A stretch of DNA of 64,000 nucleotides. Source: Microbacterium cremeum. GTDB taxonomy: Bacteria > Actinomycetota > Actinomycetes > Actinomycetales > Microbacteriaceae. Position 1 is the stretch's first letter. The number at the start of each line of letters is the position of its first letter. The notes below the pieces were generated by a model, which was not told where the DNA came from, did no database searches, and saw nothing but the letters and a program-made list of their open reading frames with translations. Below are positions 1 to 64,000 of the stretch, piece after piece. The position numbers were made by a program, and so were the translations under genes. The stretch covers positions 1 through 64,000 of the forward strand of contig NZ_CP063812.1 of NCBI RefSeq assembly GCF_015277855.1, in the 5' to 3' direction.

Positions 1-49
1 CGCGGATCCGAGCCTGGCACCGACACGCGGGCGGGATCTACAGTGGAGT

Positions 50-98
50 TTGCTCACACGACGCCCGCTGACTAGCGTGGCTCCGGCAGTTATCCACA
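50..98 (+). promoter_or_regulatory. Candidate dnaA promoter with DnaA box
   Basis: TTGCTC at 50-55 and TAGCGT at 73-78 are separated by 17 bp, a reasonable sigma-70 spacing although each hexamer is only a partial match. A perfect DnaA box TTATCCACA lies just downstream at 90-98, before the dnaA start at 156. A box in this place would allow DnaA to repress its own gene, as known in several bacteria; that regulatory role is inferred. Confidence 0.4.
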
Positions 99-155
99 GG
101 CTCGGCATGGCGTTTCCGCGGCATCCGGTGGAATCATCAACAACCCGGGGGGGCC

Positions 156-1598
156 ATGTCACCGCACGAAGTTCCAGATGTTCCGGTCTGGTCGGCCGTG
201 CTGGAAGAACTCGTGAGGGACGACCGCATCACGCCTCAGCTCCACGGCTTCATCAGCCTCGCAGTTCCGCAGGGCGTGATGGGCGGCACGCTCTACCTCG
301 ACGTGCCGAACGATCTCACGGCCGCGCAGTTCACCAAGCGCATGAGGGCGCCCATCATGGAGGCGCTGTCGCGCGTCGAGCAGGATTCCCACAACGCGGC
401 GTCGTCGTTCCGCGTCGTGGTGAACCCCGATCTGGCCGGCGCGCATCTGACCGTGCCGATTCCGATCCAGCAGGGTTCGCTCCCGTCGTCGGGTGCTCCT
501 GTCTCGCCGCCCGTCGGACGCACGCCGCTCGAGGAGCCGGTGGAGCCGGCATCCGTCTCTCGCAGCGACACCCGTCTGAACCCGAAGTACACGTTCGACA
601 ACTTCGTCATCGGGCAGTCGAACCGCTTCGCGCATGCCGCGGCGGTGGCGGTGGCCGAGGCGCCCGCGAAGGCGTACAACCCGCTGTTCATCTACGGCGA
701 CTCCGGTCTGGGCAAGACGCATCTGCTCCACGCGATCGGCGACTACGCGATCAGCCTGTACGCCGGCATCAAGGTGCGATACGTGTCGAGCGAGGAGTTC
801 ACGAACGACTTCATCAACTCGATCGCCAACAACCGCGGCTCGGCATTCCAGGCGCGGTACCGGGATGTCGACATCCTCCTCATCGACGACATCCAGTTCC
901 TGCAGGGTCGCGCCGAGACGCAGGAGGCGTTCTTCCACACGTTCAACCAGCTGCACGACCACGACAAGCAGGTCGTGATCACCAGCGATGTGCCGCCGAA
1001 GCACCTGACGGGCTTCGAGGACCGCATGCGCAGCCGGTTCGAGTGGGGCCTCATCACCGACGTGCAGGCGCCCGACCTCGAGACCCGCATCGCGATCCTG
1101 CGCAAGAAGGCGCAGTCCGAGCGACTGCACATCCCCGACGAGGTGCTCGAGTACATCGCGACGGTGGTCTCGAGCAACATCCGCGAGCTCGAGGGCGCCC
1201 TCATCCGGGTGTCGGCGTTCGCCAGCCTCAACCGCTCGACCCTCGACATGTCGCTCGCCCAGACCGTCCTGCGCGACATCGTCGACCAGGACGATGCCAA
1301 CGTCATCTCGCCGACCGACATCATCACGGCGACCGCGGCCTACTTCAAGCTGACGGTCGACGACCTCTACGGCTCCAGCCGATCGCAGTCCGTCGCGACG
1401 GCCCGCCAGATCGCGATGTACTTGTGCCGGGAGCGCACCAGCCTGTCGCTGCCGAAGATCGGCCAGCTGTTCGGCAACCGCGACCACACCACGGTGATGT
1501 ACGCCTATAAGAAGATCAGCGACCTCATGAAGGAACGCCGCTCGATCTACAACCAGGTCTCCGAGATCACGGCTCAGCTCGGCCGCAACGGCCGCTGA
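156..1598 (+). CDS. dnaA: Chromosomal replication initiator protein DnaA
   Basis: DnaA is the AAA+ ATPase that binds DnaA boxes in oriC, melts the origin and recruits the replicative helicase. The 480-residue product has an N-terminal interaction domain (about 1-100), a Pro-rich linker, a Walker A motif GDSGLGKT near residue 181, a Walker B stretch LLIDDIQ near 240 and the C-terminal DNA-binding signature FGNRDHTTV near 437. The ATG at 156 gives the N-terminus usual for this family. oriC follows directly, then dnaN, as in most actinobacteria. Length and motifs are complete, so the gene looks functional. Confidence 0.98.
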
Positions 1599-1630
1599 CG
1601 CCGGCGTGCGGCATATGCCGCAAGAAGTTC

Positions 1631-1659
1631 TTGACACGCGCCGGGACCAGGGCCATTAT
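1631..1659 (+). promoter_or_regulatory. Strong promoter-like pair inside oriC
   Basis: TTGACA at 1631-1636 is a perfect -35 consensus, and CATTAT at 1654-1659 lies exactly 17 bp further on. It points toward dnaN but starts about 380 bp upstream of it, inside the DnaA-box region. It could supply a long dnaN leader or an origin transcript that helps melting. Function is inferred from sequence only. Confidence 0.5.
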
Positions 1660-1967
1660 TCGGGTTCTCCCCAGTGTGGAAAACCTGTGGATAACTCCCG
1701 AAGCCTGCGGAAACCGCTGTGGGCGACGTGTCGAGGCCTGTGGATGGATGAGGGATGCCGCAGGCCGCGGCATCCCTCATCCCGATGTGATTCCGCAGCC
1801 GCTCCACAACTCACACGCGTGTGGTTTCGGTGCGGCGACTGGGATCGCGAGAGTTGTCCACAGTTTCCACAGCCGTTAACACCATGACAAAGAGATCCTT
1901 CATGAGAACCCGTTCGATCACCTTGTGCGGTGGAGGGCCGGTGGGCCGGGCCTCTGCCCGAGCAGGA

Positions 1968-1996
1968 CTGGCATTCTTCGGGGCGGGCACTAGCAT
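1968..1996 (+). promoter_or_regulatory. Candidate proximal dnaN promoter
   Basis: CTGGCA (1968-1973) and TAGCAT (1991-1996) are 17 bp apart, each matching four of six consensus positions, and lie about 50 bp before the dnaN start. A ribosome binding site AAGGGAG at about 2033-2039 precedes the GTG. Confidence 0.45.
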
Positions 1997-2044
1997 GAGA
2001 ACCCCGAGCCCGCAGCCTGCGGGTCCGCCGCAAAGGGAGCGTTC

Positions 2045-3196
2045 GTGAAGTTCCACGTCAATCGCGATGTGTTCAGCGAAGCCGTATCGTTCGTCGTCAA
2101 GCTCCTGCCGCAGCGAAACCCTCAGCCGATCCTCGCGGGCGTGCTGATCGAGGCATCCGCCGAAGGACTCTCGCTCGCGGCCTTCGACTACGAGGCGTCC
2201 GCACGCACGACGATCGAGGCCACGGTCGACGACCCGGGCACGATCCTGGTGCACGGCCGGCTCCTCTCCGACATCGCCAGCCGGTTGCCGAACGCGCCGA
2301 TCCAGGTCGAGGTCGATGAGGACGGCGGGATCCTTCTCACGTGCGGCTCGGCCCGATTCACGCTGGCGTCGATGCCGGTGCAGGAGTACCCGGCGATCCC
2401 CGAGGTCACCGGCGACTCGGGACTCGTCCCGGCCGAGGACTTCGCGACCGCGATCGCGCAGGTCGCGTTCGCCGCATCGCGCGACGATGTCACCCCGGTG
2501 CTGACGGGCGTGCAGCTCGAGGTGTCGGGCACGAACCTGAGCCTCGTCGCGACGGACCGGTACCGTGTGGCGCTGCGCGAGATCCCGTGGGATGGCGGCG
2601 GCACCGCGTCCGACGAGCCGACGACAGCCCTTGTCCCTTCCCGCACCCTCACCGAGGTCGGCAAGACTTTCGCGCACGGCGGCGACATCTCGATCGCGTT
2701 CTCGGGTTCGGGTGATCGCGAGATCATCGCGTTCACCGCGGGCAACAAGACGGTCACCTCGCTGCTGATCAAGGGCAACTTCCCGCCGGTGCGCCGGCTG
2801 TTCCCCGCGCAGACCGAGCATCACGCCGTGGTCAACACGGCGGATCTCGCCGAGGCGGTGCGACGGGTGTCGCTGGTGCTCGACCGGTCGGCGCCGCTGC
2901 GCTTCACCTTCTCGACCGATGCCGTGTCGATGGATGCCTCGGGCACCGAGCAGGCGCGCGCGACCGAGTCCGTCGACGCCAACCTCGTCGGAGACGATGT
3001 CACGCTGGGCCTCAACCCCCAGTACCTGCTGGAGTCGCTCGGCGCGGTGCGCAGCGAGTTCGTGCGGATCACGTTCACCTCGAGTGAGAACGCCAACAAG
3101 CTCAGCCCGGTGCTGATCACTCCGCAGACCTCGGTCGACAAGGCCGGCCAGGACTCGTTCCGCTACCTGCTGCAGCCCAATCTCCTGCTGCGGTAG
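2045..3196 (+). CDS. dnaN: DNA polymerase III sliding clamp (beta subunit)
   Basis: The beta clamp encircles DNA as a dimer and tethers polymerase III and other partners. The 383-residue product starts MKFHVNRDVFSEAVSFVVK and contains the three repeated clamp domains of about 120-125 residues each; full family length. It starts with GTG at 2045, chosen because AAGGGAG sits 6-7 bp upstream. It stands between oriC and recF. The nearby nucS product ends in a short hydrophobic tail that could dock on this clamp (inference). Confidence 0.98.
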   Translation: MKFHVNRDVFSEAVSFVVKLLPQRNPQPILAGVLIEASAEGLSLAAFDYEASARTTIEATVDDPGTILVHGRLLSDIASRLPNAPIQVEVDEDGGILLTCGSARFTLASMPVQEYPAIPEVTGDSGLVPAEDFATAIAQVAFAASRDDVTPVLTGVQLEVSGTNLSLVATDRYRVALREIPWDGGGTASDEPTTALVPSRTLTEVGKTFAHGGDISIAFSGSGDREIIAFTAGNKTVTSLLIKGNFPPVRRLFPAQTEHHAVVNTADLAEAVRRVSLVLDRSAPLRFTFSTDAVSMDASGTEQARATESVDANLVGDDVTLGLNPQYLLESLGAVRSEFVRITFTSSENANKLSPVLITPQTSVDKAGQDSFRYLLQPNLLLR

Positions 3197-3224
3197 GTCG
3201 GTCTCGGTTCTGCGTTTCGTCTCT

Positions 3225-3257
3225 GCGTTTCGTCTCGCTCCGCTCGCTCAACGACCG
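3225..3257 (+). repeat. Dispersed intergenic repeat, copy A (dnaN-recF gap)
   Basis: The string begins GCGTTTCGTCTCGCTCCG and runs into CGCTCAACGACC. Close relatives occur at 7194-7265, 11524-11551, 29126-29280 and 58381-58476, in both orientations and always between genes or at gene edges. No protein is encoded. It resembles an extragenic palindrome-type family; function unknown. Confidence 0.75.
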
Positions 3258-3304
3258 GTCGTCGAGCCAGGCGAAACGTCGCACACTCGAATTAGGCTGA
3301 CGCA

Positions 3305-4516
3305 GTGATCGTGGAGCAGCTGAGTCTCGTCGACTTCCGCAACTATGCGGTCGCCGATGTCGCGCTCTTCCCCGGTCCGAACGTGTTCGTCGGCCGCAAC
3401 GGTCAGGGCAAGACGAATCTCGCCGAGGCGATCGGGTTCTTCGCGACGCTCGGCTCGCATCGCGTGTCGAACGATGCCCCGATGGTGCGCGATGGTGCGG
3501 ATGCCGCGATCGTGCGCGCCCGGCTGGCGCACGGCGAGCGTCGTGTGCAGCTCGAGGTGCAGATCAACCGCCAGGGTTCGAACAAGGCCAGGGTCAACGG
3601 CGCCGCGGTGAAGCCGGCCGAGCTGCCGCGGTACGCCCAGGTGGTGCTGTTCGCGCCCGAGGATCTGCAGATCGTGCGCGGGGATCCGTCCGCGCGGCGT
3701 CGGTTCGCCGATCAGCTGCTCGTGCAGCGTGCTCCGCGCCTTGCCGGCGTGATCGGCGACTACGACCGGGTGCTGAAGCAGCGCACGACTCTGCTCAAAT
3801 CCGCGAAGGCCCGGGGCCTTCGCGGTGACGCGCTGTCGACCCTCGACGTGTGGGACGACAAGCTCATCGCCCTCGGCACCGAGTTGATCCAGGCGCGCCT
3901 GGCGCTCGCGGCCGATCTCGCCGCACCGCTGGCCTCCGCGTACACGGCGATCGCCGGTGCCGATCACGATCCGCGGATCGAATGGGCCCTGTCGATCGCG
4001 GGCGGCGAGGACGGTGACGCGGGTGCGGAGCGGGGCGCCGATGCCGATGCCGAACCGGCGGCCGGGTCCGCGAGCTCGGCAGCGGGCGCGGGTCCTCTCG
4101 ATCCCGCCGGCATCGCGGACCGATTCCGCGAGGCGCTCGCCGCTCGCCGTTCCGCCGAACTCGAACGGGGCCTCACGCTGGTGGGGCCGCATCGCGACGA
4201 CCTGCTGCTGCGGATCCGCGGTCTGCCGGTGAAGGGCTACGCCTCGCACGGCGAGTCATGGTCGGTCGCGCTCTCGCTGCGGCTGGCGTCGGCCGAGCTG
4301 CTGCGCGCGGATTCACGCCTCGGCGACCCGGTGCTCATCCTCGACGACGTCTTCGCCGAGCTCGACACCGACCGTCGCGCGCGTCTGGCCGGGCTCGCGG
4401 GCGGCTACGAGCAGGTCGTGGTCACGGCGGCTGTCGAGGGCGACGTCCCGCACGAGCTGCGTGCGCGAACGGTGCGCGTCGAGGCGGGTCGCATCCTGGA
4501 GGCGACGGATGCCTGA
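3305..4516 (+). CDS. recF: DNA replication and repair protein RecF
   Basis: RecF is an SMC-like ATPase that acts with RecO and RecR to load RecA at gaps. The 403-residue product has Walker A GRNGQGKTN near residue 34 and the C-terminal ABC-type signature region SVALSLRLASAELL followed by Walker B VLILDDVFAELD. A variable, Ala/Asp-rich stretch near residues 235-265 is a low-complexity insertion. The start is GTG at 3305; no strong ribosome binding site is visible. The end overlaps the start of dciA by 8 bp, implying translational coupling. Confidence 0.96.
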   Translation: MIVEQLSLVDFRNYAVADVALFPGPNVFVGRNGQGKTNLAEAIGFFATLGSHRVSNDAPMVRDGADAAIVRARLAHGERRVQLEVQINRQGSNKARVNGAAVKPAELPRYAQVVLFAPEDLQIVRGDPSARRRFADQLLVQRAPRLAGVIGDYDRVLKQRTTLLKSAKARGLRGDALSTLDVWDDKLIALGTELIQARLALAADLAAPLASAYTAIAGADHDPRIEWALSIAGGEDGDAGAERGADADAEPAAGSASSAAGAGPLDPAGIADRFREALAARRSAELERGLTLVGPHRDDLLLRIRGLPVKGYASHGESWSVALSLRLASAELLRADSRLGDPVLILDDVFAELDTDRRARLAGLAGGYEQVVVTAAVEGDVPHELRARTVRVEAGRILEATDA

Positions 4517-5021
4517 CCCTTCGGCGAACTCCGGAACCGGTGCCGACCGGGTTCCCGAGACGATCGCGACGTATCTGCGCCTGCGTGGACTCGAGCCCTC
4601 GGCCCGGTCGTACCGCAAGCGCCGCCGCCGCGACGCCGACGACGACAACGTGCCGTTCGCACCCGGCCGGGATCCGCGCGGGGTCGGGGATGTGCTGGCC
4701 GACCTGACCCGCGAGTCGGGGTGGGACAAGGAGCTCGCACGCGAGGATGTCGTGCTCGCGTGGTCGGAGGTCGCCGGCGACGACACCGCCCGGCACACGC
4801 GCCCGGTCGCCTATTCGGAGGGCACGCTCACGGTCCAGGCCGACTCCACGGCGTGGGCGAAGCAGCTTCAGCTGATGCGCGCGCACATCCTCTCGGAGAT
4901 CATCCGCCGCTTCCCCGACGCGGGGGTCACGGCGGTACGTTTCATCGGGCCGGACGTCCCCTCCTGGAAATGGGGTCCCAGAACGGTTGCAGGGCGTGGC
5001 CCGCGCGATACCTACGGCTGA
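4509..5021 (+). CDS. dciA: DUF721/DciA family protein, probable helicase loader
   Basis: DciA (DUF721) is the ancestral loader or operator of the replicative helicase DnaB in bacteria that lack DnaC/DnaI. The 170-residue product has a variable charged N-terminus and the conserved core from about residue 60 (LTRESGWDKELAREDVVLAW) through VQADSTAWAKQLQLM to AVRFIGP. The ATG at 4509 was chosen because it overlaps the recF stop and an upstream in-frame ATG would lie deep in recF. Position between recF and gyrB is the standard actinobacterial place for this gene. The loader role is family knowledge. Confidence 0.9.
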   Translation: MPDPSANSGTGADRVPETIATYLRLRGLEPSARSYRKRRRRDADDDNVPFAPGRDPRGVGDVLADLTRESGWDKELAREDVVLAWSEVAGDDTARHTRPVAYSEGTLTVQADSTAWAKQLQLMRAHILSEIIRRFPDAGVTAVRFIGPDVPSWKWGPRTVAGRGPRDTYG

Positions 5022-5100
5022 GGTACGTCTGGAACCCTCGAACGAGGTTTCACAGCGTCAGAATGGCGTATAGCCTCGGGATCCCGTCGTAACCCGATAG

Positions 5101-7179
<2,079 letters not shown>

Positions 7180-7193
7180 ATACATGGTCGTGG

Positions 7194-7265
7194 GCGTTTC
7201 GCTCGCTCAACGACCGGCACATCCTCGTTCGTTTGAGCGAGGAGCGAAGCGACGAGACGAAACGC
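7194..7265. repeat. Dispersed intergenic repeat, copy B, inverted pair between gyrB and gyrA
   Basis: A shortened plus-oriented copy (7194-7217, GCGTTTCGCTCGCTCAACGA) faces an inverted copy (about 7226-7265, ending GACGAGACGAAACGC). The two arms can pair, so the gyrB-gyrA spacer may form a large hairpin in RNA. It has no T-run, so attenuation or processing is possible but unproven. Confidence 0.7.
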
Positions 7266-7284
7266 AGAAGACGAAAGACGAGAT

Positions 7285-9911
<2,627 letters not shown>

Positions 9912-9915
<4 letters not shown>

Positions 9916-10316
9916 GCACGGTAGCCGACAAGCTCGCGAAGAAATCCAGCCACAAGACCAGCGCCAAGCAGGTGCGCCTGCGCCTGGTGTACATCGACTT
10001 CTGGTCGGCTGTGAAGCTGTCGTTCCTCGCCGCGATCGCGATCGCGATCGTCACGGTCGTCGCATTCGTCATGGTGTTCCTCGTGGTGCAGACCACGGGC
10101 CTCATCGCCAAGGCCGACGAGTTCTTCTCGAGCTTCTCGGACGGCAGCATCCTGCTCTCGCAGTTCGTCAGCTTCCCGCAGGTGCTGGCGTTCTCGGCGG
10201 TCGTCGCGCTCCTGAATCTCGTCGTCGTCACCGTGCTCGGAGCGGTGATCGCCGGCATCTACAACCTCGCCGTGAAGGTGACCGGCGGCCTGCTCGTCGG
10301 GTTCACCTCCAACTGA
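9912..10316 (+). CDS. DUF3566 family membrane protein
   Basis: The 134-residue product has a basic cytoplasmic N-terminus, a first hydrophobic segment at about 36-62 ([20 protein letters not shown]) and a second at about 92-120. DUF3566 proteins follow gyrA in most actinobacteria, including M. tuberculosis. Molecular function is unknown. Its ATG overlaps the gyrA stop (ATGA), so it is translated from the gyrA message. Confidence 0.88.
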
Positions 10317-10321
10317 CTGCG

Positions 10322-10358
10322 CCGACGGTCTCCGATTCGTGAAATCGGCGATCGTCGG
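10322..10358 (+). terminator. Hairpin after the gyrase transcript, overlapping the tRNA promoter region
   Basis: CCGACG (10322-10327) pairs with CGTCGG (10353-10358), and inside it CCGATT (10332-10337) pairs with AATCGG (10343-10348), separated by a symmetric 4x4 internal loop. Only a poor T-tract follows. It may end the gyrB-gyrA-DUF3566 message. TAAAGT at 10360-10365 could be the -10 box of the following tRNA genes. Confidence 0.45.
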
Positions 10359-10400
10359 GTAAAGTCTTGGAGGTTGCGGGGCGCAAGCGCCGCACGAAAC

Positions 10401-10474
10401 GGGGCTATAGCTCAGGCGGTTAGAGCGCTTCACTGATAATGAAGAGGTCCCAGGTTCAAGTCCTGGTAGCCCCA
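10401..10474 (+). tRNA. tRNA-Ile (anticodon GAT)
   Basis: The acceptor arms GGGGCTA and TAGCCCC pair perfectly, followed by discriminator A. The anticodon arm is CTTCA-CTGATAA-TGAAG with anticodon GAT, and the T loop is GTTCAAGT. CCA is not encoded. It stands alone with tRNA-Ala after gyrA; no rRNA gene is near. Confidence 0.97.
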
Positions 10475-10485
10475 CCGTAAGCCCC

Positions 10486-10558
10486 GGGGCCTTAGCTCAG
10501 TTGGTAGAGCGCCTGCTTTGCAAGCAGGATGTCAGGAGTTCGAATCTCCTAGGCTCCA
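10486..10558 (+). tRNA. tRNA-Ala (anticodon TGC)
   Basis: The acceptor arms GGGGCCT and AGGCTCC pair with one G-U, then discriminator A. The anticodon arm is CCTGC-TTTGCAA-GCAGG with anticodon TGC; the T arm is AGGAGTTCGAATCTCCT. It follows tRNA-Ile by 11 bp and is probably cotranscribed. Confidence 0.97.
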
Positions 10559-10592
10559 CAATCCGGTCGCCACACCCCGGGTAGGGTGAAGC

Positions 10593-11018
10593 ATGGACCT
10601 GCGCGTCGCGGCCTACGCCGTCATCATCGATGACGAGGACCGCCTGCTCCTGGCGCACTGGAACGAAGGTCGCCGCGGCGCCTGGACGATGCCGGGCGGC
10701 GGTCTCGAACCGGGCGAAGAGCCCGAGCGCGCCGCCCGCCGCGAGGTGCGCGAGGAGACCGGCTACAAGGTCGCGATCGAGCAGCTTCTCGGCATCCATT
10801 CGCGCGTCATCCCGCCCGGACGACGCCTCACGCCCGGCGTCACCGAGCCGCTGCACACACTGCGCATCGTGTACCGTGCCCGCGTGGTCGGCGGGCGTCT
10901 GCGCAACGAGACCGACGGCTCGACCGACCGTGCCGAGTGGTTCCCGCTCTCCGAGGTTCCCGCGCTGCAGCGGGTGAAGCTCGTCGACATCGCGCTCGAG
11001 ATGGCGGGACTCGGCTGA
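10593..11018 (+). CDS. NUDIX hydrolase
   Basis: The 141-residue protein carries a full NUDIX box, GGGLEPGEEPERAARREVRE followed by ETGY (about residues 35-58), the Mg2+-binding motif for cleaving nucleoside diphosphates linked to another group. The remainder is a small alpha/beta fold without extra domains. The substrate cannot be told from sequence. The ATG at 10593 lies 34 bp after tRNA-Ala; the next gene converges from the other strand. Confidence 0.88.
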   Translation: MDLRVAAYAVIIDDEDRLLLAHWNEGRRGAWTMPGGGLEPGEEPERAARREVREETGYKVAIEQLLGIHSRVIPPGRRLTPGVTEPLHTLRIVYRARVVGGRLRNETDGSTDRAEWFPLSEVPALQRVKLVDIALEMAGLG

Positions 11019-11049
11019 GCGACGGTCACCGCGACGGGAACGGATGCCG

Positions 11050-11547
11050 CTACTCGAGCGGCTGCGAGATGTCGGCGACCGTTGCGCCGTACGTGGCGAT
11101 CAGGTCGTCGGCCTCGACGAACAGGCTGTACCCGTGCGCGCCCGCACCCATGGCGATGCGGCGGCCGACGATGCCGCTGTCGGCGTAGATCGGCCAGTCG
11201 TTCGCGCTGCCCAGCGGCACGATCGTGCCGCGCTCGTACCCGGTCGCAGCGAAGGCGAGGTCAGGGTCGGGCAGCTGCAGCTTGTTGACGCCGACGACCG
11301 CGCGCAGCTTGGGCCACGAGATCGCGCGGTCGCCCGGGATCAGCGCGAACAGATAGGTGTCGTCGCTCCGTTTGACGACGAGCGTCTTGACGATGCCCGA
11401 CGGAGGGATGCCGAGGATCTCGGCCGCCTCCGGGAGGCTCCTCGCGGCGGGCCGCTCCCTGATCTCGATCTCGAGACCGCGCGCGGACGCCGCCGCGCGA
11501 ACTCGATCGGTGCCCTCGAGACCCTTCGTCTCGCTCCGCTCGCTCAA
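11050..11547 (-). CDS. YbaK/aminoacyl-tRNA deacylase family protein
   Basis: YbaK/ProX-like proteins hydrolyse mischarged tRNAs in trans. The family core runs from RAAASARGLEIEIRERP to DDLIATYGATVADIS, with the conserved lysine in GIVKTLVVK. The only usable start I see is TTG at 11547, which lies inside dispersed repeat copy C, so residues 1-8 (MSERSETK) are repeat-encoded. It begins 9 bp after the stop of the gene upstream, suggesting cotranscription. A non-standard start or coupling is possible. Confidence 0.82.
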   Translation of the reverse strand: MSERSETKGLEGTDRVRAAASARGLEIEIRERPAARSLPEAAEILGIPPSGIVKTLVVKRSDDTYLFALIPGDRAISWPKLRAVVGVNKLQLPDPDLAFAATGYERGTIVPLGSANDWPIYADSGIVGRRIAMGAGAHGYSLFVEADDLIATYGATVADISQPLE

Positions 11548-11551
11548 CGAC
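11524..11551 (+). repeat. Dispersed intergenic repeat, copy C
   Basis: CTTCGTCTCGCTCCGCTCGC followed by TCAACGAC matches copy A almost base for base. It bridges the end of gene 11557-12129 and the beginning of the YbaK gene, supplying the TTG start codon of the latter on the minus strand. Confidence 0.75.
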
Positions 11552-11556
11552 AGCGG

Positions 11557-12129
11557 TTACGCGTCCGGCGCGCGCAGCGGGTCGTCGGCGACCCAGAGCT
11601 CGTCGTCGGCTCGCAGCGTCTGCCAGGCGGCGTACAGCACGCCGACGGCCGCGGCGACGCCGAGGATGATCGCGATGACGCCGCCGGCGCCGATGCCCTT
11701 CTTCTGCGGGACCGCCCGGTCGAGCTTCGCCGAGAGGAACCCGCTCGCCTGCCGTGCGTACTTGTCGGACTTCTTGGCGTACTTCTTCGAGTCGGGCAGC
11801 TCGAGACCGCGGCCCGACGCGAGGCGGGAGCGCTGCTCGTTCGCGGCGTCCCACACCGACATGGCCGAGCCGACGACGGCTCCTGCTGCGGGGATGACGG
11901 TGTGGCTGACCACGTGCTTGCCCTTCTCCACATACGGAGCGGCGTACTTCTCATAACCCGCCTGCACCTGCGGCTTGACGTGCTCGCGGTTGTAGTGCCC
12001 GAGCTGGCGGCCGGCTTCGCGTGCGACCGTCGCGGCTTCGCCCACCAGCACCTGCTGGGATTCCCACAGGCTGTTGGCCTGCTTCTGCAGCTTCTGAAGT
12101 TCCTTCTTGCGCTTGCGGCTGAGGCTCAC
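11557..12129 (-). CDS. Conserved hypothetical protein with C-terminal membrane segment
   Basis: I do not recognise a characterised family. The 191-residue product has a basic, Lys/Gln-rich N-terminus (SRKRKKELQKLQKQANSLW), a long amphipathic helical middle and one hydrophobic segment near residues 150-170 (GVIAIILGVAAAVGVLYAAW), then an acidic tail. The GTG at 12129 is preferred over the longer frame because GGGAGGGC lies 5-7 bp upstream on the coding strand. It is divergent from ppiA and likely cotranscribed with the deacylase gene. Confidence 0.75.
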   Translation of the reverse strand: MSLSRKRKKELQKLQKQANSLWESQQVLVGEAATVAREAGRQLGHYNREHVKPQVQAGYEKYAAPYVEKGKHVVSHTVIPAAGAVVGSAMSVWDAANEQRSRLASGRGLELPDSKKYAKKSDKYARQASGFLSAKLDRAVPQKKGIGAGGVIAIILGVAAAVGVLYAAWQTLRADDELWVADDPLRAPDA

Positions 12130-12223
12130 GATGCCCTCCCTGTCGTGGGATGTCGGTCTCCCCATCTTGCCAGACCGGTGCCGAGACGGCAGGGGTTGCA
12201 GGGAACTCTGAGACAATGTCACA

Positions 12224-12796
12224 ATGCCGCTTCACACCGCAGTCGCAACGATCCACACCAACCATGGCGACATCGTCGTCAACCTGTTCGGCGACCACGC
12301 GCCGCGCACCGTCCAGAACTTCATCGGCCTCTCGGATGGCACGCAGGCCTGGACCGATCCCGCGACCGGCAAGCCCGGCGAAGGACCCCTCTACAAGGAC
12401 GTCATCTTCCACCGCATCATCTCCGGCTTCATGATCCAGGGCGGCGACCCGCTCGGTCAGGGCGTGGGCGGTCCCGGCTACAACTTCAACGACGAGATCA
12501 ACGGCGAACTGACCTTCACCGAGCCGTACAAGCTCGCGATGGCGAACGCCGGTCTTCGCCGCAACGCGATCACCGGCCAGCCCGAGGGAACGAACGGCTC
12601 GCAGTTCTTCATCACGGTGCCCGGCCAGGGAGGCCGTGGGCCGGAGTGGCTGCAGGGCAAGCACACGATCTTCGGCGAGGTCGCCGATGACGCGTCGAAG
12701 TCGGTCGTCGACACGATCAGCGAGGTGCCGACGGCTGCGGGCGACCGCCCGGTCGAGCCCGTCGTCATCGAGTCGATCGACGTCGTCGCGGTCTGA
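12224..12796 (+). CDS. ppiA: Cytoplasmic peptidyl-prolyl cis-trans isomerase (cyclophilin)
   Basis: Cyclophilins catalyse proline isomerisation during folding. The 190-residue protein has no signal peptide and contains the family landmarks VIFHRIISGFMIQGGD (active-site Arg), GTNGSQFFIT and KHTIFGEV. The ATG is at 12224. A ppiA gene near gyrA and upstream of crgA is conserved in actinobacteria, including M. tuberculosis. Confidence 0.95.
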   Translation: MPLHTAVATIHTNHGDIVVNLFGDHAPRTVQNFIGLSDGTQAWTDPATGKPGEGPLYKDVIFHRIISGFMIQGGDPLGQGVGGPGYNFNDEINGELTFTEPYKLAMANAGLRRNAITGQPEGTNGSQFFITVPGQGGRGPEWLQGKHTIFGEVADDASKSVVDTISEVPTAAGDRPVEPVVIESIDVVAV

Positions 12797-12823
12797 GCCG
12801 CCGCGTCTCCCGAACAGCCTCGC

Positions 12824-13726
12824 GTGACCACCGACGACTTCCGCCGCAACAGCGAGAACTTCTGCTACCGGCATCCTGATCGACAGAGCTTCGTGCTGTG
12901 CCAGCGGTGCCTGCGCACGATCTGCCCCGAATGCCAGACTCAGGCCGCGGTCGGCGTGATCTGCCCGGAGTGCCTGCGTGATCAGCAGAAGGCGCAGTCG
13001 CCTGCGCAGCGCAGAGCCGAGCGTCGGTGGTCACGCCCTCAGGCGGTCGCGGTGCGCGACACGCGCCCCATCGTCACGTACGTGATCATCGGGATCACGG
13101 CGTTCGTATACCTGCTGACGCTCATCCCCGGGATCGGCGACGCGATCCAGAGCGCGCTGCTGTTCTGGGCGCCCACGCTCTACCCGAGCTTCTTCCCGCA
13201 GTTCGGCGGGCTGGTCGAGCCGTGGCGGCTGTTCACCGTCTCGCTCGTCCACTCGAGCTTCTGGCACATCGGCCTGAACATGCTGGCGCTGTTCCTGATC
13301 GGCCGCAGCCTCGAACCGCTTCTCGGCCGGTGGCGCTTCGTGACGCTCTACCTCCTGAGCACGCTCGGCGGCTCGGTGGCCGTCACCCTGCTGTCGTTCG
13401 GGACGCCGGTGGTCGGGGCATCCGGGGCCATCTTCGGCCTGTTCGGCGCGCTCCTCGTGATCGGCCGGCACCTGGGGGCCAACATCGCCGGTATCGCGAT
13501 CGTGCTGGGCATCAACCTCGTCATCGGATTCATCCCGGGCTTCAACGTCTCGTGGCAGGCGCACGTCGGCGGCCTGGTCGTCGGCCTGCTGGTGGGCTTC
13601 ATCTTCACGCGCACGCGCGCGGCGCGGCAACGCGGCCTCCAGATCGCACTTCTGGTCGCGGTGGCGGCCGTGCTCGTGGCCCTGCTGTTCGTGCCCGTGG
13701 TCTTCCCGACCGCCGTGATCAGATAG
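12824..13726 (+). CDS. Rhomboid family intramembrane serine protease with N-terminal zinc-ribbon
   Basis: Rhomboids cleave substrates inside the membrane. Residues about 14-48 contain paired cysteines (FCYRH, LCQRCLRTICPEC, ICPEC), a small Zn-finger-like cytosolic domain. Six or seven membrane segments follow, with catalytic Ser200 in GASGAIFG and His247 in QAHVGG, both present. The start is GTG at 12824. Substrates are unknown. It lies 27 bp after ppiA and may be cotranscribed. Confidence 0.92.
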   Translation: MTTDDFRRNSENFCYRHPDRQSFVLCQRCLRTICPECQTQAAVGVICPECLRDQQKAQSPAQRRAERRWSRPQAVAVRDTRPIVTYVIIGITAFVYLLTLIPGIGDAIQSALLFWAPTLYPSFFPQFGGLVEPWRLFTVSLVHSSFWHIGLNMLALFLIGRSLEPLLGRWRFVTLYLLSTLGGSVAVTLLSFGTPVVGASGAIFGLFGALLVIGRHLGANIAGIAIVLGINLVIGFIPGFNVSWQAHVGGLVVGLLVGFIFTRTRAARQRGLQIALLVAVAAVLVALLFVPVVFPTAVIR

Positions 13727-13730
13727 CACC

Positions 13731-13818
13731 GCGGGAGTTATCCACAGGCTCATCCACAGGTGGGGAGAATCACACCTGTGTAATTCACACCTGTTAACAG
13801 AGTTGTTAACAACTCCCG
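13731..13818. promoter_or_regulatory. Ectopic DnaA-box cluster with palindromes, between converging genes
   Basis: TTATCCACA (13738-13746) and TCATCCACA (13750-13758) are two DnaA-type boxes 12 bp apart. CGGGAGTTATCCACAGG (13732-13748) is the exact reverse complement of oriC bases 1684-1700. Next come two TCACACCTGT direct repeats, the palindrome CTGTTAACAG (13791-13800) and the 16-bp palindrome GAGTTGTTAACAACTC (13800-13815). CGGGAGTT and AACTCCCG flank the element. Bases 13765-13815 are about 40% GC. It lies between two gene ends, so it is not an ordinary promoter. Confidence 0.65.
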
Positions 13819-13848
13819 GATGCCGTGCGCCGAGGCATCAGGGAACGG

Positions 13849-13876
13849 AAAAGCCCCGGTCGTCTCAGACCGGGGC
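13849..13876 (-). terminator. Rho-independent terminator of crgA
   Basis: On the minus strand, nine perfect pairs GCCCCGGTC/GACCGGGGC with a six-base loop are followed by TTTTCC. It lies 16 bp past the crgA stop and is a textbook intrinsic terminator. Confidence 0.85.
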
Positions 13877-13892
13877 GTGTTCCAGAAAGTCG

Positions 13893-14132
13893 CTATCGCC
13901 AGCGCGTCGTCATCAGGAACCCGAGGAAGGCGATGCCGAAGCCGATGACGAGGTTCCAGGCGTCGATACCCGGGATCGGATACTGCATGCCGCTCAGATA
14001 GAAGACGAGGATCCAGACCAGACCGATGAGCATCAGTCCGATCATGATCGGCTTGAACCACACCGGGTTGGGTGCGGCCTCGCCTTCTGCGCGCTCGACG
14101 AGCGAGTCGTCGTCTTTGCCGGGTCGTGCCAT
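13893..14132 (-). CDS. crgA: Cell division protein CrgA
   Basis: CrgA is a small divisome membrane protein that bridges FtsZ and septal peptidoglycan enzymes in actinobacteria. The 79-residue product has two membrane segments (about 29-48 and 60-75) linked by a short loop, with the family motif PNPVWFKPIM before the first. The ATG at 14132 is chosen; the longer frame upstream lacks family similarity. It is divergent from the sortase gene and close to the kinase/PBP block, its usual neighbourhood. Confidence 0.93.
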   Translation of the reverse strand: MARPGKDDDSLVERAEGEAAPNPVWFKPIMIGLMLIGLVWILVFYLSGMQYPIPGIDAWNLVIGFGIAFLGFLMTTRWR

Positions 14133-14187
14133 GAACAAGAGTCTAACTGCCAGCCGGGCCTCAGCCGTGCTGTGCGAGAATCCACCT

Positions 14188-14985
14188 GTGGATGAAGCGG
14201 CCGTACCCGTGGGGACTGGGGCGCTGCGGGGGGATGCACGTGCTCGCCCGCGCAGGCGCACGTCCGTCATCGGCGTGATCGGCGAGCTGCTCGTCACCGC
14301 CGGTGTGATCGTGCTGCTGTACGTCGTGTGGCAGCTGTGGCTGGGTGATCTCATCTACGGCGCCGAGGCGAAGGCCGAGAGCGAATCGCTGTCGCAGCAG
14401 TGGGCGCAGGAGTACGAGCCGGCACCGCTTCCCACCGCGACCGGCGACGGCGGCGAGCCGGTGCCGGTCACCGCCGAGCCGATCCTGCTGCCCGAGCCCG
14501 CCGACACCGAGGACTTCGCGATCATGCGGATTCCGCGCCTCGGCGACGACTACGCCTTCACGATGGCCGGTGGGGTCACGCGGTCGGGCACGCTCGACAA
14601 GAAGAAGATCGGACACTACCCCGGCACGGCCATGCCCGGACAGCCGGGCAACTTCGCCGTCGCGGCGCACCGTACGACCTACGGCGCTCCGTTCAACCGC
14701 ATCGCCGACCTCCACGTCGGCGACGCGATCGTCGTGGAGACTCCGGGCGGCTGGTACACATACCGGTTCCGCACGCTCGAGTACGTCACCCCCAGCGAGG
14801 TCGAGGTGCTGCTGCCCGTGCCCCAGGCGATGGATGTCCCCGCAGGGACCCCCTACATCACGATGACCAGCTGCAGCCCGATGTTCTCCCTCGCGGAGCG
14901 GATCGTCGCGTACGGCGTGTTCGAGTCGTTCACCCCTCGCACCGCGGGCGGCGAGCTGCCGCCCTCTCTCCAGGCGGTGAGCTGA
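14188..14985 (+). CDS. Class E sortase
   Basis: Sortases are membrane-anchored transpeptidases that attach secreted proteins to cell-wall peptidoglycan. With the GTG start at 14188 the protein has 265 residues, one N-terminal membrane helix (about 28-50, IGELLVTAGVIVLLYVVWQL), a Pro/Glu-rich linker, and a sortase fold with catalytic His161 (AAHRTTYG), Cys229 (MTSCSPMF) and Arg in ERIVAYG. An ATG at 14131 would add 19 residues and overlap crgA; the exact start is uncertain. Class E assignment rests on the TSC motif and context. Confidence 0.9.
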   Translation: MDEAAVPVGTGALRGDARARPRRRTSVIGVIGELLVTAGVIVLLYVVWQLWLGDLIYGAEAKAESESLSQQWAQEYEPAPLPTATGDGGEPVPVTAEPILLPEPADTEDFAIMRIPRLGDDYAFTMAGGVTRSGTLDKKKIGHYPGTAMPGQPGNFAVAAHRTTYGAPFNRIADLHVGDAIVVETPGGWYTYRFRTLEYVTPSEVEVLLPVPQAMDVPAGTPYITMTSCSPMFSLAERIVAYGVFESFTPRTAGGELPPSLQAVS

Positions 14986-15173
14986 TGTACGCGGCGCTGT
15001 GGCGAGTCCTCCCCGGCCCGTGGTGGGTGCGGGTGCTGATCCTGCTCGTGCTGGCCGCCGCGGCGCTGTACGGCCTGTTCTTCTACGCCTTCCCGTGGGT
15101 CAGCCAGTTCGTCAACCCGCAGGACGTGACGGTGGGCCTGCCGTCGGTGTGGGCCGTCCTGCGGCCGGCGTGA
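14985..15173 (+). CDS. Small conserved membrane protein
   Basis: A 62-residue product, MYAALWRVLPGPWWVRVLIL continuing into one long hydrophobic helix and the conserved-looking tail YAFPWVSQFVNPQDVTVG. Its ATG overlaps the sortase stop (TGATG), and the next gene starts 1 bp after its own stop, so it is part of the same transcript. I do not know its function; similar small proteins occupy this place in related actinobacteria. Confidence 0.75.
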   Translation: MYAALWRVLPGPWWVRVLILLVLAAAALYGLFFYAFPWVSQFVNPQDVTVGLPSVWAVLRPA

Positions 15174-15174
15174 C

Positions 15175-15813
15175 GTGGCGGGTACGCCCCCGGTGCCGAT
15201 CCTCGTCGTCGACAACCACGACAGCTTCGTCCACACCCTCATCGGCTATCTCCGCGAGCTCGGGGCCGACACCGACCTGATCGAGGCGGATGCGATCGAC
15301 GACGCCGGCGCCGCCGTGGCCGGGCGCCGTGGAGTGCTCGTCTCGCCCGGCCCCGGCACGCCGGAGGCCGCGGGAGCGTCGATCGACGTGGTCCGCGCGG
15401 CAGCGGCCTCCGGCATCCCGCTCCTCGGTGTCTGCCTCGGTCATCAGGCGATCGGCGCGGCGTTCGGCGCCACCGTCGATCACGCCCCCGAGCTGATGCA
15501 CGGCATGACCTCGCTAGTGCATCACCGTGGGGCGCCGCTGTACGCCGGTCTTCCCGACCCCTTCACCGCGACCCGCTACCACTCGCTGGCGATCGTGCCC
15601 GAGACCCTGACCGACGAGCTCGTCGTGACGAGCTGGACGGCGGGCGGCGTGATCATGGGGGTCGCGCACCGCACCGCACCGATCCAGGGTGTGCAGTTCC
15701 ACCCCGAGAGCGTGCTCACCGACGGCGGATACCGGCTGCTCGGCAACTGGCTCGCGTCGGTCGGGTACCCGGATGCCGCGACCCGCGGCGCGACGCTGAG
15801 CCCACGCCGCTGA
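15175..15813 (+). CDS. Glutamine amidotransferase component II of aminodeoxychorismate/anthranilate synthase
   Basis: The class I amidotransferase domain supplies ammonia for p-aminobenzoate (folate) or anthranilate (tryptophan) synthesis. The 212-residue protein has the oxyanion motif SPGPGTP, nucleophile Cys in GVCLGHQAIG (about residue 85) and the His-Glu pair in QFHPESVLTDG. The start is GTG at 15175, directly after the small membrane protein. No component I lies beside it; the same orphan (pabA/trpG) sits by pknB in M. tuberculosis. Which pathway it serves cannot be decided here. Confidence 0.9.
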   Translation: MAGTPPVPILVVDNHDSFVHTLIGYLRELGADTDLIEADAIDDAGAAVAGRRGVLVSPGPGTPEAAGASIDVVRAAAASGIPLLGVCLGHQAIGAAFGATVDHAPELMHGMTSLVHHRGAPLYAGLPDPFTATRYHSLAIVPETLTDELVVTSWTAGGVIMGVAHRTAPIQGVQFHPESVLTDGGYRLLGNWLASVGYPDAATRGATLSPRR

Positions 15814-15879
15814 CGCTTCGACCGGCCCGCGGACCGCAACGACGCTGCGGGACCGGCGCGGCGGATCGGGGACCGAGGG

Positions 15880-17568
15880 TCAGGACCCCGAGCAGAACGT
15901 GAGCGTGATCTCGGAGTGCACGGCCACGTCACCGGGGGCGAGCGACTGCGTCGACACGGTCGGCGGAGACGACGCGGCGCAGTTCGCGTCCTCCTGCGTC
16001 AGCACCGTGAGCTTCGCGCTCTCGAGCTCACGGGTCGCCGCCTCGACGGTGTAGCCCCGCACGTCGGTGATCGTCACGCGGCCGGAGGCGACCACGAGGT
16101 TCACCGTCGTGCCCGCCGGCACGGTCGACCCCTCGGTCTGATCGACCTCCATGACCGTTCCCGCGGACAGGTCGGGATCGTTGCGCTGCGTGATCGTGCC
16201 GAGCTGGAGGCCCGCGTCCGCGAGGGCCGCTGTCGCGGCATCCTGCGTCAATCCCTTCAGGGCGGGCACGGTCGACATCTCCTGGCCCGTCGACACGTAG
16301 ACGCGGACCTCCTGCTCCTCCTCCACCGACGTCCCCGCGACGGGATCGGTGCGGATGACGTCCCCGGCGGCGACGTCGGGGTTCTCCTCATCGATCCGTA
16401 TGGCGAGCAGATCGTGCTCGGCGAGCACGCCGTTGGCCTGGTCGTACGGCATGCCCGTCACATCCGGCACCTCGCGGACATCGGGCAGCTCGGCGGGCTG
16501 GATGGTGAGCACCCAGAACAGCAGCGAGATCAGCAGGACCGCGATCAGCGCGACGCCGGCCCAGATCCACGCGACCGGCGGACCGGCTTGCGTGCGCTTC
16601 ATGGTGGTGTCGGTGCTGAGCTGCCGCAGCGATCGCGCCGTCTCTGCCGCGTGGCGGGGATTGGGCCCGTAGAGCTCGCTCGTGAGCGCCCCCACCTGCC
16701 GCTTCGAGGGCTGGCGGCCGTCGACGGTCGCATCGAGCGCCTCGCGGAAGCCCGCGGCGTCCTGATAGCGCTGGAACGGGTCTTTCGCGAGTGCGCGCAG
16801 CGCGACGGTGTCGAGCGCCCGGGGCACCGTCTCGTTCACCTCGGACGGCGCCATCGGAGCCTCGCTGACGTGCTGGTACGCCACGGCCACCGGCGACTCG
16901 CCGCGGAACGGCTGCCGCCCCGTCAGCAGCTCGTACAGCACGACACCGGTCGAGTACACGTCGGCGCGCGCGTCGACCGGCTCGCCCTTCGCCTGCTCGG
17001 GTGAGAAGTACGCGGCCGTGCCGAGGATCTGCGTGGTCTCGGCGACCGTGGACGAGCTGTCCGACACCGCGCGGGCGATGCCGAAGTCCATCACCTTGAC
17101 CTGCCCGGCGTCGGTCACCATGACGTTGCCGGGCTTGATGTCGCGGTGCACCACACCCGCGCGGTGCGAGTACTCGAGGGCCTCGAGGATGCCGTCGACG
17201 TAGCGCACGGTGTCCGTCACGGGAACCGGGCCCTCGGCGATGATGTCCTTGAGGAGCCGGCCCTTGACGAGCTCCATCACGATGTACGGCACCGGACGCG
17301 GCGTGCCGTCGGCAGCGGTGAAGGAGTCCTCGCCTGCGTCGTACACCCGCACGATGGTCGGGTGCGCCATGCGCGAGGCGGCCTGCGCCTCGAGACGGAA
17401 CCGCGTGCGGAACGCGTTGTCGTCGGCGAGCTCGCGATCGAGGATCTTGATGGCGACCTCGCGTCCGAGCGTGAGGTCGTAACCGCGATAGACGCTGGCC
17501 ATGCCACCACGACCGATGCGGTCGTCGACGCGATAGCGCCCCGAAAGCACGCGCGGCTCAGCTGTCAC
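15880..17568 (-). CDS. pknB: Serine/threonine protein kinase PknB with PASTA domains
   Basis: PknB is the essential membrane kinase that couples muropeptide sensing to growth and division. The kinase domain (about 10-270) has the glycine loop GRGGMASVYRG, VAIKIL, catalytic HRDIKPGN and DFG. A single membrane helix lies near 332-356, followed outside by three PASTA repeats. The GTG at 17568 is preferred to one two codons earlier because AGGGAG is then 5 bp upstream. It is the last gene of the fhaA-to-pknB operon, 95 bp after pknA. Confidence 0.95.
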   Translation of the reverse strand: MTAEPRVLSGRYRVDDRIGRGGMASVYRGYDLTLGREVAIKILDRELADDNAFRTRFRLEAQAASRMAHPTIVRVYDAGEDSFTAADGTPRPVPYIVMELVKGRLLKDIIAEGPVPVTDTVRYVDGILEALEYSHRAGVVHRDIKPGNVMVTDAGQVKVMDFGIARAVSDSSSTVAETTQILGTAAYFSPEQAKGEPVDARADVYSTGVVLYELLTGRQPFRGESPVAVAYQHVSEAPMAPSEVNETVPRALDTVALRALAKDPFQRYQDAAGFREALDATVDGRQPSKRQVGALTSELYGPNPRHAAETARSLRQLSTDTTMKRTQAGPPVAWIWAGVALIAVLLISLLFWVLTIQPAELPDVREVPDVTGMPYDQANGVLAEHDLLAIRIDEENPDVAAGDVIRTDPVAGTSVEEEQEVRVYVSTGQEMSTVPALKGLTQDAATAALADAGLQLGTITQRNDPDLSAGTVMEVDQTEGSTVPAGTTVNLVVASGRVTITDVRGYTVEAATRELESAKLTVLTQEDANCAASSPPTVSTQSLAPGDVAVHSEITLTFCSGS

Positions 17569-17663
17569 GGTCACTCCCTGCGTGGAACTTCAGCCAGACT
17601 ACCGATGCCACGGGAGGGCCACGTCACGCAGAACGCGCGAGACGCGGCCCACCCGCTGCGACA

Positions 17664-19388
17664 TCACCCCTCGTCGTCCGCTTCCTCGCTCGGCGCGGGG
17701 CTGGGGGCGGGCTGGACCGTGGCGTTGGCCTCACCGGAGGTCCCCGAGGTGCGCTCGCCCGAGCTGCCGCCCGTGCACGTGACGGTGTACGTCACGATGA
17801 CGGTGCCGGAGGTGACGTTCGCGGGGATCGTGATCTGCGTGGACCGTTCCGAGCCGCCGAACGCCGACGTCGACTGGCCGTTGGGGAACGTGCCGATGCT
17901 CGTGGTGAAGTTGTACGAGCTGGGCGAGCCCTCCCCTGCCGGGCAGGAGTACCCCGGCCAGTTCACGCCGACGGAGCCGCCGGGCGTCACGGTGGCCGCA
18001 GCGAGGGTGGGCGCACCGGGCGTGTCCATGGGCACCTGAGGGCCGTACGAGATCAGCGTGATCGTCGTGCCGGGCTCGACCCGACCGATCGGGTTGACGT
18101 CGTAGACGACGCCCTGGTCGCCTTCGGTGGGCGCGGCGTTGCCGGTCTGGCAGTCCGCGACCAGCTCGTTCTCCACGAGCACGGCGGTCGCCTGGTCGCA
18201 CGTCATGCCGACCAGGCCGAGCGCCCCCACGTCGACCCGCTCCGCGGTGGGTGACGGCGTCGGGCTCGGGGTGGTCGAGCGGGTCGCCGACGGCGTCGAC
18301 GGTCCCGGCTCGGGATCGCCCTGGTTGGCGAGGATGGCCCAGATGGTGCCGCCGAGCACGAGCAGAAGCAGCACGATGAGCGCGATGAGCGGCCAGGTCC
18401 ACGGGCTGCGCTTCTTCTTCTCGCCCTCTTCCTCGGTGACGCCCTCTTCCTCGGCGGTCGTCATGACCCGCGTGGCGGCAGCCGTGTCCCCTGCGGCCAG
18501 AAGCTGCGTGGCGTCGTCGCCGCCGACGCCGCCCGCGATCGCCGGCACGGCGGCCGCAGCGGCGGCGACATCGCCACGGCGCAGCGCGGTGGCGGCGCGT
18601 GCGACGGCGGCGGCGGTGGCCGGCCGCTCCTCGGGCTTCTTGGCGATCATCGCCATGACGAGGTTCTGCACCGGGGCTGCGACCGTTGCCGGAAGCGGGG
18701 GCGGCTGCTCGTTGATCTGGGCCATCGCGATCGCGACCTGCGACTCGCCCGTGAACGGGCGCTTGCCGGCGAGGCTCTCGTACGCGACGATCCCCAGCGA
18801 GTAGATGTCGGTGGCGGGGGATGCCGGATGCCCGGACGCCTGCTCGGGCGACAGGTACTGCACCGTGCCCATCACCTGGCCGGTGGCGGTGAGAGGCACC
18901 TGATCGGCGATGCGCGCGATGCCGAAGTCGGTGATCTTCACGCGGCCGTCGGGCGTGATGAGCAGGTTGCCGGGCTTGATGTCGCGGTGGACGAGGCCCG
19001 CCGCGTGCGCGGCCTGCAGCGCGGCCGAGGTCTGCGCAACGATGTCGAGCGTCTTGTCGGTCGACAGCGACCCGTCGCGCTCGAGGATCGTCGACAGCGC
19101 TTCGCCGGGAACGAGCTCCATCACCAGGAACGCGCTGCCGTTCTCCTCGCCGTAGTCGAACACGCTCGCGATGCCCTCGTGATTCACGAGAGCCGCGTGG
19201 CGCGCCTCGGCGCGGAAGCGCTCCAGGAACCCCGGATCGCCCATGTACTCGTCTTTGAGGATCTTGATGGCGACCGTTCGTCCGATGACGTGGTCAGTCG
19301 CTTCCCAGACCTCACCCATGCCGCCGATCGCAATACGCGAATCGAGTTCGTAACGGCCGCCGAAGGTCACGCCTTGCGTCGGTCTCAT
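17664..19388 (-). CDS. pknA: Serine/threonine protein kinase PknA-like, PASTA plus Ig-like ectodomain
   Basis: The kinase domain (about 11-270) carries GGMGEVWEA, VAIKIL, HRDIKPGN and DFGIARI. A membrane helix is near 330-352 (WPLIALIVLLLLVLGGTIWAI). Outside follow a Ser/Thr/Pro linker, one PASTA-like unit (about 385-455, VGMTCDQATAVLVEN) and an Ig/fibronectin-like tail ending in Pro/Ser. M. tuberculosis PknA lacks such a long ectodomain. Start and stop are coupled to pbpA (4-bp overlap). Confidence 0.93.
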   Translation of the reverse strand: MRPTQGVTFGGRYELDSRIAIGGMGEVWEATDHVIGRTVAIKILKDEYMGDPGFLERFRAEARHAALVNHEGIASVFDYGEENGSAFLVMELVPGEALSTILERDGSLSTDKTLDIVAQTSAALQAAHAAGLVHRDIKPGNLLITPDGRVKITDFGIARIADQVPLTATGQVMGTVQYLSPEQASGHPASPATDIYSLGIVAYESLAGKRPFTGESQVAIAMAQINEQPPPLPATVAAPVQNLVMAMIAKKPEERPATAAAVARAATALRRGDVAAAAAAVPAIAGGVGGDDATQLLAAGDTAAATRVMTTAEEEGVTEEEGEKKKRSPWTWPLIALIVLLLLVLGGTIWAILANQGDPEPGPSTPSATRSTTPSPTPSPTAERVDVGALGLVGMTCDQATAVLVENELVADCQTGNAAPTEGDQGVVYDVNPIGRVEPGTTITLISYGPQVPMDTPGAPTLAAATVTPGGSVGVNWPGYSCPAGEGSPSSYNFTTSIGTFPNGQSTSAFGGSERSTQITIPANVTSGTVIVTYTVTCTGGSSGERTSGTSGEANATVQPAPSPAPSEEADDEG

Positions 19389-20845
19389 CTGCCCAGCACC
19401 GCCTCCATGACCTTCTTCGCGATGGGAGCGGCGATCGTGTTGCCGCTTCCCGACTGTCCCTGCCCGCCGCCGTCCTCCACGACGACTGCCACGGCGACTT
19501 CGGGGTTGTCGGCCGGAGCGAACCCCGTGAACCAGAGCGTGTACGGCTCGGCCCCGGTGTTCTCCGCGGTGCCGGTCTTACCGGCCACGTCGACCCCGTC
19601 TATTCTTGCACCCGACGCCGCACCGTCACTGACATTGGCGACCATCATCGCCGCGAGCTCGTCGGCGAGTCCCCGTTCCAGGGCGCGGCCGAACTCGACG
19701 TCGTCGAAGGTCTGCTGCACAGACAGGTCGGGTCCGATCACGCGGTCCACCATACGGGGATTCATCACGACGCCCCCGTTCGCGATCCCGGCCGAGACCA
19801 TCGCCATCTGCAGCGGCGTGGCCGTCACCTGGCCCTGGCCGAAGCCGCTCAGCGCAGTCTGCGCGTCGTCCATGATCGTGCGCGGGTAGCCCGACGGCGT
19901 CGAGACGAGAGGGATCTCCAGCGACATGTTGAAGCCGTACTTCTCGGCCTCCTTGCGGATGGCGGTGTCTCCGAGCTCGACGGCGAGTTCGGCGAACGGG
20001 ATGTTGCAGCTCAGGCGGAGCGCATCGGCGAGGGTGACCGTCGGGCCGGGGCCGCACGCGCCGCCGCTGGCGTTGTGGACGATGCTGCTGGACTGCGGCA
20101 GCTGGTACGTCGCGGGATTGGGCAGCGTCGACTCCGGGGTGTAGTCGCCCGAGGCGAGCGCCGCCGACGCGACGACGAGCTTGAACGTCGAGCCCGGCGG
20201 GTTGAGGTCGCCGGCGATCGCGCGGTTCGACAGCGGCTTGCCGGGGTCGGCGACGAGCGCGTCGTACGCGGCGTTGACCTCACCGGTGGCGTGGGAGGCG
20301 AGGATGTTCGTGTCGTAGCTCGGGCTCGTGACCATCGCGAGCACGCGCCCGGTCGCCGGCTCGATCGCCATCACGGCGCCCTGCAGGTCGCCGAGGGCCT
20401 CGTAGGCGGCGCGCTGCACGTTCGCGTCGAGCGAGAGGACCACGTTCGACCCGCGCGGAGGCTGTCCTGTGAAGATCCGCTCGATGCGCGAGAAGAACTG
20501 CGAACCGCCGGTGCCGCTGAGCTGCTGGTTCATCGCCTGCTCGATCTGGGTGGCCGAGCCCAGGGCGGGATTGATGTACCCCGTCACGGGCGCCCACATG
20601 TCGGCATCCGTGTAGACCCGCTGCCAGCTGTAGAGGTCTCCCGACGGAACCGACGACGCGATGGCCGAGCCGCTCGCGATGATCGAACCGCGCTGCACCT
20701 CGTACGAGTCGTAGAGCGCGCGCCGGTTCGCGGGATTGGCGCCGAGCTCGTCGGCCTGCACCACCTGGATCCAGCTGGTCGAGCCGAACAGCGCGAGGAA
20801 CATGATCAGCATCAGGATGCTGAGACGCCTGAGCTCTTTCGTCAC
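19385..20845 (-). CDS. pbpA: Penicillin-binding protein (PbpA type), peptidoglycan transpeptidase
   Basis: A class B-like D,D-transpeptidase that cross-links peptidoglycan with its SEDS partner. The 486-residue protein has an N-terminal anchor (about 7-25), a pedestal domain and the transpeptidase motifs SxxK (GSTFK, near 218), SCN (near 278) and KTG (AGKTGTAE, near 421). GTG at 20845 is preferred over 20854 because GGGAGG lies 8 bp upstream. It sits 81 bp after rodA and overlaps pknA by 4 bp. Confidence 0.95.
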   Translation of the reverse strand: MTKELRRLSILMLIMFLALFGSTSWIQVVQADELGANPANRRALYDSYEVQRGSIIASGSAIASSVPSGDLYSWQRVYTDADMWAPVTGYINPALGSATQIEQAMNQQLSGTGGSQFFSRIERIFTGQPPRGSNVVLSLDANVQRAAYEALGDLQGAVMAIEPATGRVLAMVTSPSYDTNILASHATGEVNAAYDALVADPGKPLSNRAIAGDLNPPGSTFKLVVASAALASGDYTPESTLPNPATYQLPQSSSIVHNASGGACGPGPTVTLADALRLSCNIPFAELAVELGDTAIRKEAEKYGFNMSLEIPLVSTPSGYPRTIMDDAQTALSGFGQGQVTATPLQMAMVSAGIANGGVVMNPRMVDRVIGPDLSVQQTFDDVEFGRALERGLADELAAMMVANVSDGAASGARIDGVDVAGKTGTAENTGAEPYTLWFTGFAPADNPEVAVAVVVEDGGGQGQSGSGNTIAAPIAKKVMEAVLGR

Positions 20846-20926
20846 GACCGGCACCTCCCTCGGACGCGCGGCGAGGCGGTTCCTGAGCAGGTCGCGAAGC
20901 GACCGTGCCGAACGGCTTTCGTCATG

Positions 20927-22320
20927 TCAGCCGATCACCACCCGGGGCCGGCTGCGCACCGCGTCGGAGATCCGCAGCAGGAGCGCCACGATGATCCAGT
21001 TCGCCACGAGCGACGAGCCGCCCGCCGCGAGGAACGGCGTGGTGAGACCGGTGAGCGGGATGATGCGCGTCACGCCGCCGACCATGATGAACACCTGCAG
21101 CGCGATCGTGAACGACAGCCCCGTCGCGAGCAGCTTGCCGAAATCGTCCTGGCCGGCCAGGCCGATGCGGATGCCGCGGCTCGTGAACACCATGTAAAGC
21201 GCCAGGATCGCGAAGACGCCGACCAGACCGAGCTCCTCCCCCAGCGCCGGCAGGATGTAGTCGCTCTCGGCGACCGGCGTGAGGTAGGGGCGGCCCTGCC
21301 CGAGTCCGGTGCCGATGAGCCCGCCGTGGGCCATGCCGAAGAGGCCGTTGACGAGCTGGAAGCTGGAGTTGTCCATGAGCGCCGGGTTGAAGGCGTCGAG
21401 CCAGTTCGTGAACCGCGCCCCGACGTACGGCAGGATCCGCGACGCGAGGAAGGCCCCCGACACCGCCAGCACCACACCGATGAGCACCCAGCTCGTCTTG
21501 CCCGTGGCGACGTACAGCATCGCCACGAACATGCCGAAGATGAGCACGCCGGTTCCGAGGTCGCGCTGCATGACGATGATGCCGAGAGAGACCAGCCAGA
21601 TCACCAGCAGCGGGCCCAGCTCTCTCGCGCGCGGCCAGTTCATGCCGAGGAACCGGGTGCCCGTGGACGTGAGGCTCTCACGGGTGCGCACGAGGTAGCC
21701 GGCGAAGAAGATCGCGAGGGCGATCTTCGCCAGCTCCCCCGGCTGGAACGTGAAGAAGCCCAGGTCAACCCAGACATCGGCGTTCCCGCCGCCGCTGAGT
21801 CCGGGGATGATCGGCAGGATCAGCAGCACGATGCCGACGAAGCCGAAGATGTACGTGTAGCGGAAGAGCACGCGATAGTTCCGCAGAGCCAGCACGACGG
21901 CGATGGCGGCCACCAGCGCGATGGCGGCCCACGCGAGCTGCCGCGTGGAGAACGCGTCCCAGCCGTGGCGGTCCCAGTGCAGATCGAGCCGGTAGATCAT
22001 CGCGAGGCCGACGCCGGTCAGCAGCGTGGCGATGGGGACGACGAAGGGGTCGGCGTCGCGCGCCCGCAGTCGCAGCACGATGTGCAGGGCCACGACCAGC
22101 GCGGTGAGCCCGCCGCAGTAGACCAGGAAGGTCCAGTCGATCGCGCCGAGCTCGCCGAGCTGCACGAGGGCGACCGCCGAGCCGTTGATGAGGAACGCGA
22201 AGATCAGCAGGCCGAGCTCGCGGTTGCGCTGCGTCTGCGGCACCCGGATGCGACGGAGCGCGCGGATGACGGCGGTGTCGGCGGAGACCGCGGCGGTCGC
22301 CGGGCTGCTGGTGGACGCGC

Positions 22321-22324
<4 letters not shown>
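20927..22324 (-). CDS. rodA: SEDS-family peptidoglycan glycosyltransferase (RodA/FtsW)
   Basis: SEDS proteins polymerise lipid II into glycan strands together with a class B PBP. The 465-residue product has about ten to twelve membrane helices and the SEDS signatures FQPGELAKIALA, QRDLGTG and ESDYILPALGEELGLVG. It lies between pstP (4-bp overlap) and pbpA, the conserved actinobacterial arrangement, so it is called RodA by context rather than FtsW. Confidence 0.94.
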
Positions 22325-23559
<1,235 letters not shown>

Positions 23560-23577
23560 ATGCGAGGGGACCGCCCG

Positions 23578-24117
23578 CTACTTCCGCAGCTCGAAGGTCG
23601 TGGCGCCGACCTTGATCGGGGCGCCGACCTTCACGGGTACGGGTGCGGTGACGCGGACGCCGTCGTGCCATGTGCCGTTGGTGGAGTCGAGGTCCTGGAT
23701 CATCCACTGGTCGCCCCACAGCACCAGGCGCGCGTGATGGCTCGAGGTGTAGTCGTCGCGGATCACGAGCCCCGACTCGCTCGAGCGCCCGATCGTGAGG
23801 GGTTCGTTGCCGAGCGGCAGCTCGAGTCCCGCCTTGGGTCCGCTGGTGATCACGATGCGCGAGACGGCGTCGGTCGTGGCCGGCCCGCCCGCCGCGGCTC
23901 CGGTCGCTGCCGGCCGGGACGAGACCGGGGCGGTGGCCGACGACGCCGAGGGGGCGGATGCCGCGACCCCGGGCGCGGCGGCGGCCGCGGGCTCCGGCAT
24001 CCGTCGCACCTTCACACCGAACAGGTCGGCGCGCAGCGAGTAGACGACCGAGAACACGAAGGCCCACAGCAGCACGAGGAACGCGATGCGCAGCAGCAGC
24101 AGAGTCAGCTCGCTCAT
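23578..24117 (-). CDS. fhaB: FHA-domain protein FhaB/FipA type
   Basis: FHA domains bind phosphothreonine; FhaB helps assemble the divisome in response to PknA/PknB. The 179-residue protein has an N-terminal membrane helix (about 4-28, LTLLLLRIAFLVLLWAFVFS), an Ala/Pro linker and an FHA domain from about 88 to 176 with IGRSSES, SSHHARL and DLDSTNGTW. The ATG at 24117 overlaps the fhaA stop by 4 bp; a longer frame is spurious. Confidence 0.95.
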   Translation of the reverse strand: MSELTLLLLRIAFLVLLWAFVFSVVYSLRADLFGVKVRRMPEPAAAAAPGVAASAPSASSATAPVSSRPAATGAAAGGPATTDAVSRIVITSGPKAGLELPLGNEPLTIGRSSESGLVIRDDYTSSHHARLVLWGDQWMIQDLDSTNGTWHDGVRVTAPVPVKVGAPIKVGATTFELRK

Positions 24118-24857
24118 GCCAGCGGGCCTCCTTCCCGGAGGTCGAACCTGCGCGTCGCCTCGTCGGCGGGCATCGAGGGCTTGGGGGGTGAGGCCTGGGC
24201 CACCACGCGGAAGACGATATCGGTGCGTCCGATCGTGACGGTCGAGTCGGGCGGGAGCGCGGCCTCGGTGACGGGCTTGCCGTTGAGCTTGGTGCCGTTG
24301 GTGGACTTCATGTCGCGCACCATCGCGCGCTCGCCGTCCCAGAGGATCTCGACGTGCTTGCGGCTGGTTCCGGCGTCGGCGATCGTGATGTCGGCGTCGC
24401 TGCCGCGGCCGATCACGGTGCGGGATTTCGCCAGCGGGATGCGGCGCCCCTCGACGTCGACCACTCCCCGCCATGCGACGCGCCCGCCCTGCGCGGTCGA
24501 CGACTCGACCCGCAGGGTGCCGGTCGACACCTGCTCGTCGCGTGTCAGCGAGATCGAGACGGGTCCTGCGAACGAATAGCCCTGCGCCTTGGCATGCGTG
24601 TGCACGAGCGTGTCGAGCTCGTGGATCAGGGCGTCGCCGAGCGCCGACATCCGGTCATCGTCGGACGCCGACAGATGGACCGAGAACGTGTTGGGCGCGA
24701 GGATGCGGTCGCGCGTGACGACGGCGGCCTTCTTGTCGAGTTCGCTGCGGAGTGCCGAAGCGATCTCGACAGGCTGGATGCCGCTGCGGAAGGTCTTGGC
24801 GAACGCGCTGTTCACAGCGCGTTCGAGACCTTTCTCGAAGCTGTCAAGTAGTCCCAC
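24114..24857 (-). CDS. fhaA: FHA-domain protein FhaA type (DUF3662 + FHA)
   Basis: First gene of the leftward kinase/envelope operon. The 247-residue protein has the DUF3662 domain (about 1-115, starting GLLDSFEKGLERAVNSAFAK) and a C-terminal FHA domain (about 140-220) with IGRGSDADI, SRKHVEI and DMKSTNGTKLNG. In mycobacteria FhaA binds phosphorylated MviN and limits peptidoglycan synthesis. Its promoter must lie in the 155 bp before tRNA-Leu, but I cannot pick a convincing one. Confidence 0.94.
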   Translation of the reverse strand: MGLLDSFEKGLERAVNSAFAKTFRSGIQPVEIASALRSELDKKAAVVTRDRILAPNTFSVHLSASDDDRMSALGDALIHELDTLVHTHAKAQGYSFAGPVSISLTRDEQVSTGTLRVESSTAQGGRVAWRGVVDVEGRRIPLAKSRTVIGRGSDADITIADAGTSRKHVEILWDGERAMVRDMKSTNGTKLNGKPVTEAALPPDSTVTIGRTDIVFRVVAQASPPKPSMPADEATRRFDLREGGPLA

Positions 24858-25012
24858 GGGGCTCCTCGGACGGGGGGTGCCGGTTGGTACATGCTAATTG
24901 CACAGTCTGTATCAGCGATGGAGGCGCTGTGGACGGGCGAGTTCGGCTGCGGTGGCGGTGCGTGATATCCTCGGCAAGTTGAGTTTCGCGGAGTCCACGG
25001 ATGCCGCGATTC

Positions 25013-25096
25013 GCGCGAGTGGCGGAATAGGCAGACGCGCTGGCTTCAGGTGCCAGTGCCCGAAAGGGCGTGGGGGTTCAACTCCCCCCTCGCGCA
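25013..25096 (+). tRNA. tRNA-Leu (anticodon CAG)
   Basis: Acceptor arms GCGCGAG and CTCGCGC pair perfectly, with discriminator A. The anticodon arm is CTGGC-TTCAGGT-GCCAG, anticodon CAG, and a long variable arm TGCCCGAAAGGGCGT is present, as expected for a class II tRNA. CCA is not encoded. Confidence 0.97.
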
Positions 25097-25103
25097 CAGC
25101 GGT

Positions 25104-25133
25104 GAAGAGGGCTCCCGAGAGGGGGCCCTCTTC
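25104..25133 (+). terminator. Terminator of tRNA-Leu
   Basis: GAAGAGGGCTCCC (25104-25116) pairs with GGGGGCCCTCTTC (25121-25133) through thirteen positions including one G-U, closing a GAGA tetraloop. It starts 8 bp after the tRNA. No T-run follows, which is common in high-GC actinobacteria. Confidence 0.75.
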
Positions 25134-25165
25134 GCGTTCGCGGCCGGCACCTCGCGCCCGTCCGC

Positions 25166-25657
25166 TCAGACGCCGTCGAGGGCGGGAACGAGCGTGAAGA
25201 CGATCTCCTCGACCTCGCGGCCGAGGCCCGGTGCGAAGTCGACGTTGCGCGAGACCTCAGTGAAGCCGTTGCGCTCGAGCACGGCGATCGACCCCGTGTT
25301 GTGGGCGGCGGCACGGGCGAACAGCGGCCGCGTGGGCTCGCGCGAGATCAGCAGTCGCAGCGCTTCGGTCGCCACCCCGCGTCCCCACGCGTGGCGGGCG
25401 ATCCAGTAGGTCACCTCGCGGTCGCCGTCGACGGTGAAGGCACCCGCCGTGCCGGCGAATCCGCCGTTCTCGGTGACCACGAGGAACTGCACGTCGTCGG
25501 ATGCGCGCTGTCGCCGGATCCAGGCGTCGAACGCGGCCCGGTCGTCGGGATCCTTCGCGGTGAACGCCGCCATCGCGATCGCCTCGCGGTCGCGCATCAT
25601 CTCGAAGACCGCGTCGAGATCGTCGTCGTCCAGCGGGCGCAGCTCGATGTGCTTCAC
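25166..25657 (-). CDS. GNAT family N-acetyltransferase
   Basis: The 163-residue protein begins MKHIELRPLDDDDLDAVFEM with GTG at 25657 and shows the acetyl-CoA loop motif ARHAWGRGVATEALRLL followed by AHNTGSIAVLERNGFTEV, the RimJ/RimL-like arrangement. The acceptor substrate cannot be predicted. The longer frame upstream is the shadow of the GntR gene. It lies 41 bp after the GntR gene on the same strand and may be cotranscribed. Confidence 0.85.
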   Translation of the reverse strand: MKHIELRPLDDDDLDAVFEMMRDREAIAMAAFTAKDPDDRAAFDAWIRRQRASDDVQFLVVTENGGFAGTAGAFTVDGDREVTYWIARHAWGRGVATEALRLLISREPTRPLFARAAAHNTGSIAVLERNGFTEVSRNVDFAPGLGREVEEIVFTLVPALDGV

Positions 25658-25698
25658 GTGCCCAACGTAGCGAGGACCGCCGACGGCGAGAAGCGGCG

Positions 25699-26337
25699 TC
25701 AGTCCAGGCCGTGCTGGGCGCGCAGCGCGCGCTCCGCCCAGTCGGCGTCGCGCGCCAGCAGCGCGGCGCGGAAGTCCTCGTACGCCTCGCTGCGGCGGAT
25801 CGGGCACTCGATGTACGGGTGCCACCCGGCGAGGTTGCGGCGGATGACGAACTCGGCCTCGCGCATGACCACGACGTACGCGCGGTTGCGCGCGGCGTGC
25901 GTGAGCGTGGCGAAGAGCGTCGTGCTGCCGTCGATGATGCCGAGCCGGTCGTCGGCGCGGGAGGCGGCGATGACGTCGTCGAGCTGCTCGACGAGCACGC
26001 GGAGCTCGTCGTCGGTGCAGCGTGCGACGGCGAGGCGCACGATGTTGCCCAGCATGAGGACGGCGAACTCGTGCGTCTCTCTCAGCAGCGCCGTGTCGGG
26101 GATCGACACGCGCGTGTAGCGGTTCGGCGACACCTCGACCAGGCCGGTGCGCGCGAGCCGCTGCAGTGCCTCGCGCACCGGGGTGCGCGAGACCCCGAGC
26201 CGCTCGGCGAGTTCCTGGTCGCGCAGCCGCTCCCCCGGCGCGAGCCGGCCGTCGAGGATCGCTTCGCCGAGCCGGGCGTAGACCTCGTCTCCGAGGACGG
26301 TGCCGCGCGGCTCGATCGCGATGAAGGGAGCTGTCAT
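25699..26337 (-). CDS. GntR family (FadR-type) transcriptional regulator
   Basis: The 212-residue protein has an N-terminal winged helix with the GntR signature [20 protein letters not shown] and REALQRL (about 35-65), then an all-helical ligand-binding FCD-type domain. Such regulators respond to small carboxylic acids. Ligand and targets are unknown; the GNAT gene downstream is a possible partner. The ATG is at 26337. Confidence 0.87.
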
Positions 26338-26692
26338 GGGTGCGACAAGTGTACGACGGACGATTCATCTGCATAGACCCGGAATTCCGCGCCCTCGACC
26401 CCATCGCCGGCGGTCGTCGAAAGCGGCGGGCCGCGGCATCCGACTGTCGCCACGAAGGGGATATATCGGTACGATTGCGATGTTCACGCTACGGCGTGGC
26501 CTATCCGGGGGGATCCGTCGACGCCCGGGCTTGGAGCACCGCTCGGCCCGGGCGTGCGATGGGCCCGCGTGTGACTCTCTGCAACATTTGTGTCACCATC
26601 TTCGGCCCGACTCTCGCCGCGCGCCGCCCGCTTCACTACGTTGGGAGGAACTCGCCGCAGATCGCAGCGAGTCCAACGAAGAACGGCAAGTA
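26338..26692. other. Gene-free stretch: divergent GntR/csp control region
   Basis: These 355 bp separate the leftward GntR gene from the rightward cold-shock gene. No coding frame looks real. The part next to csp probably forms its 5' untranslated leader: TTGG (26641) and ACTCGC (26650-26655) can pair with GCGAGTCCAA (26667-26676) to form a hairpin. The region 26455-26500 (GGATATATCGGTACGATTGC) is AT-richer and may hold a promoter, but no clear pair can be assigned. Confidence 0.5.
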
Positions 26693-26899
26693 ATGAGCAC
26701 GCAGGGCACCGTCAAGTGGTTCAACTCGGAGAAGGGATTCGGCTTCATCGCGCCGGATGAGGGCGGCGCAGACGTCTTCGCGCACTACAGCGCCATCGAG
26801 TCGTCCGGATACCGCTCCCTCGAAGAGAACCAGCGCGTGGAGTTCGACATCGCGCAGGGACCGAAGGGCCTCCAGGCCGAGAACATCCGCCCGCTCTGA
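26693..26899 (+). CDS. Cold-shock domain protein
   Basis: A 68-residue single cold-shock domain, [20 protein letters not shown], with the RNP1 (KGFGFI) and RNP2 (DVFAHYS) nucleic-acid-binding motifs. Such proteins act as RNA chaperones or antiterminators. The ATG at 26693 is fixed by family alignment; the true gene is only the end of a longer open frame. Its leader can fold (see 26641-26676), as in other cold-shock genes. Confidence 0.95.
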
Positions 26900-26930
26900 G
26901 TCGAGCGAGCACCCGGCCTATCGAACGGCT

Positions 26931-26978
26931 GCGGGCTGCGGCATCCCTCTTCTGCACCGAACGGATACCGCAGCCCGC
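26931..26978 (+). terminator. Stem-loop after the cold-shock gene
   Basis: GCGGGCTGCGG (26931-26941) and CCGCAGCCCGC (26968-26978) are an 11-bp perfect inverted repeat with a 26-base loop. It lies between csp and the converging MprF-like gene and may terminate both. It lacks a T-run. Confidence 0.55.
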
Positions 26979-27020
26979 GAGCGTGCGCGCGTACCGTGCG
27001 CCGCACCCGCGGTGGACGGT

Positions 27021-29096
27021 TCAGTCGCGCTCGCCGCGCGCGAGTTCCAGGCCCGCGCCCGCGAACTGACGCAGGGTCGCGTCGGGGAGGAACGCGCGCG
27101 TGAGCGCCCCGCCGATGCGCGTGAGGTCGCTCTCGTCACGGTAGAGCAGGTACATCGTCTCGTACCGCGGGTGGAACTTCTGCTTGAACCGGTGCAGTGA
27201 CCCGAAGCCGTAGACCGGCTCGAGGATCTCGGCGAGCTTGTCGCTGAGGGTCGCGATCATGCCGGCGTCGGGCGGGTAGTCGTGGGCCAGCGGTGCGCCC
27301 GAGAGCGACATGATCTCGGCGCCCTCCTCGGAGAAGAGCTTGGCCGAGGATCCGATGAGGAACTCCATCACCGGTCCGAACCCGCCCTCGCGGCGCCGCA
27401 TGAGATCGAGCGTCCAGCCCCGGATGCTCCCGTCGCCGCCGAAGACCGGCAGCCACGACAGGAAGCCGTCGACATCGCCGTTGGGCGCGATCGCGAGAGC
27501 GAGGCGCACCTCCGGGGCCTCGGCCTCGACCAACGTTCCGAGCGTGAAGCCCATCTCGGGCAGGCCCTTGTCGCCGACCCACATCTCCGAGATCGCGCGC
27601 AGCTGCTGACGCACCCCCCACGGCTCGTCGGCGAGACGTGTCATGCGGAACGTCATCTCTTCGCGCCCGGCGCGATTGAGCGACGACCGCACCGAGTTCC
27701 ACTGCTTGCCGGTGAACTGCAGGCCCGGCAGGTCGACGATCGTGTCGTCGGCGACCACGAGGCTGCGCCACGTCGACGGCACGGCCGCGCGCGTGTTCTC
27801 GTCGGCGCTGAAGAAGCACGGTACGAGTCCGGCGTGCTCCGCCATCCGGACGAACTCGTCGACGGATGCCGCGCGCGTCGCCGCGGGGCCCAGCGGGTCG
27901 GCGAGTGCGAGCGCCACGCCCGCGCGACGCTGGTACGCCACGATGCCGTGCGTGGTCCGGGCGTAGGAGTTGCCGTCCCACGTGGTCATCCACGAGAGCG
28001 TGCCGCCGCCGTCGGCGCGCAGCATGGCCTTCACATCGTCGACCGAGGGTGCGGGCTGCCCGCCGATCGTCGAGGTGCGGCGTGCGCGGAAGGCGCGGCG
28101 GACCCAGATCAGATAGCCGAGCATGAGCAGCCACAGGATGCCGCTCGCGATCGCGAGCTCGGTCTCGCCGTCGATCACCGACTCGACCTGCGCCTCGCTC
28201 GTGACGACGATGCCGACCACGATCAGCGCGGCCGTCAGCACGTTGAAGACGCCGAGGATGACACCCAGCACCCACGCCCAGCGACGGCCGCGGCGCAGTC
28301 CGTTCGCGATGAGCAGGATGACGACGGTGTCGATCGCGAAGTCGACGAACCCGCCCGACACCGGCTCGGTGGGCCCGAAGGGGCCGTCGGTGGGCACCAG
28401 GATCGAGACGACCTGCGTCGCCCCGATGACCAGCACCGCGATGAACGCGAGCAGGCGCTGCTCGCGCACGGTGGTGCGCTGGATGCGCAGCGACCGGTCG
28501 ACGAAGAGCACCAGCAGCACCGCCATCAGGTGCTCGAGGTCGGCGAGGGTGCCCCAGAAGATCATCGCGATGAACACGAAGCCGAGGAGCACGAGCCACG
28601 CGCGCACCCGCCACGGCGGCACGAAGAGACCGACCGCCGCGGCGATGCACGCCATCGTGCCCCCCGACGCGCCGACGTCGAGCGCCTGCGCCTGAGTCTC
28701 GGCCCACGCCCAAGGGAGCTGCGACAGCGGCCACAGCACGAGCGCCGTCGCGAAGATCGCGAACAGCTGCCCCACCCAGTAGTACGCGAGGGCGACCAGC
28801 GAGCCGCGCCGGAACTCGAGATAGGCCATGCCGGCGAACCCGGCGATCGTGAAGAGGTACACCCACGGCTGGTTGACGAAGAACGTCCCGGTCACGGGCG
28901 TCCACCAGCGGCCGTCGGCGAAGGCGGGCAGTCCGTACGCGACGACGTCGTACATCCCGCTGTCTTCGAAGGGCCGCCACAGCCCCTGCCCGATCACCCC
29001 GGCAGCGAGGATCAGGGCGACCATCGCGAGCGTCGCCGGGATGCGGCGCATCGTCGCGACAACACGGTTCGGTGTCTGAGTCTTCGCGGCGCTCAT
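27021..29096 (-). CDS. MprF/LysX-like lipid aminoacyltransferase: membrane domain + DUF2156
   Basis: The 691-residue protein has an N-terminal membrane half (about 1-330) and a soluble C-terminal DUF2156 domain (about 350-680) of the type that transfers an amino acid to phosphatidylglycerol (TTHGIVAYQRR, FTGKQWNSVRSSLNRA, RRREGGFGPVMEFLIG, FKQKFHPRYE). This changes surface charge and peptide resistance. The membrane half contains GASGGTMAC and a later EHLMAVLL, resembling rhomboid Ser and His motifs. The ATG at 29096 follows the repeat cluster. The function of the N-terminal half is uncertain. Confidence 0.85.
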   Translation of the reverse strand: MSAAKTQTPNRVVATMRRIPATLAMVALILAAGVIGQGLWRPFEDSGMYDVVAYGLPAFADGRWWTPVTGTFFVNQPWVYLFTIAGFAGMAYLEFRRGSLVALAYYWVGQLFAIFATALVLWPLSQLPWAWAETQAQALDVGASGGTMACIAAAVGLFVPPWRVRAWLVLLGFVFIAMIFWGTLADLEHLMAVLLVLFVDRSLRIQRTTVREQRLLAFIAVLVIGATQVVSILVPTDGPFGPTEPVSGGFVDFAIDTVVILLIANGLRRGRRWAWVLGVILGVFNVLTAALIVVGIVVTSEAQVESVIDGETELAIASGILWLLMLGYLIWVRRAFRARRTSTIGGQPAPSVDDVKAMLRADGGGTLSWMTTWDGNSYARTTHGIVAYQRRAGVALALADPLGPAATRAASVDEFVRMAEHAGLVPCFFSADENTRAAVPSTWRSLVVADDTIVDLPGLQFTGKQWNSVRSSLNRAGREEMTFRMTRLADEPWGVRQQLRAISEMWVGDKGLPEMGFTLGTLVEAEAPEVRLALAIAPNGDVDGFLSWLPVFGGDGSIRGWTLDLMRRREGGFGPVMEFLIGSSAKLFSEEGAEIMSLSGAPLAHDYPPDAGMIATLSDKLAEILEPVYGFGSLHRFKQKFHPRYETMYLLYRDESDLTRIGGALTRAFLPDATLRQFAGAGLELARGERD

Positions 29097-29125
29097 GCGT
29101 TCAGGGTACTGGCCGGGGGTTTCGT

Positions 29126-29295
29126 GCGTTTCGTCTCGCTTCGCTCGCTCAACGACCGGGGGGTGTCGGTCGTTGAGCGAGGGAGCGTCAGCGACCGAGA
29201 CGAAACGCGGTGGGGGTGTGCCGAAACCCGGGGGGTGTCGGTCGTTGAGCGAGGGAGCGTCAGCGACCGAGACGAAACGCGGTGGGGGTGTGCCG
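29126..29295. repeat. Dispersed repeat copies D, including a 72-bp tandem duplication
   Basis: A plus-oriented copy (29126-29159, GCGTTTCGTCTCGCTTCG...) faces two minus-oriented copies (29168-29208 and 29240-29280). The segments 29157-29223 and 29229-29295 appear identical over about 67 bp with period 72, so one copy was recently duplicated. The array fills the gap between the MprF-like gene and the coiled-coil gene. Confidence 0.8.
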
Positions 29296-29305
29296 GCGGT
29301 CCGGC

Positions 29306-30574
29306 TCAGTGGCGGCGCGAGAGCCGGGCGTGGTCGGCGAGGGCCTTCGCGTCCTCCGCGTGGCGCATCGCTCGGCGTGCGGCGTCGAGCGCCGCCACTG
29401 GGTCGTGGGTCTGACGGGCCTGGGCCAGCTCGTGCTGGGCCGACAGCAGCCGTGACCTCGCGTCGGCTCCGGCCTGAGAGTGCGCGACGGATGCCTCGGC
29501 ATGCGCGATCGCGCCGCGCGCGGCCGCGAGGGTTCCGGGCAGCGCGGTGCGCGCACCCCGCAGCCGCTGCTGCGCGGTGCGGGCGTCGCCGAGCGCGAGG
29601 TCGAGTCGCCCGCGCAGACGCGCGATGCCGTCGACCGCGCGGGTGGGCCGGCGGGCGGCATCCGACTCGATGTGGTTCAGGGCGTCCTCGATGGCGTGAA
29701 GCTCGGCGCCGAGCCGCTCGGCGTCGGGCGGTTCGAGGTGCTCCCGCGTGACGGACGCCTGGCGGAGGGCGCCGCGCGCGGCGGCGATCTCGTCGGGCAC
29801 CGCCTGCGCCGCCTGGACCACGAGCCGATGGGTCTCTTCGAGGATGCGGGCGTCGGTCTCGGCCTGGCGCAGCGCGCGCTCCGCCGCGGCGAGCTCGGGA
29901 AGCGCGCAGAGCGACGGGTCGGCCGCCTGGGCCGCGGCGGCATCGAGCCGCGCCTCGGCCTCGGAGATCTCTGCAGCCGCCGTGTGCGCCGCGCGCGAGG
30001 CATCCTGCCACTCGGCTTCGTCGAAGCGTGAGGAGAGCTCGGCCACCAGCGCCGCGGGGTCGCCCATCGACGCGCGCAGCTCGGACAGTCGTCGGCGGGC
30101 GGCCTCGACCTGGGCCGCGGCTGACACGTTCGCACGCACCCAGGCGCCGTGCTCGGCACGCGCCGACGCGATGAGCGCGAGGGCTTCACCGGCCCGGCGA
30201 TCGATGCGGGTCGCGACGCGGCGGATGTCGGCGGGTGCGGCATCCGGTTCGCTGATCTCGCGGTACTCGTCGAACGAGGAGTCGCGCACGTGCTGCGCGG
30301 TCATTCGCGCCCGGCGCAGCGACGCGGGCGCGCCGCCGCCGTAGAGAGCTCCCGACAGCCCGACCTCGAGCTCGAGCTCGCCGACCTCGTCGTCCAGGCG
30401 CACGAGGGTCGCGCCGGCTTTCGCTCGCGCCTGCTGCGCCGCGGCGCGCGCTCGCGGAGAGCGGCGGGCGCGCCGGAGCGCCCAGACCAGCGCGGCGATC
30501 AGCACGGCCGCGATGCCGAGGGCGATCAGGGGCGGGATCACCCACTCGAGGATCGCGTCGGCGAATTCAGGCAT
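29306..30574 (-). CDS. Hypothetical coiled-coil protein with N-terminal membrane anchor
   Basis: The 422-residue product has one N-terminal membrane helix (about 11-32, WVIPPLIALGIAAVLIAALV) followed by a very Ala/Arg/Glu-rich, almost wholly helical chain with repeating AEARL/RRAL patterns, predicted coiled coil. The segment around SSFDEYREISEPDA resembles the helical tail of actinobacterial TPM-domain proteins, but the TPM domain itself is absent; this is only an impression. The ATG overlaps the HAD gene end by 8 bp, so the two are coupled. Confidence 0.72.
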   Translation of the reverse strand: MPEFADAILEWVIPPLIALGIAAVLIAALVWALRRARRSPRARAAAQQARAKAGATLVRLDDEVGELELEVGLSGALYGGGAPASLRRARMTAQHVRDSSFDEYREISEPDAAPADIRRVATRIDRRAGEALALIASARAEHGAWVRANVSAAAQVEAARRRLSELRASMGDPAALVAELSSRFDEAEWQDASRAAHTAAAEISEAEARLDAAAAQAADPSLCALPELAAAERALRQAETDARILEETHRLVVQAAQAVPDEIAAARGALRQASVTREHLEPPDAERLGAELHAIEDALNHIESDAARRPTRAVDGIARLRGRLDLALGDARTAQQRLRGARTALPGTLAAARGAIAHAEASVAHSQAGADARSRLLSAQHELAQARQTHDPVAALDAARRAMRHAEDAKALADHARLSRRH

Positions 30575-31307
30575 GCGCGCCCTCGGCGGGCGCCGCGGCG
30601 GCGTCGGCGGGAGCGGAGCTGGGGTCGTCGAGCAGCAGGAGCGCGCGCAGCTGGCCGGCGTCGTCGACCGCCGCCTGCGCGCCGTCGGACTCGTGCGGCC
30701 ACGAGAAGCCCCAGCGCACGAAGATCACCGGGACCCCGTGGGCCGCGCCCCCCTCGACGTCGTGATGGCGGTCCCCCACCAGCACCGGCCGGCTGGTATC
30801 GGCGCCTGAGGCCTGCAGTCGGCGCAGGGCCTCGGCCACGATGTCGGACTTGGCGCTCAGCGTCTTCTCGTCGGGTGTGGCGCCGACGATCGCGGTGAGC
30901 GAGGTCGACAGGTCGAAGTGGTCCATCAGCGCGACGACCTGCACTTCGGGCTTCGAGCTCGCCGTCGCCTGCGGGATGCCGGCGGTCGCGACATCCCGGA
31001 TCAGCTCTCCCATGCCGGGGAACAGCTTCGCGCCGGTCGAGTAGCCGTCGATCTTGTTCAGCCCGCGGTAGAACGTGACCGCCTCGGCCGCCTCAGCGGG
31101 GGTCATGCCGACGTTCACCTGGAACGACTCGTACATCGGCGGGCCGATCCAGTGCACGAGCTCGGCCCGGGTCGGCGGACGCTTGCCGAAGTGCTCGAGG
31201 GCGATCGTCAGGCGCCGCAGGATCCCCTCCGACGCGTCGACGATCGTGCCGTCGACGTCCCACAGCACGCAGGTCCATGGCGAGGGCGACGGTGTTCGGG
31301 TCGGCAT
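30567..31307 (-). CDS. HAD-superfamily hydrolase, phosphoglycolate-phosphatase-like
   Basis: The 246-residue protein carries HAD motifs I (WDVDGTIVD, nucleophile Asp), II/III (ATASSKPEVQ with the Lys) and IV (GDRHHDVEGG), plus a helical cap domain. This matches the Gph/PGMB-like subclass IA. The substrate is not known. The ATG at 31307 with GGAGC just upstream is preferred to the longer frame. The C-terminus is an Ala/Pro-rich tail. Confidence 0.85.
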   Translation of the reverse strand: MPTRTPSPSPWTCVLWDVDGTIVDASEGILRRLTIALEHFGKRPPTRAELVHWIGPPMYESFQVNVGMTPAEAAEAVTFYRGLNKIDGYSTGAKLFPGMGELIRDVATAGIPQATASSKPEVQVVALMDHFDLSTSLTAIVGATPDEKTLSAKSDIVAEALRRLQASGADTSRPVLVGDRHHDVEGGAAHGVPVIFVRWGFSWPHESDGAQAAVDDAGQLRALLLLDDPSSAPADAAAAPAEGAHA

Positions 31308-31337
31308 GTGCTCCAGCCTAAGCGGGCCCGAGTTGAC

Positions 31338-31411
31338 GTTGAGAAACCATGCGTAGGTTGAGACGTCACACGGCTGGTGGTTTCTCAACCTCCGCGTGGT
31401 TTCTCAACCTC
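31338..31411. repeat. GGTTTCTCAACC repeat cluster
   Basis: GGTTTCTCAACCTC occurs twice in direct orientation (31379-31392 and 31398-31411), the inverse GTTGAGAAACC once (31338-31348), and a partial AGGTTGAGA near 31355. Arms of 11 bp can pair. It lies in the 162 bp between nucS and the HAD gene, both leftward, and could be an attenuator, an operator, or a small repeat family. Confidence 0.6.
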
Positions 31412-31469
31412 GATGCGGTCGAGGGAGGGCGCGGGCGCGGTGGGGTGGGGCGGAGGGACCGAACGGGGC

Positions 31470-32165
31470 TCAGAAGAGGCGGGGAGCGCCGGACTCGACG
31501 CCCTTCATGCCGTCGTAGTCGAGGGTGACGCAGCGGATGCCGCGATCCGCCGCGAGCACCTTGGCCTGAGGTTTGATCTCCTGCGCCGCGAAGACCCCCG
31601 TCACCGGGGCCAGGTGCGGATCGCGGCCGAGCAGGTCGAGGTAGCGCGTGAGCTGCTCGACGCCGTCGATGTCGCCGCGGCGCTTGACCTCGACGGCGAT
31701 CGTGCCGCCGGCGGGGTCGCGCAACAGCAGGTCGACGGGGCCGATCGCCGTCGGATACTCCCGGCGGACGAGCGTGAGGCCGTCGCCGATGACGTCGACC
31801 TGTTCGGCGAGCAGGCGCTGCAGGTCGGCCTCGACGCCGTCCTTCTGCAGCCCCGGGTCGATTCCGAGCTCGTGCGACGTGTCGTGCAGCACCTCGTAGA
31901 TGCGCACCAGCAGCGCGTCGCCGGTCTTGGCATGCGTGACCCGCCAGTGCTCGAGCACTCCTGCGGCGGCGGACTCGGCATCCGGGATCTCGACGTCCAG
32001 GCGGCACGGCGGGCTCATCCAGTTCAGCGGCTTGTACGAACCGCCGTCGGAGTGCACCAGCAGCGAGCCGTCGCCCTTGTGCACGAGCAGCCGCGTCGCC
32101 AGCGGCAGGTGGGCGTTGAGCCGGCCGGTGTAATCGACGGAGCAGCGGGCGATGACAAGACGCAC
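31470..32165 (-). CDS. nucS: Mismatch-specific endonuclease NucS/EndoMS
   Basis: NucS replaces MutS/MutL in most actinobacteria, cutting both strands at mismatches. The 231-residue protein starts [20 protein letters not shown] and has the RecB-like nuclease core [13 protein letters not shown] and [20 protein letters not shown]. The C-terminus GAPRLF resembles a clamp-binding tail; contact between the C-terminus and the beta clamp is reported for this family. The start is GTG at 32165. Confidence 0.94.
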
Positions 32166-32248
32166 CTGACGAGCCTAGTCCGCGACCGGCCCGGCGCGGA
32201 CTGCGCAGACTGCCCGTCGCGATACTGCGAGGTGCGCGCCTGGCACGG

Positions 32249-33109
32249 TCAGCCGAGGATGTCGCCGATCCTGTCGAACAGCCCGAGCTCGGTGGCGGCG
32301 CCCCGGGCGATGAGGAACCCGACGATGCCGACGATCCACGCCGTGTTCTCGCGGCCGGTGCGTTCCATCCAAGCCGCGAGGCGCGTCAGCGGCCGCTCCA
32401 CGAGCGGGGCGGCGGCGACGCGGAGCACGAGCAGCACGACGGCCGGCAGCACCATGACCCCGCAGTACGCGGCAAGGGCGCCGAAGCGCACCGGCATCGC
32501 GATCGGCGCCTCGGCGAGCATGCCCATGGCCACGAGATACGGCAGCATCGTGGCGACCTCGACGAGGCCGGCACCGACGGCGACCGCCATGACCGCGGCC
32601 CCCGAAACCTCGGGCGCGAGGAGCCGGTCACGCCACCGCGTGAGGCGCGTCGGCGCGGGCTCGGCGGGGCCGGCGGAGCCTGCCATAGCGGCGCGCGGCA
32701 CGCCGGTGACTGGCGAGAGGTCGTTCTCGGGCGAGGAAGTTGCGCCGATCCCGGTCGAGTGCGGGGCGGTCGCCGCATCCTTCACCTTCGCCGACGAGCT
32801 GCCGCCGATGAAGAATGACGACACGAGAAGCGCCGCGCCCACCACGAGGCGCGCGACCTGGCCCCCGGTCGACGACAGGAAGTCCTGCGCGACGTCGACG
32901 AGGTTCACGAGCCCGAGGGTGAACAGGATGCCCACCCCGAGGTAGAACGCCGCGATCGTGACCAGGTAGAGGAGCACCCGACCGACGCGCACGCGCCCGG
33001 GGGCGAGCAGCAAGAACACCGGGATCAGGAGCGTGCCGATGCTCAGGCCGTCGGCGAGTGCGAGCACGCCGAGGGTGATGGCGAGGGGTGTGTCTGCGAG
33101 GAGCTCCAT
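32249..33109 (-). CDS. GAP-family (Sap/LysE-like) membrane protein
   Basis: The 286-residue product has six membrane helices in two blocks of three, separated by a long polar loop (about 105-165) rich in Ala, Ser and Pro. This matches the GAP family related to the mycobacterial sulfolipid-1-addressing protein, thought to export lipids or peptidolipids. The ATG at 33109 begins MELLADTPLAITLGVLALAD. It is divergent from the sensor kinase gene. The transported substrate is unknown. Confidence 0.78.
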   Translation of the reverse strand: MELLADTPLAITLGVLALADGLSIGTLLIPVFLLLAPGRVRVGRVLLYLVTIAAFYLGVGILFTLGLVNLVDVAQDFLSSTGGQVARLVVGAALLVSSFFIGGSSSAKVKDAATAPHSTGIGATSSPENDLSPVTGVPRAAMAGSAGPAEPAPTRLTRWRDRLLAPEVSGAAVMAVAVGAGLVEVATMLPYLVAMGMLAEAPIAMPVRFGALAAYCGVMVLPAVVLLVLRVAAAPLVERPLTRLAAWMERTGRENTAWIVGIVGFLIARGAATELGLFDRIGDILG

Positions 33110-33226
33110 CTGTCCACGCTCGCGTGACGCGCCCGCGCGCGGATCGGGCGGAAGGACGAGGCGTGCGAACCCGCCCTCGTCCTTTCGACGGATGCCGCGG
33201 CCCGGTGCGCATGGTTGCATGAGAGC

Positions 33227-34477
33227 GTGAGCGGAACGATGCGACAGGGCGCGACGGCGCCCTCGCGTTCGGCTGCTCCAGCCGCGGCCGCGGCTGACCG
33301 TGACGCGGGGGTCGTCGCATGGGTGCGGGCCCACCGGCCCATGGCCGACGCGCTCGGGTTCGCTCTCTTGGCGGTGGCGTTCGCGGCGCTCGGCATGGTC
33401 GGGCTCTGGACCGTGTTCTCGGCGCTGCCCGAGCCGGTCTCGCCGTGGTGGTCGCTGGCCACCGCGCTGCCGGCGTGCGCGCTGGTGTTGCAGCGCGACC
33501 GGGCTCCGATGGCACTGCTGTGGGTGTCGCTCGCGCTGCTCGTGGTCGACCTGGTCACGGTCGGCGGCATCGTCACGCTCATCGTCGTGCTCGACCTCTT
33601 GTATGCCGCGACCGTGGCCGCATCCCCGGCGCGCCGCCGCCGCATCCTCGCCGGGATCGCGGTGGCGGTCGCTGCGATCGGGGTCGCCGCGCTGGCCGCG
33701 GCCGACGACATCCGCATCGCTCTGCTCATGTCGCTGCAGCTCGGAGCCCTCGCCGGGATGGACTACTGGTACGCGACGTCGGTCGCGCAGGCGCACGAGC
33801 TCGTCGCGCTGCACCGGGAACGCGCCGAGGACGCGGAGCGGCTCGCCGCGCGCGACCGTGACGAGGCGGTGCGCCGCGAGCGCGAGCAGATGGCCCGCGA
33901 GCTTCACGACCTCGTCGCGGGGCACGTCTCGGCGATCGCCATCCGCGCCGAGGCGGCGCTCTCGGTCGAGGCCACGGCCGGCTCCGATCGCGCCGCTCTC
34001 CATGCCGTGCGCGACTCGAGCCTCGAGGCGCATCAGGCGCTGCGGTCGATGATCTCGGTGCTGCGCACCGGCGACGGGATGATCGCCGCACCCCGGCGCG
34101 ATGCGCTGCCCGCGCTCGTCGACGATGCACGCCGGCATGGACTGACGGTGACGCTCGACGATGCGCTGCCCAGCGGCATCCCTTCGCCCGTCGATCAGGC
34201 GGTCACCCGCATCGTGCAGGAGTCGCTCGCGAACTGCGTGCGCCACGCGGCCGGAGCCGACGTGGAGGTGGTGCTCGACGCGGTCGCGCAGGGCGTCCGC
34301 GTGCGCGTGGACTCGCGCGGCGGCAGCGCGGTGACGCACCCGCCGATCCGGGGCAGCGGCTGGGGTCTCGAGCTCCTGCGCGAGCGGGCACGGGCGCTCG
34401 GCGGCCGCCTGGACGCCGAGCCGACCGACGCCGGTTGGTCGGTGCGGGCGACGATACCCCTCGAGGTCGCCGCGTGA
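33227..34477 (+). CDS. Two-component sensor histidine kinase (HisKA_3 / NarL-type)
   Basis: The product has about five membrane helices in residues 30-170, a short coiled coil, and the dimerisation motif EQMARELHDLVAGHVSAIAI with phospho-acceptor His near residue 227. The HATPase part has RIVQESLANCVRHA and GWGLELLRERA. Possible starts are TTG 33215, GTG 33227 and ATG 33239; none has a strong ribosome site and 33227 is a compromise. It overlaps its response regulator by 4 bp. The signal is unknown. Confidence 0.9.
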   Translation: MSGTMRQGATAPSRSAAPAAAAADRDAGVVAWVRAHRPMADALGFALLAVAFAALGMVGLWTVFSALPEPVSPWWSLATALPACALVLQRDRAPMALLWVSLALLVVDLVTVGGIVTLIVVLDLLYAATVAASPARRRRILAGIAVAVAAIGVAALAAADDIRIALLMSLQLGALAGMDYWYATSVAQAHELVALHRERAEDAERLAARDRDEAVRREREQMARELHDLVAGHVSAIAIRAEAALSVEATAGSDRAALHAVRDSSLEAHQALRSMISVLRTGDGMIAAPRRDALPALVDDARRHGLTVTLDDALPSGIPSPVDQAVTRIVQESLANCVRHAAGADVEVVLDAVAQGVRVRVDSRGGSAVTHPPIRGSGWGLELLRERARALGGRLDAEPTDAGWSVRATIPLEVAA

Positions 34478-35124
34478 CCCGGCCCCGCGTGCTGCTCGCC
34501 GACGATCACGGCGCGATTCGAGAGGGCCTGCGGATCATGCTCGAGGCGCACGGCATCGAGGTGGTCGGCGAGGCGGCCGACGGTGCGGTCGCGGTGCGCA
34601 ACGCCGCGGCCCTGCGACCCGAGGTGGTGCTCATGGACCTGCGGATGCCCGGTGTCGACGGCGTGTCCGCGACCCGCGAGATCGTCGAGGCGGGATCGGC
34701 CGCCGTGCTCGTGCTCACGAGCTTCGACGAAGACGACCTCGTCGAAGGTGCGCTGCGCGCCGGCGCGGCGGGGTTCCTCCTGAAGACGACGGATGCCGCG
34801 ACTCTCGTCGACGCCGTGCGCCGCGTGTCCGCGGGCGAGGGGGTACTGGATCCGCGCGTGACGCGACGCGCGCTGTCGCTGATCCCGCGCGGCCCGGACG
34901 ACGCCGGATCGACGCCCGACGCGGGGGCGGCGGGGCTGGAGCTTCTCACCGTGCGCGAACGTGAGGTGCTCGATGCGATGCGCGCGGGCCGCTCGAACCA
35001 GCAGCTCTCGGAAGACCTCGGCATCTCGGTCGCCACCGTGAAGACCCACGTCTCGAACGTGCTCGCCAAGCTCGGCGCCCGAAGCCGTGCCCACGCCGTC
35101 GCGCTCGCCGCGGGCCAGTCCTGA
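34474..35124 (+). CDS. NarL/LuxR-family response regulator
   Basis: The 216-residue protein has a receiver domain with acidic pocket ADDHG, phospho-acceptor Asp55 (MDLRMPG), switch Thr/Ser (LTSF) and Lys (LLKTTD), and a C-terminal LuxR-type helix-turn-helix (TVREREVLDAM... NQQLSEDLGISVATVKTHVS). The GTG at 34474 overlaps the kinase stop (GTGA). It is the partner of the preceding kinase; targets are not evident, although the divergent GAP gene is a candidate. Confidence 0.93.
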   Translation: MTRPRVLLADDHGAIREGLRIMLEAHGIEVVGEAADGAVAVRNAAALRPEVVLMDLRMPGVDGVSATREIVEAGSAAVLVLTSFDEDDLVEGALRAGAAGFLLKTTDAATLVDAVRRVSAGEGVLDPRVTRRALSLIPRGPDDAGSTPDAGAAGLELLTVREREVLDAMRAGRSNQQLSEDLGISVATVKTHVSNVLAKLGARSRAHAVALAAGQS

Positions 35125-35165
35125 CGGCGGCCGCACGGGTCAGGGGCCCCGGCGGCCGCCGTACG

Positions 35166-35444
35166 TCACAGCCGCGACGTGCGACGTCGGGCGAAGAAGA
35201 CGTAGAGCCCGAGCACGATGATCGACCCGAGGATCGACCCGATGATGCCCGCCGGCTGCAGGAATCCGCCGTTCGGGTCGGCCCCGAAGAGCAGGAATCC
35301 GAGGAACCCGCCGACGAACGAGCCCACGATGCCCAGGACGATCGTCATGAGGATGCCCATGCTCTGCTTGCCGGGAATGATGGCGCGGGCGATGAGACCT
35401 GCGATGAGGCCGATGATGATGAGGCCGAGGATGGTCCAGAGCAT
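35166..35444 (-). CDS. GlsB/YeaQ/YmgE family small membrane protein
   Basis: The 92-residue protein starts MLWTILGLIIIGLIAGLIAR and has three glycine-rich membrane helices with IVGSFVGGFLG and IIGSILGSIIVL, the pattern of the transglycosylase-associated (GlsB) stress family. AAGGAGAG lies just upstream of the ATG at 35444. Such proteins are induced by stress; the molecular role is unclear. Confidence 0.85.
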   Translation of the reverse strand: MLWTILGLIIIGLIAGLIARAIIPGKQSMGILMTIVLGIVGSFVGGFLGFLLFGADPNGGFLQPAGIIGSILGSIIVLGLYVFFARRRTSRL

Positions 35445-35673
35445 GATCTCTCCTTCGGGTTGAGAACACCGGGCCAGGGGTGGGGTCCGGTGGGTGCCGA
35501 TCACGCTAACAACGCGCCGTAGCGGGTGCGGCCACCTTCCCAAGCACCGCGCGGAGCGGTATCCTTGCGCGCCGGTGCCGGACACCCGGTGCCGCCGGTT
35601 CGCGGGACGCCGTCGTCTCGGCGCCGAGCCGCGACCGGATCACGAACGACGCTGGGGACGAAAGGTGATCGCG

Positions 35674-36858
35674 ATGGCGATGTCTGCTCGTGCGAGCGAA
35701 GCGAAGGCCGCGGTCGATGTCGTGACCGAGTTCTTCGGGCGCATCCAGGATCTGGTCGACGACCCTGCCGCACTCGACTTCACGTTCGGCAATCCGCACG
35801 AGATGGCACTGCCGGGGCTCCCCGCGGCGATCCGTGCGCAGGCCGAGCCGCAGTCCGTGGACTGGTTCGCGTACAAGACCAGCGAGCGCGGGGCGCAGGA
35901 GGTCGTCGCGGCCGGGCTCGCGTCGGAACTCGGTCTCGCCTTCGAGCCCGACGACATCGCGATGACGCAGGGCGCGTTCGGCGCGATGTCGCTGGCGCTG
36001 GCGCTGCTGGCGGATGCCGGAGACGAGGTGGTCATCCCCGTCCCGGGCTGGTTCTGCTACGAGCCGATGCTGCACGCGTACAACCTCGTGCCCGTGCCCG
36101 CGGCTCTCGATGCGGCGACCTTCGATCTCGACATCGACGCGATCGCCCGTGCCATCACGCCGCGCACCAGGATCGTGATCGTGAACTCGCCGGCGAACCC
36201 GACCGGCCGCGTGTATCCGAAGGCGGTGTGGGAGGCGCTCGCCGACGTGCTCGAGCGGGCCTCGCGCGAGCACGGCCGTCGCATCTGGTTGATGTCGGAC
36301 GAGCCGTACCGCCGCATCCGCTTCGACGGCGTCGAGTTCGCGAGCCCCGCCGGCTCCTACCCGTGGACCGTCATCGACTACAGCTACGGAAAGGTGCTGC
36401 TGGCACCCGGGCAGCGGCTGGGCTACCTCGCACTGTCGCCGCTGATCCCGGCGGCCGCGCGCGAGGAGCTGCGCGAGGCCCTCATGCCCATCGGTCTCGC
36501 GATCGGGTGGGGCTTCCCCGACGCGGTCATGCAGTACTCGGTGCCCGCGCTCGAGAACCTCTCGATCGACCTCGCCGAGCTCACCCGCAAGCGGGACCGT
36601 CTGTACGGGGCGCTGACGGATGCCGGACTCGAGGTCACGCGTCCCGAAGGCACGTTCTACCTCTGGGGACGCGCGCCGGGTGGAGATTCCACGGCGTTCT
36701 GCGACGCGCTCGCCGCGCGCGGGGTGTACCTGATGCCCGGCACCCTCTTCAAGCGTCCCGAGCACTTCCGGGTGTCGCTCACCGCGACGATGGACATGAT
36801 CGACCGCGCCTTGCCGCACCTGCTCGACGTCACCGCCGACCTCGGCCGAGCCGCGTGA
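35674..36858 (+). CDS. PLP-dependent aminotransferase, class I/II
   Basis: The 394-residue protein has the fold-type I hallmarks: TQGAFGAMSLAL (cofactor phosphate region), NSPANPTGRVY, DEPYRRI (Asp-Tyr binding PLP) and SYGKVLLAPGQRLGYLA with the Schiff-base Lys. The ATG at 35674 is supported by AAAGGTG 6 bp upstream. The keto-acid substrate is unknown. The last four codons and stop form the first unit of a 17-bp triple repeat (36844-36894). Confidence 0.9.
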   Translation: MAMSARASEAKAAVDVVTEFFGRIQDLVDDPAALDFTFGNPHEMALPGLPAAIRAQAEPQSVDWFAYKTSERGAQEVVAAGLASELGLAFEPDDIAMTQGAFGAMSLALALLADAGDEVVIPVPGWFCYEPMLHAYNLVPVPAALDAATFDLDIDAIARAITPRTRIVIVNSPANPTGRVYPKAVWEALADVLERASREHGRRIWLMSDEPYRRIRFDGVEFASPAGSYPWTVIDYSYGKVLLAPGQRLGYLALSPLIPAAAREELREALMPIGLAIGWGFPDAVMQYSVPALENLSIDLAELTRKRDRLYGALTDAGLEVTRPEGTFYLWGRAPGGDSTAFCDALAARGVYLMPGTLFKRPEHFRVSLTATMDMIDRALPHLLDVTADLGRAA

Positions 36859-36894
36859 CCGGCCGAGCCGCATGACCGGCCGAGCCGCATGACC
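36844..36894 (+). repeat. 17-bp tandem repeat, three copies
   Basis: GGCCGAGCCGCGTGACC (36844-36860) is followed by two exact copies of GGCCGAGCCGCATGACC (36861-36877, 36878-36894). The first copy includes the end of the aminotransferase coding sequence and its stop. It looks like slippage duplication after the stop codon. Confidence 0.85.
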
Positions 36895-36913
36895 GGGTGA
36901 GCCCCCGGTCCGC

Positions 36914-38146
36914 TCAGTGGTGGTGGCCGGCGCCGACCGTCGAGCCGGCGATCGGCTTGGCGGCCGATGAGGCGAGGCCCGAGGCCACGGCCAGTGCCAC
37001 GAGGATGTACAGCGTGTTGAGGAGGCCGATCTGCTCGCTGATGAACCCGAGGATCGGCGGGCCGCACAGGAACGACACGTAGCCGATGGTCGCGGCGGCG
37101 CTCACGCGGGCGGCGGCCTTGGCGGGGTCGTCCGCGGCGGCCGACATGCCGAGGGGGAAGCCGAGGGACGTGCCGGCACCCCACAGGGCGGCGGCGACGA
37201 ACACGAGCGGGATGGTCGGCGCGAGGATGAACAGCAGCAGGCCGCCGGCTGCCAGCACCGAGAGCACCCGCAGGGTCGCGACGCGGCCGAAGCGGTCCAC
37301 GAGCGGGCCGCCGAAGATGCGCACCACGGTCATCGAGACCGAGAACACGGTCAGCCCGAGCGCGCCGAGGGCCGGGGTGGCGCCGTGCCCTTCGACCATC
37401 CCGAGCGCGAGCCAGTCGTTCGCGCCGCCCTCGGCGAACGCCATGCCGAGCATGATGACGCCCAGAGCGTAGGTGCGCGGTTCACGCCAGGCCGACAGTG
37501 AGGCGTGCAGCCGTTCCCGCCAGTGCGGCTTGTCGGCCTCGGCGGAAGTGTCTCCGGTGATCTCCCGCGCGGGCACGTTGGCGTACGCGGCGAATGCGAT
37601 GCCGACGATGATGAGCGCCATCACCAGCGTGTGCACCAGCACGTTGACGTGCCACGCGGCCGCGAGGGCGCCGATGCCGGCGCCGACGACGGTGCCGAAG
37701 CTGAAGAACGCGTGGAACAGCGGCAGGATCGTCTTGCCCGACTGCTTCTCGATCGCCGCGCCCTCGACGTTCATCATGACGTCGACGGCGCCGTTGCCGA
37801 GGCCGAACAGCGCGAGGCCCGCGATCACGACGAGGTAGGAGTGCAGCACGTCGGTGCCGATGCCGATGATCGCGACGCCCGCCGCGAAGACGAACATCGA
37901 CGCGAGCATCCCCTTGCGGGCTCCCCACCGCGCCAGCACGACGTTCGCGAGCGACAGTCCCACGATGGACGCGATGCCCGCGCCGAGCAGCATGAGGCCG
38001 ATCTGGATGTTGTCGACGTCGAGCGTCACCTTGATGGCAGGAACGCGCGACGCCCACGTCGCGATGCTCAGTCCGCTCGCGAGGAAGATCGCGAAGACCG
38101 CGGTGCGCCAGCGCACGTACTGCGAACGGCTGAGGACGAGTTCCAT
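36914..38146 (-). CDS. MFS transporter
   Basis: The 410-residue protein has twelve membrane helices, starting MELVLSRSQYVRWRTAVFAI, and the MFS motif-A-like RWGARKGML between helices 2 and 3. The C-terminus ends in three histidines. The shared spacer with the divergent lacI-type gene holds two identical palindromic operators, so it probably exports or imports a sugar or sugar-like compound controlled by that repressor. The substrate is not predictable. Confidence 0.88.
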   Translation of the reverse strand: MELVLSRSQYVRWRTAVFAIFLASGLSIATWASRVPAIKVTLDVDNIQIGLMLLGAGIASIVGLSLANVVLARWGARKGMLASMFVFAAGVAIIGIGTDVLHSYLVVIAGLALFGLGNGAVDVMMNVEGAAIEKQSGKTILPLFHAFFSFGTVVGAGIGALAAAWHVNVLVHTLVMALIIVGIAFAAYANVPAREITGDTSAEADKPHWRERLHASLSAWREPRTYALGVIMLGMAFAEGGANDWLALGMVEGHGATPALGALGLTVFSVSMTVVRIFGGPLVDRFGRVATLRVLSVLAAGGLLLFILAPTIPLVFVAAALWGAGTSLGFPLGMSAAADDPAKAAARVSAAATIGYVSFLCGPPILGFISEQIGLLNTLYILVALAVASGLASSAAKPIAGSTVGAGHHH

Positions 38147-38159
38147 GCGGTAAGAGTAG

Positions 38160-38190
38160 CGAATCGATTCGACGCATTCGAATCGATTCG
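38160..38190. promoter_or_regulatory. Two identical LacI-type operators
   Basis: The 12-bp perfect palindrome CGAATCGATTCG occurs at 38160-38171 and again at 38179-38190, 19 bp start to start. It lies 14 bp before the MFS start and 36 bp before the LacI start. AATCGATT cores are typical of LacI-family operators, so mutual control by the adjacent regulator is a strong inference. Confidence 0.85.
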
Positions 38191-38225
38191 GCGGATGCCC
38201 GTCCGCACGAGTACCATCGGGGCGC

Positions 38226-39275
38226 ATGAGCACCCGACGCGCCACGATCGCGGACGTCGCCCGCCAGGCCGGTGTCTCTCCCTCGACGGCGTCCGTGGTG
38301 TTCAGCGGCAACACCCCGGTGTCGGACGCGACCCGCCGCCGCGTGCTCGACGCCGCCGCCGCGCTCGGGTACGCCGGGCCCGACCCCCGCGCCGCCTCCC
38401 TCCGGCGAGGACGCTCCGGCATCGTCGGCGTCGTCTTCGAGGAGCACCTCGGCACCGCGTTCCTCGATCCGGTGAAGACCCTCATGATGGACGGCCTCGC
38501 GGATGCGGTCGAGCCGCTCGGCGCCGGCCTGCTGCTGCTGCGCGATCACGATCCGACCGGCGCGGGACCCTCGCTCACGAGTGCACCGCTGGATGCGGCG
38601 GTACTCATCGGCTGCAGCGGTCTGCTGCGCCAGTCCCTCGACGTGGTCAAGGCACGCGGCATCCCCGTCGTCGTCATCGAGGGCGATGCCGGCGACGACG
38701 TGCCGCGCATCGGCCTCGACAACCGGGAGGCGCAGCGCCAGGCGGCGAGTCACCTGCGGGCGCTCGGGCACCGCGATGTCGCGGTGGTCGCGCTTCCTGC
38801 GCGTGCCGGATGGGAGCGCGGCTGGCTGAGCGACGACACCGCGATCGCCGTCGATGTCACGCGCGAACGCCTCGCGGGCGCCATGGACGTGTTCCCGGAT
38901 GCCCCGGCCTACGGTGCGGCCGGAAGCTTCATCGACGAGGGGCTCGCCGCGGGCCGCGTGCTCTTCGCCGATGCGTCGCGGCGTCCGACCGGCGTGATCG
39001 CACAGAGCGACCTGCTCGCGGCCGGCGTGATCCGCGCGGCCGAGGAGGCCGGACTCCGGGTGCCGGAGGACGTCAGCGTCACCGGCTTCGACGGCATCGT
39101 CGTCGACGGGCTCGCGCCGTACGAGCTCACGACCCTCGTGCAGCCCGCGACCGACAAGGGCCGTGCCGCCGGAGCCGCCGTCGCGGCGATGCTGGACGGC
39201 CGCCCCGCCGCGACCATCCACTTCACGTGCGTCTTCCGCGAGGGCAACACCACCGCTCCGGCGCCCGAGCGCTGA
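38226..39275 (+). CDS. LacI family transcriptional regulator
   Basis: The 349-residue protein starts with a LacI helix-turn-helix (TIADVARQAGVSPSTASVVF) and hinge, then a periplasmic-binding-protein-like sensor domain (GIVGVVFEEHL... GVIAQSDLLAAGVI... VTGFDGIVV). It recognises a ligand, probably a sugar, and should act at the double palindrome upstream. The ATG is at 38226. Confidence 0.93.
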   Translation: MSTRRATIADVARQAGVSPSTASVVFSGNTPVSDATRRRVLDAAAALGYAGPDPRAASLRRGRSGIVGVVFEEHLGTAFLDPVKTLMMDGLADAVEPLGAGLLLLRDHDPTGAGPSLTSAPLDAAVLIGCSGLLRQSLDVVKARGIPVVVIEGDAGDDVPRIGLDNREAQRQAASHLRALGHRDVAVVALPARAGWERGWLSDDTAIAVDVTRERLAGAMDVFPDAPAYGAAGSFIDEGLAAGRVLFADASRRPTGVIAQSDLLAAGVIRAAEEAGLRVPEDVSVTGFDGIVVDGLAPYELTTLVQPATDKGRAAGAAVAAMLDGRPAATIHFTCVFREGNTTAPAPER

Positions 39276-39296
39276 GCCGGGCGCTGTCGCGACGCG

Positions 39297-39866
39297 CTAC
39301 CCGGGCGGGACGATCGCCGTGACGAGATCGGCCACCAGGTCGTCGATCCCCTGCTCGTCGGCGGGGAGCAGTCCGGGGAGGGTGAGGTATTCGAGGATCA
39401 GGCCGCTCATGCCGAGGTACAGCAGCAGAGCGGTGCGCCGGTCACCCGGAAATCCGCCCTCGACATGCCCCGCCGAGATCGCCTCGAGGTTCGCGGCGTA
39501 GCGGTCCGAGATGGCGTCGGCGAGGTCCGGGCGGCGCGCGGCCTCGAGGCGCAGCTCGTAGAGCGCCAGGAAGCCCTCACGATCGGCGCGTGCCCGGCCG
39601 AGCAGCTCCTTCATGAGCTGGGCTTCTCGAGCGCGAGTGGGGGCCTCGGTCTCGGGGACGGGGTCGGGGGTCAGGCGATCGAACACGTGGCGTCCCAGTT
39701 CGCGCAGCAGTTCGTCGCGGTTGGTGAAGTAGTTCGATGTGGTGCCCTGCGGGACGGCGGCCGCGTCATCCACCGCGCGGAAGGTCAGGCCGCGGGCACC
39801 TTGCCGGGCGAGGACGTCGATCCCGGCGTCCAGGAGGCGACGGCGGCGTTCGGGGTTCGAGACCAT
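39297..39866 (-). CDS. TetR family transcriptional regulator
   Basis: The 189-residue protein has an N-terminal TetR helix-turn-helix (LLDAGIDVLARQGARGLTFR ... GTTSNYFTNRDELL) and a helical ligand domain. The ATG at 39866 is chosen; the long frame upstream runs through the intergenic space. It is divergent from the reductase gene at 39971, whose promoter region contains an inverted repeat likely to be its operator. Confidence 0.9.
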   Translation of the reverse strand: MVSNPERRRRLLDAGIDVLARQGARGLTFRAVDDAAAVPQGTTSNYFTNRDELLRELGRHVFDRLTPDPVPETEAPTRAREAQLMKELLGRARADREGFLALYELRLEAARRPDLADAISDRYAANLEAISAGHVEGGFPGDRRTALLLYLGMSGLILEYLTLPGLLPADEQGIDDLVADLVTAIVPPG

Positions 39867-39884
39867 GTCGACAGTCTCGCATAC

Positions 39885-39924
39885 AACCACTCCACTTGCA
39901 GTACTCCATGTGTAGTGGTTAACT
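39885..39924. promoter_or_regulatory. TetR operator candidate and reductase promoter
   Basis: AACCACT (39885-39891) and AGTGGTT (39914-39920) form a 7-bp inverted repeat spaced by 22 bp. Overlapping it, TTGCAG (39896-39901) and TTAACT (39919-39924) sit 17 bp apart, a fair promoter for the gene at 39971. Binding of the divergent TetR protein would block this promoter. Confidence 0.5.
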
Positions 39925-39970
39925 GTTCGCCGTGCGGTCGCCGCAGCGACCGCGGGAAGGACCATGCCCC

Positions 39971-40543
39971 ATGCGCGAACTCACCTACTACATCGCTCTC
40001 ACCATCGACGGCTTCATCGCCGGACCGGACGACGAGGTCGACTTCTACCCGCTCGCCGACGACCACAGCGCCTATATGAACGAGCACTATCCCGAGATGC
40101 TGCCGACGCACGTGCGATCGGCGATCGGGCTCGACGACGTGCCGAACCGCCGGTTCGACACGATCGTCATGGGCCGTCGCACCTACGACCCGGCCCTGGA
40201 GGCGGGGATCACGAGCCCCTACGCCCACCTGCGCCAGATCGTGGTGAGCCGATCGCTCGACGCGTCGCCCGACCCCGCGGTCGAGCTGGTGCGCGACGAC
40301 CCGCGCGCCCGCCTGCGGGAGCTCAAGGCCGAGGACGGGCTCGGGATCTACCTCGCGGGCGGCGGGCGACTCGCCGGCGAGCTCCTGCCCGAGATCGATC
40401 GCCTGGTGGTGAAGAAGTATCCGGTGGTCGCCGGCAGCGGGCTTGCGGCGTTCGCCACCGACTTCTCGCCGACGCGGTTCGCTCTGGAAGACGCGCGCAC
40501 CTTCAGCAACGGGTGCGCCGTCCTGACCTATCACCGCAGCTGA
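39971..40543 (+). CDS. RibD_C/dihydrofolate-reductase-like family protein
   Basis: The 190-residue protein begins MRELTYYIALTIDGFIAGPD and carries FDTIVMGRRTYD and DGLGIYLAGGGRLAGELLPE, the nucleotide-binding signatures of the DHFR-like/RibD C-terminal family. These NADPH-dependent reductases are often stress or xenobiotic linked and are not the essential DHFR. The divergent TetR gene suggests inducible expression. A second paralogue is at 53372-53971. Confidence 0.87.
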   Translation: MRELTYYIALTIDGFIAGPDDEVDFYPLADDHSAYMNEHYPEMLPTHVRSAIGLDDVPNRRFDTIVMGRRTYDPALEAGITSPYAHLRQIVVSRSLDASPDPAVELVRDDPRARLRELKAEDGLGIYLAGGGRLAGELLPEIDRLVVKKYPVVAGSGLAAFATDFSPTRFALEDARTFSNGCAVLTYHRS

Positions 40544-40606
40544 CCGCTCTCCGCCTCCCACGTCGCGCGCCGGGTGACGGGCCCGCCCTCTCCCCCAGAG
40601 GTCGGG

Positions 40607-42496
40607 CTAGGAGCGCTGCGGGCCGAGCGGGAGGGGGCGCTCGCCGAAGTCCTGGATCGTGTAGCGGCCGCACGCGATGATCTCGGCATCCTCGCTGTGT
40701 GCCATTGCCGGCAGATCGAAGGCGGGAGACAGCGCGTCGACCACGAGGAACGACACCTCGCCGGCCCCGAAGTCGTCGCGGTTCACCAGCCACGCGTAGC
40801 CGTTGAGCTGGTGGTCGACCTGCACGAGTGCGGCGGGGTCGGCGAGGTGGGCTTTCGGCAGGCGGACCGTCCAGAACTGCCCGCCGCCGATGGGACCCGC
40901 GTCGTCGACCCAGTCCACGACGCACGCGAGGTCGGGGTCTGGAGCGCTCGCCGCGATGGCGATGCGCGGGATGCCGACGGCCGCCGCGATCACGAGAGCC
41001 GCGGCCGCGGCACCCGTCGCGAGCACGGCGCCCGAGCGCAGGACGACTCGAGCGGGCAGCAGTGCGGGCAGCACCACGAGTCCGAGCACGGGTCCGAAGG
41101 CGACGGGCTGCAGGTAGCGCGCGGCGTGCGTGCCGAGCGCGATCGCCCCCACGACGACGAGGAGCGGCATGGCCCACCCGCACGCGGCGACCACCGCGGC
41201 ACCGACCTCGCGGCGGCGTGCGAGCAGCACGGTGGCGACGATGCTCCAGCCCCACAGCACGACGACGAAGACGACGGATGCCGCGCCCCACGGCGCGCTC
41301 CACCGCTCCGCGAGCAGCGCCCCGTAGTGCGCGAGCGACTCGAGCCAGCGGGTGGGGTCGGCGTAGCCGGCGCCGGTGTTCGCGATGAGCCGGGCCAGCG
41401 GCATCCGTCCTGCGAAGCCGAGGGCGCTTCCGGCGACGAGCGCGACGACCAGCCAGAGGGCGACGATGTCGCGGCGCCGGACCGCGACGACCGCGAGCAC
41501 CAGGCACAGCGGCACGGTCGCCCACACCGCGAACATCGGGTTCGTGACGACGGATGCCGCGGCCACCAGCCCGATCCCCGAGACCGTGCCCCACGGCACG
41601 GCGCCCGCCGGCGCTCCGCCGTCGGGTGCTCCGCGGTCGGGCGTTCCGCGGTCAGGTTCTGCGGGTTCGGGGTCGGTGTTCGCGCGGAAAGTGACTGCGG
41701 AGCTGAGGGGCGCGGCGCGGTCGGGTGCTCCGCGGTCAGGTTCTGCGGGTTCGGGGTCGGTGTTCGCGCGGAAAGTGACTGCGGAGCTGAGGGCCGCGGT
41801 CCGGTCGGGCGTTCCGCCGTCGGGTGCTCCGCGGTCAGGTTCTGCGGGTTCGGGGCGGGTGTTCGCGCGGAATGTGACTGCGGAGCTGAGGGGCGCGGCG
41901 GGGGAGCTGAGGGGCGCGGCGCGGGAGCTGCGGGACGGGACGCGGTCGAGCGCTCGCCGGGCGAGGCCGACCGTGAGCACCACGGCGATCACGGTGGCGC
42001 TGTAGTACGTCGTGGTCGTGAGCAGCGAGGCGAGCTCGAGCGCATCGCGCGACGGGGACGTCTCGGCCGCGGCCAGGAGTCCGAAGGCACCGAGTGCGAG
42101 GAGGGCGCCGGTCACCGGCATCCTCCCCCGCCCGACGCGGCCCGCGGCGACCCGGAGCGCTCCGTACAGGCCGACGATGTTGACGACGCCGGCGAGGGCG
42201 AGCGTGCCATTCACGCCGAGTCCGAGTAGCCACAGCATCCCGAGCACCGCCGTCTCGGGCAGGAACAGCACCGTCGACAGGGCCCAGTCCTGCGGCCGGC
42301 CGGCCGCGATCGACCGCACGACGAGCGTCGTCACGAGCGAGTCGCCGTCGCGGAACAGCAGTTCCGACCGGGCGGATGCCGCGACCGCCGCCACGATCGC
42401 GATCCCGATCGCGATCGCCCCGACCACACCCAGCGCCTCGCGCAGCCGGCGGGGCAGGCTGCCGCGGGCGGGTGCGGTGCCGGGGAGGTCGCTCAT
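40607..42496 (-). CDS. Large polytopic membrane protein with in-frame repeats
   Basis: The 629-residue product has roughly ten or more membrane helices and a C-terminal soluble domain of about 100 residues (DLACVVDWVDDAGPIGGGQF...). I do not recognise a family; the layout is reminiscent of GT-C-type membrane enzymes. Between two helix groups, near residues 205-305, lie three units of SSAVTFRANTxPEPAEPDRG (DNA starting at about 41650, 41734 and 41833), making a long Pro/Asp-rich loop. The ATG is at 42496, divergent from the Mrp operon. Confidence 0.7.
   Translation of the reverse strand: MSDLPGTAPARGSLPRRLREALGVVGAIAIGIAIVAAVAASARSELLFRDGDSLVTTLVVRSIAAGRPQDWALSTVLFLPETAVLGMLWLLGLGVNGTLALAGVVNIVGLYGALRVAAGRVGRGRMPVTGALLALGAFGLLAAAETSPSRDALELASLLTTTTYYSATVIAVVLTVGLARRALDRVPSRSSRAAPLSSPAAPLSSAVTFRANTRPEPAEPDRGAPDGGTPDRTAALSSAVTFRANTDPEPAEPDRGAPDRAAPLSSAVTFRANTDPEPAEPDRGTPDRGAPDGGAPAGAVPWGTVSGIGLVAAASVVTNPMFAVWATVPLCLVLAVVAVRRRDIVALWLVVALVAGSALGFAGRMPLARLIANTGAGYADPTRWLESLAHYGALLAERWSAPWGAASVVFVVVLWGWSIVATVLLARRREVGAAVVAACGWAMPLLVVVGAIALGTHAARYLQPVAFGPVLGLVVLPALLPARVVLRSGAVLATGAAAAALVIAAAVGIPRIAIAASAPDPDLACVVDWVDDAGPIGGGQFWTVRLPKAHLADPAALVQVDHQLNGYAWLVNRDDFGAGEVSFLVVDALSPAFDLPAMAHSEDAEIIACGRYTIQDFGERPLPLGPQRS
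41646..41905 (-). repeat. In-frame direct repeats inside the membrane-protein gene
   Basis: Three copies of a unit of about 65-80 bp containing GGTCAGGTTCTGCGGGTTCG and TTCGCGCGGAAAGTGACTGC start at about 41650, 41734 and 41833 (spacing 84 and 99 bp, both multiples of three). They keep the reading frame and therefore vary only the loop length. Confidence 0.85.
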
Positions 42497-42651
42497 GATC
42501 TCGCTTCGTGGGTCGCCTGCGAGCGTACCCGGGTGGTCCGCGTCCGGAGGGGCGGACGCCGCCGATAGACTGGACCGGACACCCCGATCGCCCGAGCCGA
42601 TGCTTCTGCGCATGCAGTGACGCACCGGCCGACGACCCCGAGGAGGCCTGG

Positions 42652-45594
42652 ATGCTCCTCGTGCTCGGCGCGTTCGCGGTCCTCCCGCTCCTGCTGCCGT
42701 GGCTCGTGGCACGCATCGGCCCCCTCGCGTTCTATGTCGCGGCCCTGCTGCCGATCGCCGGGTTCGTGCAGGCGGCGCTGCAGACGCCCCGCATCCTCGC
42801 GGGCGAGGTGCCGTTCGAGTCGTACGCGTGGATCCCGCCGCTGGGCATCGACCTGTCGATGCGCATGGACACCCTGTCGTGGCTGATGACGCTCATCGTC
42901 ACCGGCGTCGGGGCGCTCGTGATGATCTACTGCCGGTGGTACTTCCGCGGGAAGAGGGAGAACCTCGGGCAGTTCGCGGCGGTGCTGCTCGCGTTCGCCG
43001 GTGCGATGTACGGTCTGGTCCTCACCGACGACCTCGTCGTGCTCGTGATGTTCTGGGAGGTCACGAGCGTGCTGTCGTACCTCCTCATCGGGTACTACAA
43101 CAGCCGCGCGTCGAGTCGCCGCGCCGCACTGCAGGCGCTGCTGGTGACGACGCTCGGCGGCCTCGTGATGCTGATCGGGGTCGTGCTGCTGGTGGTGGAT
43201 GCCGGGACTTCGAGCATCTCGACGATCCTCGCCGAGGCGCCGACAGGACCGGTCGTCGATGCCGCGCTCGTGCTGATCCTGGTGGGTGCGCTGAGCAAGT
43301 CGGCGATCTTCCCGTTCCACTTCTGGCTTCCCGGTGCCATGGCCGCGCCCACGCCGGTCAGCGCGTATCTTCACGCGGCGGCCATGGTGAAGGCCGGCAT
43401 CTATCTGATCGCGCGCCTGGCGCCGGTGTTCGCCCTGGCCCCGACGTGGCGGCCGATCGTTATCTCGCTGGGAGTGTTCACGATGCTCCTCGGCGGCTTC
43501 CAGGCGCTGCGCGAGACCGACCTCAAACGCGTGCTCGCCTTCGGCACGGTGAGCCAGCTGGGCATGCTGGCCGTCGTGCTCGGATACGGCACGCGGGATG
43601 CCGCGCTCGCCGGCCTCGCGCTGCTGCTGAGTCATGCGCTGTTCAAGTCGGCGCTGTTCCTCGTCGTCGGCGTCATCGACCGCCAGCTGTCGACGCGAGA
43701 TCTCACCGAGCTCTCGGGAGTCGGCCGCCAGGCGCCCGTGCTCGCGACGTTCTCGATCGTCGCGATCGCCTCGATGGCGGGGATCATCCCGACCATCGGG
43801 TTCGTCGCGAAGGAGGGCGTGCTCGCGGCGCTGCTGCACGAGGCGCTCGGCGGAGAGGCGTGGGGCATCGTCGCCCTGACCGGGATCACCCTGGGCTCGG
43901 TGCTGACAGCGGCCTACGGCATCCGCTTCCTGTGGGGTGCGTTCTGGACCAAGCGCGACCCCGCCGGCGACATCGTGCCGCCGACCGAATGGCCCCACCC
44001 GCCGCTGGGATTCCTCGCGGCACCCGTCGTGCTCTCGGGGCTCACGCTCGTCGCCGGCCTCTTCGCGCCGTGGCTCGACACGGCGTTCGCGCCGTACGCC
44101 GACCAGGCGCCGGCCGCGAGCCCGGGAGTGGCACCGCCCGAGCACGCCGCGCATCTGGCGCTGTGGCACGGACTCGAGCCCGCGTTCTGGATCTCGCTGA
44201 CGACGCTCGCGGTCGGGGCCCTGGTGTTCTGGGCGACCACGCGGTGGCGGCCCGCGAAGCGCCTGCTGCCGTTCACCGCCGCCGACGCCTACAACGGCGT
44301 GCTGCGGGGTGTGGCCCGCCTGTCGGTGGTGACGACGGGCTTCACCCAGCGGGGCTCGCTGCCGGTGTACGTCGGCACGATCTTCGTCGTCTTCGTCGCC
44401 GCCGAGGCGACCGCGCTCATCGCGAGCGACGAGCTGAGGGCGCAGCTCGACGCGTTCCAGACGCCGATGCAGCTCGTCGTCGCGCCGATCATGATCGCAG
44501 CCGGGCTCGTGGCCATCCGCGCCCGCAAGCGCTACACCGGGGTCGTGCTGGTCTCGGTCACCGGCCTCGGCATGGCGCTGCTGTTCGCGACGAGCGGCGC
44601 ACCCGACCTCGCGCTGACGCAGATCCTCGTCGAGACGGTGACCCTCGTGGCGTTCGCACTCGTGCTCCGCCGGATCCCGGCGCGCATGGGCGAGCACAAC
44701 GCGTCGGTGTGGCCGGTGGCCCGTGCGGTGCTGGGAGCAGCCGTGGGCATCACGATGGCGCTCGTCGCGATCGTCGCCACCGGCGCGCGTGTCGAGGACC
44801 CCATCTCGGAGGCGTTCCCCGACCTCGCCTACGAACTCGGCCACGGCAAGAACGTCGTGAACGTCGCCCTCGTCGACCTGCGTGGCTGGGACACGATGGG
44901 CGAGCTGGCGGTGCTCATCCTCGCGGCGACGGGCGTGGCATCCCTCGTCTTCGTCACTCACCGCGCCGACACATTGTCGCGATTCATCGCGCCGCTGCCG
45001 TCGGGCGCCACGCGCGCGCGCCGGCCCCTCGTCGAGACGTCGGACGGGCTCCAGCAGCGCGGCGACGCGCGGGGCTCCGGCCGCATGGCGTGGCTCGTCG
45101 GCGGTCAGCGCGTACGACCCGAGAACCGCTCGATCGTGCTCGAGGTGATCGTGCGGATCCTCTTCCACACGATCATCATCGTGTCGCTGTACCTCCTGTT
45201 CGCGGGCCACAACCTCCCGGGCGGCGGGTTCGCGGGCGGGCTGGTCGCGGGCATGGCGCTCGTGATGCGGTACGTCGCGGGCGGCAGGTACGAGCTCGGG
45301 GCGGCCGCGCCGACCGACGCCGGCCGGCTCCTCGGCGCCGGCATGTCGATCGCCGTCGCCTGCGCCATCGTGCCGCTGTTCTTCGGCGCCCCACCGCTGA
45401 CCAGCACCTGGTTCACGGCGGACCTCCCGATCCTCGGGCACGTCGAGTTCGTCACCTCCACGCTCTTCGACGTCGGCGTCTACCTCGTGGTCATCGGGCT
45501 CGTGCTCGACGTGCTGCGCAGCCTCGGCGCCGAGGTCGACCGCCAGGCCCACGAAGCCCGCGAGGGTCGCACCGGAGAGGTGGGCGTCTCGTGA
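42652..45594 (+). CDS. mrpA: Mrp Na+/H+ antiporter subunit A fused to subunit B
   Basis: First gene of the Mrp complex, which expels Na+ in exchange for protons. The 980-residue protein has the complex I ND5-like core (SKSAIFPFHFWLPGAMAAPT, VSAYLHAAAMVKAG), the DUF4040 region, and a C-terminal MnhB domain (FHTIIIVSLYLLFAGHNLPG). Hence no separate mrpB follows. The ATG has GAGGAGG six bases upstream. The stop overlaps mrpC by 4 bp. Confidence 0.95.
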   Translation: MLLVLGAFAVLPLLLPWLVARIGPLAFYVAALLPIAGFVQAALQTPRILAGEVPFESYAWIPPLGIDLSMRMDTLSWLMTLIVTGVGALVMIYCRWYFRGKRENLGQFAAVLLAFAGAMYGLVLTDDLVVLVMFWEVTSVLSYLLIGYYNSRASSRRAALQALLVTTLGGLVMLIGVVLLVVDAGTSSISTILAEAPTGPVVDAALVLILVGALSKSAIFPFHFWLPGAMAAPTPVSAYLHAAAMVKAGIYLIARLAPVFALAPTWRPIVISLGVFTMLLGGFQALRETDLKRVLAFGTVSQLGMLAVVLGYGTRDAALAGLALLLSHALFKSALFLVVGVIDRQLSTRDLTELSGVGRQAPVLATFSIVAIASMAGIIPTIGFVAKEGVLAALLHEALGGEAWGIVALTGITLGSVLTAAYGIRFLWGAFWTKRDPAGDIVPPTEWPHPPLGFLAAPVVLSGLTLVAGLFAPWLDTAFAPYADQAPAASPGVAPPEHAAHLALWHGLEPAFWISLTTLAVGALVFWATTRWRPAKRLLPFTAADAYNGVLRGVARLSVVTTGFTQRGSLPVYVGTIFVVFVAAEATALIASDELRAQLDAFQTPMQLVVAPIMIAAGLVAIRARKRYTGVVLVSVTGLGMALLFATSGAPDLALTQILVETVTLVAFALVLRRIPARMGEHNASVWPVARAVLGAAVGITMALVAIVATGARVEDPISEAFPDLAYELGHGKNVVNVALVDLRGWDTMGELAVLILAATGVASLVFVTHRADTLSRFIAPLPSGATRARRPLVETSDGLQQRGDARGSGRMAWLVGGQRVRPENRSIVLEVIVRILFHTIIIVSLYLLFAGHNLPGGGFAGGLVAGMALVMRYVAGGRYELGAAAPTDAGRLLGAGMSIAVACAIVPLFFGAPPLTSTWFTADLPILGHVEFVTSTLFDVGVYLVVIGLVLDVLRSLGAEVDRQAHEAREGRTGEVGVS

Positions 45595-46145
45595 ACGTGT
45601 CGTTCGTCCTCATCATCGTGATGGCCGTGCTCTTCGCGTGCGGCGTGTACGCCATGCTCGAGCGCAGCCTGACGCGCGTGCTCATCGGGTTCCTGCTGCT
45701 CGGCAACGCGACGAACCTGCTGCTGCTCATCGTGATGGGCGCGCCCGGAGTCGCGCCGTTCTTCGGCGCCGCGGAATCGCCCGGCGACATGTCGGACCCG
45801 CTTCCGCAGGCCCTCACGCTGACGGCGATCGTCATCACCTTCGCGGTCTCGGCGTTCCTCCTCGCCCTCATCTATCGCTCCTGGCAGCTGGGCCAGGCCG
45901 ACACCTTCATCGACGACGAGGCCGACCGCGCCGTCCGCGAGGGGACCGCCGACGTCGAAGAGACCATGGACGACGAGACCGAGATCGAGCACGAGGACGA
46001 CGACGCCACGACGGACTTCGTGGGCACCGACACCGCCCCCATCACGGTGCTCGGCAGCCGCGACGTCCCGGGCCTGCGCGATGACGCACCGGTCGACCGC
46101 CCGCGGCGCGACCGCGGCTCGAACGGATCGGGGGACGACGCATGA
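45591..46145 (+). CDS. mrpC: Mrp antiporter subunit C (NuoK-like) with long acidic tail
   Basis: MrpC resembles NuoK. The first 105 residues contain three membrane helices with LLLGNATNLLLLIVMG and QALTLTAIVITFAVSAF. The product is 184 residues, longer than the usual 110-115, because of an acidic hydrophilic tail (EETMDDETEIEHEDDDATTD). The start is GTG at 45591, overlapping the mrpA stop, with GGAGAGG upstream. Confidence 0.93.
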   Translation: MNVSFVLIIVMAVLFACGVYAMLERSLTRVLIGFLLLGNATNLLLLIVMGAPGVAPFFGAAESPGDMSDPLPQALTLTAIVITFAVSAFLLALIYRSWQLGQADTFIDDEADRAVREGTADVEETMDDETEIEHEDDDATTDFVGTDTAPITVLGSRDVPGLRDDAPVDRPRRDRGSNGSGDDA

Positions 46146-47740
46146 TCGCGTTCGCTCCCGCGCTGGTGCCGCTGCTGGTGACGCTGCCGCTCCTCGGCGC
46201 GGCGATCGCCCTCATCGCGGGCCGGCACCGCAAGACGCAGGTCGCGGTGTCGGTCGTGACGCTCACCGTCGTCTGCGCGATCGCGGCCGTGCTGCTGTTC
46301 GTCGTGGATGTCGGCGACCGCCCGATCGCGGTGTCGGTGGGCGGCTGGCCGATCCCGTTCGGAATCGTGCTCTACGTCGACCGGCTCTCGGCGCTGCTCG
46401 TGGTGGTCTCGAGCATCGTGCTGCTCGCGGTCCTGCTCTTCTCGGTCGGCCAGGGCGCTGCCGACGGAGACGACGAGACGCCGGTCTCGATCTTCCACCC
46501 GTCGTACCTGATCCTCGCTGCGGGCATCTTCAACGCCTTCATCGCCGGCGATCTGTTCAACCTCTACGTGGGGTTCGAGATCCTGCTGGTCGCGTCGTAC
46601 GTGCTCATCACCCTCGGCTCGACCGAGTCGCGCATCCGCACCGGGGTCGTGTACATCGTGGTCTCGCTCGTGTCGTCGATCCTGTTCCTCGCGGCGATCG
46701 CGATGATCTACGGCGCGCTGGGCACCGTGAACATGGTGCAGATCTCGGAGCGCGTGGGCGAGCTGCCGCAAGAGACCCAGCTGATCCTGCACCTCATGCT
46801 GCTGCTCGCCTTCAGCATCAAGGCCGCCGTCTTCCCGCTGTCGTTCTGGCTGCCCGACTCGTATCCGACCGCGCCCGCACCGGTCACGGCGGTGTTCGCG
46901 GGCCTGCTGACCAAGGTCGGCGTCTACGCGATCATCCGGACCGAGACCGAGATGTTCCTCGACAACGACGTCAACATGCTGCTGATGTTCGTGGCGCTCG
47001 CGACGATGATCGTCGGCGTGCTGGGCGCGGTCGCCCAGGCCGAGCTCAAGCGGATCCTCTCGTTCACGCTCGTCAGCCATATCGGCTACATGATCTTCGG
47101 GCTCGCGATCGCCACCCCGGCGGCGATCGGCGCGACGATCTACTACATGGTCCACCACATCGTGGTGCAGACGACGCTGTTCCTCGCCGTCGGCCTCGTG
47201 GAGCGCCGTGCCGGAAGCACGTCGATCCTGCGCGTCAAGGGTCTGATGAAGGTCGCGCCCGTGATCGCGGTGCTCTACTTCATCCCCGCCATCAACCTCG
47301 GCGGGCTGCCGCCGTTCTCGGGGTTCATCGGCAAGTTCGCCCTCTTCGACGCCGCGGCAGAGGTCGGCACGCCCATCATGATCGTGCTGATGGTCGGCGG
47401 CATCGTCACGAGCCTGCTCACCCTCTACGCCCTCATGCGCGCCTGGAACCTGTCGTTCTGGCGCGAGGAGGACGACTCGGCCGAGACCGAGGCGCGGATC
47501 TCGTACCTCGGCTCGGCACCGGAGGCCGGTGTCGAGACGCAGCGTCGCGTCATCCCTCGCATCATGACGGCCTCCACCGCCGGCATGGTGGCGATCACCG
47601 TCGCGCTGACGATCTTCGCCGGGCCCCTCTACGACGTCTGCACGCGCATCGGCGAGGCGCTGCTGAAGCCGGTCACGCTCGAGCAGCTCGAGCAGCAGCA
47701 CGAAGACAGCACCGGCCTCGATGAGGGAGGTGTGCGATGA
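46142..47740 (+). CDS. mrpD: Mrp antiporter subunit D
   Basis: A 532-residue ND2/ND4-like membrane protein with about fourteen helices and the conserved KAAVFPLSFWLPDSYPTAPA region carrying the channel Lys. It forms one of the two proton-pathway subunits of the complex. ATG at 46142 overlaps mrpC by 4 bp. The C-terminus is cytoplasmic and rich in Glu/Gln. Confidence 0.95.
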   Translation: MIAFAPALVPLLVTLPLLGAAIALIAGRHRKTQVAVSVVTLTVVCAIAAVLLFVVDVGDRPIAVSVGGWPIPFGIVLYVDRLSALLVVVSSIVLLAVLLFSVGQGAADGDDETPVSIFHPSYLILAAGIFNAFIAGDLFNLYVGFEILLVASYVLITLGSTESRIRTGVVYIVVSLVSSILFLAAIAMIYGALGTVNMVQISERVGELPQETQLILHLMLLLAFSIKAAVFPLSFWLPDSYPTAPAPVTAVFAGLLTKVGVYAIIRTETEMFLDNDVNMLLMFVALATMIVGVLGAVAQAELKRILSFTLVSHIGYMIFGLAIATPAAIGATIYYMVHHIVVQTTLFLAVGLVERRAGSTSILRVKGLMKVAPVIAVLYFIPAINLGGLPPFSGFIGKFALFDAAAEVGTPIMIVLMVGGIVTSLLTLYALMRAWNLSFWREEDDSAETEARISYLGSAPEAGVETQRRVIPRIMTASTAGMVAITVALTIFAGPLYDVCTRIGEALLKPVTLEQLEQQHEDSTGLDEGGVR

Positions 47741-48345
47741 CGACGGATGCCGCACCCGCCCCGCGCACGACCGTCCGGGGTCTGCTCGTCCGACTGTGGC
47801 GACAGCTGCCGTTCTTCGTCTGGCTCATCGCGCTGTGGATGCTGCTGTGGGGCCAGTTCACGTGGCTCGCCTTCCTCACCGGCCTGGCCGCCGCGATCGT
47901 CGTGACGCGGATCTTCCGGCTGCCCCCCGTGGAACTGTCGGGCCGCGTCAACCTCTGGTACGGCGCGATCTTCGTGGCCACGTTCATCGCCGCCGTCGTC
48001 CGCGGATCCCTCCTGGTCGCCTGGCAGGTGATCGATGTTCGGCGGAACCCGCGGAGTTCGATCATCGCGGTGCCGCTGCGCACCGATGACGACCTCATCA
48101 TGACCCACACGGCCGTGACGGCATCGCTCATCCCCGGCTCACTCCTGATCGACGCCGACCGGACTCGCCGCATCCTGTATCTGCATGTCATCGGAGCGTC
48201 CACCCACGACGAGGTCGAGGCGCAGCGCCGGGCCATCCTGGGGTGGGAGGCCCGCATCGTCCGCGCGGTGGGGTCGCGCGCGCAGCTCGAGATCATCCGG
48301 CGCTCGACGTTCGACTCGCCGTTGCAAGGGGGTGCTCCACGATGA
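47737..48345 (+). CDS. mrpE: Mrp antiporter subunit E
   Basis: A 202-residue MnhE-type protein: two to three N-terminal membrane helices (LPFFVWLIALWMLLWGQFTW) and the family signature TAVTASLIPGSLLIDAD. Subunit E is specific to Mrp and needed for assembly. The ATG overlaps mrpD by 4 bp. Confidence 0.92.
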   Translation: MTTDAAPAPRTTVRGLLVRLWRQLPFFVWLIALWMLLWGQFTWLAFLTGLAAAIVVTRIFRLPPVELSGRVNLWYGAIFVATFIAAVVRGSLLVAWQVIDVRRNPRSSIIAVPLRTDDDLIMTHTAVTASLIPGSLLIDADRTRRILYLHVIGASTHDEVEAQRRAILGWEARIVRAVGSRAQLEIIRRSTFDSPLQGGAPR

Positions 48346-48611
48346 ACGTCCTGCTTCTGGTCATCTACGTGGTGTTCGCGGTGGCGGCGCTGTTGACGCT
48401 GTGGCGCGTCGTGATCGGACCGTCGATCCTCGACCGTGCCGTGGCATCCGACGTCCTCCTCACCGAGGTGATGTGCGTGCTCGGTGCCGAGATGGCGATC
48501 AACCACCACACGCGGACTCTGCCGGTGCTGCTGATCATCGCGGCCGTCGGAGTGTTCGGGTCGATCTCGATCGCCCGGTTCGTCGCACGGAGGGACAACG
48601 CCGACCGATGA
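48342..48611 (+). CDS. mrpF: Mrp antiporter subunit F
   Basis: An 89-residue protein with three helices and the MnhF signature RVVIGPSILDRAVASDVLLT. ATG at 48342 overlaps the mrpE stop by 4 bp. Its spacing in the operon and length match the family. Confidence 0.93.
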   Translation: MNVLLLVIYVVFAVAALLTLWRVVIGPSILDRAVASDVLLTEVMCVLGAEMAINHHTRTLPVLLIIAAVGVFGSISIARFVARRDNADR

Positions 48612-48970
48612 CCCTCGACCACTGGCTCGACCTGGCTGCGCTGATCCTGATCCTGATCGGCGCCGTGCTGTGCCTGACCGCGGCGATCGGTCTGCTGCGG
48701 TTCCGCGACGTGCCGACGCGCCTGCACGCCGCGACGAAGCCGCAGGTGCTGGGCCTGATCCTCATCTGCCTCGCGATCGCGCTGTCGCTGCGGTCGTGGG
48801 AGGTGGTCGCGTTCCTCGTTCCCGTCGTGCTGATCCAACTCGCGACCGCTCCGCTGTCGGCGCACATGATCGGGCGTCAGGCGTACCGCAACGGCACGAT
48901 CGACGAGGCCGGGCTGTTCGCCGACGAGCTCGCGGAGTCGAAGCGGACCCCGCCCGCCGCCGGCGGCTGA
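48608..48970 (+). CDS. mrpG: Mrp antiporter subunit G
   Basis: A 120-residue protein with three helices and the MnhG motif LLRFRDVPTRLHAATKPQVL. ATG at 48608 overlaps mrpF by 4 bp. It ends the operon; no clear terminator follows. Confidence 0.93.
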   Translation: MTLDHWLDLAALILILIGAVLCLTAAIGLLRFRDVPTRLHAATKPQVLGLILICLAIALSLRSWEVVAFLVPVVLIQLATAPLSAHMIGRQAYRNGTIDEAGLFADELAESKRTPPAAGG

Positions 48971-49066
48971 CGGATCGGCAGCAGGCCGGGGCGGAGCTCG
49001 AAGTCCCCCGTTCGACGCCGCGCGGACCCGACGCCGCGCGGGCGTTCGGTCTCGCGGGAGCCGCGC

Positions 49067-49276
49067 CTACGGCCGTCGGCGGGTCGAGCGCTCGTTGCCT
49101 CGCTTGTAGTTGCCGGTGACGCGCGCCATGAGCTGCTGCGGGTCGCTCCGGCCGACGTCGTCCAGGAACCTCCGCGCGGCGGCATTCCGCAGCGTCGCCG
49201 CGCGGCGTCCGTGGTGTCGGATCTCGACCGATTCTCCCGCCACGACGTACTCGAACCCGCTCGGTGTGCCCGTCAT
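49067..49276 (-). CDS. Small hypothetical protein
   Basis: A 69-residue soluble, basic product, MTGTPSGFEYVVAGESVEIR ending GNYKRGNERSTRRRP, with ATG at 49276. I do not recognise a family, but the pattern of a short beta-rich start (VEIRHHGRRAATLRN) and a helical AARRFLDD resembles small conserved actinobacterial proteins. It is divergent from the VOC gene and converges on mrpG. Its reality rests on composition and clean spacing only. Confidence 0.6.
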   Translation of the reverse strand: MTGTPSGFEYVVAGESVEIRHHGRRAATLRNAAARRFLDDVGRSDPQQLMARVTGNYKRGNERSTRRRP

Positions 49277-49375
49277 CGGTACCCAGCATGCCGCATCGTC
49301 GGCAACCGCCAGGCGTGACCGATCTTGGCGGCCCTGCTGGTGAGATGCGGACGACCGGCTCGATACGATGCGGGC

Positions 49376-49813
49376 ATGCCTATCAAGCTCGAGAATGTCG
49401 GCATCGCCGTGCGCGATATCGACGCGACCATCGCGTTCTTCACGGACCTCGGACTGACGGTCCTCGGCCGTGACACCGTCAGCGGCGAGTGGGCCGACAC
49501 CGCAGTCGGACTTGACGGCAACCACGCCAAGATCGCGGTGCTCCAGACGCCGGACGGACACGGTCGGCTGGAGCTGTTCGAATACATCCACCCCGACGCG
49601 ATCGAGACGGAGCCCACGCTTCCCAACGAGATCGGCATGCATCGCGTCGCGTTCTCGGTCGACGACATCGACGAGGCGCTCGCGATCGCCGCGAAGCACG
49701 GCTGTCACCCGTTGCGGGGGGTGGCGACCTACGAGGACGTCTACAAGCTCACGTACCTCCGCGGTCCGAGCGGCATCCTGGTGATGCTCGCGCAGGAGCT
49801 GACGAAGGACTGA
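49376..49813 (+). CDS. VOC/glyoxalase superfamily protein
   Basis: A 145-residue protein of two beta-alpha-beta-beta-beta modules: PIKLENVGIAVRDIDATIAF and, from residue 85, MHRVAFSVDDIDEALAIA. Possible metal ligands include the Glu in RLELFEY and the His of MHRVAF. It may be a dioxygenase-, epimerase- or resistance-type member. The ATG is at 49376. Confidence 0.85.
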   Translation: MPIKLENVGIAVRDIDATIAFFTDLGLTVLGRDTVSGEWADTAVGLDGNHAKIAVLQTPDGHGRLELFEYIHPDAIETEPTLPNEIGMHRVAFSVDDIDEALAIAAKHGCHPLRGVATYEDVYKLTYLRGPSGILVMLAQELTKD

Positions 49814-49840
49814 CCCCCGGGCATATGCGAGAGTGCTGGG

Positions 49841-50383
49841 ATGGCGTCTCCTCAGTCGCTCAGCGAGTCCGACCGTCGGCTGGTGGCGGCGTGGGCGGCG
49901 GACTGTGCCGAGCGAGTTCTGGAGTTGTTCGAGGCTGAGGCTCCCGATGATGACCGGGCGCGCGACGCCATCGAACGCGCGCGCGCCTTTTCGCGCGGCG
50001 AGCTCACCGCGGCAGGCGAGATCAAGCGGCGGTTCGTCGCAGGGCGCGCGGCGCACGCGGCGACGTCACCCGCCGCCGTCGCGGCCTCGCGGGCTGCGGC
50101 GCAGGCCGCCGGGGTGGCGCACATGGGAGCGCATGCTCTGGGGGCCGCCGCCTATGCCGCGAGGGCCGCTCGTCTGAGGGACGGCAGCACGGATGCCGCG
50201 ACCGCGGAGTTCGACTGGCAGGTCGAGCACATGAGCGATGCCGTGGCCGTGGCGCTTTGCCGTCTGCCGCTCGTCGGCGAGGACTCCGCCGGCCCCCTCG
50301 GGTCGGGGCTCCTCGCCTCGGGCGAACTGGGGGAGCACATCACGCGGATCCAGCTGAGGCTGCGCGCCGAACGCCCGAGGTGA
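49841..50383 (+). CDS. Imm5-like putative immunity protein
   Basis: The 180-residue product begins LSESDRRLVAAWAADCAERV and is almost all helix, Ala-rich, with the pattern DDRARDAIERARAFSRGE and AAAQAAGVAHMGAHALGAAAY that I associate with the Imm-5-like family. Such proteins neutralise toxins, but no toxin gene lies next to it here. The assignment comes from memory of the family and needs a profile check. Confidence 0.65.
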   Translation: MASPQSLSESDRRLVAAWAADCAERVLELFEAEAPDDDRARDAIERARAFSRGELTAAGEIKRRFVAGRAAHAATSPAAVAASRAAAQAAGVAHMGAHALGAAAYAARAARLRDGSTDAATAEFDWQVEHMSDAVAVALCRLPLVGEDSAGPLGSGLLASGELGEHITRIQLRLRAERPR

Positions 50384-50414
50384 GCCGACAGTCCGGCTGT
50401 CGCCGCCCGCACGC

Positions 50415-50651
50415 TCACGAGTGGAGAGCGGCCACGAGGTACGCGTTTCGCTTGGCGATGAGTCTGCGGAGGTACGGAACGAGGATCAGACGCTCCGCCA
50501 GCCGGCCGAAGACCGGGGAACCCACGGTGATGCGGTCGGTCATCCGTGATCCGCCCTCGCGCGGCTCGAAGCGGTGTTCGTGGGTGAAGGTCGAGGGCAC
50601 AGAACCATCCTTGCGCGATCGGACGACGTCCGCACACGGAGGGCAGCACCG
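50415..50651 (-). pseudogene. C-terminal remnant of an SRPBCC/cyclase-type gene
   Basis: The frame reads DVVRSRKDGSVPSTFTHEHR, then FEPREGGSRMTDRITVGSP and RLAERLILVPYLRRLIAKRN, which looks like the last part of the ligand-binding SRPBCC family (the HEHRF/GGSRMTDR landmark). An in-frame stop at about 50652 blocks extension, and the N-terminal two thirds of the domain is missing. A GTG at 50600 could still be used, giving 61 residues. Confidence 0.6.
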
Positions 50652-50655
50652 TCAG

Positions 50656-50916
50656 TCAAGATCGGCGGTTCGCCCCCGCGCGCACCCCGGCGAGAAACGC
50701 CAGCGCGAGCAGCCCGAGTGTGAGGATGACGAGCCCCGCGATCGTGATCCTCGAGACGTACACCCCGCTCCCAGCCGGCGTGAACGTGGCGTTCGCGAGC
50801 GGCTGATACGCGAACCAGCCGAAGGAAACCGGCGTGAGCAGACCGACGATGACGACGATGCACCCCGCGATCGTGAAGGCACCCGCGGTCGTCCACGCAA
50901 CGGTCTTCCGGCTCAT
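50656..50916 (-). CDS. Small two-helix membrane protein
   Basis: An 86-residue product with membrane helices at about 9-27 (TAGAFTIAGCIVVIVGLLT) and 57-79 (ITIAGLVILTLGLLALAFLA) separated by a predicted external loop. The ATG at 50916 is preferred. The family is unknown. It lies directly upstream of the SRPBCC remnant on the same strand. Confidence 0.6.
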   Translation of the reverse strand: MSRKTVAWTTAGAFTIAGCIVVIVGLLTPVSFGWFAYQPLANATFTPAGSGVYVSRITIAGLVILTLGLLALAFLAGVRAGANRRS

Positions 50917-50980
50917 CCTCGACACGCTCCGACAGTACCGGTGAGAGTCGCGTGGCACGCGAGGAGCCTAGGGTTAAACC

Positions 50981-51640
50981 GTGGGCCCGATAGAACATCT
51001 GATGCCGGTGGCGTGGACGGCGATCCTCGGCGTCGCGCTCGTGGAGTTGGGGATGGCTCTCACGCCTGGACCGAACATGGTGCACCTCGCGGCCCGGTCG
51101 GTGAGCCAGGGGACGCGCGCGGGATTCGTCGCGCTGTCGGGAACCGCTGTCGGATTCGTCGTGTACCTGGTGGCGGCTTCGCTGGGTCTCGCGGCCCTGT
51201 TCGCCGCCGTGCCTGCCGCTTTCCTCGTGGTCAAGTTCGCGGGCGTGATCTACCTCGGATATCTCGCGTGGCAGATGCTGCGGCCTGGCGGCCGCTCCCC
51301 GTTCGACCCCGCGGAAGTGGCCCCGATTCGTCCGGCGCGGCTGTTCGGGATGGGATTGCTGACCAACCTGCTCAACCCCAAGATCGCGTTGCTGTACGCG
51401 GCCGTCCTGCCGCAGTTCATCGACCCGACCAAACCCATGTGGTCGCAGTTCGTCGTGCTGGGCATCGTGCAGATCCTCGTCGGTGTCACCGTGAACTTCT
51501 TCGTGGTCGTGAGCGCCGGCACCCTCGCCGGCTACCTGCGCCGCCGCCCGCTCGCGATGCTCATCCAGCGCTGGGTGTCGGGGACCTTCCTCGCCGGCTT
51601 CGCCGTGAAGCTCGCCTTCGACCGGCAGCCCGCGACGTGA
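50981..51640 (+). CDS. LysE/RhtB family amino-acid exporter
   Basis: The 219-residue protein has six membrane helices and the family signature LTPGPNMVHLAARSVSQGTR near the first helix, with GLLTNLLNPKIALLYAAVLP later. Members export amino acids such as lysine, threonine or homoserine lactones. The GTG at 50981 follows AGGG by 8 bp. The substrate is unknown. Confidence 0.9.
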   Translation: MGPIEHLMPVAWTAILGVALVELGMALTPGPNMVHLAARSVSQGTRAGFVALSGTAVGFVVYLVAASLGLAALFAAVPAAFLVVKFAGVIYLGYLAWQMLRPGGRSPFDPAEVAPIRPARLFGMGLLTNLLNPKIALLYAAVLPQFIDPTKPMWSQFVVLGIVQILVGVTVNFFVVVSAGTLAGYLRRRPLAMLIQRWVSGTFLAGFAVKLAFDRQPAT

Positions 51641-51665
51641 CGAACGTGGGCGGTCGGACACGACG

Positions 51666-51818
51666 ATGGTGACCAGTCAGCGCGATCCGCGCTCGCCCGG
51701 CTCAGGCTCGGCGTCGTCGCCCTGCGGTGCCGCCGGCGCCGACCCCGAACCGGATGCTCCGCCGACAGCCGCGGGCGAGCAGGACCTCAGTCTGACGACA
51801 GCTGCTCGCGCCTCCGCG
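51666..51818 (+). pseudogene. Possible N-terminal gene remnant (51 codons)
   Basis: An open frame from ATG 51666 reads MVTSQRDPRSPGSGSASSPC... and AAGEQDLSLTTAARASA. The Ser/Pro-rich leader followed by EQDLSL resembles the cytoplasmic start of a polytopic transporter, but the frame stops inside the 3' end of the sigma-factor gene. It is weak evidence for a truncated gene between LysE and the sigma operon. Confidence 0.3.
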
Positions 51819-53007
51819 TGAGGTAGGCGACCTCGGCGGCGTTCCCCGCCAGCGCGATCGCCGCGTCGTACGCCTCGACCGCCGCCGCGTCGTGCCCCAG
51901 CCGCCGCAGCAGGTCCGCGCGAGCGGCGTGGAACGCGTGATAGCCGCGCAGCTCGGGCTCCAGCTCATCGACGAGCGACAGGCCGAGGTCCGTGCCCTCG
52001 CACTCGCCGACGGCGATCGCGCGGTTGAGCCGTACGATCGGAGAGCCGTCGAGTCGCACGAGCTGGTCGTACAGCGCGACGACCTGCCTCCAATCCGTGA
52101 CGTCCCCGTCGGTGTGCACGGCGTTGATCGCGGCGAGGAGCTGGTAGCGGCCGGGCGCCACGCCCGATGCGAGCCGCTCACGCACCAGGGAGTGGCCTTC
52201 GGCGACGAGCGCGGCATCCCACCGTCTCCGGTCCTGTTCGCCCAGCGGCACCAGCGCACCCGCGGACGAGACCCGCGCCGGCCGGCGTGCGTCGATGAGC
52301 AGCATCAGCGCGAGCAGGCCGGTGACCTCGCCGTCACCGGGCATCAGGTCGTGCAGCAGCCGCGCCAGGCGGATGGCCTCGCCGGTCAGCTCCCCTCGTA
52401 CGGGCGCGGAGCCGGGTCCGGACGCGAGGTAGCCCTCGTTGAAGATCAGGAAGAGCACCGCGAGCACGCCCGCCACCCGGCGCGGCAGATCTTCGGACTG
52501 CGGCATCCGGTAGGGGATCCGCGCCGCAGCGATCTTGGCCTTGGCGCGAGTGATGCGCGCTCCCATCGTGGTGTCGGCCACGAGGAACGCCCGCGCGATC
52601 TCTGCCACGCTCAAGCCGCCCACCATGCGCAGGGTCAGGGCGACGCGCGCCTCCATCGCGAGTGCGGGATGGCAGCAGATGAACAGCAGCCGCAGCCGAT
52701 CGTCGTCGATCGCGCCGAGCGGCTCGGGTGATGCGGCGTGCACGAGCTGAGCTTCCCTGTGCCTCGCCACGCGGTTGCTCTCGCGCCGGAGATGGTCGAT
52801 CGCCTTGCGGGTGGCGGTCGTCGTGAGCCAGGCGCCCGGGCCCGGCGGGACGCCGTCCGCGGGCCACCGCTCGGCGGCGATCGCGAACGCCTCCGCGGCA
52901 GCATCCTCGGCGATGTCGAGGCTCCCGAACCGCTTCGCGAGGGTCGCGACCACCCGTGGCCACTCGTCGTGATGGGCCCGGGTCAGGGCATCCGGCGCGT
53001 CGATCAT
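51787..53007 (-). CDS. ECF sigma factor with SnoaL-less helical C-terminal extension (ECF42-type)
   Basis: The 406-residue protein has sigma2 (AEDAAAEAFAIAAERWP, GAWLTTTATRKAIDHLRR) and sigma4 (VALTLRMVGGLSVAEIARAF... AKAKIAAARIPYRMP) regions followed by a helical, TPR-like C-terminal domain of about 230 residues. This layout and the DGPF gene just upstream match group ECF42. The ATG at 53007 overlaps that gene by 4 bp. No anti-sigma gene is present, as reported for this group. Confidence 0.88.
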   Translation of the reverse strand: MIDAPDALTRAHHDEWPRVVATLAKRFGSLDIAEDAAAEAFAIAAERWPADGVPPGPGAWLTTTATRKAIDHLRRESNRVARHREAQLVHAASPEPLGAIDDDRLRLLFICCHPALAMEARVALTLRMVGGLSVAEIARAFLVADTTMGARITRAKAKIAAARIPYRMPQSEDLPRRVAGVLAVLFLIFNEGYLASGPGSAPVRGELTGEAIRLARLLHDLMPGDGEVTGLLALMLLIDARRPARVSSAGALVPLGEQDRRRWDAALVAEGHSLVRERLASGVAPGRYQLLAAINAVHTDGDVTDWRQVVALYDQLVRLDGSPIVRLNRAIAVGECEGTDLGLSLVDELEPELRGYHAFHAARADLLRRLGHDAAAVEAYDAAIALAGNAAEVAYLTRRREQLSSD

Positions 53008-53333
53008 TCCTCCAGGAGCGGCCGCACCTCGAGCCTGCGGTTGCACGCTCGCGAGCCTGCGGTCATGAGCTCGAGCGCGACATCGAGATCAGGTGCGTCG
53101 ATGATCCAGAAGCCGGCAGCCCACTCCTTCGTCTCGACGAACGGACCGTCCGTGATCACGGGCGCGTCGCCGCGTCCGTCGACGACGGTCGAGACCGTCG
53201 GGTCGGCGAGGCCGGCGGCGAACACCCAGTGACCGCCGGCGCGCAGCCTGTCGTTGAACGCATCGATCGCGACGGCCTCCTCCGCGGTCCCGGAGCTGCT
53301 GCGGCTGTCGATGACGTTGACCAGGTACTTCAT
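53004..53333 (-). CDS. YCII-related DGPF protein
   Basis: The 109-residue product MKYLVNVIDSRSSSGTAEEA contains VITDGPFVETKEWAAGFWII, the DGPF signature of the YCII superfamily. These proteins are encoded beside ECF42 sigma factors. It overlaps the sigma gene by 4 bp, and AAGGATGAGGAC precedes the ATG at 53333. Confidence 0.9.
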   Translation of the reverse strand: MKYLVNVIDSRSSSGTAEEAVAIDAFNDRLRAGGHWVFAAGLADPTVSTVVDGRGDAPVITDGPFVETKEWAAGFWIIDAPDLDVALELMTAGSRACNRRLEVRPLLEE

Positions 53334-53371
53334 GTCCTCATCCTTTCTACGCGGGCGACGCCCGGGAAGCC

Positions 53372-53971
53372 CTACTTCTCGCCCCGGCGCTTGGGGCCGA
53401 CACCCGGCGGAAGCTCGCCGTGCAGATGCGGCGCGTACACGAGCTTGAGCGTCCGGCCGTCCAGCACCGTGGACTCGATGAGGTCCAGGTCGAGCTCGGC
53501 ACCGCCGTGGAGCAGGGCCGACCCTCCGGCGCGCCCGGCGACGACCGGGAAGACCATGACCTCGAGCCGGTCGACCAGGCCCGCCGCGAGCAGTGCGCGG
53601 TTCAGCGTGACGCTGCCGTGCGAGCGCATCGGCACGTCGGTGGTACGCTTCAGGCGCTCGATCGCCGTCACCGCGTCCTCGCGGAGGACCGTCGAGTTCC
53701 GCCACCCGAGCGGTTCCTCGAGCGTGCGCGAGAACACGATCTTCTGCCGCTCGTTGAGACTGTCGTAGTACGGCTCGTCGTAGTCCTGGACGAAGCCGCG
53801 GAACTCCCGGAAGGTCGTCGCCCCGAAGACCAGTACGCACTCCTGCCCGAACGTGCGTACCCGATCTTCGATGAGTTCCGGCCCCTCCTTGCCCCAGTAG
53901 CCGGGCCAGCCCTCTGCCATCCCATAGCCGTCCAGGGTCGAGAAGAAGTCGACGGTGAGAGTGGTGCTCAT
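53372..53971 (-). CDS. RibD_C/dihydrofolate-reductase-like family protein (second copy)
   Basis: A 199-residue protein, MSTTLTVDFFSTLDGYGMAE, with LVFGATTFREFRGFV and PMRSHGSVTLNRALLAAGLV. It belongs to the same broad family as the gene at 39971 but to another branch. It precedes the DGPF gene by 38 bp, so the three genes probably form one transcript: reductase, DGPF, sigma factor. GGGAGCAC precedes the ATG. Confidence 0.85.
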   Translation of the reverse strand: MSTTLTVDFFSTLDGYGMAEGWPGYWGKEGPELIEDRVRTFGQECVLVFGATTFREFRGFVQDYDEPYYDSLNERQKIVFSRTLEEPLGWRNSTVLREDAVTAIERLKRTTDVPMRSHGSVTLNRALLAAGLVDRLEVMVFPVVAGRAGGSALLHGGAELDLDLIESTVLDGRTLKLVYAPHLHGELPPGVGPKRRGEK

Positions 53972-54111
53972 GATGTGCTCCCTTGCTGTGCGTGTTCGCG
54001 GTCTACACCCCTGCCACGAACTCGAACCGCCCGTTTCGACAACCCTCTCCGAATTCGCCGGTTCGCGCATCGACGGATGCGCCCCGGCGGCGGGACGGTC
54101 GTCGAGCTCGG

Positions 54112-55035
54112 TCAGGCGAGCCGCATCGTGGCTCCGGCGCGCGCAGCCAGCTCGGTGGCGGTCCGGGCGATCGTGCGCTGCATCACCTCGACCGCCGCCG
54201 TCGGTGCGAGGTCGGCAGGCCGGGCGACGCTGATCGTCCGGGTCAGCGTCGGCTCGACGAGCCGCACCGACCGCAGTCCCGGGCGCTCGATCAACACCAT
54301 CGCCGGCACGATCGCCACCCCGAGCCCGCGTTCGACGAACCGGAGCACGGCATCCATCTCGGCCCCTTGCACGATCGTCGCGGGAGTGACGCCGGCGGCG
54401 CGGAACGCGGCATCCGTCGTCGCCCGAAGATCGTAGGCCGAGCTGAACACGATCTGCGGCAGCGCCGCGACATCGGCCAGCGCGATGGTGTCGCCGTCGG
54501 TGACGGGCGGCGCGCCGCTCGCCGAGACCACGACGAGCTCTTCGACCAGCAGCGGGGTCACCGTGAACCGGTCGGCGGATGCCGCACCCGACGTCGTGAT
54601 GAGCGCGAGGTCGAGCTCGCCACCGGCCAGCTCGTCGAGCAGACGTCTCGAGCCGTGCTCCGAGACGTGCAGCTCGATCGCGGGGTGCGCCGCGTGGAAC
54701 GCCGCGAACACCTCCGCGACGAGGCTGACGCAGAGCGTGGGCGTGGCGCCCAGTCGGACGCGGCCGCGCTGCAGGCCTGCGAGCTCCGAGAGCTCGCGCC
54801 GGACCGACTCGGCGTCCGCCAGCATGCGGCGGGCAAGGGGCAGCAGCGACTCTCCCGCGACGGTCAGGGTGCTGCCGCGGCGTGCGCGGTGGAAGAGCTC
54901 GGCACCGAGGTCGTGCTCGAGCGTCGTGATCTGCCGGCTCAGCGACGGCTGAGCCAGGTGCAGGCGCGCCGCCGCACGGGTGAAGTTGCCGAGCTGCGCG
55001 ACCTCGACGAACGCCCGCAGCTGATCGAGATTCAC
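54112..55035 (-). CDS. LysR family transcriptional regulator
   Basis: The 307-residue protein has the LysR helix-turn-helix (MNLDQLRAFVEVAQLGNFTR AAARLHLAQPSLSRQITTLE) and a periplasmic-binding-type effector domain. The start is GTG at 55035. It is divergent from the flavoprotein gene, and the spacer has a perfect inverted repeat of LysR type. The effector is unknown, probably a substrate of the flavoprotein. Confidence 0.92.
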   Translation of the reverse strand: MNLDQLRAFVEVAQLGNFTRAAARLHLAQPSLSRQITTLEHDLGAELFHRARRGSTLTVAGESLLPLARRMLADAESVRRELSELAGLQRGRVRLGATPTLCVSLVAEVFAAFHAAHPAIELHVSEHGSRRLLDELAGGELDLALITTSGAASADRFTVTPLLVEELVVVSASGAPPVTDGDTIALADVAALPQIVFSSAYDLRATTDAAFRAAGVTPATIVQGAEMDAVLRFVERGLGVAIVPAMVLIERPGLRSVRLVEPTLTRTISVARPADLAPTAAVEVMQRTIARTATELAARAGATMRLA

Positions 55036-55038
55036 GTG

Positions 55039-55078
55039 AATAGCGTACGGCTATTGAAGCGACCAGCAATATGCATTG
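55039..55078. promoter_or_regulatory. LysR-type binding sites between regulator and flavoprotein gene
   Basis: AATAGC-GTACG-GCTATT (55039-55055) is a perfect 6-bp inverted repeat of the T-N11-A type. CAAT-ATGC-ATTG (55067-55078) may be a second, weaker site nearer the flavoprotein promoter. The arrangement, one recall site by the regulator and one activation site, is typical of LysR pairs. Confidence 0.7.
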
Positions 55079-55111
55079 GAGTTATCGAACCTGGATGCCT
55101 AGCGTCGACGT

Positions 55112-56845
55112 GTGAGCATCTCCGAGCGTCAGCTGTCCACCACGGTCCTCGTCATCGGCACCGGCGGATCCGGCCTCCGCGCCGCCATCGAGCTCGCTGA
55201 GGCCGGCGTCGACGTACTGGCCCTCGGCAAGCGACCCAGGTCCGACGCGCACACGTCGCTCGCCGCGGGCGGCATCAACGCCGCCCTCGCGACGATGGAC
55301 GCCGAAGACAGCTGGCAGCAGCACGCTGCCGACACGCTCAAAGAGAGCTACCTGCTCGCCCACCCCGAGACCGTCGAGATCGTCACGAAGGGCGCGGCCC
55401 AGGGGATCGACGACCTCGAGCGCTACGGCATGCCGTTCGCCCGCGAGGAGGACGGCCGCATCTCGCAGCGGTTCTTCGGTGCGCACACCTACCGCCGCAC
55501 CGCTTTCGCGGGGGACTACACCGGCCTCGAGATCCAGCGCACGCTGATCAATCGCGCCGCTCAGCTGCGGGTGCCGATCCTCGACACCGTCTACGTCACG
55601 CGCCTCCTCGTGAACGACGACGGCGCGGTGTTCGGCGCGTACGGGTTCGACCTCGAGGACGGCACGCGCTATCTCATTCACGCGGATGCCGTCATCCTCG
55701 CCGCCGGCGGACACAACCGCATCTGGCGCCGCACGTCGTCGCGGCGCGACGAGAACACCGGAGACTCGTTCCGTCTCGCCGTCGAGGCCGGCGGGCGGCT
55801 GCGCGACCCCGAACTCGTGCAGTTCCACCCGAGCGGAATCATCGAGCCCGAGAACGCCGCGGGCACGCTCATCTCGGAGGCGGCGCGCGGCGAGGGCGGC
55901 ATCCTCCGCAACGGCCTCGGCGAGCGGTTCATGCACCGATACGATCCGGACCGGCTCGAGCTCTCCACGCGCGACCGCGTCGCGCTGGCCTGCTACACCG
56001 AGATCAAGGAGGGCCGCGGAACGCCGAACGGCGGGGTCTGGCTCGACGTCTCGCACCTGCCGCGCGAGGTCATCATGACCCGGCTGCCGCGGGTCTACCA
56101 GACGATGCTTGAGCTGCAGATGCTCGACATCACCCAGGAGCCGATCGAGATCGCCCCCACCGCGCACTACTCGATGGGCGGCGTGTGGGTGCGCTCGTCG
56201 GATCACTCGACCGATGTGCCGGGGCTCTACGCCATCGGCGAGGCGTCGTCCGGGCTCCACGGAGCGAATCGCCTGGGCGGCAACTCGCTCATCGAGCTGC
56301 TCGTGTTCGGCCGGATCGTCGGCCGGGCCGCCGCCGAGTACTCGGCGGCGCTGCCGGCGCAGACGCGTTCGGCGGCGGCCGTCGCGACCGCTCGCACCGA
56401 GATCGATGGCCTGCTCGCGGCATCCGGAACCGAGAACGTCCGTGCCCTTCAGCGCGCGATCCGCGACCTGATGACCGAGCACGCCGGTGTCGTGCGCGAG
56501 GAACGGGGGCTGCGCGCGGGCCTGGCGGAACTCGACGCGATCGAGGTGCGGATGGCCGACATCGGCGTGCATCCCGACATCGCGGGCTACCACGACCTGG
56601 CGCATGCGTTCGATCTCAAGTCGTCGGCGCTCGCGGCTCGCGCCACGCTGGAGGCCGCGCTGGAGCGCCGCGAGACCCGCGGATGCCACAACCGCAGCGA
56701 CTATCCCGATCTCGATCCCCAGCTTCAGGTCAACCTCGTGTGGTCGCCCGCGACCGGCGTCGTGCGGGAGGCGATCCCGCCGATCCCCGATGAGATCGCC
56801 GCGCTCATGCGCGAAGTCTCCGTCGCCGGCAAGCTCGTCGAGTAG
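55112..56845 (+). CDS. FAD-dependent fumarate reductase/succinate dehydrogenase/L-aspartate oxidase-like flavoprotein
   Basis: The 577-residue protein has a Rossmann FAD site VIGTGGSGLRAAIELAEAG, the SLAAGGINAAL segment, TAHYSMGGVWV (catalytic His region) and GLHGANRLGGNSLIELLVFG, then a helical C-terminal domain ending HNRSDYPDLDPQLQVNLVW. This is a soluble flavoprotein subunit without an adjacent iron-sulfur or membrane subunit. The start is GTG at 55112. The substrate is a dicarboxylate-like acid by family; specificity is unknown. Confidence 0.86.
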   Translation: MSISERQLSTTVLVIGTGGSGLRAAIELAEAGVDVLALGKRPRSDAHTSLAAGGINAALATMDAEDSWQQHAADTLKESYLLAHPETVEIVTKGAAQGIDDLERYGMPFAREEDGRISQRFFGAHTYRRTAFAGDYTGLEIQRTLINRAAQLRVPILDTVYVTRLLVNDDGAVFGAYGFDLEDGTRYLIHADAVILAAGGHNRIWRRTSSRRDENTGDSFRLAVEAGGRLRDPELVQFHPSGIIEPENAAGTLISEAARGEGGILRNGLGERFMHRYDPDRLELSTRDRVALACYTEIKEGRGTPNGGVWLDVSHLPREVIMTRLPRVYQTMLELQMLDITQEPIEIAPTAHYSMGGVWVRSSDHSTDVPGLYAIGEASSGLHGANRLGGNSLIELLVFGRIVGRAAAEYSAALPAQTRSAAAVATARTEIDGLLAASGTENVRALQRAIRDLMTEHAGVVREERGLRAGLAELDAIEVRMADIGVHPDIAGYHDLAHAFDLKSSALAARATLEAALERRETRGCHNRSDYPDLDPQLQVNLVWSPATGVVREAIPPIPDEIAALMREVSVAGKLVE

Positions 56846-56850
56846 GCGCG

Positions 56851-57036
56851 GCGGACGCGATCGCCGGGGGCCGGCTGCCGGACGGCTTCGGCCTCGACGA
56901 GGGCACCGGTATCGTCTATGCCGACGGCGAACCCGTCGAGTTCGTGACCGAGATCGCCGGCAACGCCGTGCACCGCGTCGAACGCACTCCTGCGGGTGCG
57001 GCCGAGCGGCGCGTCGTGACGCGATCGCTGACCTGA
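56851..57036 (+). pseudogene. 3' remnant of a peptidase E (PepE, S51) gene
   Basis: The frame ADAIAGGRLPDGFGLDEGTG IVYADGEPVEFVTEIAGNAV HRVER... corresponds to the C-terminal about 60 residues of peptidase E/type-1 glutamine amidotransferase-like proteins. The catalytic Ser region is missing, and no start exists. It begins directly after the stop of the flavoprotein gene, as if the front of pepE was replaced when that gene arrived. Confidence 0.7.
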
Positions 57037-57048
57037 GGGAATCCACCG

Positions 57049-57975
57049 ATGCCGCACGCTGCGCTCGCCGTCGACATCGGCGGCACGAAGGTCGAGGCCG
57101 CGCTGATCGACGCCGCCGGGGTCGTGCTCGAGGGCACCCGGCACCGTCGTCCGACCGGACGCGAGGCGACCCGGGTGCAGCTCACCGCGGCGATCCGGGA
57201 TGCCGCGGCTGCGGCCGTGGCGGCGGGCGCGGGTGTCGAGATCCTCGGCGCCGGCGCAGGCTCGGCGGGTCCGGTCGACACGACCGCGGGGACGACGTCT
57301 CCGCTCAATCTGCCGAACGGGGCCGGGCTGGACGTCGTGGGAATCCTCCACGACGTGGTGCCCGGGGTGCCGGCGCGACTGGCCCTCGACGGCGCGTGCC
57401 TCATGATGGCCGAGCACTGGCTCGGCGCCGCCCGCGGGGTGCGCAACGCGCTCGCGATGGTGGTGTCGACCGGCGTCGGCGGGGGACTGCTGCTGGACGG
57501 CCGCGTCGTGTCGGGCGGTACGGGCAACGCCGGTCACATCGGGCAGATCCGCCTCCGCGAGCCGGGCGACGACGTGCTCGACGGCACGCTCGAGGCTCTT
57601 GCGGCGGGTCCGCCGACCGTCGCCTGGGCGCGATCGCACGGGTGGGCCGGGAGCACCGGCGAAGACCTCGCGGCGTCCTACGCCGAGGGCGATCCGGTCG
57701 CGGTCGCCGCCGTGCACCGGTCGGCGTCGGCGGTCGGCGAAGGCATCGCGAGCACCGCGGCACTGCTCGACCTCGAGGTCGCCGTCATCGCCGGCGGCTT
57801 CGTCAATGTCGCACCGGACTACTTCGATCTCGTGCGCGAGAGCGTGCGTCGTCACGCTCCGCTGCCGCACGCCGCGACCGTGCGGGTGCTCCCGTCGCCG
57901 CTCGACGGTCAGGCGCCGCTCCTCGGCGCCGCGTACCTCGTGCACGGCGCCGCTGCTGTCGGAGGTGCGGCTTAG
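57049..57975 (+). CDS. ROK family sugar kinase/regulator-like protein
   Basis: The 308-residue protein has the phosphate-binding loop AVDIGGTKVEAALID, AGSAGPVD, the substrate region LALDGACLMMAEHWLG and STGVGGGLLLDG. The zinc motif CxCGxxGC, normal in ROK kinases, is absent: the corresponding stretch is REPGDDVLDGTLEALAAG. It may be a kinase with altered metal use. The ATG is at 57049, 12 bp after the pepE remnant. Confidence 0.82.
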   Translation: MPHAALAVDIGGTKVEAALIDAAGVVLEGTRHRRPTGREATRVQLTAAIRDAAAAAVAAGAGVEILGAGAGSAGPVDTTAGTTSPLNLPNGAGLDVVGILHDVVPGVPARLALDGACLMMAEHWLGAARGVRNALAMVVSTGVGGGLLLDGRVVSGGTGNAGHIGQIRLREPGDDVLDGTLEALAAGPPTVAWARSHGWAGSTGEDLAASYAEGDPVAVAAVHRSASAVGEGIASTAALLDLEVAVIAGGFVNVAPDYFDLVRESVRRHAPLPHAATVRVLPSPLDGQAPLLGAAYLVHGAAAVGGAA

Positions 57976-57984
57976 GCTCGGGCC

Positions 57985-58374
57985 GTGGCCACGCTTCACG
58001 ACGTCCGCCGGACCGCCGCGGGTCTTCCCGGCAGCGAGGAGCGCGCGACCACCGGCGGAGCCGCCTGGTTCGTCCGCGGAAAGCCCTACGCCTGGGAGTG
58101 CCACCCCTGGCCGAGCATCCCCGAAGAGATACGCACGATCATCGCGTCGGAACTGGTCGTCGCCGTCAAGGTCGCCGACCGCGTCGACGCGCTCGCCCTC
58201 GTCGAGATGGCGCCCGAGGTGTTCTTGCGCACGACGACGACGTGGAGCGAGCCGAAGGTCGCGTTCCGCATGGCCGCCATCGACGGCGACCATCTCGCCG
58301 AGCTCGTCACCGAGGCGTGGCGCGTCCAGGCGCCGAAGTACCTCCGGCGCGAGTTCGACGAAGCCGCGCCGTAG
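57985..58374 (+). CDS. MmcQ/YjbR family DNA-binding-like protein
   Basis: A 129-residue protein with the GSEERATTGGAAWFVRGKPY and EPKVAFRMAAIDGDHLAELV pattern of the MmcQ/YjbR family, which has a double-wing fold. Function is unknown. The GTG start is at 57985, 9 bp after the ROK stop, so both may share a transcript. Confidence 0.82.
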   Translation: MATLHDVRRTAAGLPGSEERATTGGAAWFVRGKPYAWECHPWPSIPEEIRTIIASELVVAVKVADRVDALALVEMAPEVFLRTTTTWSEPKVAFRMAAIDGDHLAELVTEAWRVQAPKYLRREFDEAAP

Positions 58375-58380
58375 GCCCGG

Positions 58381-58476
58381 TTCGTCTCGCTCGTTCCTCG
58401 CTCGCTCAACGACGGGGACCCTCGGTCGTGGAGCGCCCTTCGACGAGCTCAGGAGCCGCTCCGCGAGACGAAACGC
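58381..58476. repeat. Dispersed intergenic repeat, copy E
   Basis: TTCGTCTCGCTCGTTCCTCG... (58381-58413) is followed by an inverted half CCGCTCCGCGAGACGAAACG (58456-58475), with CCTTCGACGAGCTCAGGAG between. The halves can fold back. It lies between two converging genes and could serve as a shared terminator. Confidence 0.7.
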
Positions 58477-58496
58477 CTCGGACCAGCGCGAAGGGG

Positions 58497-61136
58497 TCAG
58501 CCGCCCGGTGTCAGGACGAGCGTGTCGGTCGTCGACGCGTCGACCGCCTCGGACGTGTAGGCCCACGGCGTCAGCTCGACGCGCTGCCAGGTCTCGGTCT
58601 GGTCGGTGTAGTTCGTGTGGAAGGTGTGGCCGCTCGCACCGGTCAGATGGTTCCAGCCCGACTCGTCGAAGTCGCCGAGGTCGATCACCATTCGCATGGA
58701 CGGCACCGTCTCGGTGGCGAAGTCGCCGCCGAGCGACCATCCGGTCGCGTTCACGAGCGACGAACCGCCGCCCACCGGGACCGGGCCGCGGTTGAACAGC
58801 CACTCGATCGGCTCGATGCCCGACGAGCCGAACGTGTCGCTGACCAGGGGCAGGGCGTGCAGTCCTCCCCAGTTCCAGCGGGCGGGGTTGTCACCCTGCA
58901 GCTCCGTGAGCCGCTCCCGCGCGTCGATCGCCGAGCGCTTGAGCATGTCGTTCATGCCCGAGACGCCCAAGTCCTGGTTGACCCACCACTCCGAGTCAGG
59001 AGTGTCGAGCAGCTGATCGACGACGAGGAACAGACGGCCCTGATCCGTCAGCGGAGCCGGGTTCTCGCGCCCGTCCACGAACACGTTGGCGGCAAGGGTG
59101 TCCCACAGCACGTTCGCATACGCGGCGGCCTCCGAGTCGGGCGCGTTCTGGCCGTCCCACTCGCGCAGCAGGTCGAGCGCGGTATCCGTCTTGTCGTGGC
59201 CGGTCGTGATGTCGAGGTAGGCCGCCGCCAGACGCATGCCGATGAACGAGGAGTTGTCGGCCTGGATCTTGCGCAGGTCGTCCGCCGTGATCGGGCCCTC
59301 CGCGATCTTGCGCTGGATGAGTTCCTCGATGCGGGCCGCGCGCCAGCCGTAGTCCCAGTCGCGCGTCAGGAAGTGCGCGTAGTCGGCGCCGACGATGGCG
59401 TTGTTGGCCGTGACGATGTAGCCGTCCTTCGGGTTGTAGGCCACCGGCAGCTCCTCGAACGGGATGAATCCCCGCCACGCGTACGCCGGGTCCCACCCGG
59501 GCTGGGGCATCGAGCCGTCGCCCGCGCCTCGCAAGGGCAGCCGGCCGGGCGTCTGGTAGCCGATGTTGCCGTCGACGTCGGCGTAGATGAGGTTCTGCGC
59601 CGGCACATCGAACAGTGCCGCCGCGCCGCGGAAGTCGTCGAAGTCGCGGGCCGTGTTGAGGGCGAAGATGGCGGATGCCGTCGTCCCCGGCTCGAGCGCC
59701 GTCCACCGCAGGCTCACCGCATAGTCGCCGGCCGGGGCATCCGTCGGCGTGGCGACCTCGTCGGTCTCTCCCGTGGCGGGCTCGTCGGCGATGGCGGTGA
59801 AGTCGGCGGTCAGTCCCGACACGATCGGGCCATTGGCGGTCGAGCGGATGACGAGCTCGACGTCGTCGCCGCCCGCGACCTTCAGGGTCTCGGTGCGCTC
59901 CTCGAGCGGCTCCAGTGCGCCGTCGTACCAGTACGAGTCGCCCTCGATCTTCTCGAGGTACAGGTCGGTGACATCCGTCGTGAGGTTCGTGAAGCCCCAG
60001 GCGACGCGGTCGTTGTGGCCGATGATGACGCCCGGCATTCCGGCGAACCCGAAGCCCGCGACATCGAACGGGCAGGCCTCGGTCCGTTCCGCGCACTTCA
60101 GCTGGATCTGGTGCCACACGCTCGGCAGCGACGCGCCGAGGTGTGGGTCGTTGGCCAGCAGCGGCATCCCCGACGCGGTGTGCGCGCCCGACACGACCCA
60201 CGAGTTCGAGCCGACTCCCTCGCCGGCGCCGCCCACGAGTTCGCTGACCGCCGCGACGACGCCCTCGACCTCGCTCCACTCGATCGACGAGGTCGCGGCG
60301 TCCGCCTCGGTCTCGGGCGCCGTCTCGCTGTCGGCGGCGGTGTCGTCGAGATCGGGAACCGTGCCGACCGCCGGCACCGTCGAGAGCTTTGGCACGATGA
60401 CCGGATTGCGGTCGAACGGGTAGGCCGGGTACAGCTCGTCCATCTGAGCCTGGGTGAAGTCCGCGGCGATGACGCCGCGCTCGGTCTCGTCCTCGATGTT
60501 GCTGCGGAGGTCCCAGGCCATCGCCTTCAGCCATGCGACGGAGTCGGCGGGCGTCCACGGCTCGATCTCGTAATCGGGGTTCTGCAGGCCCAGCACCGCG
60601 TACTCGAAGGACGCATCGGCCCCGTCGTTGTCGGCGAGGTACGCGTTCACGCCGTCGGCGTAGGCATCGTAGTAGGCGCGCTCGGTCTCGCTGAGCGCCT
60701 CGACCTCCTGCTCGGCGATCGCGCGCCAGCCGAGCGTGCGCAGGAACATGTCGGTCTCGAGCTGCGATTCGCCGAACAGCTCCGACAGCCGCCCGCTCGT
60801 GACGTGACGGCGGAAGTCCATCTCGAAGAACCGGTCCTGCGCGTGCACGAAGCCCTGCGCGAAGAACAGATCGTGCGCCGAATCGGCGGTGATCGTCGGG
60901 ATGCCGAGCACATCGCGCTGCACCGTCACGTCGTCGTCGAGCCCCGGCACCGCCAGCTCGCCGCTCAGTTGCGGGAACGACCGCTGCACCGTGTAGGTGA
61001 GGAAGCCGACGGCCACCAGCGCCAGCACCACGACCGCCGCGACGATGCTGAACAGCGTGATGCCGATCTTGCGTCCGACGGAGCTGCCACGACGGGTGTC
61101 ATCGATGGCGTAGGGCGAGGTCGGGGGCTTCGACAT
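58497..61136 (-). CDS. Penicillin-acylase family (Ntn-hydrolase) membrane-anchored enzyme
   Basis: The 879-residue protein has an N-terminal membrane anchor (about 23-49), an alpha-subunit part with the acylase motif HAQDRFFEMDFRRHVTSGR, and the autoprocessing site GVGSNSWVV with nucleophile Ser310, which becomes residue 1 of the beta subunit. Members cleave amide bonds in penicillins or in acyl-homoserine lactones. The physiological substrate is unknown. The ATG is at 61136. Confidence 0.9.
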   Translation of the reverse strand: MSKPPTSPYAIDDTRRGSSVGRKIGITLFSIVAAVVVLALVAVGFLTYTVQRSFPQLSGELAVPGLDDDVTVQRDVLGIPTITADSAHDLFFAQGFVHAQDRFFEMDFRRHVTSGRLSELFGESQLETDMFLRTLGWRAIAEQEVEALSETERAYYDAYADGVNAYLADNDGADASFEYAVLGLQNPDYEIEPWTPADSVAWLKAMAWDLRSNIEDETERGVIAADFTQAQMDELYPAYPFDRNPVIVPKLSTVPAVGTVPDLDDTAADSETAPETEADAATSSIEWSEVEGVVAAVSELVGGAGEGVGSNSWVVSGAHTASGMPLLANDPHLGASLPSVWHQIQLKCAERTEACPFDVAGFGFAGMPGVIIGHNDRVAWGFTNLTTDVTDLYLEKIEGDSYWYDGALEPLEERTETLKVAGGDDVELVIRSTANGPIVSGLTADFTAIADEPATGETDEVATPTDAPAGDYAVSLRWTALEPGTTASAIFALNTARDFDDFRGAAALFDVPAQNLIYADVDGNIGYQTPGRLPLRGAGDGSMPQPGWDPAYAWRGFIPFEELPVAYNPKDGYIVTANNAIVGADYAHFLTRDWDYGWRAARIEELIQRKIAEGPITADDLRKIQADNSSFIGMRLAAAYLDITTGHDKTDTALDLLREWDGQNAPDSEAAAYANVLWDTLAANVFVDGRENPAPLTDQGRLFLVVDQLLDTPDSEWWVNQDLGVSGMNDMLKRSAIDARERLTELQGDNPARWNWGGLHALPLVSDTFGSSGIEPIEWLFNRGPVPVGGGSSLVNATGWSLGGDFATETVPSMRMVIDLGDFDESGWNHLTGASGHTFHTNYTDQTETWQRVELTPWAYTSEAVDASTTDTLVLTPGG

Positions 61137-61307
61137 TGAAGGTCTTTCTTGGTCGACTGGGGAACGCGATTCCGCGCGCTGCGATACCGGATGCCACGCT
61201 TTCGGGTCGCAGGCACCGTTTCGGCATCGTATCCCGTGAGTCGTTCGACGCCCGAATCCGTCAGGGGATCAGTCGGGAGCGCCGCCTGATCGGGAGATCT
61301 CGCTCCG

Positions 61308-61724
61308 TCAGATCAGCTCGAATCTCACCGCGAGTGCGGCGTACGTCGGCGCTGCTCGCCGGTCGCACGACAGGAGGGCGGTGTCGACGGATGCCGCGGC
61401 CAGAGCGACGAGCCCGTCGTAGACGGCCCCGCCGGCGATTCCCGCTCCCGCGAGTGCGGCGACGGCGGCCGCGGCGGCGGCGGGCTCGAGGTGCACGGTC
61501 GCGGGGAAGTTCGTCTCGATGATCCGCTGCGCGCCGGCCGCGCTGACGCGCAGCCCGCCCGGCAGGCGCGTGAGGACGGAGTACGTCTCGAACGCGGCGT
61601 GCCCCGCGAGACCGAGCGTGGCTCCGTGCGTGCGCGCCAGGATCGCCTCGTGCGACTCGGCCGTGGGCGTGACGAGGGCGACCGCCGCGCTCGTGTCGAG
61701 CAGGAGGTCAGCGCTGGTCGGCAA
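61308..61724 (-). CDS. VapC-type PIN-domain ribonuclease toxin
   Basis: The 138-residue protein has PIN-domain acidic residues in LLLDTSAAV (Asp), FETYSVL (Glu), AVYDGLVALAA (Asp) and LSCDRRAAPTY (Asp). VapC toxins cut tRNA or rRNA. The likely start is TTG at 61724, which makes a 17-bp overlap with the antitoxin gene. It forms a toxin-antitoxin pair. Confidence 0.88.
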   Translation of the reverse strand: MPTSADLLLDTSAAVALVTPTAESHEAILARTHGATLGLAGHAAFETYSVLTRLPGGLRVSAAGAQRIIETNFPATVHLEPAAAAAAVAALAGAGIAGGAVYDGLVALAAASVDTALLSCDRRAAPTYAALAVRFELI

Positions 61725-61941
61725 GCCGCAGCTCCCGGATGTCGTCCGCGCTCAGCGCCGGTCCGTCTGCGTCGATCATCATCCGGCCGCCTCGCTCGAC
61801 GAGGTTGTCGGGCGCGGGCACCTCGATGCGGATCCCGGTCCCCTCGATCACGATGTCGACCGGGCCGGGCACGAGTCCCAGGCGCGCGCGCACGACCGCA
61901 GGGATGACGACGCGTCCCGCCTTGTCTATGGTCGTACGCAT
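61708..61941 (-). CDS. VapB-type AbrB-fold antitoxin
   Basis: The 77-residue protein begins MRTTIDKAGRVVIPAVVRAR, the AbrB/MazE-type swapped-hairpin DNA-binding fold, with a C-terminal tail that would block the toxin. It is the first gene of the pair and probably autoregulates by binding its promoter. Confidence 0.88.
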   Translation of the reverse strand: MRTTIDKAGRVVIPAVVRARLGLVPGPVDIVIEGTGIRIEVPAPDNLVERGGRMMIDADGPALSADDIRELRLADQR

Positions 61942-61986
61942 GCCATCACGCTACCACTCGAATGGGTGGCGTCTGCCGGCGCCGGG

Positions 61987-63531
<1,545 letters not shown>

Positions 63532-63620
63532 CTAGGCTGTGCGCGAGGTGCGTCTTTCGGTCGTCGTTCAGGTTTCGCAGGTGGCGGTCGGCGCGGCCGC
63601 CCACGTCGATCGGGGGAAGA

Positions 63621-64000
63621 GTGTTCTCTAAGGCGAGCTTCAAGACGGCCGCGGTGATCGCCGCTCTCGCGATCGCCGTGACGACTCTGACCACCCCGGG
63701 CGCGGCCGCCGCGCCTGTGCTCCCCGATCCTGCGCCCGGCGACATCACCGCCGTCGCGACGCTCGACAAGACCGCGTCCGTCACCGAGATCGCCCCGGGC
63801 GAGACGTTCACCTACACGCTCACCGTCGGCTGCTCGGCGATCACCGACCTCGGCTGTCGCGGCGCGGTCCTGAGCGACGTCGTGCCGGCGCCTTTCGTGG
63901 TCGTCGACGCCGTCGTCGGCGCCGGCGCGAACACCGCCGCCGCGCCCGTCATCGACGGCAACAGCGTCACGGTGACGTGGACCAGTCCGCTCGGCGACGG
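63621..64000 (+). CDS. Secreted DUF11-type surface protein, N-terminal part (runs off the window)
   Basis: The frame from GTG 63621 reads FSKASFKTAAVIAALAIAVT ... PGAAAAP, a Sec signal peptide of about 32 residues, then LDKTASVTEIAPGETFTYTL, the conserved-repeat DUF11/isopeptide-type domain of cell-surface proteins. A possible ribosome site GGGGGAAG lies close upstream. The end is beyond 64000. It may be a substrate of the sortase at 14188 (inference). Confidence 0.8.
   Translation, partial: MFSKASFKTAAVIAALAIAVTTLTTPGAAAAPVLPDPAPGDITAVATLDKTASVTEIAPGETFTYTLTVGCSAITDLGCRGAVLSDVVPAPFVVVDAVVGAGANTAAAPVIDGNSVTVTWTSPLGD

What the first reader, a model, noticed from the sequence alone, without database searches (positions are those of the whole stretch)
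13731..13818. Oriented DnaA-box satellite with AT-rich palindromes, 12 kb from oriC
The 88-bp element has TTATCCACA and TCATCCACA 12 bp apart, two perfect palindromes around GTTAAC, two TCACACCTGT repeats and an 8-bp inverted flank. It shares a 17-bp exact string (in reverse) with oriC 1684-1700. Because it lies between two gene ends it is unlikely to be a promoter. It could titrate or reactivate DnaA (like datA or DARS of E. coli), or be a satellite origin part. None of these roles is proven.
Basis: partly seen in the sequence, partly recalled or inferred. Interest (0 to 1): 0.75.

Follow-up and report, generated by a model that had tools for sequence, protein, structure and literature searches.

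The report
Conserved DnaA-binding site beside crgA gene
A 50-letter non-coding DNA element, made of three binding sites for the replication starter protein DnaA plus a mirror-image motif, sits just behind the cell-division gene crgA in Microbacterium and in many other actinomycetes, and the matching site in mycobacteria is already known to bind DnaA, so it is very probably a widespread controller of DnaA, not a chance repeat.

Summary
The conserved core (13736-13786) holds three DnaA boxes, not two (13738 +, 13750 +, 13761 -), running into a palindrome, (G)AATTACAC-NN-GTGTAATT(C) in relatives. GTTAAC and the second TCACACCTGT are lineage-specific extras. A model of the core hits 195 of 198 same-genus genomes; it lies next to crgA in 60 of 61 checked. 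At least two boxes also lie behind crgA in 20 of 30 more distant genomes. The element occurs in both orientations. Read on the minus strand its boxes have the topology of E. coli DARS cores. The mycobacterial equivalent (Rv0010c-Rv0011c gap) binds DnaA in vitro and in vivo, and variants there resemble dnaA variants (PMC7738170). Best reading: an oriC-proximal DnaA-regulatory site of the datA/DARS kind, ancient in actinomycetes, whose palindrome takes a second factor or a DnaA pair. Binding and phenotype are shown only for the mycobacterial site; direction (sink or reactivator) and palindrome binder are open. New variant of a known kind.

The parts
13738..13746 (+). DnaA box 1, TTATCCACA
   Evidence: exact consensus; each letter 98-100% conserved in 60 same-genus elements
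13750..13758 (+). DnaA box 2, TCATCCACA, 12 bp after box 1 (start to start)
   Evidence: spacing 12 in 51 of the 55 elements (of 91 examined) where both boxes fit the box pattern
13761..13769 (-).
   Evidence: its GGG and the GAAT at the palindrome's edge are 95-100% conserved in the genus; aligned in A1
13767..13786 (.). Conserved palindrome GAATCACACCTGTGTAATTC (relatives: AATTACAC-NN-GTGTAATT)
   Evidence: its ACA and GTGT give 7 of the 14 invariant columns among 31 rows of A1; only 7 places within 2 mismatches of TTACACNNGTGTAA in the whole genome
13791..13800 (.). Accessory palindrome CTGTTAACAG
   Evidence: GTTAAC within 70 bp on the palindrome side in 20 of 60 same-genus elements, on the box-1 side (80 bp) in 0 of 60
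13802..13813 (.). Accessory palindrome GTTGTTAACAAC
   Evidence: two GTTAAC in 13 of 61
13732..13739 (+). Left arm of the 8-bp inverted flank CGGGAGTT
   Evidence: flanks outside the core not conserved in the genus
13811..13818 (-). Right arm of the 8-bp inverted flank (AACTCCCG on +)
1665..1694 (-). oriC copy of the three-box module (boxes at 1665 +, 1675 -, 1686 -) without the palindrome
   Evidence: model R1 hits 1664-1699 at 30.3 bits, E 1.2e-6
12824..13726 (+). Rhomboid-family gene, ends before the element
   Evidence: PF01694 8.4e-33
13893..14132 (-). crgA, cell division protein gene; its 3' end faces the element
   Evidence: PF06781 1.8e-26
13853..13876 (-). Terminator-like hairpin behind crgA, between crgA and the element

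Best explanation
The element is an oriC-proximal DnaA-binding control site. Three DnaA boxes (one facing two tandem ones) seed a DnaA oligomer, and the adjoining palindrome takes a dimeric partner protein or a second DnaA pair. The complex acts in trans on the pool or nucleotide state of DnaA, as datA, DARS and DnaA-box clusters do elsewhere, and so couples replication to growth and division. Lying within 60 kb of dnaA in most genomes measured, it is doubled soon after initiation. Shown here: sequence, conservation, place, box topology. Shown by others for the mycobacterial site only: DnaA binding, and a dnaA-like phenotype of variants. Inferred: action in Microbacterium, direction of action, palindrome binder.
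For: Genus: 195 of 198 genomes hit by model R1 at E 0.01, 180 of 180 of good quality; 60 of 61 checked have it by crgA, median 35 bp from the stop. Pattern scan: 109 of 119 stretches have crgA, always with the element downstream, 107 within 286 bp, 66 antisense and 43 sense to crgA. Class: at least two boxes within 250 bp of the crgA stop in 20 of 30 genomes, 24 of which had no earlier element hit, against 0 of 980 control windows. The GTTAAC module keeps to the palindrome side in both orientations. 34 single-contig genomes: median 20.0 kb from dnaA, 30 of 34 under 60 kb. E. coli DARS1 and DARS2 boxes lie +0, -14, -26; here, on the minus strand, +0, -11, -23. Mycobacterial site: one of five genome-wide DnaA regions by IDAP-seq with M. 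tuberculosis DnaA and ChIP-seq in M. smegmatis, plus gel shift; recurrent clinical variants cluster in its palindrome, and three rebuilt ones gave longer cells, as dnaA variants do (PMC7738170).
Against: No binding or phenotype data for Microbacterium. The mycobacterial paper's discussion speaks of longer cells with unchanged initiation rate for dnaA and site mutants, which does not favour simple titration of oriC. The gap between facing boxes is 0-3 bp here and 5 bp in DARS. Some lineages show no array right behind crgA (L109, L112, L115, L116, L125, L131 of the 30), so it is dispensable. Constant company of crgA could mean a local role, or just shared descent.
Confidence: 0.7

Rival explanations
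1. Sub-model A of the best explanation: a DnaA sink (datA or B. subtilis/Streptomyces cluster type). It is duplicated just after oriC and soaks up or inactivates DnaA, preventing re-initiation.
For: oriC-proximal place, 30 of 34 genomes under 60 kb; review passage that S. coelicolor and B. subtilis DnaA-box clusters repress untimely initiation (PMC5742627).
Against: Mycobacterial discussion: unchanged initiation rate, and phenotypes like those of variants with decreased DnaA activity (PMC7738170); three boxes are a small sink.
Confidence: 0.3
2. Sub-model B of the best explanation: a reactivator (DARS type). One box facing two tandem boxes makes ADP-DnaA release ADP, with the palindrome factor in the part of IHF/Fis.
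For: Same order, orientation and 12-bp tandem spacing as the box cores of E. coli DARS1 and DARS2; mycobacterial variants resemble decreased DnaA activity.
Against: Facing gap 0-3 bp, not 5; the window's oriC carries a like triad (1665-1694), so the topology alone is not diagnostic; place near oriC, unlike DARS1 and DARS2 (PMC5742627 passage).
Confidence: 0.25
3. A local element: DnaA-dependent control or termination of crgA/rhomboid transcription, or an antisense RNA start.
For: Nearly always beside crgA where crgA was found; in M. tuberculosis the palindrome is 65 bp ahead of the Rv0010c start codon (PMC7738170).
Against: Lies beyond crgA's terminator-like hairpin; occurs in both orientations; no sigma-70-like promoter (that consensus only); expression of both flanking genes unchanged in mycobacterial dnaA mutants; found 1-2.4 kb from crgA in L188, L217, L295 and with no crgA in the 1.5-kb flanks of L054 and L063.
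Confidence: 0.1
4. A tether: the element and the like triad in oriC pair through DnaA (handcuffing or loop), or it is a satellite part of the origin.
For: Like triad at oriC 1665-1694; 17-bp identity.
Against: No unwinding element was looked for or is known here; distance to dnaA varies from 10 to 173 kb.
Confidence: 0.1
5. Chance, or a structured RNA.
For: Both window strands fold better than their shuffles (z -4.0 and -5.1).
Against: Consensus fold of 31 elements is -0.88 kcal/mol with no compensatory pair; both orientations occur; conservation.
Confidence: 0.01

Closest known systems
M. tuberculosis Rv0010c-Rv0011c DnaA interaction site (Hicks et al. 2020, PMC7738170)
   Same: Beside crgA (that Rv0011c is crgA is recalled), DnaA-box cluster with a small palindrome; seven unnamed loci of family f22 (probably Mycobacteriaceae) show a palindrome-like motif and two or three boxes behind crgA (L083-L089).
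   Different: Followed there by Rv0010c, not a rhomboid gene; the paper's text does not name crgA ('crga' 0 occurrences), and I saw no comparison beyond mycobacteria in the passages read.
E. coli DARS1/DARS2 cores
   Same: Three boxes, one facing two tandem ones, tandem starts 12 bp apart (box scan at up to 2 mismatches, regions chosen from the positions in PMC5742627 and recall).
   Different: Facing gap 5 bp there, 0-3 here; IHF/Fis sites of DARS2 not sought here; DARS lie far from oriC.
E. coli datA and the DnaA-box clusters of B. subtilis and S. coelicolor
   Same: DnaA-box groups outside oriC that restrain initiation (PMC5742627 passages).
   Different: Not compared box by box (boxes near E. 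coli datA were only listed); the S. coelicolor paper was not held. That one of its clusters (H69) lies on the cosmid of crgA is recall.
Three-box module in the window's own oriC
   Same: Boxes 1665 +, 1675 -, 1686 - mirror the element, with 17 identical bases.
   Different: Starts 10 and 11 bp apart instead of 11 and 12; no palindrome.

Membership tests
Mycobacterial Rv0010c-Rv0011c DnaA site (orthology) | Lies directly 3' of crgA near oriC | tested here: met
   crgA identity of Rv0011c recalled
Mycobacterial Rv0010c-Rv0011c DnaA site (orthology) | DnaA-box cluster with a small palindrome | tested here: met
   mycobacterial description from PMC7738170
Mycobacterial Rv0010c-Rv0011c DnaA site (orthology) | DnaA binds it | not testable with these tools
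   shown for the mycobacterial site only (PMC7738170)
DARS | Core of three boxes, box I opposite to II and III | tested here: met
   definition from PMC5742627
DARS | Core spacing as in E. coli (14 and 12 bp) | tested here: not met
   11 and 12 in the window; facing spacing 11-12 in 50 and 9-10 in 5 of the 55 elements that could be measured
DARS | Stimulates ADP release from DnaA | not testable with these tools
   needs biochemistry
datA | IHF site between boxes; stimulates hydrolysis of DnaA-bound ATP | not tested
   IHF sites were not sought; hydrolysis needs biochemistry
Extra-oriC DnaA-box cluster controlling initiation | Deletion changes initiation frequency | not testable with these tools
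   needs genetics; the mycobacterial discussion speaks of an unchanged initiation rate

The most novel reading that the evidence does not exclude
Actinomycetes share one ancient DnaA-control centre behind crgA: a DARS-like box triad coupled to a palindrome read by an unidentified, conserved dimeric protein that plays the part of IHF/Fis and sets DnaA activity in step with cell division. The drug-tolerance variants seen in clinical mycobacteria would be hits in this class-wide switch.
Probability: 0.35. Interest if true: 0.88.

Novelty: new variant of a known kind. Interest (0 to 1): 0.74.

Why it matters
How actinomycetes time replication is poorly known; the review passages seen describe datA, DARS, IHF and Fis for E. 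coli. This work places one DnaA site, described only in mycobacteria in the papers seen, at the same spot in many families of the class. It defines its parts (three boxes, a palindrome, an optional GTTAAC module) and gives a hypothesis, testable in harmless species, for why variants there alter cell length and drug tolerance in clinical strains.

Tried and rejected
Regulon operator: the palindrome has only 7 places within 2 mismatches in the genome, the element's own being one of two with 1 mismatch; rejected as a many-gene operator. Structured RNA: consensus fold -0.88 kcal/mol, no compensatory change; the one Rfam match at E up to 1 is far below its gathering score (17.7 against 70 bits). 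Promoter: no sigma-70-like site. GTTAAC palindromes as the functional core: in 20 of 61 same-genus stretches only. Satellite origin: not tested beyond sequence likeness. HigA2 (a mycobacterial antitoxin) binds the mycobacterial site in vitro, motif ATCAC-N6-GTGAT (PMC11205783 passages), which fits the palindrome; a relative in Microbacterium was not searched for. Order- and class-wide R1 counts (262 of 297 at E 0.01; 144 of 296 at E 1e-4) are not used as element counts, because the window's own oriC also scores 1.2e-6; for the same reason the weakest same-genus hit (G132, 1.3e-3) may not be the element. Strict box counts miss diverged arrays: L104, L111, L119 and L127 count as negative though boxes are visible to the eye. 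Failed scripts: (file error), redone as with another method; one search used too strict a CrgA pattern, replaced by an HMM.

Full report
WHAT IS THERE. The window is the first 64 kb of a 3,982,951-base single-contig genome, dnaA at 156-1598. Its genus is very probably Microbacterium: the same-genus genome G074 has a 912,295-base contig (L004), the length of the Microbacterium salsuginis contig holding L182. The 88-bp element lies between a rhomboid gene and crgA, which end towards each other. Two were missed: a third DnaA box on the minus strand (TTCTCCCCA, 13761-13769) and a palindrome GAATCACACCTGTGTAATTC (13767-13786).

CONSERVATION IN THE GENUS. Model R1, built without structure from 31 aligned elements (A1), hits 195 of 198 same-genus genomes at E 0.01 and 180 of 180 of good quality. 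In 60 same-genus genomes picked from the crgA list, plus the window, 60 of 61 carry the element in the fetched stretch; the miss (L305, G160) has an R1 hit of 1.4e-12 at a place not listed. Median distance to the crgA stop is 35 bp (2-1075; L305's spurious value of 538 is included in that median). Conservation has sharp edges: mean majority fraction 0.89 for boxes 1-2 and 0.89 for box 3 plus palindrome, 0.43 and 0.44 in the flanks. GTTAAC follows the palindrome in 20 of 60 elements and stands on the box-1 side in 0 of 60, although 46 elements are antisense and 14 sense to crgA: the module and the core turn together. This argues for a DNA element, not an RNA or a terminator.

BEYOND THE GENUS. 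A DNA search with 13715-13830 hits 104 of 199 family genomes, 57 of 85 genera; the 29 best from other genomes (L006-L034) all have both crgA and rhomboid in the fetched flanks. 109 of 119 have crgA in the fetched DNA, all with the element on its 3' side, 107 within 286 bp, 66 antisense and 43 sense; 115 have crgA or rhomboid; four (L147, L195, L233, L245) have neither. In 30 order-, family- and class-level genomes (24 without an R1 or DNA hit, six with weak R1 hits) crgA was found in all, and at least two boxes lie within 250 bp of its stop in 20 of 30, against 0 of 980 control windows of the same loci. In sets chosen by the element itself, and partly holding the same genomes twice, the figures are 15 of 18 (set, 2 dropped for no crgA; controls 0 of 1223), 55 of 56 (L006-L064, 3 dropped; controls about 1 of 1729) and 101 of 109 (pattern set, 10 dropped; controls about 13 of 13470). 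No array is visible in the 170 bp behind crgA in L109, L112, L115, L116, L125 and L131; four of these come from genomes of 0.8-1.4 Mb. In L092 the R1 hit lies about 600 bp from crgA. In family f14 and a few others, hits on both strands share the palindrome, a symmetric variant.

PLACE. In 34 of 36 single-contig genomes the listed hit lies 10.3-173 kb from dnaA (median 20.0 kb; 30 of 34 under 60 kb; 33 of 34 on the downstream side of dnaA). Not every one of these hits was checked for crgA.

ANATOMY COMPARED. In E. coli, a box scan of the DARS1 and DARS2 regions gives + at 0, - at 14, - at 26 in both. Read on its minus strand the element is + at 0, - at 11, - at 23: same order and orientation, same tandem spacing, shorter facing gap. 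The window's oriC has a like triad at 1665-1694 without palindrome, so the topology is shared with oriC and is not proof of DARS action.

FUNCTION. Hicks et al. 2020 (PMC7738170; outline, passages and discussion seen) mapped DnaA of M. tuberculosis in vitro and DnaA in M. smegmatis in vivo: five regions, among them Rv0010c-Rv0011c. Recurrent clinical variants cluster in a small palindrome there; three rebuilt variants gave longer cells and isoniazid tolerance like dnaA variants; the discussion speaks of unchanged initiation rate, and expression of the two flanking genes was unchanged in dnaA mutants. That Rv0011c is crgA is recall. Unnamed family f22 loci (L083-L089, genomes of 4.5-6.2 Mb, probably Mycobacteriaceae) show a palindrome-like motif and two or three boxes behind crgA. 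I therefore take the Microbacterium element as an ortholog by place and parts. Binding and phenotype are shown for the mycobacterial site only.

MECHANISM. Most likely a trans-acting DnaA control site. Sink or reactivator cannot be decided: place and the Streptomyces/Bacillus precedents (PMC5742627 passages) favour a sink; box topology and the decreased-activity-like phenotype favour a reactivator. The palindrome's invariance suggests a dimeric factor; Hicks et al. read their palindrome as two DnaA-like boxes, which is the alternative.

NOVELTY. Ten searches of the open library gave no paper that, in the listings and passages seen, joins crgA with a DnaA site across actinomycetes. Besides the papers above I saw passages of PMC4285127, PMC6265350, PMC3937824, PMC3411110, PMC13270200, PMC4585315, PMC8613195, PMC11205783 and PMC4255298. 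Most subscription papers and bioRxiv preprints are not held, and the 2006 Streptomyces cluster paper could not be read, so earlier notice of this conservation cannot be excluded.

Mended after recount: the matrix is not independent of the window; L092 is not a case of absence; counts dropped before each tally are named.

Noticed in passing
window 1665-1694: oriC carries a like three-box module, mirrored, without the palindrome; GTTAAC also occurs once in oriC (1875).
   Followed up: partly
window 90-98: An exact DnaA box TTATCCACA upstream of dnaA; the rpmH-dnaA region is one of the five DnaA regions of mycobacteria (PMC7738170).
   Followed up: no
L060, L061, L062 (family f14): Symmetric variant: boxes on both sides of the palindrome, R1 hits on both strands overlapping.
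   Followed up: partly
L054, L063 (family f12): Element beside rhomboid with no crgA found in the 1.5-kb flanks; four f12 genomes (G655, G530, G673, G570) have two hits about 364 bp apart.
   Followed up: no
L112, L116, L125, L131: Small genomes (0.8-1.4 Mb) keep crgA but show no box array in the 170 bp behind it; possibly useful for finding the palindrome's binder by co-loss.
   Followed up: no
L205: A contig labelled Patulibacter MAG carries crgA with the element; possibly a mis-binned contig.
   Followed up: no
L106, L107, L114 (family f37, genomes of 7-9 Mb, probably Streptomyces): Boxes behind crgA without the adjacent palindrome, but a GACGCCGGTGTGAC-like sequence a little further on.
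   Followed up: partly
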